Origin: Acinetobacter proteolyticus
GTDB taxonomy: Bacteria; Pseudomonadota; Gammaproteobacteria; Pseudomonadales; Moraxellaceae
Direction of reading: 5' to 3'
Length of the DNA stretch: 64,000 nt
Assembly: GCF_000367945.1 (NCBI RefSeq)
Contig: NZ_KB849179.1
Span: 1,020,935 to 1,084,934, forward strand
Shown: piece after piece, positions 1 through 64,000 of the stretch
How positions within the stretch are numbered: position 1 is the stretch's first letter
How the letters are laid out: each line of letters starts with the position of its first letter
The notes under the pieces: generated by a model
Database searches by the model: none
Seen by the model: the letters and a program-made list of their open reading frames with translations, nothing else
Told to the model about the DNA's origin: nothing
Translations under genes and position numbers: made by a program

Positions 1-2
1 CT

Positions 3-842
3 GCTGGTGGTCAAGCTGCTGGTGGTGAGAACTTCACACCCTTCATAAATCTTAACAAGACCAAAGACACGATTAAATTTAACAATGAATCAGAAATTAT
101 TGATTTAAAACAATATTTTGAAAATGCAAAAAATAGTAATGGTAGAAATATATTAATAGATTCCATCAAAATAAGTGTTAATAATGTTTCTATTTTATCT
201 CCATTTTTATCATCAATAGATCATTCAACCTCAAAAATTGTAAAATATTCATTTGTTGACGACCATCTAATTGATAGTGACGGTAATCCATTAGTAGTAA
301 GCAAATCATTAACTCTAACTTTTGTTAAAAAAGATTCAAAATTTGATCCAAAAGACACTAATGCTATCTTGATTAAACCCATTGGATACTCTGATTATCA
401 AATAATATTGGATGGAGTCGATAGACTTATTACACAAATTAATCTTCTTTATGAAAACTATAAAGAGTTTGATATGTGTTTGGCTTCAGCACTTCGTTTA
501 ATTTTTGACTTAACAACCTATAGATATCAACAACTTACCAAAGATGAAATTAATTCTGATCCGCTTGAAAAACAAGTTGAAAATATAATTACTAAAATTA
601 TTTCTGAAGATCAAGGTCGCCATTTCACTAAAGTAGCTGCACGCTTAGATCCAAGGCATAAAATTAATAAAAATACATTTTCTCCTGGACTTTTTGCGCA
701 AAGAGTTGCAACATCCAATTTAGGATCTCACACAGGATCTAGCCATCTAAGTGAAGAAACAATTAAAGATATTGCTATGCATGCGGGTTACTACGCTCAA
801 TTAGTTGATGCACATTGCCGAGTAAAAGGATTAATAAGTTGA
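3..842 (+). CDS. C-terminal part of an unidentified protein coupled to a DNA methyltransferase
   Basis: The reading frame is open from the first complete codon at the window edge to the TGA at 840-842, so the start lies outside the window. The visible part (279 residues) begins with a Gly/Ala/Gln-rich stretch that looks like a linker, then a region rich in Asn, Ser and Ile, then a helical C-terminal half ending in a Gly/Ser/His-rich segment (SNLGSHTGSSH). I do not recognise the family. Its stop codon overlaps the start of the following methyltransferase (TGATG), so the two are almost certainly translated together and work together. A modification or phage-defence role is an inference from that partner and from the integrase module nearby. 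Confidence 0.7.
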   Translation, partial: AGGQAAGGENFTPFINLNKTKDTIKFNNESEIIDLKQYFENAKNSNGRNILIDSIKISVNNVSILSPFLSSIDHSTSKIVKYSFVDDHLIDSDGNPLVVSKSLTLTFVKKDSKFDPKDTNAILIKPIGYSDYQIILDGVDRLITQINLLYENYKEFDMCLASALRLIFDLTTYRYQQLTKDEINSDPLEKQVENIITKIISEDQGRHFTKVAARLDPRHKINKNTFSPGLFAQRVATSNLGSHTGSSHLSEETIKDIAMHAGYYAQLVDAHCRVKGLIS

Positions 843-2044
843 TGAGTACAGATATTTCTTTTAGTCAGTATAGAAAAAATGATATTCATGGGGTTAGCCT
901 ATATCCAGCAACAATGATTGCTCCTGTTCAACAGAAAATTATGGAAAATTTATTTGAGATAAATCAAATAAATTCCGTTTATGACCCATATCATGGTTCT
1001 GGTACAGCTTTATTCGAAGCAGCAAAACTGAATATTGATTGTAAAATAACAGGATGTGATATTAATCCTTTAGCTCATTTAATAACTTATAGCAAGCTAA
1101 AAGGTGTCACTCAAAAAATCAAAGCCGATATACAATCTCTTTTCATTCTTATTGAAAATAGCCCAGAATATCATTTTGAGTTTCATAATATTGGCAAGTG
1201 GTTTAGAACAGATATAATCAATTCTTTGAAAAAAATTAGATGGTCAATTACTCAAATTTCCAGCAAACGTAACCGTGCATTTTTCTGGATTGTATTTGCT
1301 AATATTATTAGGAAATACAGCAACAGTAGATCATCAACATACAAACTTCATATCAAGGAATCTGTTGATATTAATAAGCTTCAGAATAATGTGATTCGAG
1401 ACTTCAAGAATCAAATTGCAAAGAACTATGAGAAGTTTAATTTAAAAGTTCCTAATGTGACACTTTTAAAAGGAGATGTTTTAAAAATGTCTCATAAACT
1501 CAATGATAGATGTATGGACTTAACTATCACTTCACCACCATATGGAGATAATGGAACAACTGTTCCTTATGGACAGTTTTCATCCTTAGCATTGTTTTGG
1601 ATTGATCCTAAGGATTTAAAACTGGAAGGTTGGGAATTAGATAACTATTCAAAAATAGACAGGATGAGTTTAGGTGGTAAGCAAAAAAACTCTTTAACGC
1701 AATTTGGCCAATCCTTGCTAACACCTTACTTAGCCGAAATTTCTCAGGAAAAACAAGCCAAAGTTATAAATTTCTTCGCTGATTATTTTATTTCATTAGA
1801 TGATATATGTCGTGTGACAGACAAATATATTGTTATGACATTAGGTAATAGAACCGTAGATAGAGTAAATATCAATTTAACAGAAATTACTTCGAGATAT
1901 TTAGCATCCAATGGATTCATTTTGGTAGATACTCTAAGCAGGGATATCCCAATGAAAAGAACTCCAAGGATAACTTCAAAAGTAAAAAATGAAGCTGTTT
2001 CTTCAATGAATGAAGAATTTGTCATAATTCACAGCAGACAATAA
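842..2044 (+). CDS. DNA methyltransferase (SPPY class, probable N4-cytosine or N6-adenine)
   Basis: This 400-aa protein has the AdoMet-binding motif DPYHGSGT at residues 48-55, an acidic second motif GCDIN at 71-75 and the catalytic SPPY at 231-234, followed by YGDNGTTVPYGQ. In this superfamily SPPY is most often found in N4-cytosine enzymes, but N6-adenine activity cannot be excluded. About 150 residues, mostly helical, separate the AdoMet motifs from SPPY and could hold target recognition. I chose the ATG at 842 because it overlaps the upstream stop codon; a TTG at 815 in the same frame is less likely. No restriction endonuclease is visible downstream, where a terminator follows. The enzyme could be solitary, or the upstream partner could be the effector. 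Confidence 0.88.
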   Translation: MSTDISFSQYRKNDIHGVSLYPATMIAPVQQKIMENLFEINQINSVYDPYHGSGTALFEAAKLNIDCKITGCDINPLAHLITYSKLKGVTQKIKADIQSLFILIENSPEYHFEFHNIGKWFRTDIINSLKKIRWSITQISSKRNRAFFWIVFANIIRKYSNSRSSTYKLHIKESVDINKLQNNVIRDFKNQIAKNYEKFNLKVPNVTLLKGDVLKMSHKLNDRCMDLTITSPPYGDNGTTVPYGQFSSLALFWIDPKDLKLEGWELDNYSKIDRMSLGGKQKNSLTQFGQSLLTPYLAEISQEKQAKVINFFADYFISLDDICRVTDKYIVMTLGNRTVDRVNINLTEITSRYLASNGFILVDTLSRDIPMKRTPRITSKVKNEAVSSMNEEFVIIHSRQ

Positions 2045-2060
2045 ACTTGATAAGTCAATA

Positions 2061-2087
2061 AAAGCTCACCCCATAAGTGAGCTTTTT
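2061..2087 (+). terminator. Rho-independent terminator after the methyltransferase
   Basis: The arms AAGCTCAC and GTGAGCTT form a stem around a short loop and are followed by a T-rich tract. It lies 17 bases after the methyltransferase stop and separates that pair from the next operon. Confidence 0.8.
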
Positions 2088-2112
2088 ACTTTTAAATCAA
2101 ATAAGAAAAAAA

Positions 2113-2164
2113 TTGACAAAACGGTAATTTAAATATTGCAATAAATTACCTTTTTGGTAATATT
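2113..2164 (+). promoter_or_regulatory. Promoter with inverted and direct GGTAAT operator repeats
   Basis: A perfect -35 hexamer TTGACA lies at 2113-2118. Directly behind it is an inverted repeat, GGTAATTTA at 2123-2131 and TAAATTACC at 2142-2150, with a third half-site GGTAATATT at 2156-2164 in the same orientation as the first. The -10 element is not clear (TATTGC at 2134-2139 is a weak candidate with short spacing). The half-sites cover where RNA polymerase would bind, so a repressor, probably encoded elsewhere in the element, is likely to control the operon at 2235-5277. Confidence 0.55.
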
Positions 2165-2181
2165 TATCTCGTAACCAACAA

Positions 2182-2215
2182 AAAGCCCCGAAACTTTGGA
2201 CGGCGACGGGGCTTT
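2182..2215 (+). other. Leader hairpin ahead of the integrase operon
   Basis: A nine-base-pair perfect stem, AAAGCCCCG with CGGGGCTTT, encloses a 16-base loop. No T-run follows, so it is a poor intrinsic terminator. Placed between the promoter and the first gene at 2235, it could stabilise the transcript or act as an antitermination or regulatory site. Confidence 0.5.
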
Positions 2216-2234
2216 GCAATTAAGCGAGATAAGT

Positions 2235-2432
2235 ATGAAACAAAAGCCTATACATAGTCAAACGTCCCAACGTTTGCATCAACACCCTTCTGCTACTGAT
2301 TATCAGGTCAGTACATTCGACTTCATCAAAGCCAATCTAAAAGATGCGCTTAAGCTCTTTCCTATTATTCTAGTCGTTTTCCTGCTCTGGCTACTCCTCA
2401 CCTTTATCATTTACGGCATCTTTGGAGGATAA
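2235..2432 (+). CDS. Small single-pass membrane protein of the element
   Basis: A 65-aa protein with a polar N-terminal half and one strongly hydrophobic helix near the C-terminus (about residues 42-62), ending in Gly-Gly. I chose the ATG at 2235; an in-frame TTG at 2196 would lie inside the leader hairpin. It is the first gene of the operon that runs through the ERF gene to the integrase. The family is not recognised. A role at the host membrane, such as superinfection exclusion, would be a guess. Confidence 0.6.
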   Translation: MKQKPIHSQTSQRLHQHPSATDYQVSTFDFIKANLKDALKLFPIILVVFLLWLLLTFIIYGIFGG

Positions 2433-2436
2433 GCAC

Positions 2437-2982
2437 ATGGGACAATTACATACGGCTTCTAACCAAAAAACTAAGCTATTCAACGGCTCATTATCGAACA
2501 AAATACAACCGACAAGCTATGACGCACAGCGACTTGTAAGCCCTGTAAATACTGGAGGTTCAGCATCATATACACAGGGTAAGACCAATATTTTGGAGCC
2601 TGTCATGCAAAAGAAACGCTATACCACACCTTTCGCGCAATTCATCTGTAAAGACGTGAACGGCTACTACAATGTACGCCTTGGCCCAAAAATTTATCTG
2701 GTCAACGTATCGTTAAATTACACCCCTGATTTTGATGGTGAATTCTTTGGTGGTGCTCAAGCCCCACATTTTGAGTGGCATTCAATTCTTGTTAAAGAAT
2801 CGCTAGAAAGCCAAGCTCGCCCAATCACAGACGAAGAATTAGCGGTGTATTGGCTAAAAGGTAATATCAAGAAAATCGTTAATTACCAACGTGCCATAGA
2901 ACGCAGAGTGAAAAGCCAAACACCACGCTACAGCAAAGAACAGCGTATCGATTACCGCAACGCGCAATATAACGGTGCCTAA
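2437..2982 (+). CDS. Unknown element protein
   Basis: A 181-aa protein starting at the ATG at 2437, preceded by the strong ribosome binding site GGAGGA at 2424-2429, which overlaps the end of the upstream gene. The N-terminal third is rich in Ser, Gln and Asn and looks disordered. The middle has alternating hydrophobic and aromatic residues (NGYYNVRLGPKIYLVNVSL), suggesting beta strands, and the C-terminus is basic and helical. No family is recognised. Position directly before the ERF recombinase suggests an early phage function, perhaps DNA metabolism. Confidence 0.7.
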   Translation: MGQLHTASNQKTKLFNGSLSNKIQPTSYDAQRLVSPVNTGGSASYTQGKTNILEPVMQKKRYTTPFAQFICKDVNGYYNVRLGPKIYLVNVSLNYTPDFDGEFFGGAQAPHFEWHSILVKESLESQARPITDEELAVYWLKGNIKKIVNYQRAIERRVKSQTPRYSKEQRIDYRNAQYNGA

Positions 2983-2990
2983 GGAGATTT

Positions 2991-3653
2991 ATGATGAATG
3001 CAGCCGTGAATCAACAAATGGCATCAACTAGTACACTAGATGCCTTACAACTTATTCAGCTTGAGTTAAAAGCACCAAAGAGCAAATACAACAGCTTTGG
3101 TAAATTCCATTACCGTAGCCTAGAAGACATTCTTGAAGGTGTTAAGCCATTATTGCAAAAGTACGGCGCTAGCCTTGTTGTTAGTGATGAAGTGCAAGAG
3201 ATCGGTCCTGTTGTCGTGATTACAGCCAAAGCAGTCTTTACCGATGCCCAAGGCAAACAAACCATGACTACCGCACATGCTGGTGTGGAGATCAATAAAA
3301 AAGGAATGGATGTTGCCCAGACATTTGGTTCATCCAGTTCCTATGCCCGTAAATACGCATTGAATGGTCTATTCCTGATTGATGATACCCAAGATGCCGA
3401 TACTGATGCATACCATCAGCAAACCAATGCACAGAGTCGGAACAATCAACAGAATGCCCCTGCTCAAAATCAGCAACGCAATCAGAACCAACAACCTGCA
3501 CAACAACGTCAGCAGCAAAACCAAACCGCACAGCCAAATGCGGCGCAGCAATTGACCAATGATTTTCAACAGGCTTTAAACGCCATTCATCACACCGACA
3601 AAGAAGCAGATCTAGGTGTGATCTATAAACAATTTAAAGGGCACACGCTATGA
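2991..3653 (+). CDS. ERF family single-strand annealing protein
   Basis: This 220-aa protein matches the ERF phage recombinase family, which anneals complementary single strands during phage recombination. Supporting stretches are KYNSFGKFHYRSLEDILEGV at about residues 27-46, and QTFGSSSSYARKYALNGLFLI followed by the acidic DDTQDADTDA at about residues 109-140, the pattern seen at the end of ERF core domains. The C-terminal third is a low-complexity Gln/Asn/Pro tail, common in this family. AAGGAG at 2981-2986 precedes the ATG at 2991 (a second ATG at 2994 is equally possible). The gene confirms that this end of the window is phage-derived. Confidence 0.88.
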   Translation: MMNAAVNQQMASTSTLDALQLIQLELKAPKSKYNSFGKFHYRSLEDILEGVKPLLQKYGASLVVSDEVQEIGPVVVITAKAVFTDAQGKQTMTTAHAGVEINKKGMDVAQTFGSSSSYARKYALNGLFLIDDTQDADTDAYHQQTNAQSRNNQQNAPAQNQQRNQNQQPAQQRQQQNQTAQPNAAQQLTNDFQQALNAIHHTDKEADLGVIYKQFKGHTL

Positions 3654-3727
3654 AAATCAGATTGTGCAGGCGTGTAAGGCAAAAAAGGACATGGAGGGTT
3701 GGAGTGCGTAAAAACCTACATCTTTAA
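3650..3727 (+). CDS. Possible 25-aa highly basic micro-ORF
   Basis: The ATG at 3650 overlaps the ERF stop codon (ATGA), an arrangement typical of coupled genes. It encodes 25 residues, ten of them Lys or Arg (MKIRLCRRVRQKRTWRVGV and a short tail). It overlaps the start of the next ORF in another frame. Nothing beyond the coupling and the composition supports it. Confidence 0.3.
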   Translation: MKIRLCRRVRQKRTWRVGVRKNLHL

Positions 3728-3905
3728 GTATTTGGCCAAGCTTCACGGCAAAGGCAGCTTACGAGGACGTGTAGAGGCTACGACAGCTCTCCAAGCAAAA
3801 CAGCTGATATTGCAAGGCAATGAATTGATCAAGGATGTCTCAGTATCGCTATTAACCAATCAAAAGGCTGCACGCACGCAGTCTTTTGAAAAAATAAATA
3901 ACTAA
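3699..3905 (+). CDS. Small hypothetical element protein
   Basis: A 68-aa reading frame without any ATG; the only sensible start is TTG at 3699, with AAGGA about ten bases upstream. The product has a basic, helical middle (KLHGKGSLRGRVEATTALQAKQLI). I do not recognise it. It fills the gap between the ERF gene and the excisionase-like gene in the same direction, which supports it as a real operon member. Confidence 0.5.
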   Translation: MECVKTYIFKYLAKLHGKGSLRGRVEATTALQAKQLILQGNELIKDVSVSLLTNQKAARTQSFEKINN

Positions 3906-3922
3906 TTTGAGGTGAATTAACT

Positions 3923-4153
3923 ATGTCTTGCTTAATTCGAGTATCTGAATTTATTAAGCGCGTGTATGGAGACGCTGAAAATGGCGCCACTCCTCCCACT
4001 CCCCAAACCATCACCCGTAAATGCCGCATCGGTAAATTGCCTGCTGAATTACATGGCGCAGAAGATGGCAAACGCGGTACCTGGTACATCAACTGGGAAG
4101 CTTATGAAAAGCAAACTGGCGATGAGTTAGTAAATAAAGTACTGCAAGGTTAA
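3923..4153 (+). CDS. Excisionase-like DNA-binding protein
   Basis: A 76-aa protein directly upstream of the integrase, with only two bases between stop and start. It has the layout of small winged-helix excisionases or AlpA-like proteins: an N-terminal helix region, a Pro/Thr linker (PPTPQTITRKCRIGKLP) typical of the recognition helix and wing, and GTWYINWEAYEKQTG near the end. It probably directs excision by the neighbouring integrase, and may also act as a regulator. GAGGTG lies upstream of the ATG at 3923. The assignment rests on context and overall pattern. Confidence 0.65.
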   Translation: MSCLIRVSEFIKRVYGDAENGATPPTPQTITRKCRIGKLPAELHGAEDGKRGTWYINWEAYEKQTGDELVNKVLQG

Positions 4154-4155
4154 AA

Positions 4156-5277
4156 ATGTCACGTTCTAGAAATGCAGGCAACAAAGACTTGCCTGCGAAT
4201 CTCTATAGGGATAATGGTAAATCATGGCGATATCGCCATCCTGAAACGGGTAAATTTCATTCTATGGGGAGTAACAAGGCTATTGCAGTTCAAGCTGCCC
4301 GTAAACTTAACTCACTGCTGATTCAGGAAGAAGATTATGTTTCTAGCGTAACTGGCAAAGCAGTCTCATTTAAAGATTTTTGCGAACAGTTCCTTGAAGA
4401 AAAGAGACGTAAAGATTGTCGCCCTATATCGGACAACACAAAGAAGAATTATCAAATTCAGTTGAACCGAATTTTCAAAGTTTGGGGTAATAAATCTTTA
4501 GACTCCATTACTTTAAAAATGGTAAATGATCAATTAGATGAGCTGACACCATCAAACCGTAAGGCGCTTAGAAGCTTGCTTTGTAATATTTTTGATGTAG
4601 CGATGAGTAAAGGGATCTGTCCTGATAACCCTACCCGCATTACTTTGACAAAGCACGTTCAGAGACAACGTAAGCGCCATACGGTTGCAGGGCTACAACA
4701 GATTAGGGCTCATTCCCCATTATGGCTCCAGAACGCAATTGACCTATCTCTTTTAACCACTCAAAGACGTACGGATATAGTGGCTCTACATTGGACTGAT
4801 ATTTATGATGGATATATTCATATTGCACAACAGAAAACCACCACCGATTCATTCGATGAATTTGAGGTGATGGAAGGTGCTGGATATGTTCGAATTAAAA
4901 TTGATGCAGAACTGCAAAAGGTTTTAGATCGATGCAAATCAGCTAAAGTTGTTACTCCGTTTGTAATTTATCAACTTCCTAAGCGTAAAACTAAGAATGC
5001 AAATAAAGAGCACTGGACTCAAATTCTTCCTCAGTATTTATCCGAGGAGTTCTTGAAGATCGTTAAACTTGCTAAGGCATATCCAGATCTGAAAGGTAGG
5101 CAAATTCCGACTTTTCATGAAATACGATCACTGGCTATTTTCTTACATAAAAAAGCAGGTCGAAGTGCTCAAGCTTTGGCTGGCCATAGCTCAGTAAAAA
5201 TGACCGAACATTATGAGGCTGGACATGAAATTGTTTGGAATGATGTTGATGTCGGAATTACCCTGCCATTTGCCTAA
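4156..5277 (+). CDS. Phage-type tyrosine integrase
   Basis: This 373-aa protein is a tyrosine recombinase. The N-terminus (YRDNGKSWRYRHPETGKF, residues 17-34) resembles the arm-binding domain of lambda-type integrases; a core-binding SAM-like domain lies at about 70-165. The catalytic set is visible: Arg204 in TTQRRTD, a probable Lys227, His321 and Arg324 in HEIR, His344 in GHSS and the nucleophile Tyr353 in EHYEAG. All residues needed for activity are present. As the last gene of the operon it marks the right end of the element, so the attachment site should lie in the few hundred bases after it. Confidence 0.95.
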   Translation: MSRSRNAGNKDLPANLYRDNGKSWRYRHPETGKFHSMGSNKAIAVQAARKLNSLLIQEEDYVSSVTGKAVSFKDFCEQFLEEKRRKDCRPISDNTKKNYQIQLNRIFKVWGNKSLDSITLKMVNDQLDELTPSNRKALRSLLCNIFDVAMSKGICPDNPTRITLTKHVQRQRKRHTVAGLQQIRAHSPLWLQNAIDLSLLTTQRRTDIVALHWTDIYDGYIHIAQQKTTTDSFDEFEVMEGAGYVRIKIDAELQKVLDRCKSAKVVTPFVIYQLPKRKTKNANKEHWTQILPQYLSEEFLKIVKLAKAYPDLKGRQIPTFHEIRSLAIFLHKKAGRSAQALAGHSSVKMTEHYEAGHEIVWNDVDVGITLPFA

Positions 5278-5812
5278 ATGACATAAATACGCTTCACAAA
5301 TGGGATTTCTAAGTTATTGTTTTCTATGGTTTCTATAAGTCCCATTTTTACGTTAAAAACGCTAATTTTCACCACAATAATTCATATAAATCATTATCTT
5401 AATTTAATTTATCGCCATTACATTTTGATAGTTGGGATAGTAAAAATCCATCTTTCAGCGAGTTTGTGGTAGTGGAAAACTACCCAGCATCAATAGCTTC
5501 GCATTGGAAGGTAAAAACGGTTGTAATGGATGTGTTTCTACTTCTATATCAGTCATTTATATAAAGAGCCAAATTTTAAATTGAGCGAAAAGTTTCGTTT
5601 ATTTTATAGAATATTCCCGTTTTTTGCTTGGATCTTTTGTTGGTGAAAATTTCACCTTCACAATATTTTAATAATATCTTTATTGACTCAAATGACATGA
5701 AATAATCATTCTATTTTACAAATTTTTAAATAAAGGAAAATTTTCTCAAAAATGACTTTATTTTTCACATCAGAGATGGAATAAAGGAGCTCAAGGGCTT
5801 TTCCATATTCAT
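5278..5812. other. Gene-free region downstream of the integrase, expected to hold the attachment site
   Basis: No credible gene in 535 bases. An inverted repeat AAATGGGA (5298-5305) and TCCCATTT (5340-5347) flanks a T-rich stretch just after the integrase. A separate palindrome GGTGAAAATTTCACC lies at 5642-5656. No tRNA or tmRNA end was found, so the integration target cannot be named; the left attachment site, needed to define the repeat, is outside the window. Confidence 0.5.
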
Positions 5813-5836
5813 AAAAAAACCACCCGAAGGTGGTTT
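5813..5836 (-). terminator. Rho-independent terminator of the DUF4882-like gene
   Basis: Read on the minus strand, AAACCACC-TTCG-GGTGGTTT forms an eight-pair stem with a UUCG loop, followed by seven T. It starts eight bases after the stop of the gene at 5844-6626. Confidence 0.9.
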
Positions 5837-5843
5837 AATTCAA

Positions 5844-6626
5844 TTAAATCGTATTTCCACAAATATCTTTGGCCCCAGTGGGATAAGTGTTTTGAAGTTT
5901 AGTACGGTCTGTAACTAGCTCAAGCGAAAATGTTTTCCCTACCATAGCTGAGTTTGATGGAACATCTTGTACAGCAATCTGTGCTAGAAAATAACCTTCA
6001 TTTGGCTTTGTAGAGTAACTCCCCACATAACCATAATTTGTTCCATTTGAGATTACGCCTATTTGTTGCGTTTGTTGATTGATGTAAAAACCTAGCCTTG
6101 CACCATTATTCAACACATTATTATCAATAGTATTCTCACCAATTAAAGCACTGTTTGACAGATCTCTTGATTGCCATGCTGATAATATTTGGTTTGGAAC
6201 CTCAGAAATATTATTTAGACTCATAATCGAATTTGATAAAACATGTTTATCATCTTTAGTTCCAAAAAAAGTAAATGGAAAAAGGCCAATAATACTATTG
6301 TTACTTAAAACCACATTTGGAACTTTCACAATCATTTCATAGGCAATAATGTTACTTTGGGATAGCGTAACATCCCCGATCATTTTTCCTGGTTGACTTA
6401 TTTGCTTATTGCCAAAGTTTCCACTTGCAGCAACGTATCTTTTAGATCCTGTTGTAGGACTTATAGTTAAAGAAACTTTTTGTCCAGAAATAGTCGGAAA
6501 AGGTAGAGATCCTGATGAAACTGCATTTAATTGTGTCTGGTTTGCATCAAAATTATAAGTACACTCTGCGAAAGTGTTCATTGCAGGAATGGCTGTGATA
6601 AGGATGCCCAATATTATCTTCTTCAC
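5844..6626 (-). CDS. Secreted protein, DUF4882-like
   Basis: A 260-aa protein with a clear signal peptide (MKKIILGILITAIPAMNTFA, cleavage after residue 20) and a Ser/Asn/Thr-rich mature part with two Cys only (CTYNF near the N-terminus, DICGN near the C-terminus), which could pair. The pattern fits, from memory, the DUF4882 family of about 260 residues found mainly in Acinetobacter. Its function is unknown; export to periplasm or cell surface is inferred from the signal. It is a single-gene unit with its own terminator, located just outside the integrated element. Confidence 0.75.
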   Translation of the reverse strand: MKKIILGILITAIPAMNTFAECTYNFDANQTQLNAVSSGSLPFPTISGQKVSLTISPTTGSKRYVAASGNFGNKQISQPGKMIGDVTLSQSNIIAYEMIVKVPNVVLSNNSIIGLFPFTFFGTKDDKHVLSNSIMSLNNISEVPNQILSAWQSRDLSNSALIGENTIDNNVLNNGARLGFYINQQTQQIGVISNGTNYGYVGSYSTKPNEGYFLAQIAVQDVPSNSAMVGKTFSLELVTDRTKLQNTYPTGAKDICGNTI

Positions 6627-6803
6627 TTCGTTTACCTTTTTTATACTTGAATAAGTAGTATAAATAAATCACTTTCAATAATTGTTAAATCAGATAAAAG
6701 GTTATTAAAAAACCACCCGAAGTGGGATTATTCATTCTTTATTTAAAAAGTCTCTCGTTGAACTTAGTGTTTCTAAAGCTTCTGTATTGGATTGAGAAAA
6801 CTT

Positions 6804-6831
6804 AAAAGAATGCTCACCTTTCGATGAGCAT
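6804..6831 (-). terminator. Rho-independent terminator for the small genes at 6874-7619
   Basis: On the minus strand TGCTCA and TGAGCA form a stem over the loop TCGAAAGG, followed by TTCTTTT. It lies 43 bases after the stop of the acidic-protein gene. Confidence 0.7.
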
Positions 6832-6873
6832 TACGTATGGCCTACTTATTTCTAAAGCAAAATTAAACAATGC

Positions 6874-7074
6874 TTATTCTTCGACCTCTATAGGATCACC
6901 ATCTTCAGGACGGATATGTTTAGTTCCATCATCTGCTGGATCTACACTTGAACCATCTTTAGTGATGCTATTGTAAAGCTCATCCTCTTTCTTATCATCG
7001 ATAAATTCTTCATCCTCTAAGTCTAAAGGTTCATCGTCATCATCAAAATTTAAAGGCTTATTTTCATCTATCAT
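6874..7074 (-). CDS. Very acidic 66-aa protein
   Basis: By hand count 27 of 66 residues are Asp or Glu and only 6 are Lys or Arg, including the runs DDDD and DEEF. There is no signal peptide or membrane segment. The start at 7074 has AAGGACG upstream. Such composition is seen in DNA-mimic proteins and in disordered regulators, but neither is shown here. It may be co-transcribed with the minus-strand gene at 7149-7352, 74 bases upstream. Confidence 0.65.
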   Translation of the reverse strand: MIDENKPLNFDDDDEPLDLEDEEFIDDKKEDELYNSITKDGSSVDPADDGTKHIRPEDGDPIEVEE

Positions 7075-7148
7075 GACCTATCGTCCTTATTAAATTCAGA
7101 AATTAAATAATCTACTCCTTTAACACTTAACTAGGAGCATTTCTGTAA

Positions 7149-7352
7149 TCATTTTAAAGATTCAACTAATATATTTATTAATCGTTTGGCATCTTCATCA
7201 TTACTTCTATTGAAAACATATGGTCCATGGCCACTTGCCGAAGTCACAGTATCAATCGTAATTTTGACATTACCATCTATTGAAGTGAACGTAGTAAGAG
7301 CTACAATATGTTCAGTATTAATATAACTCTCTGAATCTATTTGAACTAACAT
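7149..7352 (-). CDS. Small hypothetical protein, beta-rich
   Basis: A 67-aa protein, with AAGGAG eight bases before the ATG at 7352. Strands seem to alternate in the first 45 residues (MLVQIDSESYINTEHIVALT, then VKITIDTVT) and a helix ends the protein (DEDAKRLINILVESLK). The general plan recalls small FlbD-like folds, but there is no sequence basis to assign it. It sits 33 bases after the stop of the 77-aa gene at 7386-7619, so the two may share a transcript. Confidence 0.65.
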   Translation of the reverse strand: MLVQIDSESYINTEHIVALTTFTSIDGNVKITIDTVTSASGHGPYVFNRSNDEDAKRLINILVESLK

Positions 7353-7385
7353 TATGATCTCCTTGAATATTAATTAAAATCAAGT

Positions 7386-7619
7386 TTATTCAATCATATC
7401 TATTATATGTTCACGTCCAACAAACCTTTTGGGTTCTTGAAGATTTAAGACATCATGGAATTCTGGATGTACATCTTCTCCGTTAAATTCATAAACCCAA
7501 CGAATCTTCTGCTCAATTTCTACATATTGGCAATCAAAAGAATTCACGACTGGATCAATGAATGATCTCACTCGTAACTTCTCACCAGTATTTATGTCCT
7601 TTAATGTAATAATTGTCAT
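7386..7619 (-). CDS. 77-aa hypothetical protein, copy A of a paralogue pair
   Basis: This 77-aa protein begins MTIITLKDINTGEKLR and has the same length as the gene at 8050-8283. An ungapped hand alignment gives 27 identities of 77, concentrated in the first 26 residues and around W41, G47, D49-V50 and the final Ile-Glu. No signal peptide or membrane segment is seen. TAAGGAG precedes the start. The conserved N-terminus looks like a small beta domain. Function unknown; the paralogues share upstream sequence as well (see 7641-7698 and 8301-8358). Confidence 0.7.
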   Translation of the reverse strand: MTIITLKDINTGEKLRVRSFIDPVVNSFDCQYVEIEQKIRWVYEFNGEDVHPEFHDVLNLQEPKRFVGREHIIDMIE

Positions 7620-7640
7620 TATTGTTATCTCCTTATACGA

Positions 7641-7698
7641 GAGACTTTTTGTACCATGGGAAATTATTGCAAAAGGTAATTTTTCTAGAACTTAATGT
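7641..7698 (-). promoter_or_regulatory. Conserved upstream boxes of paralogue A
   Basis: Two boxes are shared with the other paralogue: GAGACTTTTTGTACCATG starting at 7641 and AACTTAATGT at 7689-7698 (plus-strand letters). The start-to-start distance is 48 bases in both copies, so the arrangement is kept by descent or selection. They probably hold the promoter, but no standard -35/-10 pair could be fixed. Confidence 0.5.
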
Positions 7699-7764
7699 TT
7701 TTAAGTAGTGTGTTCTGTAATTAAGATTTCGCGAAGTAACAACTCACTTTGAATATGGTGAAAT

Positions 7765-7965
7765 TTACATTCTATTCATCTGTCTTTGTCTGCGTACAAG
7801 CCCTAGTACAGATTTGCGTACTCGTATCTCATCTTCAGTGTAAGGTAGATGCACTCTCAATTCTTCAATGGATAAAGAACTATTCTCTATCAAAAAACAG
7901 TCTTGCTCGGTAGTCCAACTGGTAAGAATAGGCTGAGGCTTTAAAGAGGATATTTTCATATACAT
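7765..7965 (-). CDS. Small protein with Myb/SANT-like helix pattern
   Basis: A 66-aa protein. The segment TSWTTEQDCFLIENSSLSIE followed by ELRVHLPYTEDEIRVR resembles homeodomain-like SANT/Myb repeats: a conserved Trp and acidic start, then a Leu-rich helix, then a basic recognition-like helix. It ends with a basic tail (VRRQRQMNRM). DNA binding is plausible. The start could be the ATG at 7965 or the one at 7959; neither has a strong ribosome binding site. It lies between the two 77-aa paralogues. Confidence 0.6.
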   Translation of the reverse strand: MYMKISSLKPQPILTSWTTEQDCFLIENSSLSIEELRVHLPYTEDEIRVRKSVLGLVRRQRQMNRM

Positions 7966-8021
7966 ATTCTAATCAAATTTGATCAATAAAAAAGTCCAAT
8001 TTCAAGTTGTATTAAGCATAT

Positions 8022-8042
8022 AAAAAACCTCCCGAAGGAGGT
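8022..8042 (-). terminator. Rho-independent terminator of paralogue B
   Basis: On the minus strand ACCTCC-TTCG-GGAGGT forms a six-pair stem followed by a T-run. It is eight bases after the stop at 8050 and uses the same UUCG design as the one at 5813-5836. Confidence 0.8.
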
Positions 8043-8049
8043 GTAAGTG

Positions 8050-8283
8050 CTATTCAATCTTGTAAATAAGTACATTCTTACTTACAACTTGATAAAGCTT
8101 GGGCCTTCTGAGTAACTCTAGAAGTTCCTTGGGGACATCATCCCCTGTTTCCGCATCTATCCATTTTACTATTGGGGTAACTCTAGAGTTCCAGTTTGAG
8201 TCGATGTTCACTAGAGGTTCAATAATTGATTGAATACGAGTTTTAGTTCCAGTCACTATATTTTTTAAAGTAATGATTGTCAT
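8050..8283 (-). CDS. 77-aa hypothetical protein, copy B of a paralogue pair
   Basis: This 77-aa protein starts MTIITLKNIVTGTKTR and aligns without gaps to the gene at 7386-7619. Conserved positions include TG at 11-12, K14, R16, P23, VN at 25-26, W41, G47 and DV at 49-50. TAAGGAG precedes the ATG at 8283. It has its own terminator, so it is a separate unit. The two copies differ enough that they are old duplicates or separate arrivals, not a recent tandem duplication. Confidence 0.7.
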   Translation of the reverse strand: MTIITLKNIVTGTKTRIQSIIEPLVNIDSNWNSRVTPIVKWIDAETGDDVPKELLELLRRPKLYQVVSKNVLIYKIE

Positions 8284-8300
8284 AATTCTCTCCTTAGTTG

Positions 8301-8358
8301 GAGATTTTTTGTACCATGTCCATTCTTTACAATGAGTGAGCCTTTAATAACTTAATGT
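8301..8358 (-). promoter_or_regulatory. Conserved upstream boxes of paralogue B
   Basis: GAGATTTTTTGTACCATG starts at 8301 and AACTTAATGT occupies 8349-8358, matching the boxes before paralogue A at exactly the same 48-base spacing. The bases between them are not conserved, which argues that the boxes themselves matter. Confidence 0.5.
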
Positions 8359-8439
8359 TATAAATACGATGTTCTTGTACATAAAAGTAACTAAAAGCTT
8401 GAATCTTAGGTAAGTGACGAATGATCAAATTTCACTCTT

Positions 8440-8473
8440 AAAAAAAGCCCATCAAAAAATTAATTTGACGGGC
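8440..8473 (-). terminator. Rho-independent terminator with no assigned gene
   Basis: On the minus strand GCCCGTCAAA and TTTGATGGGC pair (one mismatch) and are followed by a T-run. The nearest minus-strand gene upstream ends at 8844 and already has its own terminator at 8655-8682, so this one may end a separate short transcript. Confidence 0.6.
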
Positions 8474-8654
8474 CAAGGGGTTCAATTTCGATCATGTCAT
8501 TTTCAACTAAACCCATCGTACTGTAATCAGCTCAAAACAATACGACTTGTAGAATTTAATCAATAAAATTTGAACCAACAAGCGTATTTCTTTGAATCTG
8601 ACAATTACAGAACAATGATTACTGAAAATTTACAGCCTATTGTTTTGTAGGTTG
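8474..8654 (-). other. Gap between two terminators; possible short RNA or tiny gene
   Basis: No gene of usual size. The only frame ending at the terminator is an 18-codon ORF (MGLVENDMIE, then IEPLGPSN) whose stop lies in the terminator stem; it lacks a convincing ribosome binding site. A short noncoding transcript ending at 8440 is the simplest alternative. Confidence 0.25.
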
Positions 8655-8682
8655 AAAAAAGCCCATCAAGTGGATGATGGGC
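8655..8682 (-). terminator. Rho-independent terminator after the DUF4189 gene
   Basis: On the minus strand GCCCATC and GATGGGC form a seven-pair stem followed by six T. It is about 160 bases after the stop at 8844; the interval 8683-8843 shows no gene. Confidence 0.75.
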
Positions 8683-8843
8683 GTGCCAATGTAATCTCTT
8701 TTTTGGCATGGCCAATTAAACCAATCAAAATCTGAAAAATTCGTAAACCGCCAAGTCTTTATTGATTTGAAATAAAATAGTCATTCATGCTAAATTCGGA
8801 ATACAATCGGCGCATATTAAAGATATTCAAATACTTACAATTT

Positions 8844-9374
8844 TTACAAACTACATCCAGAATACACGATGCGACACGATTGCTGATTATTTAACGAGCA
8901 AAAAAGTAATGCAGCTTCTTTAGCCTTATCTTCTGAAACATTATATTTAATTTCTGATTTTTGGCCACCGTTATTCGGATCAGCCACAGCAACGCAGCCA
9001 TTTTTATATGTATGTGATAGCTCACATTTTTGTCCGCCATCCTTCTGACATCCTTTTAATGCATTTGTTTGTGCCTCTTCTTTAGATTTAAAATTTCTTG
9101 TAGAACCAAAGGCCCGCCCCTTTAATCCTTTACTTTTATCTTCGGCAATCGCTCCCCACAATGTTTCAGCCATAGGATACAAAGTTGGATTATCATTGGT
9201 GTTTCCCCCACTAGCCCCACCAGGAATTGGTGCACACCCCTGAACACCTTGCCCACCTATTGGATAATAGCCTGAAGGACAATTCCCTTCAGCATGTACA
9301 TACTGAATACCTAAGAAAATGATCAGAGCAAGAAAAATGGGAAGTTTGAATAGCTGATTACGAGTTGTTATCAC
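8844..9374 (-). CDS. Secreted DUF4189 domain protein
   Basis: I place the start at the GTG at 9374, because AAGGAG lies eight bases before it; the longer frame to 9410 would put that site inside the gene. The 176-aa product has a signal peptide ending in VHA, a Gly/Pro-rich segment with two Cys, then a DUF4189 domain (LWGAIAEDKSKG, then regularly spaced Cys in KGCQKDGGQKCE, YKNGCVAVA, LFCSLNN and YSGCSL). The even number of Cys suggests disulfides in the periplasm. The family function is not established. It is a stand-alone gene. Confidence 0.8.
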   Translation of the reverse strand: MITTRNQLFKLPIFLALIIFLGIQYVHAEGNCPSGYYPIGGQGVQGCAPIPGGASGGNTNDNPTLYPMAETLWGAIAEDKSKGLKGRAFGSTRNFKSKEEAQTNALKGCQKDGGQKCELSHTYKNGCVAVADPNNGGQKSEIKYNVSEDKAKEAALLFCSLNNQQSCRIVYSGCSL

Positions 9375-9451
9375 GTTATTAACTCCTTTTTGAATAATGA
9401 ATCTCATCATAGCTTTTATTTTACATTCTGAAATGGGATGAAAGATTTTAA

Positions 9452-9757
9452 TTGTATAAAATAAGAGCTACAGTTCTTTTCTTAACGGTATTGTATTTGA
9501 AAGTTAAAGCAGTTGTTCTTCAGGATGAAGACTTAAAATTACATAAACTCCGAAAAGTTCAAGATTCGGTATATGACGCTGTCCAAAAGAGTAGAGTCTC
9601 AAACTGGTTATGGATTTATGCAGAAACTGCTGAGTTTTTTAACTTTGACATATGGGATGAGTTAGACAATGCATACATCAATAAAGTCATCCATTATAAA
9701 AATAAGCTATATAAAGTTATTGAAATTAACTCTATTGGCAAAATTAGATATTCTTAA
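9452..9757 (+). CDS. Uncertain hypothetical protein
   Basis: A 101-codon frame opening with TTG directly after an in-frame TAA; there is no ATG near the start and no clear ribosome binding site. The middle (SNWLWIYAETAEFFNFDIWD) and the end (INKVIHYKNKLYKVIEINS) have plausible protein composition. It could be a real small gene or a remnant whose 5' part is lost. It diverges from the DUF4189 gene. Confidence 0.35.
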   Translation: MYKIRATVLFLTVLYLKVKAVVLQDEDLKLHKLRKVQDSVYDAVQKSRVSNWLWIYAETAEFFNFDIWDELDNAYINKVIHYKNKLYKVIEINSIGKIRYS

Positions 9758-9823
9758 ACGATGTAATCTGTAACACTGTTGGCCTAAAATTCAACAAACT
9801 TAAAAGCTTAAATAAACCTATTT

Positions 9824-10291
9824 TCAAAAATAGGGATGAATGCCTCTTTGATTCAACCCTACTTTTTTACGAACGCGAGTTTGATTTTCATTCAATAATG
9901 CTTCAAGCAATCCATCCAAGTTTTGATCATTTAGAACTGAAGGAGCAAATTCTGCATAGCCCAAACGATTAAAGAAAATATCTACTTTAGAGCTTTTTTG
10001 GACATACTTCATAGACCAATTTCTAAAACTATATTTTTGAATTTTTTTTACTTTAAATTCAATAATATTTTTATGTCTTGGATCTTTTTTGATACTTTCA
10101 AATAAAGGTAAAACAATGAAGTCTTCCCCTTCCAAGCACTGAAAAAATGCATTATTGGCATAATACAATACACCAAATACAACATTTTTAGAGTTAAAGT
10201 CTCTGGCTACTGTCAAAATATTGCTTAAATCATCAATCAAATCATCTGCAAGACCTTGTCGTGAACTTGCATAGCACAATTGAATTTTCAT
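9824..10291 (-). CDS. BLUF-domain blue-light sensor, BlsA-like
   Basis: A 155-aa single-domain BLUF protein, which binds FAD and senses blue light; in Acinetobacter BlsA does this and acts by protein-protein contact with regulators. The key residues are present: Tyr7 in CYASS, Asn33 in DFNSKN, Gln51 in FFQCLEG, and Trp92/Met94 in NWSMKY. The C-terminal 50 residues are the short helical extension seen in BlsA, with no output enzyme. It lies 39 bases after a second BLUF gene, on the same strand, and could share its transcript. Confidence 0.92.
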   Translation of the reverse strand: MKIQLCYASSRQGLADDLIDDLSNILTVARDFNSKNVVFGVLYYANNAFFQCLEGEDFIVLPLFESIKKDPRHKNIIEFKVKKIQKYSFRNWSMKYVQKSSKVDIFFNRLGYAEFAPSVLNDQNLDGLLEALLNENQTRVRKKVGLNQRGIHPYF

Positions 10292-10330
10292 TTTCTTCTC
10301 TTATGTACAATGCGGTAGTAAACTTTTACA

Positions 10331-10780
10331 CTATTCATTTACTTCAAAAACATACGGCTCAGTTGCATACTCTGCGGCTAAAAGTTGAATAAATGAAGGT
10401 ATAGAGTCTGTGGTAAGTAAAAATGGATTAAAATCATCCCTATGATTTTCTAAGAAAAAATCACCTAATCTTTTATTAATTGGTGCAAACTTCATATTCC
10501 AATGTTTAAAAAGACCAAAATCACATTTTTCGTAAAATAAAATTTCACAATTTTTATGACGATCATCTTTTAAAATTTTTTGATAAAACAGTTCATCAAC
10601 TTTACTTTTTCGACCTTCCAAACATTGAACAAAGTAACCATGTCCATAGTAAAGGACTCCTGTGATGTCGTTTCTAGAGTTGAAATCAACAGCTGTATCA
10701 AGGATTTTTAATAAATCATGTTTAAGATCAGGATAGATATTTGAGGCCTTACTTGCATATAAAACTCTAACGAATTCCAT
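10331..10780 (-). CDS. BLUF-domain blue-light sensor, second copy
   Basis: A 149-aa BLUF protein starting at the ATG at 10780; a TTG at 10801 would add seven residues. Tyr8 in LYASK, Asn34 in DFNSRN, Gln52 in FVQCLEG and Trp94/Met96 in HWNMKF are all in place, so the photocycle should work. It is clearly diverged from its neighbour at 9824-10291, mainly in the C-terminal tail, which in BlsA-like proteins contacts the partner. Different partners for the two sensors are therefore an inference. Confidence 0.9.
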   Translation of the reverse strand: MEFVRVLYASKASNIYPDLKHDLLKILDTAVDFNSRNDITGVLYYGHGYFVQCLEGRKSKVDELFYQKILKDDRHKNCEILFYEKCDFGLFKHWNMKFAPINKRLGDFFLENHRDDFNPFLLTTDSIPSFIQLLAAEYATEPYVFEVNE

Positions 10781-11255
10781 TTTGGATACACCCACATACA
10801 AAAATTACTTAGAGAGATGCCAAACATTTTCTTAAGAAAAAGCCTTTTGAGATTTAGTCTTTGAGGAAAGCTTGAATTACACCATACAGGTTTTTGTTTT
10901 TTAATGCTATTTTTATTTTTTACTTTCTTTCGTATAACATACACAATACTTATGTTAAGAAATATTAATAAACTTCGAATAAAATTAAATCAATTAAATA
11001 TAAACAACTGATTTATTTTAAAAATACTGAATTATTTGACAGAAAAATAGATCATTTAATAACCAAGTGTGCGAAATTTCTCATGATTATGTAAGCCAAA
11101 GCTTATACCGATTATTTCTTGAATAATTATAATTTTTTCATACACCAAATTTCGATAATCCATTATTTTTATTGAGTTTAAAATAATTAGCCATGATAAT
11201 TTTAGACTACAAAATAATATAAAGGCTTACTTTTAATAATGGTGTAAGACCCAAC
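10781..11255. other. AT-rich gap upstream of the BLUF genes
   Basis: No credible gene in 475 bases of very AT-rich DNA. It should contain the promoter of the BLUF pair on the minus strand and that of the membrane-protein gene on the plus strand. Confidence 0.5.
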
Positions 11256-11289
11256 ACCCACCTTTGAGATGAGGCCCTTAAAGGTGGGT
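11256..11289 (+). other. Strong hairpin in the leader of the membrane-protein gene
   Basis: ACCCACCTTT (11256-11265) and AAAGGTGGGT (11280-11289) form a perfect ten-pair stem with a 14-base loop, 32 bases before the ATG at 11322. No T-run follows. It may protect or control the mRNA of the following gene. Confidence 0.55.
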
Positions 11290-11321
11290 ATTCTCTTATG
11301 AAATTAAATTGAGGAAAAGAA

Positions 11322-11657
11322 ATGAATATCATCAAGAATTTTTTTATTTTTTCTCTTTCAGTAATAATTATTTCGTTAGCAATCATCTTGTTTGACAAAA
11401 TGGGAATGAATAAAAATTTTAATTTATTCTTTTCCTCATTCTTATACTCTGTTTTTATCACACTATACTTTAAAAACTTTCTAGTTAGTCTATTATGCTT
11501 TTCTGTATTTTTTAGCCTACTTTTTATATTAAGTCATTCTCTAGAAGTTTTTATGATGCTTTTAACATCTCTATCGACTCTTACGTTAATTGAAATTTTA
11601 ATGCCAAAGCTAAGAAAGAACCTAACCATTCCACTTTATAAAACTGATACTTTCTAG
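11322..11657 (+). CDS. Small multi-pass membrane protein
   Basis: A 111-aa protein almost entirely hydrophobic, with about four membrane segments (roughly residues 5-24, 32-50, 52-70 and 74-92) and a basic end (PKLRKN). The ATG at 11322 follows TTGAGGAAAAG, a reasonable ribosome binding site. No family is recognised. Its codons are extremely AT-rich compared with the core genes to the right, suggesting acquired DNA. Confidence 0.6.
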   Translation: MNIIKNFFIFSLSVIIISLAIILFDKMGMNKNFNLFFSSFLYSVFITLYFKNFLVSLLCFSVFFSLLFILSHSLEVFMMLLTSLSTLTLIEILMPKLRKNLTIPLYKTDTF

Positions 11658-12053
11658 TTTTTTATCCTAATTATGCAACTATTTTCAATGTTTTGATACT
11701 TAGTAATTAACGATTTGCTTACAAACATTTTGGCTGTAATGTCTTTAAATGCTGTAACTGATCGAGATTTCAAATAGATTTTCTAGCTGAGTCGTAGGAT
11801 CATTCTTTTTGATCCACTCTGCTCCGATAGCATTCAATTTTTTCTTCGAGATTGATGGAAGAAATGTTTCTAATGGGAGTTAAATACTAAAATTTCTAGT
11901 ATTTCCATTATTATGCTTATCATTAAAAGTATTGCCAGTTAAGTAATAATCGTACTTCTGTTATGACATTTGTTATTCTCAAGTTTAATTATTGAGCTAT
12001 TTTATAGTGTAAGTTTAAGTATTTTTCATTTGAATAAAAGACTCACAACAAAC
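11658..12053. other. Gene-free stretch with one possible relic
   Basis: No intact gene in about 400 bases. A short minus-strand frame at 11745-11879 has protein-like composition and is listed separately; the rest shows no structure that I can support. Confidence 0.5.
11745..11879 (-). pseudogene. Possible gene remnant of 44 codons
   Basis: The frame has no start codon at its 5' end and follows an in-frame stop, but encodes LPLETFLPSISKKKLNAIGA and a continuation with EWIKKNDPTTQLENLF, which looks like genuine protein. It may be the 3' end of a deleted gene. No family is recognised. Confidence 0.2.
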
Positions 12054-12088
12054 TGTGATGATCTGTGACACATCTAAAGATCATCACA
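12054..12088 (-). terminator. Hairpin after the flavin monooxygenase gene
   Basis: TGTGATGATC and GATCATCACA form a perfect ten-pair stem with a 15-base loop, 12 bases after the stop at 12101. The T-run is poor, so it may stabilise the 3' end more than terminate. Confidence 0.45.
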
Positions 12089-12100
12089 AACCCCATCAGC

Positions 12101-13192
12101 CTAAGCTTTCAGTAAGCCTCTGTCCTTTAAAATCGGTAAAACATGATCCCTGAAATATGGAAATTCTTGAGTGTAGTTGAGAAAAGATAAAGTACTACCT
12201 GAAAAACCTGTTTCATCTAACAGTATCAGCCCTTCTGCCACTTGTTCAGGCGTCCCAACCAACGGAAAACCACCATGGCCTACGGCAATACGTTGGCGTA
12301 ATTGTTCACGTAAATCAGCAGGGAATGATTTACAAAAGGCAAATAAGGTATCCATCAAATGTGCTACTGCACCATGATCAGCATGATTTAGCTGTCTATT
12401 CCACTCAGCTTTGGCTTCTTCTTCAGTAGCACGACAAATCACATGAGCAAAGGTCAGAACTTTAGTTTTGCGACCTAAAGTCTCAGCCTCATCTTTAAGT
12501 TCTTTAATTTCTGTCACAGAGCGTGATAAATCAGCGGCGGGTGTAAATAAAAAATCTGAGTTTTTAATGGCAAACTCGCGCCCTTCTTTTGAACCAGCAG
12601 CATTAAAAATGGGTGGAAAAACTTGAGGAGCTGGTTTGCCATAGGTGCCTTGCGTTTGAAAAAATTTTCCTTGCCAATCAAAAGGCTCATTACTTTGCCA
12701 AGTTTTTTTAATTAATTCATACCATTCTTGTGCATAACCATATCGTGTTTCATGATCATCCGGTAATTGTAATCCCATCGCGTCGTATTCAGGCTTATTC
12801 CAACCTGCTACAATATTTAAACCCACACGATTGTCACTGACTTGTGCCATAGTCGCAATTTGCTTGGCAACCACAATTGGATGATTCAGCACTGTATGCA
12901 GTGTGGCAAAGATATGAATATTTTTCGTTTTAGCTAGTAACGCCGATGTCCATGTCACGGTCTCTAACACAGTTCCGTGAAAATCTTTTTGACCGCCGTG
13001 ACCAATAAAACGTGCAGCGGATAACATAAAATCAATTCCTGCATCATCGGCCATTTGTGCCAATTCTAAGTTTTGGCTCCAGCTGGCATCCCAACCATCA
13101 TCCAGAGTCGAAGGTGTTAGACCTCCAGAACAATTAGAGGCAAAAATGCCTAATTTAAAGTGATCAGATAAGTTGAAGTTGTGTTGATGCAT
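12101..13192 (-). CDS. LLM-class flavin-dependent monooxygenase
   Basis: A 363-aa bacterial luciferase-like protein using FMNH2 supplied by a reductase. The pattern LGIFASNCSGGLTPS, then LAQMADDAGIDFMLSAARF, IFATLHTVLNHPIVVAKQ and VGLNIVAGWNKPEYDAMG matches the group that includes the dimethyl sulfone monooxygenase SfnG and the pyrimidine oxygenase RutA, both of very similar length. The GLNIVAGW motif is characteristic of this group. I cannot choose the substrate; neither rut nor sfn partners lie nearby. Oxidation of an organosulfur compound is possible, given the sulfur-related genes at 16.5-18.2 kb. It is transcribed alone. Confidence 0.8.
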   Translation of the reverse strand: MHQHNFNLSDHFKLGIFASNCSGGLTPSTLDDGWDASWSQNLELAQMADDAGIDFMLSAARFIGHGGQKDFHGTVLETVTWTSALLAKTKNIHIFATLHTVLNHPIVVAKQIATMAQVSDNRVGLNIVAGWNKPEYDAMGLQLPDDHETRYGYAQEWYELIKKTWQSNEPFDWQGKFFQTQGTYGKPAPQVFPPIFNAAGSKEGREFAIKNSDFLFTPAADLSRSVTEIKELKDEAETLGRKTKVLTFAHVICRATEEEAKAEWNRQLNHADHGAVAHLMDTLFAFCKSFPADLREQLRQRIAVGHGGFPLVGTPEQVAEGLILLDETGFSGSTLSFLNYTQEFPYFRDHVLPILKDRGLLKA

Positions 13193-13507
13193 GATTTTTC
13201 CTTTTTAATATAATTCGTTAAAAATTTTGAATGGGAAAATCCACTTCCCGAAAAAGCCAACTTTTATCAAAGTAAGGACTTATTTATCTATGTTTTAAAA
13301 TCGGTCCTGCTATGGTTAAATTTTCTATAAATTATGTGAAATGTAATTTAGCTTAGCAAAATAAATATCAATTAGAAAAGCTATTTTATACTAGAACATC
13401 AAATCAAATTCAAAATAATCGTCAGATAATGTGATTGACAAACATTCAGCAATTCATCTATAAATTATTATAAATTTCATATATCTATAAATCTAGGAAT
13501 AAGCACA
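13193..13507. other. Divergent promoter region
   Basis: A 315-base AT-rich gap between two divergent genes, so it should hold both promoters. I see no clear operator or small gene in it. Confidence 0.5.
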
Positions 13508-14002
13508 ATGGAACATCAGAATGACCTTCATCCTTTGGTTGCTCCATTAGCATCGCTTAACTACTTACATGAAGCACATCAATATATCGACAAGAATCTG
13601 ACAGTAATGCAAGTTTATAACTTAATGACAGGTCATCCGCCCTTTTGGCTACGTATCGCCTTTAAGATCAGAGATTTTTTAAGTTTAAAGTTTGGAGGTG
13701 TTCAACCGATCAAAGGCTTTAGTTCAGTTAAACCAGAAAATGTTTCGATCAACGAAAAGTTGGATTTTTTTGATGTGGTGAAAATTACGGACAAGGAATT
13801 ATATTTACAATCTACAGATAAGCACCTCAGTGTGTTAGTCGCATTACAGCTTCAGGAGCATGACGAGCTTAAGAATGAATTAACGATCACAACCAGTGTG
13901 ATTACTTACAATTTTTTCGGAAAAATTTATATGCTTCCTGTCTCCTTGGTGCATGATCTCATCGTCAAAAATTCATTAAAAAATTTAAATCGATCGTGTT
14001 AA
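13508..14002 (+). CDS. DUF2867 family protein
   Basis: A 164-aa protein with the pattern of DUF2867: GHPPFWLRIAFKIRDFLS near residue 42, then FFDVVKITDKELYLQSTDKHL and the C-terminal TTSVITYNFFGKIYMLPVSL followed by VHDLIV. The family resembles polyketide cyclase-like small proteins, but its function is unknown. The start at 13508 is preceded by AGGAATAAGC. It stands alone and converges on the TonB-dependent receptor gene. Confidence 0.75.
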   Translation: MEHQNDLHPLVAPLASLNYLHEAHQYIDKNLTVMQVYNLMTGHPPFWLRIAFKIRDFLSLKFGGVQPIKGFSSVKPENVSINEKLDFFDVVKITDKELYLQSTDKHLSVLVALQLQEHDELKNELTITTSVITYNFFGKIYMLPVSLVHDLIVKNSLKNLNRSC

Positions 14003-14058
14003 GTGGCGACCACTGAAAGCAGTTCTTGAGATTTTCTTTCAGTGGCCAGTTTTATACC

Positions 14059-16389
14059 TTATATCTTCATACTTATGCCAAGCTGAAAACCACGCCCTGG
14101 CAATGGTGCAATATATTTCAATGGTGAGTTATGCGGTCTCGCTTCCTCATTCAGCAGATTTGAACCATTCAAGAACACGTCAATATCAGAGTTCTTTAAT
14201 TTTAGATGCTTGCTAATCTGCATATCGACCATATTGAAGGATGGTAAAGGCTCTTCCTCCGAAACATTCTTCCCTAGATATTTAGGTTTATCATAATAAA
14301 TACTTGAGAGGCGTGCCGCCCAATCCCCTTTACTCCACTCTACGCTTGCACCATAGCGACTGGTTGGCATGTTTGGTAAATAATTGCCATCATTAAACAA
14401 GCTCGTTCGATTCGGATTTAAATTCTTATTTTTCACAAAATCAGCAAACGCGCCAAGCGTAAAAATGCCAAATTGCTGCGTATTGATTCTCTGTTTAAGA
14501 TCAACCTCAAAACCTGTAATTTCAGTATCTGTTTGAGTCCAATATTTGAGTGGTAAGCGATTCGCCGTTTGCATGCCAGAATGAGTAAGATAGAGATAGT
14601 TTTCAAATTTCATCTTATATACAGTAGCCTCAAGATTAAAATCTTGATAATTGAATAAAGCAGTCAGCTCTGTATTTTTAGATTTTTCAGCCTCTAACTT
14701 TTGATTTCCTTGCTCATTAACCATGATCGAATAGTGATTGCCACTGGCATAAAGCTCATTCAGCTCAGGTGCACGCTCTGATACTGAATATCTAACCTTC
14801 ATGCCTAGATAGTCATTCATTCTGAGATATGAACCGAAACTATAATTTTCCAGATCAAAACTGGTGTCTTGTAGTGTTGTATTTGGTGAATTACGAGAGA
14901 CTTTAAAATCACTGTCTTTGATCGTATGATCAATACTTTCTTGACGATAACCTGCATCAAAGGAAACTCGACCCAAATCAATTTTCTCTTGAATAAAAAT
15001 GGCTTGTGTCTTGGTATTTACATTGGGTAAATAGCGTAGTTTCCCCTGTCCTTCAACGCTTCGGTTACTCTGACTCAGCCCAAGTAAACTATTCAAATAA
15101 GTAAAAGGCTGATGTCTCAATACAATTTCGGCTTGTTTGGTATCAAAGCGGTAATCATTTGCTAACTGTGTCCCGAGATATTCACCTGAACGATTGATCA
15201 CCTGATTCGCTTTGATATCAATGCCTTTTAAAAATGGAATATCAAAATTAATTTGGCTGTCTAGGCTATATTTCCTTTGATCGGTCTTTACACCAACGGG
15301 CAAGCCATCCTCATAGGAAGATTGAAATGACTTATTTTCTAAAGAAAAACCTGGTACGCCGTATGCATTTTTCTTTGAATCCGCACTCAAGCCGATATAA
15401 CCATTTTGCAGAAAGTAAGTACTTCCGATCGCATAATGCTGGTTTTCCAAATAGCTATTGCCTAGCTTTCGATTGTAATTTGGTGTCACATCGTTATTAA
15501 TTCTATTTTCTTTAAACTTGGGTGTATCAGCAATATATTCAGGATTTACTGGGTTGATATATGTCTTACCACTCCAAACAGATGAAGGTTTATCGGTATA
15601 GAATGAAAACTGACCATCAGCCCAATCCGGATTTTCAGTCATAAATTGGTCAATATACTTTTGCGATGCGGTGTTATAGATCTGCTGTATGCGCGTATCT
15701 TTTTGACAAGCATCTGCTAATGCTGAATTCACACCGCCCGTTGCTGGGAAAACTGCGCTATTACATTGCTCAGCTTTGCTATTTCCCGGAATTTTATAAG
15801 AAGAAATGTCTTGTTTTGAGAATAAGAAGTTAGTTGAAAAATTACTTTGGTTATTGAGGTTCAATTTAAAACCATGTGCATCTGCATTATTCCAACCTTT
15901 TCGTACAGCCAGCTCTAAATTATGATCTTTCTTGGGAATTTCTTTGCTAATCAGACCATTTTCTACATTTACACTGCCACCAATTGCATTTCCGCCGTAT
16001 CGCACACTATCCGATGACTTATTCACCTGAATAGACTGATTAAATAAAGGATCAAATGGAAGGGCAATATTGCCACTGATCGCATTCATGCCATAAATTG
16101 ATAACCCGTCCTCAAGAATTTGTACACGATTTCCACTTAAGCTGCGGATAACTGGTGCGCCTGCATTGGGACCAAAAGAGCTACTCTGTACACCTGATAC
16201 CTGCTTGAGTGCATCCCCTAAAGTTTGATTTTGTGTATTTCGGTTTTCTACAACGATATTGTTCCCGATTGAAAGATCTGTTTCTGCTTTTAAACTGATA
16301 TTTGGCAAGATGACAGGGCTGTCCTGCTCATTTGCAAATGCTTGCTGATGAATAAATAGAATGGCTATTGCCAAGGCTTTGTAACGCAC
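14059..16389 (-). CDS. TonB-dependent outer-membrane receptor
   Basis: A 776-aa receptor starting at the GTG at 16389, which has AAGGAG six bases upstream. There is a signal peptide ending in AFA, a plug domain (about residues 35-150; GPNAGAPVIRSLSGNRVQIL and VRYGGNAIGGSVNVENGLIS), and a beta-barrel closing with GRGFQLGISMKI, the usual terminal strand with an aromatic and a final hydrophobic pattern. The plug resembles ZnuD-type receptors that take up zinc or haem, but the substrate is not certain. The barrel contains one long extracellular-type loop with two Cys (about residues 220-245). No Fur or Zur box was clearly seen upstream. Confidence 0.88.
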   Translation of the reverse strand: MRYKALAIAILFIHQQAFANEQDSPVILPNISLKAETDLSIGNNIVVENRNTQNQTLGDALKQVSGVQSSSFGPNAGAPVIRSLSGNRVQILEDGLSIYGMNAISGNIALPFDPLFNQSIQVNKSSDSVRYGGNAIGGSVNVENGLISKEIPKKDHNLELAVRKGWNNADAHGFKLNLNNQSNFSTNFLFSKQDISSYKIPGNSKAEQCNSAVFPATGGVNSALADACQKDTRIQQIYNTASQKYIDQFMTENPDWADGQFSFYTDKPSSVWSGKTYINPVNPEYIADTPKFKENRINNDVTPNYNRKLGNSYLENQHYAIGSTYFLQNGYIGLSADSKKNAYGVPGFSLENKSFQSSYEDGLPVGVKTDQRKYSLDSQINFDIPFLKGIDIKANQVINRSGEYLGTQLANDYRFDTKQAEIVLRHQPFTYLNSLLGLSQSNRSVEGQGKLRYLPNVNTKTQAIFIQEKIDLGRVSFDAGYRQESIDHTIKDSDFKVSRNSPNTTLQDTSFDLENYSFGSYLRMNDYLGMKVRYSVSERAPELNELYASGNHYSIMVNEQGNQKLEAEKSKNTELTALFNYQDFNLEATVYKMKFENYLYLTHSGMQTANRLPLKYWTQTDTEITGFEVDLKQRINTQQFGIFTLGAFADFVKNKNLNPNRTSLFNDGNYLPNMPTSRYGASVEWSKGDWAARLSSIYYDKPKYLGKNVSEEEPLPSFNMVDMQISKHLKLKNSDIDVFLNGSNLLNEEARPHNSPLKYIAPLPGRGFQLGISMKI

Positions 16390-16493
16390 ATTGAACTCCT
16401 TATTTTCAATTGCAATGTTATAACATAACAATTAAGTGTTCAAACGAAACCTAAGCTTCATTTTTCATTCTTAATGTGCGAGTAAAAGACATC

Positions 16494-16511
16494 GCTCAAA
16501 TCCTTTTGAGC
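16494..16511 (-). terminator. Short hairpin after the persulfide operon
   Basis: GCTCAAA and TTTGAGC form a seven-pair stem with a four-base loop, 18 bases after the stop at 16529, followed on the minus strand by GATGTCTTTT. A modest terminator. Confidence 0.5.
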
Positions 16512-16528
16512 AATTGAGTTTGTGATGA

Positions 16529-17398
16529 TTAATTAAAATAATTCAAAGGTAATTTTAAATAGCGAACCCCATTAGACTCGGGTTCTGGGAATCGGCCTGC
16601 ATCCATATTGATTTGAATTGCTGGTAAGATGAGTTTAGGCATCGACAAAGTCGCATCACGTCTTTGACGCATTTGTACAAAATCATGCTTCAGTGTTTTT
16701 GCGTTTAAGTGAATATTACTTTGCTTCTGTGCTCGAATATCGGTTTCGTAAATATATTCATCACGGCCTTGTGGTTTATAGTCGTGACATAAAAAGACAC
16801 GCGTTTGCTCAGGCAACTGATATAGCTTTTGTACAGAATCAAATAAGATATTTGCACTACCTTTCGGAAAATCACAACGTGCCGTTCCATAATCGGGCAT
16901 AAATAAGGTATCACCAATAAAAACAGCATCACCGATCACATAACTTAAACACGCGGGTGTATGGCCTGGTGTCGGTATGTTATATGCCGCTAGGTTTCCG
17001 ATATTGAAATGTTCATGGTCTTTAAACAGATAATCAAATACCTGATGCGTATTAAAATACTTCATATCAATATGATAAATCGCACTAAATGTTTCCTGAA
17101 CAATGGCAATTTTCTCACTCATTGCAATCTTGCCACCAAGCTTGGATTTCAGATATTGTGACGCGGTTAAGTGATCTGCATGAACATGCGTTTCCAATAT
17201 CCATTCCACTGTGAAAGCTTGAGATTCAATATAGTTAATAATCTCATCTGCATGCTGCGTGGAGGTTGATGCAGAGGCAGCATCATAATCCAAAACACTA
17301 TCAATAATTGCACAATGCTTTGTTTCAGCATCATGCACAACATAACTAAAGGTATTACTTTGCTCATCAAAAAAGGCTTTGACTGTTGGATGTTGCAC
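16529..17398 (-). CDS. Metallo-beta-lactamase-fold persulfide dioxygenase (Blh/ETHE1-like)
   Basis: A 289-aa protein with the MBL motif THVHADH at about residues 90-96, TPGHTPA near 143 and GDTLF near 160, plus a late CHDY. This is the pattern of ETHE1-like and Blh proteins, which oxidise glutathione persulfide to sulfite in sulfide detoxification. Directly upstream in the same direction are two YeeE/YedE half-transporters, the partners found with Blh in other proteobacteria. The ArsR-type repressor BigR, which often accompanies this set, is not present in the neighbourhood. Confidence 0.85.
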   Translation of the reverse strand: MQHPTVKAFFDEQSNTFSYVVHDAETKHCAIIDSVLDYDAASASTSTQHADEIINYIESQAFTVEWILETHVHADHLTASQYLKSKLGGKIAMSEKIAIVQETFSAIYHIDMKYFNTHQVFDYLFKDHEHFNIGNLAAYNIPTPGHTPACLSYVIGDAVFIGDTLFMPDYGTARCDFPKGSANILFDSVQKLYQLPEQTRVFLCHDYKPQGRDEYIYETDIRAQKQSNIHLNAKTLKHDFVQMRQRRDATLSMPKLILPAIQINMDAGRFPEPESNGVRYLKLPLNYFN

Positions 17399-17408
17399 TG
17401 CATTTCTC

Positions 17409-17819
17409 CTACTGTTTGGCCCAAAGACGATGGATCAACATGCCGAGCAGCATTGCTGCAATAAAATACCAAACTTCAAAATAACCCAGTCCGATCAAGG
17501 TAATTGCGGGTGCTGGGCAAATACCTGCAATTCCCCAACCTATACCAAATAATATCGCACCTGTGATCAACTTCTTATCAATTTGATTATTCTTTGGTAA
17601 AGCAATCGCCTCACCTGATAATGTTTTGGGATTGCGTAAGGCTTTCTGAAATGGGATGAATGCAACTGCAATTGCACCAATCATCACAAACATCAAACTA
17701 ATATCCCATGTACCAAAAATGTCTAGAAAACTTAATACCTTCTCAGGATTTGACATTCCAGAAATCAAAAGGCCTAGTGCAAATAGACTACCAAAGATCA
17801 AGGCAAACAAATTCTTCAT
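17409..17819 (-). CDS. YeeE/YedE-type transporter half, second subunit (DUF6691-like)
   Basis: A 136-aa membrane protein with about four helices. The motif GIGWGIAGICPAPAITLIGL (about residues 92-111) contains the single conserved Cys of the YeeE/YedE sulfur-compound transporters. Its start overlaps the stop of the upstream half by one base (TAATG), showing translational coupling and a probable two-part channel for thiosulfate or a related sulfur species. The downstream gene, a persulfide dioxygenase, starts ten bases after it. Confidence 0.85.
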   Translation of the reverse strand: MKNLFALIFGSLFALGLLISGMSNPEKVLSFLDIFGTWDISLMFVMIGAIAVAFIPFQKALRNPKTLSGEAIALPKNNQIDKKLITGAILFGIGWGIAGICPAPAITLIGLGYFEVWYFIAAMLLGMLIHRLWAKQ

Positions 17820-18238
17820 TATGCTGCTCCCAGAATATGACGCACTATATAGACCGTAACAAAACCAGCGAACATGAATGTGATTGTGGCAACCATTGAA
17901 CGTGGCGATAAACGGCTAATCCCGCAGATCCCATGCCCACTGGTACAACCTGAGCCTAAGCGTGTCCCAAAGCCTACCAACAGTCCAGCAATGATCAAAG
18001 CGAGCGGAGACGACTGCATAATAATTTCAGGCTTGACAAAAATTTGATAAATAAATGGTGTAATAATCAGGCCTAATAAAAACCAAAAAGCCGAACTATG
18101 TAAAAATGTTTTGGGCTGTAATAATTGGGCAATCAAACCACTCACACCCGCGACACGCCCATTGACGTACAAATAACCTACAGCCGCTAATCCAATTAAC
18201 GCGCCACCAATCAAAGCTAGAATAATACTTGTCATCAT
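17819..18238 (-). CDS. YeeE/YedE-type transporter half, first subunit
   Basis: A 139-aa protein with about four membrane helices and the family signature [20 protein letters not shown] (about residues 89-108) holding two conserved Cys. Together with the next gene it makes the equivalent of one full-length YeeE. It is first in a three-gene operon that ends with the persulfide dioxygenase, suggesting uptake or export of reduced sulfur linked to its oxidation. Confidence 0.87.
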
Positions 18239-18443
18239 CCTCTCTCACTAATCAATATATGTTTTTATAATATATTATTTTAAATAACATTGAAATAAAT
18301 CTATTCAATCTTAGCCTTTAAATCGTGATTTATACGAAAAATGGCACATCTTGGTAAATATTTACTAAAATTAAGTAAGTTAATTTGACTGTTGAGCATA
18401 AAAACATGCTGTGAACAAGTATCGTATTTCTTGAATAGGCCGA

Positions 18444-19196
18444 CTATTCAAACTCAGAAAGTACTCTTTCTGCAAACCAAACAGGAAATACTGTCACGAT
18501 CGGATTGATTCTTAGTCGATCAGCCTGTTCAATTTCTGCTAAAAAAGCTGCTTTTTCACCATTCGAAGAATTATCAAATATAAAAGCTCGATCACTCACT
18601 TCAATGGCTTGCATAAGTAAGTTCATACTGCGGTAATAACGATCACGAATTTTGAGTTCTGGTACAGCATGTCCACCTGTACTTACCCGATACTGTACCC
18701 GCGCAATATTGATTTCAGGGTCAACCGTTGAAACGTAATACAGATAAGTTTTAAACCCTTGCTCCTGAGCCATTCTCAGAAACTCAACTTTGCTGATATG
18801 CGACATAACAGTTTCAAAGGTAAAACTAATTTTTAAGCTTAGAAATTCTAAACGGATAAAATCGATGATTCTGGCAGCAAGATATGAATCAATATCTTGA
18901 ATAGCAAAAAGAATAAGGTGCTCACCGAGCAATTTAGGTTCTTGGCTTAATAACTTACAGGTTCTTTGATTCAATTTTTTCTTTTTGGTTTTTAAAAAAG
19001 CAATCAATTTTAGTGCATCTAGAGACTCATGATAAATCTTTAAGTCCAAGCGATGAGTTTGATTTAAGTTTTTTTCGAGTTCATCTGCATTTAAATATGC
19101 CCCAATATGTCGGGGCAATAAATATTCTTTAATCGTACTTTTACCAGAACCGTTTGGACCAGCAAACATGCGAATTCTAGGCATAGACTGTCGCAT
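18444..19196 (-). CDS. Zeta-like toxin kinase
   Basis: A 250-aa P-loop protein with GPNGSGKST at residues 13-21, FTFETVMSH (the zeta-family strand carrying a conserved Glu and Thr) and a downstream YRVSTGGHAVPELKI that resembles the substrate-binding Arg region. Zeta toxins phosphorylate UDP-N-acetylglucosamine and block wall synthesis; related enzymes act on other nucleotide sugars. I chose the ATG at 19196, five bases after the upstream gene's stop; a TTG at 19208 would overlap it. The upstream small gene is the likely antitoxin. Confidence 0.8.
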   Translation of the reverse strand: MRQSMPRIRMFAGPNGSGKSTIKEYLLPRHIGAYLNADELEKNLNQTHRLDLKIYHESLDALKLIAFLKTKKKKLNQRTCKLLSQEPKLLGEHLILFAIQDIDSYLAARIIDFIRLEFLSLKISFTFETVMSHISKVEFLRMAQEQGFKTYLYYVSTVDPEINIARVQYRVSTGGHAVPELKIRDRYYRSMNLLMQAIEVSDRAFIFDNSSNGEKAAFLAEIEQADRLRINPIVTVFPVWFAERVLSEFE

Positions 19197-19200
19197 TAAC

Positions 19201-19455
19201 CTATACAACAGCCTGCTTTTTTTTACGCTTCAATAGAGTACGCGATGCTTCAATAGCAGTATAAGCGCCTGATATATCCTTGATCACTTCAGTCTCACCA
19301 GTTGGATGCTGTTTTAACAATTGATGTCCTTTGGCATAGACGACAGAAGAGGATTCACTTGCCTCTTCAAACGCATTACGGAATGCTTCTACAGCAAGCT
19401 TAGGAAGAAGACTTTCCTCTTGCGTACTCATTTTCATGATTGTAAAAGCTGTCAT
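19201..19455 (-). CDS. Presumed antitoxin of the zeta-like toxin
   Basis: An 84-aa protein starting at the ATG at 19455 behind GGAGGAG. It is mostly helical with a basic C-terminus (LLKRKKKQAVV). No DNA-binding fold is obvious. Its position directly before a zeta-type toxin, its size, and a palindromic operator upstream support the antitoxin role. It does not look like the classical epsilon antitoxin, so this may be a different pairing. Confidence 0.65.
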   Translation of the reverse strand: MTAFTIMKMSTQEESLLPKLAVEAFRNAFEEASESSSVVYAKGHQLLKQHPTGETEVIKDISGAYTAIEASRTLLKRKKKQAVV

Positions 19456-19490
19456 TAAAGACTCCTCCGCCTGATTGCGCTTATACCTAT

Positions 19491-19508
19491 ACTAGCATAA
19501 ATGCTAGT
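19491..19508 (-). promoter_or_regulatory. Palindromic operator of the toxin-antitoxin operon
   Basis: ACTAGCAT-AA-ATGCTAGT is a perfect palindrome with eight-base arms, 35 bases before the antitoxin start. A possible -35 (TAGACA) lies just upstream and a possible -10 (TAGTAT) overlaps its downstream arm. A repressor bound here would block transcription, as in autoregulated toxin-antitoxin operons. Confidence 0.6.
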
Positions 19509-19533
19509 TTTGTCTATTTTTGCAGCAGCGAGT

Positions 19534-20010
19534 TTAACGAACCAGATATTCAATACCGATGAGTTTTGGTAATTTATCAATTACTTTATTCAACTCAGCG
19601 TTTGCTGGAGAAATACATCCTGTGTAATGGCTAAGTTTCGTTACAGTACCATCAGGCTTTTTCCACGAGAAATAAGCACTCGGCTGGTCAGTTGCGGTTT
19701 CTTCACAACCTGTTGTTTTTACATTTGCACCCGTCGCTGGACGATAGGTTTTTAGCTCTTGCTGTAATTTCTTATAAACAGAAGGATCAACTGTTAAATC
19801 CTGAGTACCTGTCACTTTGGTGTACTGTTTACCGTCGAAATGAACAGCACCTTCAGGTGTAATCTCAACAGAATAGATTGGGCATGCACCAAAGCAAGGG
19901 CTAGATGAATAGCGGATTGTTTCTTGCGCCGTATCCTGAGGTTGTTGAGGTGTTGTTGCGCAGCCAACTAAAGAAAAAGTAAAAAGGCCCGCAATGAATA
20001 ATTTTTTCAT
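19534..20010 (-). CDS. DUF6438-like lipoprotein
   Basis: A 158-aa protein with a lipoprotein signal (MKKLFIAGLFTFSLVGC, lipidation at Cys17). The mature part has SSSPCFGACPIYSVEI, the mark of DUF6438, in which two Cys flank a short loop, and two later Cys (TTGCEETA and YTGCIS) that may form disulfides. Function unknown; it should be anchored to the envelope. It is transcribed alone. Confidence 0.8.
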   Translation of the reverse strand: MKKLFIAGLFTFSLVGCATTPQQPQDTAQETIRYSSSPCFGACPIYSVEITPEGAVHFDGKQYTKVTGTQDLTVDPSVYKKLQQELKTYRPATGANVKTTGCEETATDQPSAYFSWKKPDGTVTKLSHYTGCISPANAELNKVIDKLPKLIGIEYLVR

Positions 20011-20166
20011 TTGTTGATCCGTTATAAAGTATGTTATTCAAATTTAACAAATCGTAGAAATTTTGTCATTTAGATTGATGTAAAAAAAATGGAAAAATCA
20101 CTTAAATCTACTTAGGCTATTTTGAATTAAATAAAAAATAAGCGCTTTTAGATAGGCAAATTAGGC

Positions 20167-20865
20167 TTAGTTTTGAGCTTGAAGAATTAAGCGAGCAAGT
20201 TCTAAATCGTCAGCATAAGTAATTTTAATATTATCTGAACGTCCCTGCACCACGTGTATAGGCTCATTCACATATTCCAAAGCACTTGCTTCATCAGTGA
20301 TCACGATGTGATTGGCTAAAGCCTGTTCAATTGCACTTTTAAGAACGCCGAGTTGTGCCATTTGTGGCGTTTGTGCTTGCCACAATAACTCTCGGCTCAC
20401 GGTTTTCTCGATCTGATCTTGCTGAGCTACTTGTTTTAGCGTATCACGAACTGGAATAGCCAAAATCGCACTTTGATTTGAATGCTGTGCTGATTCGACT
20501 AACTTTGTTAGGCAGTTTACAGTTACGCATGGCCGTGCAGCATCATGGACCAACACCCAATCATCTTCATGTGCAATTTCAGATAGATAGATCAAGGCAT
20601 TTAAAACAGAATGTACACGCTCCTCGCCACCCAAACAAAAATGAAGTTTATCACTATGCCGAAAAGCGAGGGTTTTCGCAAAATTATCTTGTGCACCAAT
20701 GGCAAGTACGCAACCTGCTAAATCTAAGGAATTCAGTCGATTGACGGTGTGTTCAAGTACGGTATGATCTTGAATATACTGGTATTGTTTTAATTCAGTT
20801 TTTGAAAAACGACTGCCCGAACCTGCTGCTGGTACAACCGCCCATAGCTTAGTCTGGGTTTTCAT
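20167..20865 (-). CDS. ispD: 2-C-methyl-D-erythritol 4-phosphate cytidylyltransferase
   Basis: The 232-aa IspD transfers CMP from CTP to methylerythritol phosphate in the MEP pathway of isoprenoid synthesis. The CTP-binding N-terminus VVPAAGSGSRFSKTELKQYQ, the central VLVHDAARPCV and the late ITDEASALEY and IKITYADDLELA are all standard. It overlaps the 3' end of ftsB by 17 bases, the usual arrangement in gammaproteobacteria, although ispF does not follow here. Confidence 0.96.
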   Translation of the reverse strand: MKTQTKLWAVVPAAGSGSRFSKTELKQYQYIQDHTVLEHTVNRLNSLDLAGCVLAIGAQDNFAKTLAFRHSDKLHFCLGGEERVHSVLNALIYLSEIAHEDDWVLVHDAARPCVTVNCLTKLVESAQHSNQSAILAIPVRDTLKQVAQQDQIEKTVSRELLWQAQTPQMAQLGVLKSAIEQALANHIVITDEASALEYVNEPIHVVQGRSDNIKITYADDLELARLILQAQN

Positions 20866-21220
20866 TGGTTGCAGTGTCTTCTTTTGCGTTTGGATCGATA
20901 TAAATCGGTTTGTAATGGGTACTAATGGTACTCATTTGTACAAACGTCTCATTCGGTTTAATCAAACCTAAGTCTAAACGTGCATGTTCTTCAATGGCTT
21001 CGCTGCCATTTTTTAAATCAAAAACTTCCGCCGCTAAAATACGATTACGTTCTTTTAGCTCAGTATTAATTTCTGCTTGTTGCGTAATTTGTTGAGTTAA
21101 AGCTTGGTGAGGAAAATAACCACCCTCACCTAGCCAGAATTGATACTGCAAGCTTGCCACCAAAGCGATGACAAGCACTAGAATCAATTTACTCGAGGTC
21201 GATCGAAACATCTCTATCAT
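20849..21220 (-). CDS. ftsB: Cell division protein FtsB
   Basis: A 123-aa bitopic protein: one membrane helix at about residues 10-28, then a coiled coil (QQAEINTELKERNRILAAEV) leading into the conserved GSEAIEEHARLDLGLIKPNE segment. FtsB joins FtsL and FtsQ in the divisome. The C-terminal tail is longer than in E. coli and reaches into ispD. The start at 21220 is supported by GGGA upstream; an ATG at 21211 is also possible. Confidence 0.93.
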   Translation of the reverse strand: MIEMFRSTSSKLILVLVIALVASLQYQFWLGEGGYFPHQALTQQITQQAEINTELKERNRILAAEVFDLKNGSEAIEEHARLDLGLIKPNETFVQMSTISTHYKPIYIDPNAKEDTATNENPD

Positions 21221-21257
21221 GAAAAATTCCCTACATCCTTCTTACAAGGAAGATCAT

Positions 21258-21288
21258 CTGCAAATTCTATATGATTATGAATTTGCAG
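21258..21288 (-). other. Perfect hairpin between eno and ftsB
   Basis: CTGCAAATTC and GAATTTGCAG form a ten-pair stem with an 11-base loop between two genes of the same direction. Without a T-run it may be an mRNA processing or stability element between enolase and ftsB. Confidence 0.5.
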
Positions 21289-21346
21289 AGTTTCTCTCTT
21301 TTGTAAAGAAAGATGATCAGAAGTATTCAACATAGATAATTTGACC

Positions 21347-23539
<2,193 letters not shown>

Positions 23540-23573
23540 TTAAACTTTCCCAGTTTATTTAAACTTTCATTAC

Positions 23574-25575
<2,002 letters not shown>

Positions 25576-26055
25576 ATGGCGAATAAAAAACTTTTAATTT
25601 GTGCAGCACTTGCGACTGGTCTTTTATTAACTGCTTGTGTGAAAAAAGAAGAACCTAAAAACGAAGAGCAGCAAGAGCAGACCGCAACTGAGACTCAAGC
25701 TCAGCCTGAACCTGAAAAAATTCAAGAGTTCGAGTCTTTAGAAAGTGTCGATAAGCATGAAGCTCCAGCGCCTGTTGTAGAAACAACGCGTGAAGAAACA
25801 CCAAATACAACGACTGAGATTCGTCGTGAGACTCACCCAGCTCAAACAGAAACGCCTGCAGCATCCCAAACACCAACTGAAGCTCCACGCGCAGAAGAGC
25901 CAAAACCTGTAAAAGCTGAACAGAAACCAGCAAAGACTGAACAGCCTAAAGCAGAACAACCCGTGAAAGCTGCAAAACCATCTGCACCAGCTCAAAGTGA
26001 AGATGACGCTGTCGCTGCTGCAATCGCTGCCGCAACACCTGCTTTAAACAACTAA
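25576..26055 (+). CDS. Low-complexity lipoprotein
   Basis: A 159-aa protein with a lipoprotein signal (LLLTAC, lipidation at Cys21) and a mature part made almost wholly of Glu, Pro, Ala, Gln, Thr and Lys, which should be disordered. It ends with an alanine-rich segment (DDAVAAAIAAATPALNN) that may bind a partner. Disordered Pro/Glu lipoproteins often span the periplasm. No family function is recognised. The gene is single and ends at a strong terminator. Confidence 0.8.
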   Translation: MANKKLLICAALATGLLLTACVKKEEPKNEEQQEQTATETQAQPEPEKIQEFESLESVDKHEAPAPVVETTREETPNTTTEIRRETHPAQTETPAASQTPTEAPRAEEPKPVKAEQKPAKTEQPKAEQPVKAAKPSAPAQSEDDAVAAAIAAATPALNN

Positions 26056-26072
26056 TCCATTCGTGAATGGTA

Positions 26073-26104
26073 AAAAAGCCAGTTGCTTTCAACTGGCTTT
26101 TTTG
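26073..26104 (+). terminator. Bidirectional terminator
   Basis: AAAAAAGCCAGTTG and CAACTGGCTTTTTT form a long stem around a short loop. It serves the lipoprotein gene and the converging alpha/beta hydrolase gene. Confidence 0.9.
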
Positions 26105-26114
26105 TATCTATAGA

Positions 26115-27200
26115 TTAGTAATTTTTAAAAAAGTCCGCCATCAAACGGGAGGCCCAAGATTTCACCATCAAACTTTCATAGAAACCACAATGGCTTCCCT
26201 TCTTAGTCGTTACAACTGCAATATTGTCCATTTGCTGAATGGCATCTTTATAAGGTTCTAAGTTTTTAATTGAACAGACTGGATCATCTTCTGCATTGAG
26301 AATCATCAATGGAATTTTGACATTTTCGAAGACATAGATTGGATTAATGGCTTGGCAATAGCTCTGATAATCCTGAAATCCTGCCATTTCAAAATATTCT
26401 TTTTCAAACTCTTCCAAGCTTGTAGTCGTCAGCACTTTTTCTACAGATGCAATTTGATTCCATGTATTTTGATAAGGATAAATGAAGTATTTAAATAACT
26501 TCTTGGTCATCATTTTGCTATAAAAAGGATGCACATTTTTAAAACCGATTTCAGTGTTATAACCAGGACACATTGCAAAAGCAGCTTTGAATGGCGTATC
26601 TACCCCTTGCTCGCCTAAATAACGAACCAAGAGCCCCGTTCCTGCTGAGGAGCCAACTGCATATAGATCGGATTGTGGAAACAGGTTTTGAATATGTGCA
26701 AGCTGTTCTTTCAGGTCACTGGTTGAACCAAACAGTGAAATACGAGGCACTGGCATTGGCAATCCTGCATGACCACGGCGCAAACACAGTGCAATTCGCC
26801 ATCCATTATATTCATGCAAATCTTTGACCAGTTCACGCATACTTTCAGGTGTTCCTGTAATAGTATGCATAATCACAACAGTTGGTGTTTCTTCGGGTAA
26901 ATCATATCCATACCACGCAATGGCGGTAATCCCCCCATCCTGCATGATCAAACGATCAACACGGTCATATTCAAGTTTAATGGTTTTCTTACGAATCACA
27001 TCAAAATACAATAAATGTAGATGTGTATTACTCAGCCAAGGCGTAGGACGATATTTTTGCTTTAACTGTGGTAATTTTTCCAAAACATCTTTAATTTTCC
27101 CTTTCGGGTCATAGTACATTTTGGGTTGTTCAGCACCGAGCACCGAATCAAGGAGCTCTGAGCCTAACACTTTGATTTTATCTAAAGCAGATATACCCAT
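26115..27200 (-). CDS. YheT/ABHD-type alpha/beta hydrolase
   Basis: A 361-aa hydrolase of the YheT (ABHD1/3) family. RPTPWLSNTHLHLLYFDVIR at the N-terminal side is typical of the family; VVIMHTITGTPESM holds the oxyanion region; VGSSAGT carries the nucleophile Ser; AEDDPV has the acid; and KKGSHCGF has the catalytic His. Substrates are probably lipids or esters but are not known for most members. I chose the ATG at 27200; a TTG at 27206 lies closer to GAGAGG and may be the true start. Its promoter may be shared with the SGNH hydrolase just upstream. Confidence 0.82.
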   Translation of the reverse strand: MGISALDKIKVLGSELLDSVLGAEQPKMYYDPKGKIKDVLEKLPQLKQKYRPTPWLSNTHLHLLYFDVIRKKTIKLEYDRVDRLIMQDGGITAIAWYGYDLPEETPTVVIMHTITGTPESMRELVKDLHEYNGWRIALCLRRGHAGLPMPVPRISLFGSTSDLKEQLAHIQNLFPQSDLYAVGSSAGTGLLVRYLGEQGVDTPFKAAFAMCPGYNTEIGFKNVHPFYSKMMTKKLFKYFIYPYQNTWNQIASVEKVLTTTSLEEFEKEYFEMAGFQDYQSYCQAINPIYVFENVKIPLMILNAEDDPVCSIKNLEPYKDAIQQMDNIAVVTTKKGSHCGFYESLMVKSWASRLMADFFKNY

Positions 27201-27217
27201 ATTCAATAACCGCCTCT

Positions 27218-27937
27218 CTAAGCATGAGTAAATGTTTGTCGCACCAAAGTTGCGACCTGTTGTCCCCAGATGGCATAGATTTCTTTGCTTGGATGAAAAC
27301 CATCACTTGCCATCGGCAAATCCATTGCTTGAAAAGCTTCAATATCATATTGAATAAATCGAAACTGAGATTGTGGTGCCAACCATTGCTGTAATGCCTG
27401 ATTCATTTGTTCTGCATATTTTCCAAACAGCCAAGCCAAAGGATTAGGCAAAGCTGGAAAATGCTGCATTGGTGGCACACCCGATACAATAATGAGTTTA
27501 GGTTGAAACTGACGCTGTATATAAGTGAATAGCTGTTTTTGTTGTTTAAGCCAAGATTTTGCAGAAGTTAGTTTAGTCACATCATTGACACCAATTGAAG
27601 TGATAACAACATCATAGCACTGCTGATCTAACTGTTGTACTGCTTGAAAAACCTGTTGAGTGGTATCGCCTGTTTTAGCATGTAGTTTCCATTGCAACAG
27701 ATATTCATTTTGTAACTCAGCAATAATCGCCCCCGACAAAGCCTGTTGCTGGGTTTCAACCCCAACACCCGCCGCAGCCGAATCGCCAAGAATAAGTAAA
27801 GAAAGTGGCTGACCTTGACCCACGATACCGATGCGGTCGCCACTTGCTTCAGAAAGACGTGGTGTATTGTTACGAACTTTCATGCCCTGTATGACTAATA
27901 CAGGTAATAATGCAAAAGTTGAAAGCTTTAACCACAT
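27218..27937 (-). CDS. SGNH/GDSL-type hydrolase
   Basis: A 239-aa protein with a hydrophobic N-terminal anchor (about residues 3-18), then block I GDSAAAG with the catalytic Ser, block III GVND and block V SDGFHPS with the Asp/His pair, as in SGNH esterases. Location is probably the membrane or periplasm. It ends 17 bases before the start of the YheT-like hydrolase, so both may act on lipid or acyl esters. Confidence 0.85.
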   Translation of the reverse strand: MWLKLSTFALLPVLVIQGMKVRNNTPRLSEASGDRIGIVGQGQPLSLLILGDSAAAGVGVETQQQALSGAIIAELQNEYLLQWKLHAKTGDTTQQVFQAVQQLDQQCYDVVITSIGVNDVTKLTSAKSWLKQQKQLFTYIQRQFQPKLIIVSGVPPMQHFPALPNPLAWLFGKYAEQMNQALQQWLAPQSQFRFIQYDIEAFQAMDLPMASDGFHPSKEIYAIWGQQVATLVRQTFTHA

Positions 27938-27976
27938 TTTAATTCTCTTAATATTACTTAGGCTATTTTATCGACA

Positions 27977-28384
27977 TTAATTTGGTTGATATTTGGCAAA
28001 TCGTGCACCCATTTTTTCTGCCAATGCTGCTAAACCACTCATCGGACGAATCATCACTTCAAAATCAATGATTTTTCCTTGTTCATTAAAGCGGACCATA
28101 TCAATGCCTTTAAGTGATTTTCCGCTGACATTGGCACTAAACTCCAACACCACATTTTCACCATCTTCGGTATAAAATTCACGATGATAGGTAAAATTCT
28201 CAAACACCTGAATCACATTGGTCAAAATAAAGAAAACCACATGTTTTCCTTCATAAGGGTTATAAGCAACGGGTGAACGAAACACCACGTCATCTGCCAA
28301 CAAATCATTTAAGTTGGATAGATCACCTGTTTTAATCATCTGATGCCAGTTTTCTAAAGCTTGTTTTGTCGTTTCCAATGTCAT
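27977..28384 (-). CDS. SnoaL/NTF2-like protein
   Basis: A 135-aa NTF2-like fold protein: WHQMIKTGDLSNLNDLLADD followed by VVFRSPVAYNPYEGK and, at the end, FEVMIRPMSGLAALAEKMGA. The family includes isomerases and many proteins of unknown ligand. It lies between fadH and the SGNH hydrolase on the same strand, so it may be part of a lipid-related group, but that is only context. Confidence 0.75.
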   Translation of the reverse strand: MTLETTKQALENWHQMIKTGDLSNLNDLLADDVVFRSPVAYNPYEGKHVVFFILTNVIQVFENFTYHREFYTEDGENVVLEFSANVSGKSLKGIDMVRFNEQGKIIDFEVMIRPMSGLAALAEKMGARFAKYQPN

Positions 28385-28455
28385 TGTTATTCTCCCTTGA
28401 GATTTAATGGATAATTCGGGAGCACGTCCTCAATAGAAAATGCTCCCTAGCATGT

Positions 28456-30554
<2,099 letters not shown>

Positions 30555-30560
<6 letters not shown>

Positions 30561-30570
30561 CATATTGCAT
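30555..30570. promoter_or_regulatory. Operator 2, PadR side
   Basis: ATGCAA-CATA-TTGCAT has perfect six-base arms and matches operator 1 closely. Their centres are 42 bases apart, about four helical turns, so two dimers could bind the same face of the DNA. Confidence 0.7.
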
Positions 30571-30604
30571 AATTCTGATGAGTCATTTTTTATTATGGAA
30601 CATC

Positions 30605-31165
30605 ATGTCACTCGCCCATGTTTTATTGACCAGCTTATTGGAAAAACCAAGTACAGGTTTTGACTTGGCTCGTCGCTTTGACCGTTCAATGGGCTTCTTT
30701 TGGAATGCGACTCATCAGCAGATCTATCGTGAACTCAACGGGATGCTGAAAAAAGGATGGATTTCGACTTTAGAAGAACAAGCTGCCAACAGCCGTAAAA
30801 AAACTTATCAAGTTGAACAACTTGGAAGAATACAACTGGCTTCATGGATTGAACAACAAAGCGAACCCGCGCAATTGCGCGATGACCTCATGGTCAGGCT
30901 AAGAGCAGAAGCTCAACTCGGTGGCAATAATATTTTGCCTGAATTAGAACGCCATTTGTCGTTACATAAGGAAAAATTAAGCCTTTATCAAGCCATTCAT
31001 GATAAAGATTTTAAAGATAACCAACCAACCAATCGTGTTCTGTTTATCCATAAGATGATTCTGGAACTCGGTATCATTAAGGAAAATGAATGGATAAAAT
31101 GGTTGGAACAAATGATTCCTCAACTGAAAAAGTTTGAAGAAGCCAACAATAGTGGAGAAAAATAA
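30605..31165 (+). CDS. PadR-family transcriptional regulator
   Basis: A 186-aa PadR protein: winged helix SLAHVLLTSLLEKPSTGFDL and WNATHQQIYRELNGMLKKGW, then RKKTYQVEQLGRIQLASWIE forming the wing, and a long C-terminal dimerisation helix pair as in the PadR-s2 type. The ATG at 30605 fits the domain; an upstream ATG at 30578 has no family support. It probably represses fadH and itself through the two ATGCAAC palindromes. It is coupled (TAATG) to the downstream hydrolase. Confidence 0.88.
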   Translation: MSLAHVLLTSLLEKPSTGFDLARRFDRSMGFFWNATHQQIYRELNGMLKKGWISTLEEQAANSRKKTYQVEQLGRIQLASWIEQQSEPAQLRDDLMVRLRAEAQLGGNNILPELERHLSLHKEKLSLYQAIHDKDFKDNQPTNRVLFIHKMILELGIIKENEWIKWLEQMIPQLKKFEEANNSGEK

Positions 31166-32085
31166 TGCCGTTTTATAGCATGTCCGATCAAGAAAAATTA
31201 TTTGTGCGACGCGTTGGTGAAGGCGAACCTGTACTCGTCTTATCCGGACTGGGCATGCAAAGCTGGCAATGGTTACCTTTCTTATTTGCCAACCGTAAAC
31301 AATATGAATTTATCATTCCAGACTGGCGTGGTTTCGGCGGTTCAAAGAATTGTGCTATTCCAGAGCTCGATGCAATCTCAAGTCATTGGAATGATGTAGA
31401 TTCACTGATCCAACAATTAAAGCTCGATCAATTCATCCTGATGGGTTATTCCATGGGTGCAACCACAGCCATGCATGGCATGAAGCATGGTGGCTTAGCT
31501 GAGAAACTTAAGGCCTATCTGCATATTGATCAAACGCCTAAAATTGCAGTTGATGATTCTTGGCAATACGGCTTATTTGGTCCAAAGCATCCTCAATTTA
31601 AAAATCTATTACTTGAGATTCAAACGCTATTACTCGATTATAAACATGCTCAGAAACTAGAGGACTTACCCGATGATATCCGCTATAAGCTGGTCAGCTT
31701 GTGGGGTGATTTCATTGAGTTGCAAGGCAGCAATAACTATAGTCCTAAAATTTTCAAACTCGCTCTAAACCGCCCGTTCCTGCAAAAATACTTACTGCCA
31801 ATTCAGCGTTTAGACTATTTACTATGGTATGTCGAAAATTATCTTCATCATAATGAAGACTATCGTGAAGCCATCAGTCAACTCAGTTGCCCAACCACCT
31901 TCTTTATTGGTCGTGAATCTACGCTTTACCCAGAAACTGGCCAAACACTGATTGCTGAAAGCTTAAGCAATGCTACAGCGATTTATTTTGAACGTTCAGG
32001 ACATACACCACTAATTACTGAACCTAGAAAATTCAGCCAAGAAATTGGCCACTTCCTTGCGGCTCAATCGACCCAAGCAGCTTAA
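31165..32085 (+). CDS. Alpha/beta hydrolase
   Basis: A 306-aa hydrolase with the HGG-like region VLSGLGMQSWQWLPFL, the nucleophile elbow MGYSMGATTA, a probable acid in FIGRESTLYPETG and the catalytic His in RSGHTPLITEP. Its start overlaps the PadR stop by one base, so the two are co-translated. The substrate is unknown; co-regulation with fadH would point to acyl or ester metabolism. Confidence 0.85.
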   Translation: MPFYSMSDQEKLFVRRVGEGEPVLVLSGLGMQSWQWLPFLFANRKQYEFIIPDWRGFGGSKNCAIPELDAISSHWNDVDSLIQQLKLDQFILMGYSMGATTAMHGMKHGGLAEKLKAYLHIDQTPKIAVDDSWQYGLFGPKHPQFKNLLLEIQTLLLDYKHAQKLEDLPDDIRYKLVSLWGDFIELQGSNNYSPKIFKLALNRPFLQKYLLPIQRLDYLLWYVENYLHHNEDYREAISQLSCPTTFFIGRESTLYPETGQTLIAESLSNATAIYFERSGHTPLITEPRKFSQEIGHFLAAQSTQAA

Positions 32086-32098
32086 GTCGACCGCAAAG

Positions 32099-32130
32099 AA
32101 AAAAGCCAATCAATTGAGATTGGCTTTTTT
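32099..32130 (+). terminator. Bidirectional terminator
   Basis: AAAAAAGCCAATC and GATTGGCTTTTTT form the stem between the hydrolase gene and the converging aroG. Confidence 0.9.
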
Positions 32131-32139
32131 ATGTCTGGT

Positions 32140-33183
32140 TTATTTTTTATGTCGCATTTTCTCAGCAACATCCAACAACACTTGTGCTGTTTTATCCCAA
32201 CCTAGGCAACCATCCGTAACTGACTGACCATAGGTCATATCACAGGATATTTTTTGATTACCATCAACTAGATGGCTTTCAATCATCACACCACGCACTT
32301 TCGATTCAGCGCGCTCTGCAATAATTTGCTGTAAAACCTGTGGTTGCAGTAGTGGATCTTTACCGCTATTACCATGACTACAGTCAATCACCAATGCAGG
32401 TAATTGTTTATGTTTGAAATGCATCGCTTGAATCGAAGCTAAATCATAGTTAGCCCCATGATTTGAACCACGTAAAATCAAATGCGGTAATGGATTACCT
32501 TCACTATGCAAAATTGCGGGTAAACCCTGTTGGGTCATCCCTAAGAATTGATGGCCATGCAGTGCTGATTGAATCGCATCTAAAGCAATTTGAATCGATC
32601 CATCTGTACCATTTTTGAAACCAATGCTGTATGGCATATGGCTGGCAATTTCACGATGAATTTGAGACTCACTGGTACGTGCACCAATGGCACCCCAAGC
32701 CAATAAATCATCGAAATAGCCTGTTGCCATTGGGCTTAAAATCTCACTGGCAATTGGCAAGCCTTTTTCAATCAATTGTATATAAAGCTGACGAGATTTT
32801 TCTAAACCCAGTTGTAAGTCTGATGATCCATCTAAATTTGGATCATACAAGAAACCTTTCCAACCTACCGTGGTACGCGGTTTTTCGATGTATGCACGCA
32901 TAACGAGGAAAATCTGATCTTTAACCTGTTCTTGTAGTTGTTGTAGGCGATCAGCATATTCGAGTACTGCAATAGGGTCATGAATTGAACAAGGACCTGT
33001 AATCACCATTAAGCGATGATCATGTCCAGATAAAATATTCTGAATCGTTTGACGATGTTTTGAAATTTGCTGCGCTAAAGTTGCAGACAAGGGATACTGC
33101 GCTTTGAGTTGTGATGGCAAGCTAAGCATTGATTCTTTTGTATGTGTTTGTGGTTGTGTCAAAGCAGTATTTAAAGCATTCAT
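32140..33183 (-). CDS. aroG: 3-deoxy-7-phosphoheptulonate synthase (class I DAHP synthase)
   Basis: A 347-aa enzyme of the AroF/G/H class that starts the shikimate pathway from phosphoenolpyruvate and erythrose 4-phosphate. VITGPCSIHD, MRAYIEKPRTTVGWKGFLYD, WGAIGARTSESQIHRE, FKNGTDG, RGSNHGANYD and IDCSHGNSGKD are conserved and include the metal and substrate ligands. I cannot tell which aromatic amino acid inhibits it. The ATG at 33183 follows AAAGGA by seven bases. Upstream lie an aromatic-rich leader ORF and a terminator, which suggest attenuation. Confidence 0.93.
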   Translation of the reverse strand: MNALNTALTQPQTHTKESMLSLPSQLKAQYPLSATLAQQISKHRQTIQNILSGHDHRLMVITGPCSIHDPIAVLEYADRLQQLQEQVKDQIFLVMRAYIEKPRTTVGWKGFLYDPNLDGSSDLQLGLEKSRQLYIQLIEKGLPIASEILSPMATGYFDDLLAWGAIGARTSESQIHREIASHMPYSIGFKNGTDGSIQIALDAIQSALHGHQFLGMTQQGLPAILHSEGNPLPHLILRGSNHGANYDLASIQAMHFKHKQLPALVIDCSHGNSGKDPLLQPQVLQQIIAERAESKVRGVMIESHLVDGNQKISCDMTYGQSVTDGCLGWDKTAQVLLDVAEKMRHKK

Positions 33184-33224
33184 TTTCAATTCCTTTGGAC
33201 TGGCCTTCTTCGCAGTCCTATCAT

Positions 33225-33317
33225 TTATTTGAGCAAGTGTGATCTAAGCGATGTTGATTTTTTTGCAAAGTAAAACCAAGAAATCTTGCTAAAATATGAA
33301 TAATTAAATGTATACAT
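33225..33317 (-). CDS. Aromatic-rich leader peptide of aroG
   Basis: A 30-codon ORF beginning MYTFNYSYFSKISWFYF: nine of the first 17 residues are Tyr, Phe or Trp. It has an excellent ribosome binding site (AGGAG, seven bases before the ATG at 33317) and stops 41 bases before the aroG start. After its stop, GGACTG and CAGTCC can pair just ahead of the aroG ribosome binding site. This is the layout expected for control by ribosome stalling when charged Tyr, Phe or Trp tRNA runs low. It is inferred, not a known annotated element to me. Confidence 0.65.
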   Translation of the reverse strand: MYTFNYSYFSKISWFYFAKKSTSLRSHLLK

Positions 33318-33350
33318 GGTATTTCTCCTAAAATCATGATTGTTAAAGCA

Positions 33351-33382
33351 TAAAAAAACCTGATCGGTGTTGCCGATCAGGT
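33351..33382 (-). terminator. Terminator in the aroG leader
   Basis: On the minus strand CCTGATCGG-CAACA-CCGATCAGG is a perfect nine-pair stem followed by seven T. It stands upstream of aroG and of the leader ORF, so any transcript from further upstream must pass it: a candidate attenuator. Confidence 0.85.
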
Positions 33383-33383
33383 A

Positions 33384-33422
33384 TTAACTGGTTGGGCAAC
33401 CCTTTTGCTGCCCGAAACGCAT
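33384..33422 (-). CDS. Possible first leader ORF before the attenuator
   Basis: A 12-codon frame, MRFGQQKGCPTS, ends one base before the terminator stem region. It contains a hairpin (GGGCA with TGCCC), and its GTTGCC can instead pair with GGCAAC of the terminator. No good ribosome binding site is visible, so it may be RNA structure, not a peptide. Confidence 0.3.
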   Translation of the reverse strand: MRFGQQKGCPTS

Positions 33423-33797
33423 CAGGCAACGATCAATATTGCCAAAAGTAAAAGTATGCGTTGGTGTTTACAGTATGCTTTAACATATTTATTTCAAATA
33501 TCTAAAAAACGGTGTCTAACTATTAAATTACGCACTATTTCAGCATTTGACAAGCACTTTTTATATTTTTTTAATCCTATCTTCAAAACCTTAAAGTTTG
33601 ACCTTTCACCAGTTCCCCCATAGAATAGTGTAAAAATAAACCAAATTGAGATTACGCCAATGAAGTAAGTTCTATTTCCATCATCAAAGTTCATTTTCTT
33701 TTTGATGTGCAAAATAGACTTAGCTATCGTTCAGCGCTGCTTTATTCTAAAACTTATCTCGATCTCTATTTTGCATATCCTGTTTATGAGGTTTCAT
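33423..33797. other. Divergent regulatory region of aroG and the ABC-F gene
   Basis: No gene in 375 bases. It should hold the aroG promoter on the minus strand and that of the ABC-F gene on the plus strand; I see no clear -35/-10 pair for either. Confidence 0.45.
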
Positions 33798-35372
33798 ATG
33801 ACTCAACAGGCATGTATTATTTCCAACCTATCCCTTGAATTAGCCCAGCAAAAACTATTTGACCATCTGAGTTTTCAACTTCCATTGCATCAGTTCACCG
33901 GATTGATCGGGCGCAATGGCCAAGGGAAATCACTATTGATGTCTCTTCTACATGAACAGACAAAATTCAAGCCCCCCTATTCAGGCCAAATCTCATGGCA
34001 GTGTCCACATCAATATCTAGCTCAGCTTCAGCGTGTACAAGCAGATACAATCGCTCAAGCCTTGCATATTGAGGATTTATACCAGTGCTTCAAACGTATC
34101 CAGCACGGTACTGCAGCTTTTGCCGATTATGACCAAGTCGAACATCTGTGGCATTTACCAACAGAATGGCAACAGCTTTTGCAAAGTGCGGATTTACCAA
34201 TAGATCTTGATACCCCCATTCAATATTTGAGTGAAGGCCAAAAAACCAAACTCGCACTGTGTCGCCTATTTCTAGTCAAAGATCATTATCTATTACTGGA
34301 TGAACCCAGTAATCACTTAGATACACGGGGACGAGAATGGCTGATCCAGCAAATGTCTCAACATCCAACAGGTGGGCTCATCATTAGCCACGATCGGCAG
34401 CTACTGTCTCATGTGCAGGGTATTTTTTCCTTAAGTCAGCTGGGACTGCACTATTACGGCGGCAATTATGCACTTTATCAGCAGCAGCATCAGTTACAAG
34501 TCGAATCATTATCGCACGCAGTGCAACAAGAAAAGCGTGAATTAAAACTACTGAAAGAACAGCAACATCAAAGCCAGATGAAATCGCAGAAACGTCAAAA
34601 AGCAGGTCAAAAGTTAAGGGCTTCTGGTTCACAAGCGCCCATTTTACTGGATGCCAAGAAGGAACAGTCAGAGCAATCTCTTTCCCACCTACGCAAACAA
34701 CAGATTAAGCAGCTCACAGATGTAAAAGATCAATTGCAACAGAAGCAAACTCAACTGGAACATCTCAAAACTCAATCTTTCGAATTTGCGCTTATAACCA
34801 GAAAGTCAGGAGAAATCTTACGTTGTCATCAATTACAACTCGCTTATGCGAAGACAAAACCCATTGATCTGGCAATTAGGGCTGGGGAAAAGTTGCATTT
34901 ACGTGGTGCAAATGGAACTGGAAAATCAACCTTATTGAAGACCCTTCAAGGTGTAATGTCGCCAATAACAGGAGAGATTTATCGCAAAGTAATTTCAATT
35001 TATCTTGATCAGACGCTTTCGCTAGTTGATGACAATATTTCAGCTCTTGAATATTTACAGCGTATTGATACTGAACTAACAGAGCAACACGCACGAACCT
35101 TATTAGGCAATCTTCAAATTCGAAGAGATAAAGCCCTTATCCCCATCTCCACCCTAAGTGGCGGTGAACGCTTAAAAGTCGCGTTACTTGCTTTAAAACA
35201 ACAGACTGTGGAGCTGTTACTTTTAGATGAACCTGAAAATCATCTCGATATTGAGTCTCGTGAGTTACTGGCTCAAGCCATTCGTTCTTTTAATGGTGCT
35301 GTGATACTGGTGTCGCATGATGAAACTTTTGTTGAAGAATGTGGAATTACAACAACGTATCAGATGAAATAA
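33798..35372 (+). CDS. ABC-F type ATPase
   Basis: A 524-aa protein with two ATP-binding cassettes and no membrane segments. Cassette 1 has GRNGQGKS, LSEGQKTKLALCR and LLLDEPSNHLD; cassette 2 has GANGTGKST, LSGGERLKVALLAL and LLLDEPENHLD. A charged coiled coil of about 100 residues (rich in Gln, Lys and His) joins them, as in ABC-F proteins that act on ribosomes. The first signature has Glu for the usual Gly (LSEGQ). The ATG at 33798 follows GAGG; an upstream extension to 33702 is not supported. It may relieve ribosome stress or give antibiotic tolerance, but the subgroup is unclear. Confidence 0.85.
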   Translation: MTQQACIISNLSLELAQQKLFDHLSFQLPLHQFTGLIGRNGQGKSLLMSLLHEQTKFKPPYSGQISWQCPHQYLAQLQRVQADTIAQALHIEDLYQCFKRIQHGTAAFADYDQVEHLWHLPTEWQQLLQSADLPIDLDTPIQYLSEGQKTKLALCRLFLVKDHYLLLDEPSNHLDTRGREWLIQQMSQHPTGGLIISHDRQLLSHVQGIFSLSQLGLHYYGGNYALYQQQHQLQVESLSHAVQQEKRELKLLKEQQHQSQMKSQKRQKAGQKLRASGSQAPILLDAKKEQSEQSLSHLRKQQIKQLTDVKDQLQQKQTQLEHLKTQSFEFALITRKSGEILRCHQLQLAYAKTKPIDLAIRAGEKLHLRGANGTGKSTLLKTLQGVMSPITGEIYRKVISIYLDQTLSLVDDNISALEYLQRIDTELTEQHARTLLGNLQIRRDKALIPISTLSGGERLKVALLALKQQTVELLLLDEPENHLDIESRELLAQAIRSFNGAVILVSHDETFVEECGITTTYQMK

Positions 35373-35390
35373 TCGGTATCATAAATCTTA

Positions 35391-35420
35391 TCAGCATGAT
35401 AATCATCATTATCATGCTGA
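35391..35420. other. Perfect 13-bp hairpin between convergent genes
   Basis: TCAGCATGATAAT-CATC-ATTATCATGCTGA. No T-run on either side. It lies between the ends of the ABC-F and ynfA genes and is likely a 3'-end stability element or a terminator of unusual form. Confidence 0.6.
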
Positions 35421-35424
35421 ATCC

Positions 35425-35787
35425 TCAACGCACCAATCCTTGCGGCTGCAAAATGATTAAGCCAGCCCCACACAAAACCACAAGACCACCTAGAATATCC
35501 CAACGTGTCAACATGACTTGATCAACATAACGCAGCCACAATAAGGCAGTAAAAATATAGATTCCTCCATAAGCCGCATAAATACGACCTGATGCGGCAG
35601 GATGCAACGTCAGCAACCAAACAAAGATCGCTAAGCTTAAAGCAGTCGGAATCCACAACCAATGTGATTTTCCTTGATTCAAAATGAGATAAGGAAAATA
35701 ACAACCTAAAATTTCAGCAATTGCTGTGACGAAAAATAACCCAAATACTTTAAGTACTTGGGTTATTGAAAAAGACAATTCAAACAT
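35425..35787 (-). CDS. ynfA: YnfA/UPF0060 membrane protein
   Basis: A 120-aa protein with four membrane helices of the small multidrug resistance type. [19 protein letters not shown], then [19 protein letters not shown] and [19 protein letters not shown] fit the YnfA family, reported to take part in efflux in some enterobacteria. It is slightly longer than the usual 108 residues at its N-terminus. Its start overlaps the clpA stop by one base (TAATG), an odd partner for a membrane transporter. Confidence 0.88.
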
Positions 35788-38072
35788 TAAGCAGGTTCAG
35801 CACTCGGGTTAATATGATCTTCAAATACTTCCAATTTTAAGCCGATATCTTTGCCGTTCTCTGTTTTCACAGAAACTGCAACATTACCACCATGCTCAGC
35901 AAGCTCACCAAATAAAATCATCTCAGCAAGCGGCTTTTTCAAATGTTCTTGAATCAGACGTTGCATCGGACGAGCACCCATGAGACGGTCATAACCATTA
36001 GCAGATAACCAGTCACGTGCACTTTGATCAACATCAAGTACCACTTGTTTCTCATCTAGCTGTGCTTGCAATTCAGTTAAGAATTTGTCTACCACTGAAT
36101 CGATGATTGTCGTCGGAAGTGCTTTAAATTGAATCACACCATCCAAACGGTTACGGAATTCAGGCGAGAATGCGCGTTTCATTGCATCTTGATTATCTGC
36201 GCTGTGATCTTGCTCAGTAAAACCAATACTTGCACGGACAATACTTTCTGCACCAATATTGGTAGTGAGCACAATAATCACATTTCTGAAGTCAGATTTA
36301 CGACCATTGTTGTCAGTCAAAGCACCATGATCCATGACTTGCAATAACAAGTTGAATACATCTGGATGGGCTTTTTCAATTTCATCCAGCAACAGCACAC
36401 AATGTGGATTTTTATGGATCGCATCGGTCAGCAAACCACCTTGATCATAGCCAACATAACCTGGAGGCGCACCAATCAAACGAGAAACCGCATGACGCTC
36501 CATATACTCAGACATATCGAAACGAACTAGCTCTACACCAAGCAATTTCGCCAATTGTTTAGTGACTTCGGTTTTACCCACACCTGTTGGACCAGCAAAT
36601 ACAAAACTACCCACTGGTTTATCTGGTGCTTTTAAGCCTGCGCGAGATAATTTGATCGCTGATGCAAGCGCTGTAATCGCCTCATCCTGACCAAATACCA
36701 CACGTTTAAGATCACGTTCCAGATTCTCGAGTACAGACTTGTCATCTTTAGAAACTGTTTTCGGTGGAATACGGGCAATCTTGGAAACGATATCTTCGAT
36801 ATTCTCAACTGAGATCGTCGTACCATCAACTTCTGCTTTCAAGCGACGTTGCGCACCAGCCTCATCAATCACATCAATCGCTTTGTCTGGCAAGAAACGA
36901 TCATTGATAAATTTAGCTGATAACTCAACAGCAGCAACTAAAGCTTTATCATCGTATTCAACATGATGGAAATCTTCGAACTTGTTTTTCAAGCCACGTA
37001 AAATTTCAATCGTTTCATTAATGCTTGGTTCATTCACGTCAATTTTTTGGAAGCGACGCGATAAAGCATGGTCTTTCTCGAATACCTGACGATATTCTTG
37101 GAAAGTTGTTGAACCAATGCAACGTAGGCTACCATTTGCCAAAGCAGGTTTGATTAAATTCGATGCATCCATGGTACTGCCCATGCTTGAGCCTGCGCCA
37201 ATGATCATATGAATTTCATCAATGAATAAAATTGCATTTGGATTCTTTTTCAACGCATTCAACAATTGTTTTAAGCGCTTCTCATAGTCACCACGATATT
37301 TAGTCCCTGCAACCAATGCACCGATGTCTAAGCTATAAACTTCAGCATTGGCAAGTGGTTTCGGTGCCTTGCCATTGACAATCAACCAAGCCAAGCCTTC
37401 CGCAATCGAGGTTTTACCTACACCCGGATCACCAACGAGCAATGGATTATTTTTACGGCGACGGCATAAAATTTGTGCTGCACGCTCAATTTCTTTTTCA
37501 CGACCAATTAAAGGATCTGTTTTACCCTTTTGCGCTTCGATATTTAAGTTCAGTGTGTATTGTTCGAGTGGTCCAGCATTTGCAGAAGCCGCACTTTCAC
37601 CTTCAATATCTTCTACTTCTTCTTCAACCTGAATCTCATCTTTGCGTGTGCCATGAGATAGGTATTGAGTCAAAGTTAAACGGTTAATTTGATGGCGTTT
37701 AAGTAAATAAACCGCGAACGAATCTCGTTCTGAATACATCGCAACTAAAACATCTGCACCTTCAACCGTACGGTCACCACCGCTCGATTGAACATGGAAA
37801 ATTGCACGTTGCAAAATTCGATCAAAGCTCTCAGTTGGATGAGGGGCCTGTTCACTATTATCACCAAGTTTTGGGGTATGTTGCTCTACATATTCCTCTA
37901 ATTCTTTACGCAAAGTAACGATATCCGCACCACATGCTTTTAATGCATTTACGGCGGAGTCATTATCTAGCAAGGCAAGCAACAAATGTTCAACTGTCAG
38001 AAACTCATGTCTCTTTTGACGAGCCATGCTAACAGCCAAACGTAACGATACTTCTAATTGACGACTGAGCAT
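35787..38072 (-). CDS. clpA: ATP-dependent Clp protease ATP-binding subunit ClpA
   Basis: A 761-aa AAA+ unfoldase that feeds substrates to ClpP. It has the N-domain ([20 protein letters not shown]) that binds ClpS, the first AAA module with GDPGVGKTS and LFIDEIHMI, and the second with GPTGVGKTE and [10 protein letters not shown], plus GARPMQRLI near the C-terminus. AAGGGGG lies before the ATG at 38072. It is downstream of clpS but separated from it by a repeat cluster and a relic clpS, so co-transcription is uncertain. Confidence 0.96.
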
Positions 38073-38094
38073 GTAACCCCCTTATATCTTGGGC

Positions 38095-38328
38095 TCTATC
38101 AAAAAAAGAAAATCTTTTAATGAAAAAGCGAATTATTGACTTGATCCGCTGAGCTTCTGTAATCGTGATTGAATATACGTCTACAAGTCTCTTTGCTTCA
38201 TAATCTACTGTTAGCATTAGTTGACTATCTTGGTCAAGATTCAAAACAAAGTATTGTTGTAAAAATTCAATTACAAAGAGAATTAGACTGATCTAATCGT
38301 TCAAAAAGACAGCGAATTTGTTATTCAT
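38095..38328 (-). pseudogene. Decayed second copy of clpS
   Basis: From the ATG at 38328 the frame reads MNNKFAVFLND, then a TAG at 38295-38293, then ISLILFVIEFLQQYFVLNLD and QDSQLMLTVDYEAKRLVDVY. This lines up without gaps with the intact ClpS segment [40 protein letters not shown] and [10 protein letters not shown]. The stop replaces the second Asp of the NDD signature that binds N-degrons. Homology fades before the clpA start. The N-terminal extension of clpS is missing. The copy is old, as most positions have changed. A shorter product from the TTG at 38244 could in theory still be made. Confidence 0.75.
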
Positions 38329-38559
38329 TTATAAAACAATATTAAACTTATGAAAAAATGTAATACTGCATGATCTTGCTTAAAGCCTAACAAATCATCC
38401 ATAAGTTTAATATATTAACACTCAGTATATTGTTTCATGTTTTTAGCACAAAACAAGATATGCATTCATTCATCAAGTCGAAAAGCTTTACTTTAGATGC
38501 TTTTAGAAATACTTGCACTATTCCACTCATAACATACAAGTCATACGATGGCGCAAGAT
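38329..38559. other. AT-rich spacer upstream of the clpS relic
   Basis: About 230 bases without a gene; it may hold the promoter of clpA on the minus strand. Nothing specific is seen. Confidence 0.4.
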
Positions 38560-38789
38560 CTTACACATGAGGAATAAAATTCCGCAAGAGCGTTGCTTTT
38601 CTTAACGCCTTCACTCACAGCATAGCTGTTCGTCGAATAGATTCCTCATCTTAACGCTTTTACTCGCAACATAGTTGCTCGTCTTACGCATGAGGAATAT
38701 ATTCCGCAAGAGCGTTGCTTTTCTTAACGCCTTCACTCACAGCATAGCTGTTCGACTTGCGCAGCTAAAAAGCGTTGCTTTTCTTAACG
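38560..38789. repeat. Cluster of imperfect repeats at the 3' end of clpS
   Basis: The 20-mer AGCGTTGCTTTTCTTAACGC occurs exactly at 38589-38608, 38710-38729 and 38770-38789, spaced 121 and 60 bases; a diverged fourth unit begins at 38650. Around them, CATGAGGAAT (38567 and 38687) and ATTCCGCAAGAG recur, as does ACAGCATAGCTGT, itself a small hairpin. ATTCCTCAT at 38640-38648 is an inverted copy. The last copy overlaps the clpS stop and, on the minus strand, makes a GCGTT/AACGC stem followed by T5: the clpS terminator. The cluster looks like repeated duplication of that terminator region. Confidence 0.75.
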
Positions 38790-39197
38790 CTGCTCAGGTT
38801 CGATCTGACACAATAAAGGATGACCTTGAGCTCTTGCGTAGTTATTCACTTGATTTGCTTTTGTTTCGGCAATATCTCGTGGATAAATACCCGCTGTTCC
38901 CTTACCTTCATAATGAACGGTTAACATCACCTGACTAGCCTGATCGAAGTCCAACCCAAAATAGCTTTGTAGTACTTCAATGACAAAATCCATTGGTGTG
39001 TAATCATCATTCATGAGCACGACCGCATATAAAGGTGGCCGTTTTAACTCTGGTGGGGCAGTTTGAACAACCACCTCACCCTCATGATCCTCTTGCGAAT
39101 CACTTAAACGTGGATTTAAGTGCCAATCGACATAACCTGATTGATGAAAAGAGTTTTTCACTTCACTTAAATTCATCTGACGTTTGTATCTTCGCAT
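38784..39197 (-). CDS. clpS: ClpS adaptor
   Basis: A 137-aa adaptor that hands N-degron substrates to ClpA. The core [20 protein letters not shown], then [20 protein letters not shown] and [20 protein letters not shown] is complete, with the substrate-binding NDD. The N-terminal extension of about 50 residues is longer than in E. coli. The start may be 39197 or the ATG at 39176; neither has a strong ribosome binding site. Its last bases form part of the repeat cluster downstream. Confidence 0.93.
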
Positions 39198-39219
39198 ATT
39201 GGGTTCTTAATCTAAAAAA

Positions 39220-39969
39220 TTATTGGGCATTTGCTTCAGCTTGAGGGATTTCTGACACGAAAGCAGAACCTACATCTACAGGCTTACCACGTTGCCAGCT
39301 AAAACGCTTGATTACAGGTGTACCAGAACCCGTTAAACGAACTTCAATGAATTGAGGTGTAAACCCTTTAGGCATTGTCCAACGCCCTGTTAGACGCTCA
39401 AAATCATCAAAATTAAAGTTCTTATCTTCTAAAGGTACAACTAAAATTTCAGTATCTTTGATTAAGCGCAATTCAACCGAACCAGAAGCACGACGTTTAT
39501 TTGGGCTTACTTGAACGAGATCAATCTGATATTCAAAGGCATTTTCCGGTAAGGATTTAATTGCCATATTTTGAATGGTTAAGCTTACACCACCACGTTG
39601 TCTCAAAATATCACGATAAATCGCATTCATTCCTTCAAATTGGGTCTTATCCGCATTGGCTTGATTCACTGCTTTGAATAAATCATCTGCATTACCAACA
39701 GCCATATCACGCTCTTGAACAGCAGCATTCAAACTCTTGCTGACTGAATCCAATGCAGTCTTTTGTTTCTGAACAACATCAACCAATTGTTCAGCATCTG
39801 CATCATAACCAACCACTGTTAAACCTTGACGGTGGCCGACAGTATAACCAAGCAAAAAACTGCTACCAATAAGAACAGTAGCACCAATAATCAAAGGTAA
39901 ATTCGTTTTTAAGAATTTATTTTTTTCAACGGAACTGTCTGGTGAAGTAGTCGGTTCAACGTTTTCCAT
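39220..39969 (-). CDS. DUF6776-like membrane-anchored protein
   Basis: A 249-aa protein from the ATG at 39969 (other in-frame ATGs lie up to 40008). A short polar N-terminus precedes one membrane helix (about residues 23-42), then a periplasmic coiled coil (QLVDVVQKQKTALDSVSKSL and onward to about residue 115), and a beta-rich C-terminal domain (VSLTIQNMAIKSLPENAFEY, later LVVPLEDKNFNFDDFERLTG). This fits DUF6776 as I remember it. Function unknown; it lies between argC and clpS. Confidence 0.75.
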   Translation of the reverse strand: MENVEPTTSPDSSVEKNKFLKTNLPLIIGATVLIGSSFLLGYTVGHRQGLTVVGYDADAEQLVDVVQKQKTALDSVSKSLNAAVQERDMAVGNADDLFKAVNQANADKTQFEGMNAIYRDILRQRGGVSLTIQNMAIKSLPENAFEYQIDLVQVSPNKRRASGSVELRLIKDTEILVVPLEDKNFNFDDFERLTGRWTMPKGFTPQFIEVRLTGSGTPVIKRFSWQRGKPVDVGSAFVSEIPQAEANAQ

Positions 39970-40050
39970 CATCATCTCTATCGTTATGATCTGCATCAAA
40001 GCACACATTAAAATCGAAATTTAAATGTGTGTGAAGTAAAAAAGCGTTTT

Positions 40051-41100
40051 TTATGGTAATAAACCAATACCTTCCAAGCCTGCAGCCTCATCAAAACCAA
40101 ACATTAAGTTCATATTTTGAATCGCCTGACCTGCAGCACCTTTGACCAGGTTGTCTTGAGCAACCAAGATAATCAGTTTATTGGGTTGTGGGCGGTAGAG
40201 TGCAATTCTGAGCTCATTCGCACCACGAACACTACGGGTTTCTGGGGAACTATTTGCAGGCATGACATCAACAAAGCGTTCATCTTTATAGAAATCCTCA
40301 TAAAGTGCTTGTAAGTCTAGTTGCTGACCTCGTTCGCTCAAATCAACATAAATCGTACTCAACATGCCACGAATCATGGGCACAAGATGTGGCACAAAAA
40401 TAAGCTGATCGAATTGCCCTTTTTGCCCCGAGATATTTTCAAGCGCTTCAACAATCTCTGGATGATGACGATGTCCAGCCACACCATAAGCCTTAAAATT
40501 ATCAGCATTTTCGCTATAAATCATACCCAGACTTGCTTTACGCCCCGCTCCAGACACGCCAGACTTCGCATCCACAATAATACTTTGTGTTTGAATCAGC
40601 TGGTCTGGATTTTTAAGTAATGGAGCTAGGCCTAGTTGCACCGTGGTTGGATAACAACCTGGATTGCCAATTACTTGTGCTTGCTTGATCTTCTCTCGAT
40701 TTAACTCAGTTAAACCATAAACAGAATCTTTTAATATGGCAGGACAACTATGTTGCATACCATACCATTTCTCAAACTGAACCAAATCCTGCAAACGAAA
40801 ATCAGCGGCAAGATCAATCACTTTTGTCCCTGCAGCAATCAATTTTTCAGCATGTTGCATTGCGACACCATGTGGCGTTGCAAAAAACACAACATCACAT
40901 TGTGCTAATTGATCTAAATCCAGATCTGAAAACTCGAGTGTTGTATGCCCGCGTAGACTTGGGAACATATCTGCAACACGCTTTCCTGTTTCTGTACGAG
41001 AAGTGAGAATACGAACCTGAACTTGTGAATGTCTTAATAAAAGACGTAATAGCTCAACCCCAGTGTATCCAGTTCCACCAACAATACCAACAGAAATCAC
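40051..41100 (-). CDS. argC: N-acetyl-gamma-glutamyl-phosphate reductase
   Basis: The 349-aa enzyme carries out the third step of arginine synthesis. The NADP-binding [20 protein letters not shown], the catalytic Cys in [16 protein letters not shown] and the His in [11 protein letters not shown] are all present. I chose the GTG at 41100, eight bases after GAGG; a GTG at 41109 would add three residues. No other arg genes are adjacent. Confidence 0.96.
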
Positions 41101-41372
41101 GTGTGACACCTCAAGCGTTCAATTAGATAAATAGTATGGCAGTTTGACCCATTTTACACAATCTTCAAGTATCTAACTTTTAAGAAAATAACAGGACAGT
41201 TAAGCCCCTATACAGTCAAAAGTCTAAACTTGGATACAAATAAATAGATTATATTTGGGCTGATTCTACCATTGGTCAAGAAATACTATTGAATCATTTC
41301 ACTATTCGAATAGAATAAAAAAATTGCGGTAATAATAAATTTCATGGATGCAAAATTTTTTGGAGAGCTGGA

Positions 41373-42893
41373 ATGCCTTCTTTGATGTCAAAACATAGAC
41401 TACATCATCATATTTGCTTAGGACTCAGTACCCTTCTTCTCAGCTCTGCATTAATTGGCTGTGGAAGTGGTGAAAGTAAAGCAAACATAGAAACAACACC
41501 TACAGTACAAGAACCTAAACCAAAGAGTTTCAATATCAAAGCTGCAGTTGAAATGCGAGATGTTGTGCTTAAAATCTTTGATAACTTTGATAACACACTC
41601 GTTTTAGAACAGAATTTAAGTACGACCTCTGACATCAATATCACTTTACCGCGTGTTCTAGATAAAGAGCGTTTATACCGAATAGAAATCTCGACAACAC
41701 CAAACTCATTGATTTATGACTTCCAAAGTGGCCAATATTCAAATATTTCGATGACTTTGCATAGTTTAGTTGAAGTTAATACCAGCAACCTAACTCAAAC
41801 AATTTATATCAATCCTAGCTCAGAAGCTATTTATCAACGTGCGCTAGTACGCTCTGGAACACTACCTTCAGATAGTAATAACAATCTGACAAAAGTTAGT
41901 ACATTACAGCTAAATCTTGCTACAGCAGATGTAAATTCCGCACTGACCAGTGCTTTTTATCAATTGGATATCCCCAATTTAAATTCATCTTCACTTTTAA
42001 ATGTTTTTTCGCCAGTAAATGCAACCTTTAAGTCGAATTTATACATTAATAGCTATCTCAGTTTTGGTTTAATACAGCAATGGGCGAATCTATACCCTAG
42101 CAATAATTTTGCGGAATTCACCAAGAACCTAGCGGTTGATTTAAAAGATGGCTATCTTGACGCCAAAAAATTACGCGGAGATCAAAGCAGCTTAACCTCT
42201 TTAGTGGTCCCTCCCCCCGATAATCTCGACCCATCTAAAAACAACCTGATATTTATTGCAGAAGCTCAAAAGAATACAAGGGATACTTTTGCAGCGTCTT
42301 TAAAACAAGCCGTACTGCAACTGGCGGACAATTATCGTCAAACCTCTTTAAATCCACAAGGTTATACCTTACTGCAACAAAAGTCTTATGCTGGAAATAC
42401 ACCAATAAATAATACAGCCAATGCTTTCCGTGTCATTGGTGCTGGCGACTATCGTCGTGCGGTTGGATTCGCAGATACTACTCAAACATGCAATGGTTCT
42501 GCTTATGCATGTAAACAAGGCATCACTGGTATCAATATTGTAGATGCAAGTTTACCTTCAATTGAATATTTAATCGGCAGCTACAAAGACTCTTCTGGTA
42601 ATTGTCAGCTGAATGTCCGTGGTGATGGCTGGTTAGAACTTATTCGGGATGGACAAACTTTTAGCTCAAAATTAGATGGTGATAGTACTGATAATTTATT
42701 GCAGGTAAATAAGGCCAATGCTGAATATTTATTAAATAGCAGCTCAACAGAACCAAACAACAGCACATTGCAATATAATTTTATTCAAGTAAAAATTAAA
42801 GCAAATCAGGTGCTAAGCGCAAGTGCTGGTCTGGATAATCGCAAAGCACCCGACCAGTTACAGACGACCCAATTGCAATGTAATTTTTCATAG
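41373..42893 (+). CDS. Large lipoprotein of unknown function
   Basis: A 506-aa protein with a lipoprotein signal (LLLSSALIGCGSG, lipidation at about Cys30). The mature part is rich in Ser, Asn and Thr with likely beta structure; a DUF-like N-terminal region (FNIKAAVEMRDVVLKIFDNF) and a C-terminal half with four Cys (TCNGSAYACKQG, GNCQLNV, LQCNF) that may form disulfides. The strong serine-rich composition suggests surface exposure. No family function is recognised. GGAGAGC precedes the start. Confidence 0.75.
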   Translation: MPSLMSKHRLHHHICLGLSTLLLSSALIGCGSGESKANIETTPTVQEPKPKSFNIKAAVEMRDVVLKIFDNFDNTLVLEQNLSTTSDINITLPRVLDKERLYRIEISTTPNSLIYDFQSGQYSNISMTLHSLVEVNTSNLTQTIYINPSSEAIYQRALVRSGTLPSDSNNNLTKVSTLQLNLATADVNSALTSAFYQLDIPNLNSSSLLNVFSPVNATFKSNLYINSYLSFGLIQQWANLYPSNNFAEFTKNLAVDLKDGYLDAKKLRGDQSSLTSLVVPPPDNLDPSKNNLIFIAEAQKNTRDTFAASLKQAVLQLADNYRQTSLNPQGYTLLQQKSYAGNTPINNTANAFRVIGAGDYRRAVGFADTTQTCNGSAYACKQGITGINIVDASLPSIEYLIGSYKDSSGNCQLNVRGDGWLELIRDGQTFSSKLDGDSTDNLLQVNKANAEYLLNSSSTEPNNSTLQYNFIQVKIKANQVLSASAGLDNRKAPDQLQTTQLQCNFS

Positions 42894-43044
42894 TTAAAGC
42901 TAAGTTAAGACATTGTTCAACACATCAGACTCAAAATGATCTTAGCTTTTCCGATAAAACAATAGCTTTATTTAAGCTGTTGTTTTATATGAGACATGTT
43001 ATTTCAACCTGAGTTTTCAGCTTCAGCTGATATACTTAATCTTA

Positions 43045-43680
43045 ATGAACACAACTATCTTGTATGTAATGTCATTTAAGTATCAAATTCCAACTTTACT
43101 TGTTTATTCCAGACTACTCTTGGGTTTTCTCATTCTTATTGTGACCCTACTACAACCTCAGTTCTTCCCTATTTATACCGTGGTATTTTTAACGCTGGGA
43201 CTGATGAGTGACATCTTTGATGGCATCATTGCAAGACATTTAGGTGTATCAAATGAAAAATTGCGTCGCTTAGACTCCAATATTGATCAAATCTTCTTTA
43301 TTTGTGCAATCATATCAATTTACTTACAACAACCTCTTTTTTTTCAACAATACATTTGGCCGATTCTCATTCTAATTTTATTTGAAGTGGCGATCTATAT
43401 GGTTAGCTGGATTAAATTCCATAAAGAAGTGGCCACTCATAGTATTGGTGCAAAAATTTGGACCTTATTTCTCTTTGCCTTATTGGTACAAGTGACACTC
43501 ATAGGCCAAAGTCAAATTTTATTCTGGATTGTTTTTGGGTTGGGTATTCTGACACGAGCTGAGATCATCGCTATTATTCTAGTACTTAAGCAATGGCAAA
43601 ATGATGTACCGAGCCTGAAACAGGCATTCCGTATTCGCAAAGGCTTGCCGGTCCAACAAAATCGTCTCTTTAATGGCTAG
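43045..43680 (+). CDS. CDP-alcohol phosphatidyltransferase-like membrane protein
   Basis: A 211-aa protein with about six membrane helices. DIFDGIIAR begins the CDP-alcohol phosphatidyltransferase signature, and the two later Asp are present in LDSNIDQ at the right spacing, but the invariant Gly between them is Leu here. Metal binding should still be possible. It may make a phospholipid or belong to a divergent subgroup. The start may be 43045 or the ATG at 43069. Single gene. Confidence 0.78.
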   Translation: MNTTILYVMSFKYQIPTLLVYSRLLLGFLILIVTLLQPQFFPIYTVVFLTLGLMSDIFDGIIARHLGVSNEKLRRLDSNIDQIFFICAIISIYLQQPLFFQQYIWPILILILFEVAIYMVSWIKFHKEVATHSIGAKIWTLFLFALLVQVTLIGQSQILFWIVFGLGILTRAEIIAIILVLKQWQNDVPSLKQAFRIRKGLPVQQNRLFNG

Positions 43681-43686
43681 GCGATT

Positions 43687-44379
43687 TTATTTTTTATAAT
43701 ACCAATTGGGCAATTGCGTCTGTTTCAGCTGTTTTCGATGCTCAAGATAATGCGTATCGTGCTTTGCGACCTCATTCCAGAATGCTGCACTATGATCAAA
43801 ATGTTTGGTATGCACCAACTCATGTACACAAACAGATCGTACAATATGCTCAGGCATCAGCACCAATGCAGCATTTAACATGATGTCGTGTTTGGAGCTA
43901 CAACTCCCCCAGCGGGTTTTAGGTTTTCGGATACTACATTGCTGGTATGGCAAACTGATGTGTTGACTCACTTGAGCTAAATATTTAGGTAAAAACTGCT
44001 TTGCATAGGCCAAAACGGCTGCTTGCAACGCTTGTTCTGACAGTTGATCTCTTACGCAGATGATGTGCTGATCAAAATCAAATTTAAAAATATGACGCTG
44101 CTGTTGCAGAATAATTTGAAATGCTTGTGCATGAAAAAACAAAGAAATTTGTTCAGGAAATACCGTACTTTGATTAAATTGTTGTTGCTGTTTAGCCCAA
44201 GTCTCAATCAACCATTGTTCTGATTGATGCAAAAACTGCTGAATCTGTCGTTTGCTACAAAATAAAGGAACTGTGAGACGAATACCTGTTGGCTCAACAC
44301 GCAAGCGCAAATTTCTCGCCCTTGCATGTCGAACAACTTTAATTTCAGGTAACAGCGTTTCCAATGAAACTAATTGCAT
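43687..44379 (-). CDS. YgjP-type zinc metallopeptidase (M48-related)
   Basis: A 230-aa protein with RWGSCSSKHDIMLNAALVLM and the zinc motif HELVHTKHFDHSAAFW near residue 190, the pattern of the YgjP-like (DUF45) peptidases. Those proteins often serve in defence or repair settings or simply stand alone; here it is coupled to rpiA, its ATG overlapping the rpiA stop (TAATG). No membrane segments. Confidence 0.87.
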   Translation of the reverse strand: MQLVSLETLLPEIKVVRHARARNLRLRVEPTGIRLTVPLFCSKRQIQQFLHQSEQWLIETWAKQQQQFNQSTVFPEQISLFFHAQAFQIILQQQRHIFKFDFDQHIICVRDQLSEQALQAAVLAYAKQFLPKYLAQVSQHISLPYQQCSIRKPKTRWGSCSSKHDIMLNAALVLMPEHIVRSVCVHELVHTKHFDHSAAFWNEVAKHDTHYLEHRKQLKQTQLPNWYYKK

Positions 44380-45050
44380 TATTGTGCTGTACGCTCTTCG
44401 ATACCATGATCCGTTGCAACAACCGCAATGGTTGCTGCATTTAATGCAAAGATACCATTAGTCACAACACCTGGAATATTATTCAGCGTGCGTTCCAATT
44501 CAAGTGCATTTAAAATATTGAGATTAAAAACATCTAAAATCACATTGCCATTATCGGTTACAACACCTTCGCGATAAACAGGATCACCACCTAAGGCAAC
44601 AATCTTACGGGCTACGGCAGAACGCGCCATAGGAATGACCTCAACAGGCAGTGGAAAATCACGTCCTAATTGATCCACCCATTTAGAGTCATCAACGATA
44701 CATACAAATTTCTTTGCGATTGACGCCACAATTTTTTCACGGGTTAAGGCTGCACCGCCACCTTTGATCATATGCATATGGCGGTCAATTTCATCAGCAC
44801 CATCCACATAGGCATCCAACCCACCCACTGAGTTCATATCAACCACTTCAATTCCGAGCTTTTGCAAACGCTCTGCAGTTGCATTTGAACTTGCAACTGC
44901 TGCTTCTAATTGCAATTCAGGTAATAAATCAATTAAAAAATTAACGGTACTTCCTGTTCCTACGCCCAAAATGCCGCCTTTAGGCAAATGTTTCAAGGCT
45001 GCTGTCGCTGCAGCTTGTTTCTTTTCATCTTGGCTTGCATATAGACTCAT
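44379..45050 (-). CDS. rpiA: Ribose-5-phosphate isomerase A
   Basis: A 223-aa enzyme of the pentose phosphate pathway that interconverts ribose and ribulose 5-phosphates. [37 protein letters not shown] and [11 protein letters not shown] carry the catalytic and substrate residues. The ATG at 45050 was preferred to a TTG at 45062. It is divergent from ilvA and co-translated with the YgjP-type peptidase downstream. Confidence 0.96.
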
Positions 45051-45154
45051 GACTTCACTCAACTATTTTGACATTTGCTGCAAGAAAACAGCGCAAATGC
45101 ACAGGGGTTTGCTACAATGATTGCCTATTTTAAACTGTTATAGGGAAGATGAAC

Positions 45155-46693
45155 ATGCTGTCTCGTGTGGTACGACAAATTTTACAAGCAACGGTTTACG
45201 ATGTTGCGATTGAAACACCGCTTGAAGCAGCTCCACGAATTAGTCAAAAAATTAATAATAACATTCGATTTAAACGTGAAGATTTACAACCCGTTTTCTC
45301 TTTCAAGCTACGTGGTGCTTATAACCGCATTAGCCAATTGCCCAAAGACCAACTGGAGCGTGGTGTAATTTGCGCATCTGCCGGCAACCATGCACAAGGC
45401 GTTGCGCTATCTGGAAAAAAATTAGGCATTCATGCCATTATTGTCATGCCAAGCACCACCCCTGATATTAAAGTTCAGGCCGTGAAAAGTTTAGGTGGCC
45501 AAGTCGTACTACATGGTGATAGTTTCGACGTTGCCAATAAATATGCAAAACAACGTGCTGAAGATGAAGGCTTGGTATTTATCCCGCCTTATGACGATGA
45601 ACTGGTGATTGCGGGTCAAGGAACCATCGCAAACGAGTTATTACGCCAGTGGCGTGATGTTGAATACGTCTTTGTTGCTGTTGGTGGCGGTGGTCTCATT
45701 GCAGGTGTTGCAGCCTATTTAGGTGAAGTTGCACCGCACGTTAAAGTGATTGGTGTTGAATACGAAGAATCCGCTTGCTTAAAAGCAGCACTTGAAACTA
45801 ATGAACGTGTGATTTTGCCACATGTAGGGCTATTTGCTGACGGTACCGCAGTGGCACAAATTGGTGAGTTACCTTTCGATATTATCCGTCTACGCAAATC
45901 AGATAACTCTGGCCCAATCGTCGACCCTGACATTGTCACTGTCAATACCGATGAAATCTGTGCTGCAATTAAAGATACCTTTGATGAAAATCGCAGCATT
46001 GTTGAACCATCAGGTGCAATGGCCTTAGCTGGCATCAAGAAATATGTAGCCGAACACCAGCTTAGTGGTAAAAACATGGTATCCATTGTGTGTGGTGCCA
46101 ATATGAACTTTGATCGTTTACGCTATATTGCGGAACGTACTGAGTTGGGTGAACGTCGTGAAGCAATCTATGCGGTAACAATTCCTGAGCAGAAAGGTGC
46201 TTTCTTGCATTTCTGTCGTGCCCTGCAAGGTCGTAATATTACTGAATTCAACTATCGTGCCAGCGACAGTAGTCTGGCACAAGTCTTTGTCGGGATTAGC
46301 CTCAAAGGCGGTGAAACTGAACGCCACGAAATTCATGAGCTGTTAAAACAGCAGTATGAAGTAGATGACCTGTCTGATGATGAGGTTGCTAAACTACATA
46401 TCCGCTATTTGATTGGTGGTCATGCCAATATCGAACATGAGCGTTTATTCCGTGTTGAGTTTCCAGAACGCCCAGGCGCCCTGTTAACCTTCTTAGAACG
46501 TTTGGGTCCAACCCATAACATTACCTTATTCCATTACCGTAACCACGGCGCAGCTGAAGGTCGTGTGTTGGTTGGTTTACAAGCAACTGATGCCAAACAA
46601 AACCCTGACGGTCTCGTGGAAACATTGGAAAAAATCACTTATCCATATGCTGAAATCACCGATAATATTGGCTACCAGCGTTTTCTTAAATAA
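45155..46693 (+). CDS. ilvA: Threonine ammonia-lyase, biosynthetic
   Basis: The 512-aa PLP enzyme converts threonine to 2-oxobutyrate for isoleucine. FKREDLQPVFSFKLRGAYNR holds the PLP lysine; VAVGGGGLIAGVAAYL is the phosphate-binding Gly loop. Two ACT-like regulatory domains follow (about residues 325-512, RLFRVEFPERPGALLTFLER), so feedback inhibition by isoleucine is expected. I chose the ATG at 45155, eight bases after AGGGA, over the ATG at 45149. No leader peptide was found upstream. Confidence 0.96.
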   Translation: MLSRVVRQILQATVYDVAIETPLEAAPRISQKINNNIRFKREDLQPVFSFKLRGAYNRISQLPKDQLERGVICASAGNHAQGVALSGKKLGIHAIIVMPSTTPDIKVQAVKSLGGQVVLHGDSFDVANKYAKQRAEDEGLVFIPPYDDELVIAGQGTIANELLRQWRDVEYVFVAVGGGGLIAGVAAYLGEVAPHVKVIGVEYEESACLKAALETNERVILPHVGLFADGTAVAQIGELPFDIIRLRKSDNSGPIVDPDIVTVNTDEICAAIKDTFDENRSIVEPSGAMALAGIKKYVAEHQLSGKNMVSIVCGANMNFDRLRYIAERTELGERREAIYAVTIPEQKGAFLHFCRALQGRNITEFNYRASDSSLAQVFVGISLKGGETERHEIHELLKQQYEVDDLSDDEVAKLHIRYLIGGHANIEHERLFRVEFPERPGALLTFLERLGPTHNITLFHYRNHGAAEGRVLVGLQATDAKQNPDGLVETLEKITYPYAEITDNIGYQRFLK

Positions 46694-46708
46694 TAAAAGC
46701 AATCCGAT

Positions 46709-46737
46709 AAAGCCGACATGATGTCGGCTTTATTTTT
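46709..46737 (+). terminator. Terminator after ilvA
   Basis: AAAGCCGACAT and ATGTCGGCTTT form the stem, followed by a T-rich tract. Confidence 0.88.
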
Positions 46738-46849
46738 GTTCAATGTTCAGGTTATCTATGCCAGCAGCAAACAAAATCATTACAAATCGAAAATCATTCC
46801 ATCTTAAAATGGATAAAAAGATATTTTTATCATTTAGTTAAGGACAGTT

Positions 46850-47500
46850 ATGGCACAGTTTGCAGTCATTGGTTTAGGGAGTTTTGGGGCAACTGTTGCA
46901 TTAGAACTCACCAAACTCAATCATGATGTTATTGGTATTGATACCATCAAACGCAATGTCGAAAGTCTTGCAGATCGCATTACCCATGCTGTGATTGCCG
47001 ATGCTACCGACGAACATGTTTTAGAAGAACTCAATATCCAGAATTGTGATGCTGTTGTGGTTGCCATTGGTGAAGATATTGAAGCCAGTATTCTGTGTGT
47101 GTTAAACCTCAAGAATCTTGGTGTGGAAAAAATCCTGGTTAAAGCCAAAACCAAAGCACATCACACGATTCTCTCCCATTTAAATGTAAGTAAGATAATT
47201 CACCCTGAAGAAGATATGGGTGTGCGGGTTGCTCAAGCCCTCAATTATCCGATGGTGAGCCGTTACATGGCTTTAGATGATGATCATTACATTGTTAAAG
47301 TTCCGGTCAATGAAAAACTCAACAATGTAAATTTATCCGGCATATTAAAACAAGAACCGAATATCAAGCTTTTGCTACTGAAACGCGATCAACAGATTCA
47401 CTATGAAACAGATGCAAACTTTACCTTGCAAACGGGTGATGTCCTGATTTTAGAAGGTTCACTCAGCCATCTAAGAAAACTTTCAGGATGTTTCGCATAA
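46850..47500 (+). CDS. ktrA: KtrA-type potassium uptake regulatory subunit
   Basis: A 216-aa cytoplasmic RCK protein: N-domain AVIGLGSFGATVALELTKLN that binds nucleotides, and C-domain (about residues 140-216, NLSGILKQEPNIKLLLLKRD). It gates the partner channel in response to ATP/ADP. Its stop is one base from the transporter gene, so both are co-translated. A good ribosome binding site (AAGGA) precedes the ATG. Confidence 0.92.
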   Translation: MAQFAVIGLGSFGATVALELTKLNHDVIGIDTIKRNVESLADRITHAVIADATDEHVLEELNIQNCDAVVVAIGEDIEASILCVLNLKNLGVEKILVKAKTKAHHTILSHLNVSKIIHPEEDMGVRVAQALNYPMVSRYMALDDDHYIVKVPVNEKLNNVNLSGILKQEPNIKLLLLKRDQQIHYETDANFTLQTGDVLILEGSLSHLRKLSGCFA

Positions 47501-47501
47501 T

Positions 47502-48839
47502 ATGGCATTTAAAATAAACCCCCAAAAGACATTTAACCTGAGCCCACCGTCTTTGCTCGCGATAGGGTTTCTTAGTTTTATTATTATTGGCACCATATTA
47601 CTCAAACTCCCCATCGCAAATAAAGGTAATGTCAGTTGGATGGATGCCTTGTTTACAGCCACCTCAGCGGTGACCATTACAGGCTTATCGGTGGTCAATC
47701 TGAATGATTCCTTCAATCATTTCGGGCAGTTTATTATTCTTTTGCTGATTCAATCTGGTGGTCTGGGTTTCATGACCTTTGCGATCTTGGCTGCCTTAAG
47801 TCTTGCACCGAAACTGGGGCTAAAACAACAAATGATGGCGCAAGACAGCTTGGGTCAAACTAGCCTCTCCAAAGTCACCTTTGTTGCCAAGGGCGTCGTG
47901 CTATATACCCTATTTTTTGAGTTGATTGGGGTCATTATCCTGACCGCCTCCTTTGCGCCCATGTATGGTTTTGCTCGGGGTCTTTATTATGCGGTTTTCT
48001 ATAGTGTTTCGGCATTTAACAATGCTGGTTTTTCCCTATTTGATAACAGTCTGATTAACTTTCAAAGTCACTATCTAATTTGCCTTACCATCAGTATTCT
48101 ATACACCTTAGGTGGTATCGGCTTCTTGGTACTGATTGATGTGAAACAGAATAAACGCTGGAGCAAACTGACCCCAAACAGCAAACTAATCTTGAGTACC
48201 ATCGCGATATTAAACCTTGTTGCCTTCGTATTAATCTGGATTTTAGAGTCTAACAACCCGCTCACGCTTGGCTCAATGGGCTTAGCTGAACAAGCCATGA
48301 ATGCTTGGTTCCAAGCGACTGTACCGCGCTCTTCAGGCTTTAATACCATTGACACCGGCTCAATGGAACACAGTACAGCCTTACTCACGATGTTACTCAT
48401 GTTTATTGGTGGTGGTTCTCTCAGTACCGCTGGCGGTATTAAAGTCGGTACGTTTGTAATTTTACTACTCTGCGTAATTTCTTTTTTACGGCGTAATGAA
48501 GAAATCCGTATTTTTAACCATTCAGTGTCACAAGAAACCACTTATAAAGCACTTGCTGTAACCGCAATTACAGGTATGTTGGTCTTTGTCGGCTGCTTTA
48601 TTATCTTCCTGCTGGAACCAAAATTAGATGTACTCGACCTGATGTTTGAAGTGGTCTCTGCCGCATGTACTGTAGGGCTGTCACGAGGTGCAACAGGTCA
48701 GTTACATGATGGCAGCTTGTTTGTGCTGAGTTTGCTGATGTTTACGGGACGATTAGGGCCGTTAACACTTGCCTATTTGATTGCGACTCCAAAGAAGAGC
48801 CGCTTAAAACATGCCAATGCCAATATTCAGATTGGATAA
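47502..48839 (+). CDS. ktrB: KtrB/TrkH-type potassium transporter
   Basis: A 445-aa membrane protein with four repeated helix-P loop-helix units. The filter glycines are in TSAVTITGLSVV, SAFNNAGFSLF, PRSSGFNTID and AACTVGLSRG, as in Trk/Ktr systems that take up K+ (often with Na+). Length is that of KtrB, shorter than TrkH. Its 3' end overlaps the converging gene at 48827-49354 by 13 bases. Confidence 0.92.
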   Translation: MAFKINPQKTFNLSPPSLLAIGFLSFIIIGTILLKLPIANKGNVSWMDALFTATSAVTITGLSVVNLNDSFNHFGQFIILLLIQSGGLGFMTFAILAALSLAPKLGLKQQMMAQDSLGQTSLSKVTFVAKGVVLYTLFFELIGVIILTASFAPMYGFARGLYYAVFYSVSAFNNAGFSLFDNSLINFQSHYLICLTISILYTLGGIGFLVLIDVKQNKRWSKLTPNSKLILSTIAILNLVAFVLIWILESNNPLTLGSMGLAEQAMNAWFQATVPRSSGFNTIDTGSMEHSTALLTMLLMFIGGGSLSTAGGIKVGTFVILLLCVISFLRRNEEIRIFNHSVSQETTYKALAVTAITGMLVFVGCFIIFLLEPKLDVLDLMFEVVSAACTVGLSRGATGQLHDGSLFVLSLLMFTGRLGPLTLAYLIATPKKSRLKHANANIQIG

Positions 48840-49354
48840 TGCTCTAGAGGTTGCTCAATCACTATTACTTGCTGACAGATTCCGTCAGCTTGGCGTTGTT
48901 GCTCGAATACTACCTTAGACATCACATCAAAATGATCACAAAAACTAATTTCTTGTGTGTCAATGGAATAAACCAAGGATTGGTTTCCTATCCCTTGTAA
49001 CGTGTCATAAAACACAATGACAAACTTACCTTGTTCAAAGACCTGTTGAATCTCTGAATACGTTAAAGCAGCTTGAATGGGAATCTGAAGACGCTGTGCA
49101 TCAAGATAACTTTGCTTTTCCTTCTCATCAATATTAGGGTCAGGCGCCGTATAGAACGATACCTGAAACCCTAGTTTTTTCAGTGCCACAGCCAAAGCAA
49201 TGGTATATGTCCCATCTTCTCGGTCATGGCCTGACAAGCGAATCAAGTCAGCAATATCAGCATGGGTATGATATTGCTTTACGATTAACCAGAGTGCAAA
49301 GACCCCACCATTTGCTTCAAGCTGCAATAAGGACTCTGGAATATTTAAACTCAT
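48827..49354 (-). CDS. C39-peptidase-like protein lacking the catalytic cysteine
   Basis: A 175-aa protein whose first half follows the papain-like C39 pattern (helix GGVFALWLIVKQYHTHADIA, then YTIALAVALKKLGFQVSFY), but the usual CG-x-A-x-L motif with its Cys is replaced by GGVFAL. A C-terminal FVIVFYDTLQ, SLVYSIDTQEISFCDHFD matches the His/Asp half only loosely. It is probably an inactive, binding-only version. It is directly upstream of nothing on its strand except the pldA gene, which ends up adjacent (one base gap). Confidence 0.6.
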   Translation of the reverse strand: MSLNIPESLLQLEANGGVFALWLIVKQYHTHADIADLIRLSGHDREDGTYTIALAVALKKLGFQVSFYTAPDPNIDEKEKQSYLDAQRLQIPIQAALTYSEIQQVFEQGKFVIVFYDTLQGIGNQSLVYSIDTQEISFCDHFDVMSKVVFEQQRQADGICQQVIVIEQPLEHYPI

Positions 49355-50524
49355 TTAATACCAGTTCATTAAAGATACGCCCAAGCCCACATAGGTTGCT
49401 CGGTGGTTATAATCAATCAAGCTCTCGCCATAGCCATCAAATATTTGCAAATGGCCACGTAATTTGTCTTTAATTGGGAAAGCCCAGTCAAACTGAACCG
49501 CACCATGTGAACGATCGCCACCTTTTAATGAATGACGTAACATCAAGGAGAAATCATTATTCCCTTTACGGTAAAATGCAGTTAAATCACCACGACCGAT
49601 ATAATCCTTAATGTCTGGGTTATTATCATCTTTGGCATCTTCTTCAACACGATACCAAGGACGCAGCATCAGTGCGAAGTTGTCTTTTTCAAAACCAAGA
49701 TTAAAAATCACACGATTCCAACTACGCGAAAGTGGATCTGAACGACCATTGGATTGGTGGTTCAAGGTCACCCCAAGCAAACGTGCATTTAGACCTAGAA
49801 TTTCATAATTGGTTCTAAACATCAAACTTGCTTCAGGCTCGTAATTGGTCTCACGGAATGGTCGTGATTCTTCAGAGTTATACACCTGCCAGCGTGAAGA
49901 TTGGGTATAGCCCAACCAGAGATCGCCATTATTACCTAAGATGTTTTCCCAAGCTTTGGTTTTAAATGAAAGCTGGAACTTTGCTTCGCTCGAGGTCAAC
50001 TCTTGCTTATCTTTGACTGTATTTTCAGGGTTTGGGCTAGTTGGGAATTCATTTTTATCGCTGGTCCAGAACACCGGTAATAGATAAACAGGTTGATAGG
50101 CACGAATATTCCATACCCCCAACTTACTTTCTTCTGACAACTCCCAACGACGATCAAGTAACGAGACGTTTGGATCAAATTTTGGTGCAGCACCTAATAA
50201 ATGCAAGTCACTGACCTTTTGCACAACTTTATCTTTCAAAGACTCAGGTTTAGCAGGTTCATTCGACTCAACCACGGGCATAGTGGCTGCAACAACAGGT
50301 GCAGCATCGGTCTGAACTTGTGTTGGAATAATGGTTGGTGCTTTAAAAAGGCGATCATAACAAGCCAGACGTTCGGCATTTGCAGCCAAAGCTACACAGG
50401 CATCAACGGTCGCAGGGCTTGCAGGTGCTATCGATTCAGCATGTGACAACGAGGTCGTTAAAGAACCAAGTATCGCAAGGATACTCAGCTCCAAATGACT
50501 ACGTTCAAAAGATTTGAACGCCAT
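49355..50524 (-). CDS. pldA: Outer-membrane phospholipase A
   Basis: A 389-aa protein with a signal peptide ending in SHA, an N-terminal extension with CVALAANAERLACYDRLF (a two-Cys motif found before many Acinetobacter outer-membrane proteins), then the OMPLA barrel. The catalytic His and Ser lie in LNHQSNGRSDPLSRSWNR and the final strands end with LGVSLMNWY. It hydrolyses phospholipids that reach the outer leaflet. It ends one base before the C39-like gene starts, so the two form a transcription unit. Confidence 0.9.
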   Translation of the reverse strand: MAFKSFERSHLELSILAILGSLTTSLSHAESIAPASPATVDACVALAANAERLACYDRLFKAPTIIPTQVQTDAAPVVAATMPVVESNEPAKPESLKDKVVQKVSDLHLLGAAPKFDPNVSLLDRRWELSEESKLGVWNIRAYQPVYLLPVFWTSDKNEFPTSPNPENTVKDKQELTSSEAKFQLSFKTKAWENILGNNGDLWLGYTQSSRWQVYNSEESRPFRETNYEPEASLMFRTNYEILGLNARLLGVTLNHQSNGRSDPLSRSWNRVIFNLGFEKDNFALMLRPWYRVEEDAKDDNNPDIKDYIGRGDLTAFYRKGNNDFSLMLRHSLKGGDRSHGAVQFDWAFPIKDKLRGHLQIFDGYGESLIDYNHRATYVGLGVSLMNWY

Positions 50525-50548
50525 AGATTTCTCCGATTTTTTATTTTA

Positions 50549-53488
50549 CTAATTGACTTGCTGGATATTAAATCCAAGTTTCTGCAATTCTTCACGTTTC
50601 GCAAATGGCGCGACCACAGCTTTCACAGGTTTTTGAGCCAATAGATATTGCTTCGCCACACGCTGTAAATCATCCAAGTTCACGTTGAGTAAACGCTCAC
50701 GTAAGAGTTTACGGAATTTCGGCGTACGTGCATGCAACAAAGCATAACATGCCGTAATTGCTTCCCCAGCCGGTGAACCTGGCTTGTCCATACTTGCAAC
50801 CAAACCAAGAATGGCTTCTTCGAGTTGATGTGGTTGTTGTTCCGTATTGAGTAACCATTGCACGCTGGCTTCAAAATCATTAAACGTTTCCGCTAAGCGT
50901 GGATCGCGGTAGCTATAAAAACGGAATGAACATGCATTGCCATCATAACTTGCACCACCACCATATGCACCGCCTTTTTCGCGAATAGCACTATGCAAGA
51001 AACCATTACGTAAATAAGCGGCCAATACCATCAATGGCGCTGCATCTGGATGTGCGACATCCACAGCCTGATAAGCCGAAGCACAGAATTGCACATTGGC
51101 TTGAATCAACCATGCTTCATCGTCGTTGCTATTCACTTGATCGACTTGGGTCAAAGTCACAGCTGCTTGATCAACCGCAAGCTTGTCCCAAACATTTTGC
51201 ACTTCTTCCACCAAACGATCCGATTGATGTTCTTCACAGACCAACAAGAATTGTTTTGGCGCTTGCATTAACTTACGATGAATCGCTTGTAATTCAGTAA
51301 TAAGCCCTTGATAAGCATTATCATCCTGATCAATTTTCGCAACAAGGTCACTGAGCCAGTTTAATGCACCTAACCCCGTATTGTGATAATCACGGCGAGC
51401 CAATGCACTCATTTGACGAGAAGCAGCCTGCATGGCGTAACTATGACCTGAGCCAGATAAACGTGACTGCCAACGGGTCTTACGTTGCTGTAATAACTCG
51501 ATAATACGGTCTTTTTCATCAAAACGGAGTTGTTCAAAAGCAAGTTTAAGCAGCTGAATCGCATCCAACTTTTGAGTTAATGATTTGGTGGTTAAAGTGA
51601 GCCACGCACTGATGCGGTCTTTATCATCTACTTTACTGCGTAAAGATGCTCCCATACCGAGGCCGCCACTGACCGCAGTTTGGATTTGCTGCAATTCAAG
51701 ATAATCATACTCGCCCGCACCCACTTCACCCATCAAAATTGAGAGTAGATTAAAGTAAGGTGATTGCACGATTTCATCTGGAATCTGAATCAGCACTTGC
51801 TGATAGTAAATACCATTGGTGCCTGCATGATAAAGATTCAACGGCGTATCCAGACCATTGCAGATAATCTCACGTAATTGCCCTTGTACAATCTGCAATT
51901 CTGCTGGGATATCCTCCAAACCGACTTTAGGTAACAACTCAAGATTATCTGGTGTATCTTGACGCTTTTTCAGCGCTTCCGTTTTTTCCTGAATTGTAAC
52001 TTTTTCAGCATCGGTTAAATTGGCAGTGATCTCAGCCAAGCGTGCCTGTTCAGCTTGCTGTTCTTTCACCGACTTGGCTGCATCCGGAACTAAAGTCATT
52101 TGCACACGATGCGGATTATCCAATAAATGGGTTTGAATCAGATTCGATAACCACATTGGATCTTTGAGCTCTTCTTTAACTTGCTCGATTGCTGAGTCAA
52201 CATCCCAAACATGAATAGGGTCATTGTGGTGAATCGCACTGCCTAAACCATTCAAGATCAAGCTCAAGCCATACGGTGTGCCATCACCATTTATTTCACG
52301 TTGATGCAGTTCAATCTGATGGAGAATCGCATCCACCAGATCGGTATCAACAGGTTTAGAGGCAACATCTTTTAGAATATCTAAAACACCTGTTTTAAAT
52401 GTTTCTGCATGTTCTGCATTTGAACCTTGCACACCACAGTAGAACGTCATTTCAAAGTTACTGTCATCTACACCCATTAACGGGCCTGTAGATTGCGCAT
52501 AGCCACATGTTTCTAAATACTGACGTAAAGGCGAAGCAGAGTTTTCTAATAAAATCCCTTCAACCAAACGCATTCCCAAACGTAGTTTAATATCGCTGGT
52601 TTCAGGCAATAGCCATGACATCACATGATAAGTTTTATCTTTCAAATCTTCACTATCGACAGCATAGCTTTCAGTCACCTCTACAGGTGCAGTCAAACGC
52701 TTTTCTGGCGTTGAATACAAAGTTGTGCCTTGTGAAAACTTATGTAAGGCTAAGCTCTCAAATTGCTCTTGCAGGTCATAAGCACTCTGATTACCAAAAG
52801 TCATAAACACTGCATTACTTGGGTGATAATGAACTTTATAGAAATCAACCAATTGCTCATAACTCAAGTCAGGAATATCTTTTGGATCACCACCAGAGTT
52901 ATAGTGATAGGTCGTTTCAGGGAACAAATGATGTGCGAGTTGGTGATACAACTGATCTGTAGGAGAGCTCATTGCGCCCTTCATTTCATTGAAGACCACA
53001 CCCTTATAAACAGCTTGATCGTTTTCCAGTTCAATACGAATCCCTTCTTGGGCGAAATCCAGCGGATTCAGATTCGCGGCAAAAGCTGCATCTAAATAAA
53101 CTGACAATAAGTTTTGAAAATCTTTTTTATTCTGCGTGGCAAACGGATATGCCGTCCAATCCGCCGCAGTAAAAGCATTCATAAACGTATTCAAAGAACG
53201 GCGGATCATCAAGAAAAATGGATCACGTACAGGAAACTTCTCTGAACCACATAGCGCCGTATGCTCTAAAATATGTGCGGTTCCTTTTGAATCCATCGGC
53301 TGAGTTCTAAATGCCACCAAGAATACATTTTCGTCATGACTTGTGGCTAAATGATAGTGAACTGCACCAGTCACTTTATGCTTATATTCTGAAACTTGAA
53401 TATCGAGTGCTTCTACATGGTGTTGACGTAATAGCTGAAACGCGGGATGTGTCGTTTGAGTAATGCTTTCAGTAACATCTACAGTCAT
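50549..53488 (-). CDS. PreP-like M16 metallopeptidase
   Basis: A 979-aa insulinase-family protein of the presequence-protease (M16C) type. The inverted zinc motif is HILEH at residues 72-76; MNAFTAADWTAYPFATQNKK and GVVFNEMKGAMSS, with the third zinc ligand, are typical of PreP. Two homologous halves close around short peptides, which the enzyme degrades. No signal peptide is seen, so it should be cytoplasmic. Single gene. Confidence 0.93.
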   Translation of the reverse strand: MTVDVTESITQTTHPAFQLLRQHHVEALDIQVSEYKHKVTGAVHYHLATSHDENVFLVAFRTQPMDSKGTAHILEHTALCGSEKFPVRDPFFLMIRRSLNTFMNAFTAADWTAYPFATQNKKDFQNLLSVYLDAAFAANLNPLDFAQEGIRIELENDQAVYKGVVFNEMKGAMSSPTDQLYHQLAHHLFPETTYHYNSGGDPKDIPDLSYEQLVDFYKVHYHPSNAVFMTFGNQSAYDLQEQFESLALHKFSQGTTLYSTPEKRLTAPVEVTESYAVDSEDLKDKTYHVMSWLLPETSDIKLRLGMRLVEGILLENSASPLRQYLETCGYAQSTGPLMGVDDSNFEMTFYCGVQGSNAEHAETFKTGVLDILKDVASKPVDTDLVDAILHQIELHQREINGDGTPYGLSLILNGLGSAIHHNDPIHVWDVDSAIEQVKEELKDPMWLSNLIQTHLLDNPHRVQMTLVPDAAKSVKEQQAEQARLAEITANLTDAEKVTIQEKTEALKKRQDTPDNLELLPKVGLEDIPAELQIVQGQLREIICNGLDTPLNLYHAGTNGIYYQQVLIQIPDEIVQSPYFNLLSILMGEVGAGEYDYLELQQIQTAVSGGLGMGASLRSKVDDKDRISAWLTLTTKSLTQKLDAIQLLKLAFEQLRFDEKDRIIELLQQRKTRWQSRLSGSGHSYAMQAASRQMSALARRDYHNTGLGALNWLSDLVAKIDQDDNAYQGLITELQAIHRKLMQAPKQFLLVCEEHQSDRLVEEVQNVWDKLAVDQAAVTLTQVDQVNSNDDEAWLIQANVQFCASAYQAVDVAHPDAAPLMVLAAYLRNGFLHSAIREKGGAYGGGASYDGNACSFRFYSYRDPRLAETFNDFEASVQWLLNTEQQPHQLEEAILGLVASMDKPGSPAGEAITACYALLHARTPKFRKLLRERLLNVNLDDLQRVAKQYLLAQKPVKAVVAPFAKREELQKLGFNIQQVN

Positions 53489-53619
53489 GTGATCTCCAAT
53501 TTATCTCTATTAAATCATTACGATTGATTATAGAGAGTCTACCGAAGAATACGTATCGATATCCATGTAAATTACTCTATTTTTGTAGAAAAATGCAGCG
53601 CCTAACTCAAAACTGAGTT

Positions 53620-54073
53620 TCAGAAAATTTTATAAAAATTACAATGCGCTGATACGATGGGCTGATAGCCTCGACTTTGATAAAAATGCACCGTCTGAAG
53701 CGTATCTGTGAATAGGTCAAGTCGCTCAAAATAAGTCTATGCGTATTGTTCAATATGCTCTAATAAATACGTACCAATCTGGTTACGGCGATAATCTGGA
53801 TGGATGAATGTAAAAACGACGCAGACGCCCAATTTTATTTGACTCGGCCCAAGGATCTTGATTCAGCCCACCCACAGCAACCAAGTGATGCTGCTGATCA
53901 TAAACTGTAAATAGCGCTTCCTCAATCTGAGCAAAACTATTCGCACCTGATTGAAAATCTTGCTTTAATCTCCGTATAAAGTGAAAGCCCTCCAGTTCTG
54001 AATATTGAATCAGAACATCGATTTGTGCAGGCAATTCCAAGCTTCTTTCAATTCTAAACCGATCTTGCCTCAT
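53620..54073 (-). pseudogene. GNAT acetyltransferase broken by a frameshift and a stop
   Basis: From the ATG at 54073 (AAGGAAAG upstream) the frame encodes a GNAT domain up to GRLRRFYIHP. There a tandem GGAT-GGAT (plus strand 53798-53805), a four-base duplication, shifts the frame and brings a stop. In the restored frame the sequence continues PDYRRNQIGTYLLEHIEQYA, then TAG, then TYFERLDLFTDTLQTVHFYQ and SRGYQPIV, the usual GNAT end. So at least two disabling changes are present. The intact form would acetylate a small molecule or protein N-terminus; the substrate is unknown. Confidence 0.85.
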
Positions 54074-54189
54074 CTTCTTTCCTTGATTGCACTGTGATCT
54101 CATGCTTTGCTGAAATTTCTTCAACAAACTACTGTAATCCGTAGCATTCGTGTAAACTTTGCTTTTTGATTTTTACTGTGATGACAAAC

Positions 54190-55203
54190 ATGGCAACTGT
54201 TGATCTTTTTGCAATTGGTAATGCACTCATTGACCAAGAATTTAAGGTTTCAAATGAGTTTTTAACGCAACAGGCATTGCAAAAAGGCACAATGCAGTTA
54301 GCCGATGGTGAAACGCAAGCTGATTTATATCAAAAACTACAAAGCACACAAAGCTATAAAGGGCAAGCAAGTGGTGGTTCAGCAGCGAATACAACGGTTG
54401 CATTTAGTGCCTTAGGCGGTACTGCATTTTATGGCTGCCGCGTCGGTAATGATGAACTCGGTACAATATATCTAGACGGCTTGAACGAGGCAGGTATCAC
54501 CACCACGACACTGTCGATTAGTGAAGGCGTAACAGGCACCTGTATGGTTCTAATCAGCCCAGATTCAGAACGTACCATGCAAACCTATCTAGGTATCACG
54601 GCTGAATTATCAACTGAACAAATCGATCTTGAGCCGCTTAAAACTGCAAAATGGCTGTATATCGAAGGTTATTTATCGACCAGCGATACTGCACGTGTTG
54701 CGGTTAAACAGGCGCGTGAACTGGCAAAAGCACAGGGTGTTAAAATTGCCTTGTCGCTGTCTGACCCTGCAATGGTGCAATATGCGCGTCAAGGTTTAGA
54801 AGAACTGTTAGATGATGGTGTGGACTTATTATTCTGTAATGAACAAGAAGCACTGATGTTTACAGAAACTGATAACCTCGAAGCTGCAATTGAAAGCCTA
54901 AGCTTAAAAAACAAACAAGTGGTCATCACCCAAGGCGCTAAAGGTGCTGTGATTGTAGATGGCGCACACCACTTCCACGTCAATGGTCGGGCTGTTGAAG
55001 CAGTCGATACCAATGGCGCAGGCGATGCATTTTCAGGTGCATTTTTATATGCAATTAATGCAGGTTTAAGCTTGGAAGCCGCAGCACAACTTGCTATTTT
55101 GATCTCAAGTGAAGTAGTTGCGCAATTTGGGCCACGTTTAAGTGTCGAGAACTACGCTAAACTCTTTGAACAATTTCAAAAAGCTCAACAGGAATATACA
55201 TAA
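54190..55203 (+). CDS. PfkB-family carbohydrate kinase, adenosine kinase-like
   Basis: A 337-aa kinase with the N-terminal pattern VDLFAIGNALIDQEFKVSNE, ASGGSAANTTVAFSALGG and the catalytic anion-hole DTNGAGDAFSGAF with the Asp base. The family phosphorylates ribose, fructose or adenosine-type substrates; the length and the GGSAANT motif fit the adenosine kinase-like subgroup. The start is ATG 54190; ATG 54181 is possible. Its stop is one base before the Rieske gene. Confidence 0.88.
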   Translation: MATVDLFAIGNALIDQEFKVSNEFLTQQALQKGTMQLADGETQADLYQKLQSTQSYKGQASGGSAANTTVAFSALGGTAFYGCRVGNDELGTIYLDGLNEAGITTTTLSISEGVTGTCMVLISPDSERTMQTYLGITAELSTEQIDLEPLKTAKWLYIEGYLSTSDTARVAVKQARELAKAQGVKIALSLSDPAMVQYARQGLEELLDDGVDLLFCNEQEALMFTETDNLEAAIESLSLKNKQVVITQGAKGAVIVDGAHHFHVNGRAVEAVDTNGAGDAFSGAFLYAINAGLSLEAAAQLAILISSEVVAQFGPRLSVENYAKLFEQFQKAQQEYT

Positions 55204-55204
55204 C

Positions 55205-55525
55205 ATGGAAAAGATTTGCATGACTGAGGAAGTTCCTGAACGTGAGTCTCGTGCATACGACACCATGAAAGGAACAACCATTTTTATTACTCAAAAAGAT
55301 GGCAGTTTCTACGCCTATCAAAATGTTTGCCCACATTTACAAACTGAACTTGAGTATTTAGAGAATCAGTTCCTAGATCAAGATAAAGAATACATTCAAT
55401 GTTCTACTCATGGTGCATTATTTTCAATCGAGACTGGCGAATGTATTTCTGGGCCATGTTTGGGTGAGTACCTTGAAAAAGTAAAATTGGAAGTCCACTC
55501 GGATGGTGGTATCTATATTGATTAA
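55205..55525 (+). CDS. Rieske 2Fe-2S protein
   Basis: A 106-aa ferredoxin-like Rieske protein. The cluster ligands are in NVCPHL (Cys and His) and QCSTHGALF (Cys and His). There is no membrane anchor, so it is soluble and may serve as an electron carrier or as a small subunit of an oxygenase, though no oxygenase is adjacent. Its ATG is two bases after the kinase stop, in one operon. Confidence 0.88.
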   Translation: MEKICMTEEVPERESRAYDTMKGTTIFITQKDGSFYAYQNVCPHLQTELEYLENQFLDQDKEYIQCSTHGALFSIETGECISGPCLGEYLEKVKLEVHSDGGIYID

Positions 55526-55535
55526 TCCCTAAATT

Positions 55536-56159
55536 ATGAATTCTGCAATGACTGAGTTTTTCCTCAATTACTACTTGATGCCATTTCATATGAGCGTCGT
55601 TGCTTTAATTGTGCTCAGTATTGCAGAAACCATCGGCATTGTGATTGGATTACGTCCCAGCCATTTAGTTAAGAAGCTGACGCCAGAATGGTTACTGAAC
55701 TCCCCACTACTTGATGTTAAATTTTCTAAATACCTGATCTTTGTGTTCTTATTGATCAACTTTAGTTTTGCAGGCTATTTTTTAGAACTCTCGTTCTTTG
55801 CTTTACAACACTACTTTATTTCACCTTATTATTTATTTGTTCCTGCTTTAATCATTGATATTTTCTTTACTGTATTTATGATTCATTGTTTGGATCAGGT
55901 GATCAAGCCAAAGGTCATTCATACCCATAGCAATTTGGTGGGACGTTTAGCCACTATTTCAACTGGCAATGCACGTCCTGGATTCTCAGCCCAAGCACGT
56001 GTCCGTGATGAATTTGGTCAGTTATATTATGTACAAGTCGAACCGGAATACGGCGAACTTGAATTGCAATCACAAGTATTGTTGATTAGTCAAAAATCGA
56101 ACTCACACTATCTCGCCAAAAAAATCTCACTTTCAAATAATCTGTTTACACCAGACTAA
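55536..56159 (+). CDS. YqiJ-like membrane protein with OB fold
   Basis: A 207-aa protein with three or four membrane helices (about residues 15-35, 60-80, 85-105) and a C-terminal soluble domain (LVGRLATISTGNARPGFSAQ, then VRDEFGQLYYVQVEPE) of the OB-fold NfeD/YqiJ type. YqiJ usually partners the flotillin-like YqiK, which is not seen here. Eleven bases separate it from the Rieske gene, so it is the third member of this operon. Confidence 0.8.
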   Translation: MNSAMTEFFLNYYLMPFHMSVVALIVLSIAETIGIVIGLRPSHLVKKLTPEWLLNSPLLDVKFSKYLIFVFLLINFSFAGYFLELSFFALQHYFISPYYLFVPALIIDIFFTVFMIHCLDQVIKPKVIHTHSNLVGRLATISTGNARPGFSAQARVRDEFGQLYYVQVEPEYGELELQSQVLLISQKSNSHYLAKKISLSNNLFTPD

Positions 56160-56712
56160 ATTTTCATTCAAAAAAGCTCTTTTCTGCATGAAACCTATTA
56201 AATTTACATTTTGTTACAAATATACTGGCTAAAAGTTTTAAATTTAGCTCTTCCCTTCTTGTTGTTTTCATGATCTCACTGGCACAAAAAACACAACAGT
56301 GATTACTATCACATTTTTTAGAATAATTCCTACCTATACACTCGATTTTATAAAGACTTGATTACGAGAAGTATTTAATGTTGTATTTAAAACGATAAGT
56401 CACTGTATATATTATCAATTTTATAAACATACTATTTTAGTTGGTTTAATATTTATTTAATTCAGTATAAATCATATCTTTTTAATCGGATTTAAAAATA
56501 TAAATACAACTGTTTTAATCAGATTTTAAAATAAATTCAGATTATTTTAGTTGGTTAAAACAAATATTTTAAAATATTTAATAAAAATTAATTATCATAC
56601 TGATTTAAAACAATTATTTTATTTTAAATTATTTACAAACCCTAAAGGTTTATTTTTAATGAATTTTATTTAATAATGTTTTACATCTTCTTTAAATATG
56701 AGGCTAGGTTCA
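56160..56712. other. Very AT-rich region upstream of the cyd operon with paired repeats
   Basis: No gene in about 550 bases. TTTTAGTTGGTTTAA at 56435-56449 recurs as TTTTAGTTGGTTAAAA at 56545-56560; TTTTTAATCGGATTTAAAA (56479-56497) recurs as GTTTTAATCAGATTTTAAAA (56512-56531). These four sites in 125 bases may bind a regulator of the cytochrome bd genes or curve the DNA. No promoter hexamers stand out. Confidence 0.5.
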
Positions 56713-56904
56713 ATGAACACAAGTTCTCAAGATCCAAATCGGCGGCTCATTAGAGAAATCACGATTATTCTTATTATTAAAGTTGCACTTCTCTTGGTGA
56801 TTAAACACATCTGGTTTGATGCGCCAACGATTCCAAAAGATTTTAACAATGAAGTTGCCGAGCGTATTGCTGGTGACATGTCCAAAACTCAGGAGACACG
56901 TTGA
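56713..56904 (+). CDS. cydP: Cytochrome bd small subunit CydP
   Basis: A 63-aa single-helix protein (helix about residues 16-36, [20 protein letters not shown]) with the short acidic-basic tail [20 protein letters not shown]. It corresponds to the putative small oxidase subunit CydP, which precedes cydA in several gammaproteobacteria. Its stop overlaps the cydA start (TGATG). The ATG at 56713 was chosen; 56698 is possible. Confidence 0.85.
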
Positions 56905-58481
56905 TGATTTCTGAAAGCGTGGTCGATCTTTCGCGGTTCCAATTTGCAATGACCGCAATGTATCACTTTCTTTTCGTCCCTCTAACTTTAGGTCTGGCTT
57001 TTATTCTTGCCATCATGGAAACCACCTATGTGATTTCAGGCAAAGAAATTTATAAAGATATGACCAAATTCTGGGGGAAACTCTTCGGGATTAACTTTGC
57101 CTTAGGGGTAACCACTGGTCTGACTATGGAATTCCAGTTCGGTACCAACTGGGCTTATTACTCTCACTATGTAGGCGATATTTTCGGGGCACCGCTTGCA
57201 ATTGAAGGCCTAATGGCTTTCTTCCTTGAATCTACCTTTATTGGTTTGTTCTTCTTTGGTTGGGATCGCCTATCTAAAGTCCAACACTTAGGTGTAACTT
57301 GGTTAGTGGCGATTGGCTCGAATATGTCGGCCTTGTGGATTTTGATTGCCAATGGTTGGATGCAAAACCCTGTCGGTGCTGCATTTAACTACGAAACCAT
57401 GCGTATGGAACTGGTGGACTTTGGCGCGTTGATCTTTAACCCAGTGGCTCAAGTCAAATTTGTACATACGGTTTCTGCGGGTTATGTCACTGGTGCAATC
57501 TTTGTACTTGCCATCTCAAGCTATTACTTATTAAAGAAACGTGATTTACCTTTTGCACGACGCTCATTCGCCATCGCTGCAATCTTCGGTTTAGCATCAA
57601 CGTTATCTGTGATTCTACTTGGTGATGAATCTGGTTATGAGTTGGGTGATGTTCAAAAGACCAAACTTGCTGCGATTGAAGCAGAATGGCATACCGAGCC
57701 TGCACCTGCTGCATTCACCTTATTTGGTCTCCCAAATCAGCAGGAAATGCGTACCGACTATGCAATTAAGATTCCTTATGTGATGGGGATTATTGCAACA
57801 CGTTCTACTGATAAAGAAGTAACAGGTTTACGTGACTTGATGAAAGAACATGAAGTGCGTATCCGTAACGGTATGGTGGCCTATAGCGAGTTAGAGAAAC
57901 TTCGTGCTGGTGACCGCTCTCCAGACTTATTGGCTTCATTTGAGAAAAATCAAAAAGACTTGGGTTATGGTCTGTTATTGAAAAAATATTCTCCAAATGT
58001 GGTTGATGCGACTGAAGAACACATCCAAGCTGCAACCAAAGATACCATTCCAAACGTCGCAGCACTGTTCTTCTCTTTCCGTGCCATGGTTGCTTCTGGC
58101 TTCCTCATGCTGTTGTTATTCCTGTTCGCAACTTGGGCTGTGGCAAAACGTAATGCCGAAGATAAACCTTGGTTACTCAAATTTGCTTTGTTTGCCCTCC
58201 CGCTCCCATGGATTGCAGCTCAAACAGGTTGGTATGTGGCTGAAGGTGGTCGTCAACCATGGTCAATCGGTGAAATTCTACCAACACATCTGTCTGCTTC
58301 AAGTGTGAGTACTGGTGATGTGTGGGGCTCTATTATTGCACTTGCAGCGTTCTACACGGTGCTACTCATTATTGAAATGTACTTAATGATCAAATTTGCT
58401 CGTTTAGGTCCAAGTTCTTTGCATACTGGTAAATATCATTTTGAAAAACTAGAAGCAAAAACTGGGGAGACTCAATCATGA
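56904..58481 (+). CDS. cydA: Cytochrome bd quinol oxidase subunit I
   Basis: A 525-aa subunit carrying the three haems of the bd oxidase, which reduces O2 at high affinity with quinol. The N-terminal haem ligand His is in [53 protein letters not shown] (haem b558 His) and [20 protein letters not shown] are family hallmarks. The length indicates the long-Q-loop form seen in E. coli. It overlaps cydP and cydB. Confidence 0.97.
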
Positions 58482-59623
58482 TCGAATATGAACTACTAAA
58501 AATCATCTGGTGGGTGCTCGTTGGTGTACTACTGATCGGCTTTGCACTTACCGATGGTTTCGATATGGGCTCAATGGCACTGATGCCATTTGTAGGTAAA
58601 ACTGACTCTGAACGCCGTGCTGCAATCAATACCATCGCACCACACTGGGATGGTAACCAAGTCTGGTTTATTACAGCAGGTGGTGCACTGTTTGCTGCTT
58701 GGCCAATGGTTTATGCCGTTGCCTTCTCCGGGATGTACTGGGCCTTATTACTGGTGCTATTTGCCCTGTTCCTGCGACCCGTCGGTTTCGACTATCGCTC
58801 TAAATTAGAGAATACCCAATGGCGTAATTCTTGGGACTGGGGCTTATGTATCGGTGGTGCTGTGCCTGCACTGGTGTTTGGCGTCGCATTCGGTAACTTG
58901 TTCCTCGGCGTACCCTTTAGCTTAGATGACACGTTACGTTCGCAATATACAGGTAGCTTCTTTGCGCTCTTAAATCCATTTGCACTAATTTGCGGTATCG
59001 TCAGTCTATCGATGTTATGTGCACACGGTGGCGCTTGGCTGATGCTACGTACCGATGGCAATTTGCATAACCGTTCTGCCAAAGCAACAAAAATCATGGC
59101 AATCGTGTTCCTTGTTTGCTTCTTGGCTGCGGGTGCATGGTTAGTCTTTGGCAATATCTCAGGTTATAGCTATGCAACTGCGGTCAATACCAATGCCGCA
59201 CTGAATCCACTTGCGAAAGATGTGGTGACCAATGCCAATCATGGTTGGTTAAACAACTATGCAACCTATCCCATCACCATGGCTGCGCCAATTGCTGCAA
59301 TCTTAGGTGCATTATTGGTGATTGTCAGTGCAGCGAAACATAAAGCGGCTGTGAGTTTTACCGGTACAAGTCTGATGATTGTTGGTGCAATTCTCACTGC
59401 TGGTTTTGCCTTGTTCCCATTCTTATTACCATCAAGCATTGATCCAACCTCAAGCTTGACCATGTGGGATGCGGTTTCTAGTCATAAAACCCTTGGTGTA
59501 ATGACTGTTGCTGCATGTATCTTCGTTCCTCTCATTTTGATCTATACCTCTTGGTCGTATTACAAAATGTGGGGTGTCATCACCAACAAACATATTGAAG
59601 AAAATTCACATAGTTTGTATTAA
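58478..59623 (+). CDS. cydB: Cytochrome bd quinol oxidase subunit II
   Basis: A 381-aa membrane subunit with [20 protein letters not shown] at the N-terminus, then [10 protein letters not shown] and [19 protein letters not shown]. It completes the oxidase with CydA and CydX. Its start overlaps the cydA stop by four bases (ATGA). Confidence 0.97.
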
Positions 59624-59637
59624 TCAGGAGATATGAC

Positions 59638-59739
59638 ATGTGGTATTTTGCATGGATTCTAGGTGTCTTGATGGCATGTTTCGCAGGTGTACTCAGTGCA
59701 CTGTATATCGAACATCATCAAGATTTAGATGAGGAATAA
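59638..59739 (+). CDS. cydX: Cytochrome bd subunit X
   Basis: A 33-codon gene reading MWYFAWILGVLMACFAGVLS and ending ALYIEHHQDLDEE. MWYF-W-LG and the terminal acidic segment are the mark of CydX, the one-helix subunit that stabilises the haems. AGGAG lies seven bases before its ATG. It is below the size of most gene callers. Confidence 0.93.
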   Translation: MWYFAWILGVLMACFAGVLSALYIEHHQDLDEE

Positions 59740-59743
59740 TAGA

Positions 59744-60040
59744 ATGGCTGAAGCAATGACAACACCGAAGAATAGTAAAGCGCAAGTACTTGCAATGACC
59801 ATTTCGTTTTTGTTGGCATTGCCGCTTGCTACTATTTTACTGGTACATCCATCACTAATGTTGGATGCCAACGGGCATTATAATCATAGCTTGCTGATGT
59901 TAGTAATGATTGGAATTTCTGGTGGTTTCGTGCATGGAGTCGGATTTATACCAAGATTCTGGTTATGGAAATGGTTATTTAGTCCTTATATCGCTTGGCC
60001 ACTCATGGTTTTGGGATATTTTATCTGGATTGGAAATTAA
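59744..60040 (+). CDS. ybgE: YbgE-type cyd operon protein
   Basis: A 98-aa protein with three membrane helices. The end GGFVHGVGFIPRFWLWKWLF followed by SPYIAWPLMVLGYF matches YbgE, which follows cydX in many operons and whose role is unknown. The ATG at 59744 is four bases after the cydX stop. Confidence 0.88.
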   Translation: MAEAMTTPKNSKAQVLAMTISFLLALPLATILLVHPSLMLDANGHYNHSLLMLVMIGISGGFVHGVGFIPRFWLWKWLFSPYIAWPLMVLGYFIWIGN

Positions 60041-60056
60041 CCCTTACACCGACCAT

Positions 60057-60091
60057 AAAAAAAGCTGCCAGTTAATCTGGCAGCTTTTTTT
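60057..60091 (+). terminator. Bidirectional terminator after the cyd operon
   Basis: AAAAAAAGCTGCCAG and CTGGCAGCTTTTTTT form a long stem with a five-base loop. It also serves the converging lemA-like gene. Confidence 0.92.
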
Positions 60092-60139
60092 ATTTATGAG
60101 AAACTCAAAGCTAAAAAATTTGATCAAGCTTAAACTGAC

Positions 60140-60973
60140 TCATTCTGCCTTACTCGATGTTTGAGCTTGCTCAACATTTTCAGACTGATCAATTTGAGCC
60201 TGCTCGGAATGATCAATAGCTCTTGCATCAGAAAACTCTTTAGTATTTTGCTCTACCTGCTTCGGTGTATCTGTTATTTGCTGATACTTTGACACTGCAC
60301 TTTCTTTTAAGTTCTGAACTTGCTCACTCTCCAAAATGCGTTTACTTGTATCGAATGCTTTATTGGCAAGTGCTTTTGAACCATCAACTAAACTGTTTTT
60401 TGCTGAACCCAAGAGCGTTGTTAAATGCTCAGCACTATCGGTATGAAAATCTTTTAGAATATGTTGTTCCGTATTTTCAACTGAAAAATCCAAATAGGGT
60501 GCTTCGGAAAATTTGAGTGCATTCGCAATAAAAACAGTTGGGATAGAACCTCGTTTGGTATTGTATTCTCGAACGTAATGGTTAAACGTTTCGCGTTGAT
60601 GACCAATCTCATCTTCAACAGCTTTGATACTTTGCATCAGACTCTGATATTGTTCATTTGCTTTAAGATCTGGGTAACGCTGAACTAGACCCTGAATTCC
60701 CATCAAAGCCACCTGGGATTCACGCTGCCCAGAAACGATCTCATTTGCCTTGGTTGCATCTTTAGAAATAGTCAGATGCAAGAGTTGCTCGCCATCTTGG
60801 TAGTTTTTTACCACATCAATTAACTGATTAATCAGATTCACTTTCTTTTGCAAAGATACAGAAATATTTGAAAGACTTGATTTAATAAACTCTGCTTTCG
60901 CTTGCAAACTATTATATGCTTTGAACAGCAGATACATCACAATTAAAACAACAAACAATATAATCCAAAACAT
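60140..60973 (-). CDS. LemA family protein
   Basis: A 277-aa protein: one N-terminal membrane helix (about residues 2-18), then the LemA helical bundle with SLQKKVNLINQLIDVVKNYQ, AYPDL-like YPDLKANEQYQSLMQSIKAV and the FNHYVREYNTKRGSIPTVFI motif. A long Ser/Gln/Glu-rich tail follows. I chose the ATG at 60973, behind GAGGG; an ATG at 60997 is in frame. LemA function is not settled. It is a single gene. Confidence 0.85.
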   Translation of the reverse strand: MFWIILFVVLIVMYLLFKAYNSLQAKAEFIKSSLSNISVSLQKKVNLINQLIDVVKNYQDGEQLLHLTISKDATKANEIVSGQRESQVALMGIQGLVQRYPDLKANEQYQSLMQSIKAVEDEIGHQRETFNHYVREYNTKRGSIPTVFIANALKFSEAPYLDFSVENTEQHILKDFHTDSAEHLTTLLGSAKNSLVDGSKALANKAFDTSKRILESEQVQNLKESAVSKYQQITDTPKQVEQNTKEFSDARAIDHSEQAQIDQSENVEQAQTSSKAE

Positions 60974-61286
60974 ACCACCCTCAAACTTTTTTCTCATTAT
61001 TTAAAATCATGGAAAATACTCCATCAATTAAATCAATATTTTAAATTTTCACGATCATCTTAAATAAAGCAAAGGGATAAAACCATCTCAAACATGAGTA
61101 CTGTATCAAGTCTGTTTAATTTCAGAGTGATTAACAAAATCAGCATAAATACCTGTATTAACAAATACTTAAATCGTTAAAAAACATTAAAAAATAAGAC
61201 TTTTTTCAGCCAAAATTAATGCAAAAAAGTCCCATAATGTAAAATAAAATCTAACTTAATATTTTTATCTACTGCTATTTTTATAT
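60974..61286. other. Gap with no gene
   Basis: About 310 AT-rich bases without a convincing gene. It lies directly upstream of a terminator and a 5'-truncated gene, so it may be the scar of a deletion. Confidence 0.4.
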
Positions 61287-61317
61287 AAAAGGCTGCCAAA
61301 TTTGAAAGCCTTTTTTT
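61287..61317 (+). terminator. Terminator before the PepSY relic
   Basis: AAAGGCT and AGCCTTT form a seven-pair stem with a run of T. There is no plus-strand gene upstream to use it, which suggests that the gene was deleted. Confidence 0.75.
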
Positions 61318-61329
61318 ATGAGCACCTAT

Positions 61330-61920
61330 AGGATTTCACCACTGGCTTCGATTTCAGAACCATTCGTTTTTGTTCTATTCAGGCAATATTCTGTGGATTG
61401 AAACACGCCTGCGTAAACAGAAGAATCCCAACCTACCAGCACCACAACAGCGTAAAGATGTCATGTTTATTGCCAATTTAAGCATTGGTGCTTGTTTAGG
61501 CTGTATGTTGGCAATTTTTACCAGTATGTTGATTGGTCGATGGGCCTATGTCATACCAATGCAATTACAAAGTCATAACCATGTGTTTATGTATAGCTAC
61601 TATTTTGTATTTATGCATGTATTGCATACAGCTTCATCATTGGCGCAGCAAAAGCTTTAGCTCAGCTGTTCTTAGCAATTGCAGTGGTTTTATTGCTCAT
61701 TCCTGCAACGTCTGTACTTGCCTATGTGTTTCCAATCCAAGGACTAGGATATTCAACAGGTAGTTTGATTTGGATTGATATCGTTGCTTTAGTCTTTGCT
61801 TTAATATTTATACGTTCTTATCAACAAGCTAGAGACCGTGCACAAGTTGCACCAGTTGGTTCAATTTGGTCTACGCAAAAAGTTGACCAAGCACCATCGC
61901 CTACTGAAAACCAAGCTTAA
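61330..61920 (+). pseudogene. PepSY-TM family protein, 5' truncated and frameshifted
   Basis: The frame starting near 61330 encodes FYSGNILWIETRLRKQKNPN, then APQQRKDVMFIANLSIGACL and GCMLAIFTSMLIGRWAYVIP, the C-terminal part of PepSY-associated TM proteins that sit with siderophore receptors. Around 61614-61617 one base appears to be missing: read in the next frame the protein continues CIAYSFIIGAAKALAQLFLA and then IPATSVLAYVFPIQGLGYST to the stop at 61920. The N-terminal part of the gene is absent. A terminator follows at 61936-61968. Confidence 0.85.
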
Positions 61921-61935
61921 CCTCCTGTTCTTAGC

Positions 61936-61968
61936 GCCATGATTGTTGCAATTTATCATGGCTCTTTT
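61936..61968 (+). terminator. Terminator after the PepSY relic
   Basis: GCCATGAT and ATCATGGC form an eight-pair stem followed by TCTTTTT. It is kept although the gene is broken. Confidence 0.75.
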
Positions 61969-61974
61969 TATGCC

Positions 61975-62493
61975 TTAAAGAGATTTTTTCATTTCAATGA
62001 GTTGAATCGGGATAAGAGGTTGCCCTACTTCAGCCTCAATTGGATATTCACTTTTCCGTCCCGTTATTTGGTAACCACGGCGCTGATAATAGGCCAACAG
62101 TTCAGTTCGGACATCCAAAACATGCATGACTAAATCGCGAATCTTTGGATAATTTTGAGCAATATATAACTCAGCATAATTGAGTAATTCACGCCCATAG
62201 CCTTGATTCTGTATGCTTGGATCAATCGCAAAAGTACCTATCTCTATACAATCAGCATTCAAGCTTAATCCAATGCAGGCAACAATCTCATCATTACCTA
62301 GCTCACCCACCAATAATTCGAAATTTGGTTGCTGCAATATTTGTTCTAATTGAACTTTACCAATCCGATCGCCTTGCACATACGCTTTTTCAGTTGTCCA
62401 ACTACGTTCCGATTGTTCTCTATAAGCGATATTAATCAGCTTAGCCAATTGTTCCAAATCACTATTCTTTGCTTTTCTAATCTGTAAAGACAT
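61975..62493 (-). CDS. GNAT family acetyltransferase
   Basis: A 172-aa GNAT protein: IRKAKNSDLEQLAKLINIAY at the N-terminus, the acetyl-CoA loop GTFAIDPSIQNQGYGRELLN (Q/R-x-x-G-x-G/A pattern as QNQGYG) and VLDVRTELLAYYQRRGYQIT near the end. All core elements are present. The ATG at 62493 was chosen; 62511 is in frame. The substrate is unknown. It may be the intact counterpart of the broken copy at 53.6-54.1 kb in type, though they are not close homologues. Confidence 0.88.
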   Translation of the reverse strand: MSLQIRKAKNSDLEQLAKLINIAYREQSERSWTTEKAYVQGDRIGKVQLEQILQQPNFELLVGELGNDEIVACIGLSLNADCIEIGTFAIDPSIQNQGYGRELLNYAELYIAQNYPKIRDLVMHVLDVRTELLAYYQRRGYQITGRKSEYPIEAEVGQPLIPIQLIEMKKSL

Positions 62494-62513
62494 TTTTATT
62501 TTATTCCACACAA

Positions 62514-62543
62514 AACAAAGCCGATGATAACATCGGCTTTGTT
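62514..62543 (-). terminator. Terminator of the DUF2057 gene
   Basis: AACAAAGCCGATG and CATCGGCTTTGTT form a perfect 13-pair stem with a four-base loop, 14 bases after the stop at 62557. On the minus strand TTTT follows. Confidence 0.88.
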
Positions 62544-62556
62544 ATTAAATTTTAGA

Positions 62557-63240
62557 TTAGTTTGTTTGACCAGCTAACCAAGCCATAAATTTTTGGCGCT
62601 CAGCTTTAGATGCTTTCTGCCACAATTCTGCCAATTGTTGATCTGTGGTTTTTGCTGTACCGGCTGCCGCTGCTGTTGTTACTGCTACAGGCGCAGTTGC
62701 AACTACTTGCGCTGTTGTTCCTGCATAAACAGGTGCAGGCTGATTCGCAGCATTATTCTTATTCTTTTGCGTTAAATCCAAAGTGCGACTTAATAAATTA
62801 CTACCTGTAAACCAAGGCTGTGCTTCATTATTTGCACCTGTTTGCTGTACCACCAATTTTTTGTTTTGATCGTATAAAGCAACAGTAGGTTGATCAGCAT
62901 ATTTTTTTGCTGCTTCAAAATCTTTAGGAGCATTTACCAGACCCAACGTATAGGATTGATTGTCTTTCAAATCAGGAGCTTGTAGAGTGACCACACCCGA
63001 TTTAATGATGTCATGTTCACCATTCAAATGTTCAAAATATTCACGATAACGGACATTGACCGTTAAATTACCTGGATCAACTTGATAGTTATTCTTCTTT
63101 GACGGAATTAATCCACTGTTTACTTCTTGACCATTTACAGCAAGAATCACGATTTCTTCAGGGGCAGTAATAGTGACTGCAGAAAAAACTGAACTACTTA
63201 ATAATAAACCGAAAGCAGCAACACCAACTCTTAAAGACAT
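62557..63240 (-). CDS. DUF2057 family periplasmic protein
   Basis: A 227-aa protein with a signal peptide ending in VFSA, then ITAPEEIVILAVNGQEVNSG and LTVNVRYREYFEHLNGEHDI, the core of DUF2057 (YccT family, in which an E. coli member inhibits curli formation). The C-terminus adds an Ala/Thr/Val-rich linker and a helix LAELWQKASKAERQKFMAWL that may contact a partner. It should be in the periplasm or outer membrane. Single gene with its own terminator. Confidence 0.85.
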   Translation of the reverse strand: MSLRVGVAAFGLLLSSSVFSAVTITAPEEIVILAVNGQEVNSGLIPSKKNNYQVDPGNLTVNVRYREYFEHLNGEHDIIKSGVVTLQAPDLKDNQSYTLGLVNAPKDFEAAKKYADQPTVALYDQNKKLVVQQTGANNEAQPWFTGSNLLSRTLDLTQKNKNNAANQPAPVYAGTTAQVVATAPVAVTTAAAAGTAKTTDQQLAELWQKASKAERQKFMAWLAGQTN

Positions 63241-63565
63241 TAGACTCTTCTCGATATAAACAATTTATGAAATCGTAAGCACTATGCTCCGCGATTATGA
63301 CCATTTTATGACAAAAACCAAAACTGTCTATTGCAACAATTCGGCTTATTTAAGATATATACATCATATATATGGCAAAAGAAAATGACTTTATCTAACA
63401 TTTTGTTTTATAAAACAAATATATCATTAAGAATTGTCTTGCTGCAAAATTCTGCAAAACATGAGCAAAGCTGCTAGTTATGATTATACCTAAATTGATC
63501 ATTTTGATCTCAGATCTATTTGAAAATTATATTGATTTGAAAGGAAAAAGTTTCAATCTAAAACG
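63241..63565. other. Gap upstream of the DUF2057 gene
   Basis: About 325 AT-rich bases with no gene; it should hold the DUF2057 promoter. Nothing else is seen. Confidence 0.45.
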
Positions 63566-63590
63566 TAAAAAACCGCTTAAATAAGCAGTT
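63566..63590 (-). terminator. Terminator of the small secreted-protein gene
   Basis: On the minus strand AACTGCTT and AAGCGGTT pair (one G-U) and are followed by six T. It begins inside the 3' end of the frameshifted gene at 63577-63730. Confidence 0.75.
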
Positions 63591-63730
63591 CCTGTTGAGA
63601 TTGACTAAGAACCCTTCCCTTCAACTGAGTTTTTAATTGCCTGAAATGTAACAATCGCAGCACATGATTCTCATCTGCAAAAATAGAAGTTGAAGCAGTT
63701 AGGAAAATTAATAAACCTAGTTTTTTTCAT
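63577..63730 (-). pseudogene. Small secreted protein gene with a one-base frameshift in a poly-A run
   Basis: The ATG at 63730 is followed by seven A. With six A the frame would read [18 protein letters not shown], a textbook signal peptide, then a 33-residue mature part beginning [14 protein letters not shown] and ending QSQQELLI at a TAA overlapping the terminator. AAAGG lies before the ATG. The signal peptide, ribosome binding site and terminator argue for a real gene. The extra A could be a disabling mutation, a phase switch or a sequencing error. The family is unknown. Confidence 0.6.
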
Positions 63731-63841
63731 AAAATATGCCTTTTTAATAGATCATACGTTATAAATAAGCGAATAAAATATATACTAATGAGTCTATATT
63801 TCGACCAAAAACGAATTATCAATTTAATAGAGAACAATTTT

Positions 63842-64000
63842 TTGAATAAAACTTTAAGTAATATCTTACCTGTTGCACTGGTCACTGGCTCTACTTCTGG
63901 AATTGGTGCCGCGATAGCTCGCAGACTTTCTAAAGATGGTTATGCATTGGTTATTCATTCACGCAGTTCTACCAGAACTGGACTTGCCTTAGCTGCTGAA
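63842..64000 (+). CDS. Short-chain dehydrogenase/reductase, N-terminal part
   Basis: The gene runs past the right edge. The visible 53 residues include [20 protein letters not shown], the nucleotide-binding TGxxxGIG of classical SDR enzymes, and [18 protein letters not shown], where the Arg would select NADPH. I prefer the TTG at 63842, because a possible -10 (TATACT at 63781-63786) lies too close to the in-frame ATG at 63788. The substrate cannot be told from this part. Confidence 0.85.

Follow-up and report, generated by a model that had tools for sequence, protein, structure and literature searches.

The closest described counterparts of the element analyzed here are the enteric pheL, trpL and hisL attenuators, which combine a leader ORF carrying end-product codons with mutually exclusive hairpins and an intrinsic terminator. 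For the anti-TRAP operon of B. subtilis, Chen and Yanofsky reportedly described (2003, 2004) a tandem sensing of uncharged tRNA-Trp. The available excerpts of two papers on this operon (rtpA) describe the sensing of uncharged tRNA-Trp in tandem at the levels of transcription and translation (PMC11255114, PMC4027176). Putative or reported attenuators exist for aromatic-pathway genes in Gammaproteobacteria, too. Table 7 of one paper predicts an attenuator for the Vibrio DAHP synthase-tyrA operon (PMC1173090), a table in another gives a putative or reported one for Shewanella aroF (PMC2659441), and an excerpt of a third cites attenuation of P. putida trpE and trpGDC (PMC8297930, citing Olekhnovich and Gussin 2001). 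These concern other genes or lineages, and the parts of the sources at hand describe no tandem leader. Two leader peptides 5′ of one gene, as here, take part in the induction of ermB (PMC8274638, in excerpt), but that is drug-induced resistance control, not amino acid sensing. Finally, the Rfam family P15 is suspected to be a cis element from its synteny with a TPP riboswitch in the excerpt of one paper (PMC2527527) and is named only among known small RNAs in that of another (PMC2375449).

In the window, by which we mean the whole 64-kb stretch of Acinetobacter DNA that was analyzed, both aroG and its entire leader system are encoded on the minus strand (Table 1). Our main reading, to which we give a probability of about two in three, is that the aroG leader consists of two aromatic-codon leader peptides in series, of which the first (LP1) would attenuate transcription and the second (LP2) likely adjusts translation. 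Unlike the enteric leaders, this one would control DAHP synthase, the entry step; its codons include those for Tyr, Phe and Trp alike, and it has a second leader peptide after the first. As in the anti-TRAP operon, as far as the excerpts describe it, there would be two successive sensors of one signal, a transcriptional one and then a leader peptide with an effect on translation; unlike that operon, whose first sensor is a T-box riboswitch responding to Trp only, both sensors would here be leader peptides. Since tandem sensing is known from that operon, the kind of logic has a precedent. What is new is that two leader peptides, with codons for Tyr, Phe and Trp, follow each other ahead of DAHP synthase. 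Among openly licensed papers, a scope outside of which most subscription journals lie, we found no account of this leader in Acinetobacter or Pseudomonas.

Table 1. The aroG leader and its surroundings, in window coordinates and in order of transcription
Feature	Position	Strand	Basis or remark
Putative promoter, TTGTCA (33553..33548), 17 nt, TAATTT (33530..33525)	33525..33553	-	Sequence pattern
LP1, upstream leader peptide, MLKHTVNTNAYFYFWQY, 17 codons before its stop, with a weak SD	33433..33486	-	ORF reading
Whole attenuator (G000:C3:1054285-1054393)	33351..33459	-	Covariance model R1 match, E=2.8e-24; only match listed in this genome; window is among the R1 build rows
Segment 1, GGCAA, within LP1 Trp-Gln codons	33439..33443	-	Pairs with 2
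Segment 2, GTTGCC (TTGCC motif)	33425..33430	-	Pairs with 1 or 3
Segment 3, CGGGCAGC (GGGCAGC motif)	33407..33414	-	Pairs with 2 or 4
Segment 4, GTTGCCC	33394..33400	-	Pairs with 3 or 5
Segment 5, CGGCAAC, terminator 5′ arm and loop; antiterminator partner of 4	33369..33375	-	Alignment, folding
Intrinsic terminator, CCTGATCGG-loop-CCGATCAGG, then TTTTTTT	33352..33381	-	Terminator scan
LP2, second leader peptide, MYTFNYSYFSKISWFYFAKKSTSLRSHLLK, 30 codons, SD AGGAG	33225..33317	-	Readable in 64/65 Acinetobacter loci
Hairpin GGACTG...CAGTCC, between LP2 stop and aroG SD	33197..33218	-	96.7% of cells paired in 35 sequences; two pairs changed on both sides
aroG Shine-Dalgarno (SD), AAAGGA	33191..33196	-	Read from sequence
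aroG, DAHP synthase (3-deoxy-7-phosphoheptulonate synthase)	32140..33183	-	ATG at 33183; NF009395 475.5 bits, TIGR00034 412.3 bits, both above the curated cut-off

The aroG product shares 98-99% protein identity with its nearest named relatives among the matches listed (A. gyllenbergii, A. dispersus, A. higginsii and others). Our Acinetobacter sample consists of 65 aroG loci found among the best 79 relatives listed, the 14 non-Acinetobacter loci being omitted from it. An aroG ortholog is present in 39 of 41 Acinetobacter genomes and absent from G101 and G119. These two genomes contain only the other DAHP synthase, and a search of G119 with the attenuator model returned no attenuator, as if leader and gene had been lost together. 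In the genome of the window itself, the paralogous DAHP synthase (G000:C3:762670-763668) has no aromatic-rich ORF within 500 nt upstream. A promoter pattern, TTG[TA][CAT]A-N16-18-TAnnnT, lies 67-77 nt 5′ of the LP1 Trp codon in 61 of the 65 Acinetobacter loci and is absent from the other four (L041, L044, L049, L064). The TTGTCA-17-TAATTT instance in the window is likely the promoter of the aroG leader; a generic promoter scan of the window did not place this candidate among its listed sites. The divergent neighbor gene (33793..35372, plus strand) reads by eye, in translation, as an ABC-F-like ATPase with two nucleotide-binding domains.

The preliminary description of this region had located an enteric trp/phe logic in a single ORF, now LP2, and had overlooked LP1. 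The part of the aroG leader that matches such logic is LP1, with its leader ORF, terminator and antiterminator, and LP2 is not the whole system. LP1 is positioned ∼115 nt upstream of LP2. In all 65 Acinetobacter loci it has a (Y/F)FW-type ending, NAYFYFWQ(Y/F)-like, with a stop codon; its SD in Acinetobacter is weak. Three hairpins come 3′ of it, the last being the terminator with its seven T, and 67-78 nt separate the LP1 stop from the terminator end in the 63 Acinetobacter loci matched by regular expression. The terminator likewise matches by pattern in 63 of the 65 loci, and L039 and L054 have variant terminators. Within the leader, one short motif occurs five times with alternating sense (segments 1-5), and the 3′ arm of the terminator forms segment 6. 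We take this part to be a six-segment ladder of the hisL type.

Both of the alternative sets of pairings that this ladder allows are conserved. In attenuator alignment A1, whose 41 sequences are the window and 40 of the 65 Acinetobacter loci, 96.5% of the cells of the termination set (1:2, 3:4 and 5:6) are paired; for the antitermination set (2:3 and 4:5), which is exclusive of the first, the figure is 90.5%. As a control, sliding the partner by 1-3 columns left only 15-50% paired. The terminator pairs are kept in 99.7% of cells, with CG changed to UA on both sides in 5 rows. Both-sided changes are few (5 cells in 5:6 and 10 cells in 2:3), as is expected because a segment must fit two partners. 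We also folded the RNA as it would be when just made up to segment 5, with a 32-nt ribosome mask either on the aromatic codons or at the stop of LP1. When the mask was moved from the aromatic codons to the stop in the window, P(4:5) went from 0.91 to 0.00 and P(3:4) from 0.09 to 1.00. Across the 41 rows, stalling raised P(4:5) relative to the stop position in 26 and lowered it in none; the other 15 gave no clear switch in the equilibrium fold.

Covariance model R1, run on whole genomes under strict filters, found one copy of the attenuator in 33 of 37 Acinetobacter genomes; those not matching were G119, which is without the aroG ortholog, and three genomes at 65-91% completeness. At E<=0.001 it gave no match in 21 genomes of other genera, a set that includes G168 of family f21 (see below), whose locus matches weakly in the locus-level search. 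An Rfam scan of the window yielded no family above its cut-off, T-box and other riboswitches included. The alignment and the folding model make it very probable that LP1 is a transcription attenuator, and its adherence to his/trp attenuator logic, with three hairpins, an intrinsic terminator and a mutually exclusive antiterminator, is well supported by both.

As for LP2, the preliminary description had pointed to a 30-codon ORF with a good ribosome binding site, rich in Tyr, Phe and Trp, separated by 41 bases and a GGACTG/CAGTCC hairpin from aroG. All of this is present: the ORF, on the minus strand, is a leader peptide that follows LP1 in tandem; AGGAG serves as its SD; Y, F or W make up 9 of its first 17 residues; 41 nt run from the end of its stop codon to the aroG ATG; and the hairpin stands directly 5′ of the aroG SD. 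Its comparison with trp and phe leader peptides, and the suggestion to look for a conserved frame and conserved aromatic codons in Acinetobacter, also proved sound. An aromatic ORF with an SD occurs at the same position, just 3′ of the terminator, in 63 of 65 loci; frame, aromatic codons and the hairpin before the aroG SD are conserved. In a 64th locus (L063) the ORF is divergent and was read by eye; in the 65th (L082) a 1-nt deletion shifts the frame and cuts LP2 short.

LP2 is the sole ORF of 10-45 aa on either strand of the 64-kb window that has an SD-like site and at least six aromatics in 11. Thirty first-order Markov simulations yielded, on average, 0.43 ORFs of this kind per 64 kb; thus density alone is not decisive, and it is conservation that settles the reality of LP2. 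The core S-Y-F-S-(N/K)-x-x-W-F-Y-F is matched in 60 of 63 Acinetobacter loci (33 distinct rows), and its residues stay aromatic under synonymous change (Tyr as TAT in 22 and TAC in 11, Phe in 33 of 33, Trp in 32 of 33). In A. apis, A. rathckeae and A. baretiae (L063, L065, L067), LP2 is divergent and has fewer aromatic codons, and LP1 is intact. A. baylyi (L040) reads YFSNVDYFYF, with the Trp codon lost and the frame and hairpin kept. With conservation as the ground for its translation, LP2 can be held to be a translated, selected leader peptide with nearly the same confidence that we have in the LP1 attenuator.

A comparable arrangement exists in a related family. The window element scores 20.8 bits with RF00627 (P15, "Pseudomonas sRNA"), short of the cut-off of 70. 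Unlike the Acinetobacter element, P15 is filed as a small RNA gene; like P15, the Acinetobacter element precedes a DAHP synthase, the enzymes of both falling together on one side of the tree, with the same hairpin and terminator layout and with weak syntenic R1 matches between the two. A P15 search of 115 genomes of the order returned 7 matching genomes (4 above the cut-off), and in 7 of 7 the match lies just upstream of DAHP synthase. P15 exceeded its cut-off in 15 of 15 scanned DAHP synthase loci of the family that we call f21 and in 0 of 5 of the other loci scanned. Because f21 carries Rfam's Pseudomonas family P15, we take it to be Pseudomonadaceae. All 30 f21 DAHP synthase loci (L120-L149, the best-scoring 30) have an LP1 ending in ...GYWFS... 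or near it, together with a strong terminator, and L150, from another family, has both as in f21. Among 27 DAHP synthase loci of other Gammaproteobacteria (L152-L178), none has LP1 and terminator in the f21 form; L152 and L168 have an aromatic ORF upstream of DAHP synthase without a terminator. R1 at E<=1 across 65 loci, three of them entered twice, gave 24 matches, or 21 distinct places, among 35 P15-type leaders, and 0 in 27 others. These matches overlie the P15 match or the terminator; the best has E=0.033, and none is significant singly. A crude LP1 switch test in f21 did not discriminate, with 8 up and 4 down among the 40 run out of 50. P15 has the appearance of an attenuator leader that ends at its terminator, and Rfam could reclassify it as cis-regulatory. 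We also observed that RF00627 overlaps the aromatic leader ORF and the terminator 5′ of DAHP synthase in L113-L149.

The order LP1, terminator, LP2, hairpin, DAHP synthase is common to Acinetobacter and f21. In all 30 f21 loci, an ORF with aromatic codons lies between the terminator and DAHP synthase (23 recognized by density, 7 by motif), examples being MTTYYRTDRYYRYDWRFSRF... and MNTTYYRYYRNSDWRFSS...; no clear LP2 is present in L117 and L150. The core of the f21 LP2, W-R-F-S, is mostly written TGGCGATTTAGC (UGG CGA UUU AGC) and is nearly frozen at the nucleotide level (L120-L149, L116, L118). Of 56 loci searched with close forms of TGGCGATTTAGC, 40 were retained, representing 38 distinct leaders. 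Among the other 16, L118 has the exact motif, ten retain TGGCGATTT with its end changed, L181, L194 and L197 diverge further, L150 has none, and L183 is uninformative, its region having come from the wrong side of the gene. The 12-mer occurs once per genome in four f21 genomes, by coordinates always at LP2; in three other genomes, a search for it found no match. The core keeps its CGA Arg codon, and the Arg codons before it are mostly CGC, a retention that suggests selection on the f21 core as codon or as RNA. When partners for TGGCGATTT were sought by eye in the hairpin arms, the start region and attenuator segment 4, none seemed to hold across species. In many f21 loci, LP1 has a similarly frozen TATTGGTTTAGCC.

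The hairpin that precedes the DAHP synthase SD is likewise shared by the two groups. A script recovered it in 60 of 63 Acinetobacter leaders, and the other three (L019, L020, L058) have it by eye. Among P15-type leaders it was found in 38 of 39, in a set that was picked by the LP2 motif and holds two duplicates; one more leader was too short for the test. At L198, outside this set, LP2 is present and no hairpin is visible by eye. The hairpin sequences of Acinetobacter and P15-type leaders are unrelated, and covariation is seen in Acinetobacter. A role for LP2 as a second transcription attenuator was ruled out, since the hairpin before aroG has no T run and is not a terminator.

The predicted effect of LP2 on the aroG start was modeled by folding the RNA in three ribosome states (on the LP2 core, at the LP2 stop, and ribosome-free) and comparing the energy required to open the DAHP synthase start. 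In 45 of 59 distinct Acinetobacter leaders, a ribosome on the core leaves the start easier to open than one at the stop does, the reverse holding in 4; among P15-type leaders, the same is true of 32 of 38, the reverse holding in 2. Compared with ribosome-free RNA, stalling leaves the start more open in 28 and less open in 14 of the 59 Acinetobacter leaders, and more open in 24 and less open in 3 of the 38 P15-type leaders. The difference between the stalled and stop states exceeds the codon-shuffled mean in 37 of the 59 Acinetobacter leaders (p=0.0015, a value that treats related genomes as independent and is therefore too small). For four loci with corrected aroG starts (L019, L020, L058, L066), the shuffles were redone, and two lie above the shuffled mean, one level with it and one below. 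In P15-type leaders the difference exceeds the codon-shuffled mean in 29 of 38. These divide into a first 28, of which 24 are above it (p=2e-6, too small as well because related genomes are taken as independent), and a last 10, which fare worse, with 5.

The Acinetobacter signal above the shuffles comes from the A. calcoaceticus-baumannii complex and certain other lineages. The clade to which the window itself belongs (L004-L023, L032, L038) has 19 distinct leaders, of which, with the aroG starts corrected, only 5 show an LP2 effect above the codon-shuffled mean. L004, which does not differ from the window anywhere from LP2 through the aroG start, has an LP2 effect of 1.16 versus 2.44 shuffled. 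Direct complementarity between LP2 and the start ranks 31 or better among 200 codon-order shuffles in 22 of 63 loci; the A. calcoaceticus-baumannii complex is among the groups in which it is strong. Consensus folding from LP2 to aroG gave no covarying LP2-start pairing, with only the hairpin standing out; the SD-ATG spacer aligns poorly, which weakens this test. Direct pairing of LP2 with the aroG start was dropped as a general rule, being at chance level against shuffles in the window clade. The earlier proposal that LP2 alters translation of aroG thus stands in part. It is plausible, in that the ribosome-masked folds agree with it in direction. They exceed the codon-shuffled controls in the A. 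calcoaceticus-baumannii complex and in the majority of P15-type leaders, but not in the window's own clade. We consider the chance that LP2 is a switch on aroG translation to be even or somewhat better. The translational switch is a fair prediction for the leader family, unproven for the window's species.

In a tree of 46 DAHP synthases, all 18 sampled leader-bearing enzymes fall on one side, with support of 100/99. That side also holds L152, a long branch without such a leader, and the other 27 rows, among them the leaderless paralog from the window's own genome, fall on the far side. The leader label requires 2 changes on this tree. A single origin shared by leader and enzyme is the simplest reading of this pattern.

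In the scheme that we propose, the leader would work in two stages. Scarcity of charged Tyr-, Phe- or Trp-tRNA would bring a ribosome to a halt at the YFYFW codons of LP1, where it would cover segment 1. Pairing of 2:3 and 4:5 would then block the terminator, and RNA polymerase would proceed into aroG. When the tRNAs are charged, a ribosome at the LP1 stop would cover segments 1 and 2, allowing 3:4 and 5:6 to pair. Transcription would then stop before aroG and a short RNA would be released, which in the Pseudomonas lineage would be Rfam P15. On the readthrough mRNAs, a ribosome on LP2 would sense the same three amino acids again. If it stalled on the aromatic core of LP2, the hairpin before the aroG SD would stay intact and hold the LP2 RNA off the aroG start; if it reached the LP2 stop, the hairpin would melt, the LP2 RNA would pair with the start region, and translation would fall. 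Of these elements, we infer the stalling, the regulation by tRNA charge and the LP2 switch in its entirety from the conserved layout and the folds. In its fullest form the leader would be a double lock, read twice for the same three amino acids and setting first transcription and then the strength of translation. This design would have come down together with the enzyme on one side of the DAHP synthase tree (Pseudomonadales and relatives), leaving as its by-product the orphan small RNA P15 and having, in the Pseudomonas lineage, a second peptide with a nucleotide-frozen pause motif (UGG CGA UUU AGC). We give this complete picture even odds.

This scheme can be weighed against other readings, two of which concern LP2. 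LP1 could be the only regulator and LP2 a translated relic, perhaps of a leader duplication, which merely helps ribosomes to reach aroG and senses nothing. Loss or decay of LP2 in L117, L150 and L082, where LP1 stays, fits this view, as does the lack of a start-opening effect beyond shuffles in the window clade. However, a relic would be expected to decay faster than LP2 has: its frame and aromatic-rich stretch are kept in 63 of 65 Acinetobacter loci, with one further copy divergent, the f21 LP2 retains a nucleotide-level core, and the hairpin before the SD is retained in both groups despite unrelated sequence. We hold the relic to be unlikely. An equally improbable variant, drawn by analogy with the leader peptide of the anti-TRAP operon, where a ribosome at the stop codon sterically hinders initiation downstream and a stalled one does not, keeps LP2 as a sensor and dispenses with RNA pairing: a ribosome at the LP2 stop would hinder initiation at aroG sterically, and a stalled one would not. 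It gains from the tandem tRNA-sensing precedent, as excerpted above, and from having no need of the LP2-start complementarity that is missing in the window clade. The conserved hairpin in the 41-nt gap would shorten the distance, but a ribosome at the LP2 stop would itself melt that hairpin, and in the sequence 28 nt separate the end of the LP2 stop from the SD, beyond the reach of a ribosome footprint.

In keeping with Rfam, which lists P15 as a plain gene, and with its place among the small RNAs detected by Livny et al. (PMC2375449, in excerpt), the upstream element might be a trans-acting small RNA gene that adjoins DAHP synthase incidentally. This is very improbable in view of its position upstream of DAHP synthase in 7 of 7 genomes, the aromatic leader ORF and antiterminator pairings that it holds, its association with one side of the enzyme tree, and the excerpted report that already suspected a cis element from synteny with the TPP riboswitch (PMC2527527). 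The terminated leader RNA may still act in trans as a by-product. The idea that AT-rich sequence produced the aromatic richness by chance deserves virtually no weight. The simulated rate of 0.43 ORFs per 64 kb would allow it for a single window, but it is refuted by conservation, with LP1 in 65 of 65 and LP2 in 64 of 65 loci, and by recurrence in GC-rich relatives.

Two aromatic-codon leader peptides in series, as in our main reading, would explain how the entry of carbon into the aromatic amino acids is controlled in Acinetobacter and Pseudomonas. They would also give the orphan Rfam family P15 a likely function. More broadly, the aroG leader would be a natural and simple case of one signal being read twice in series, first on transcription and then on translation.
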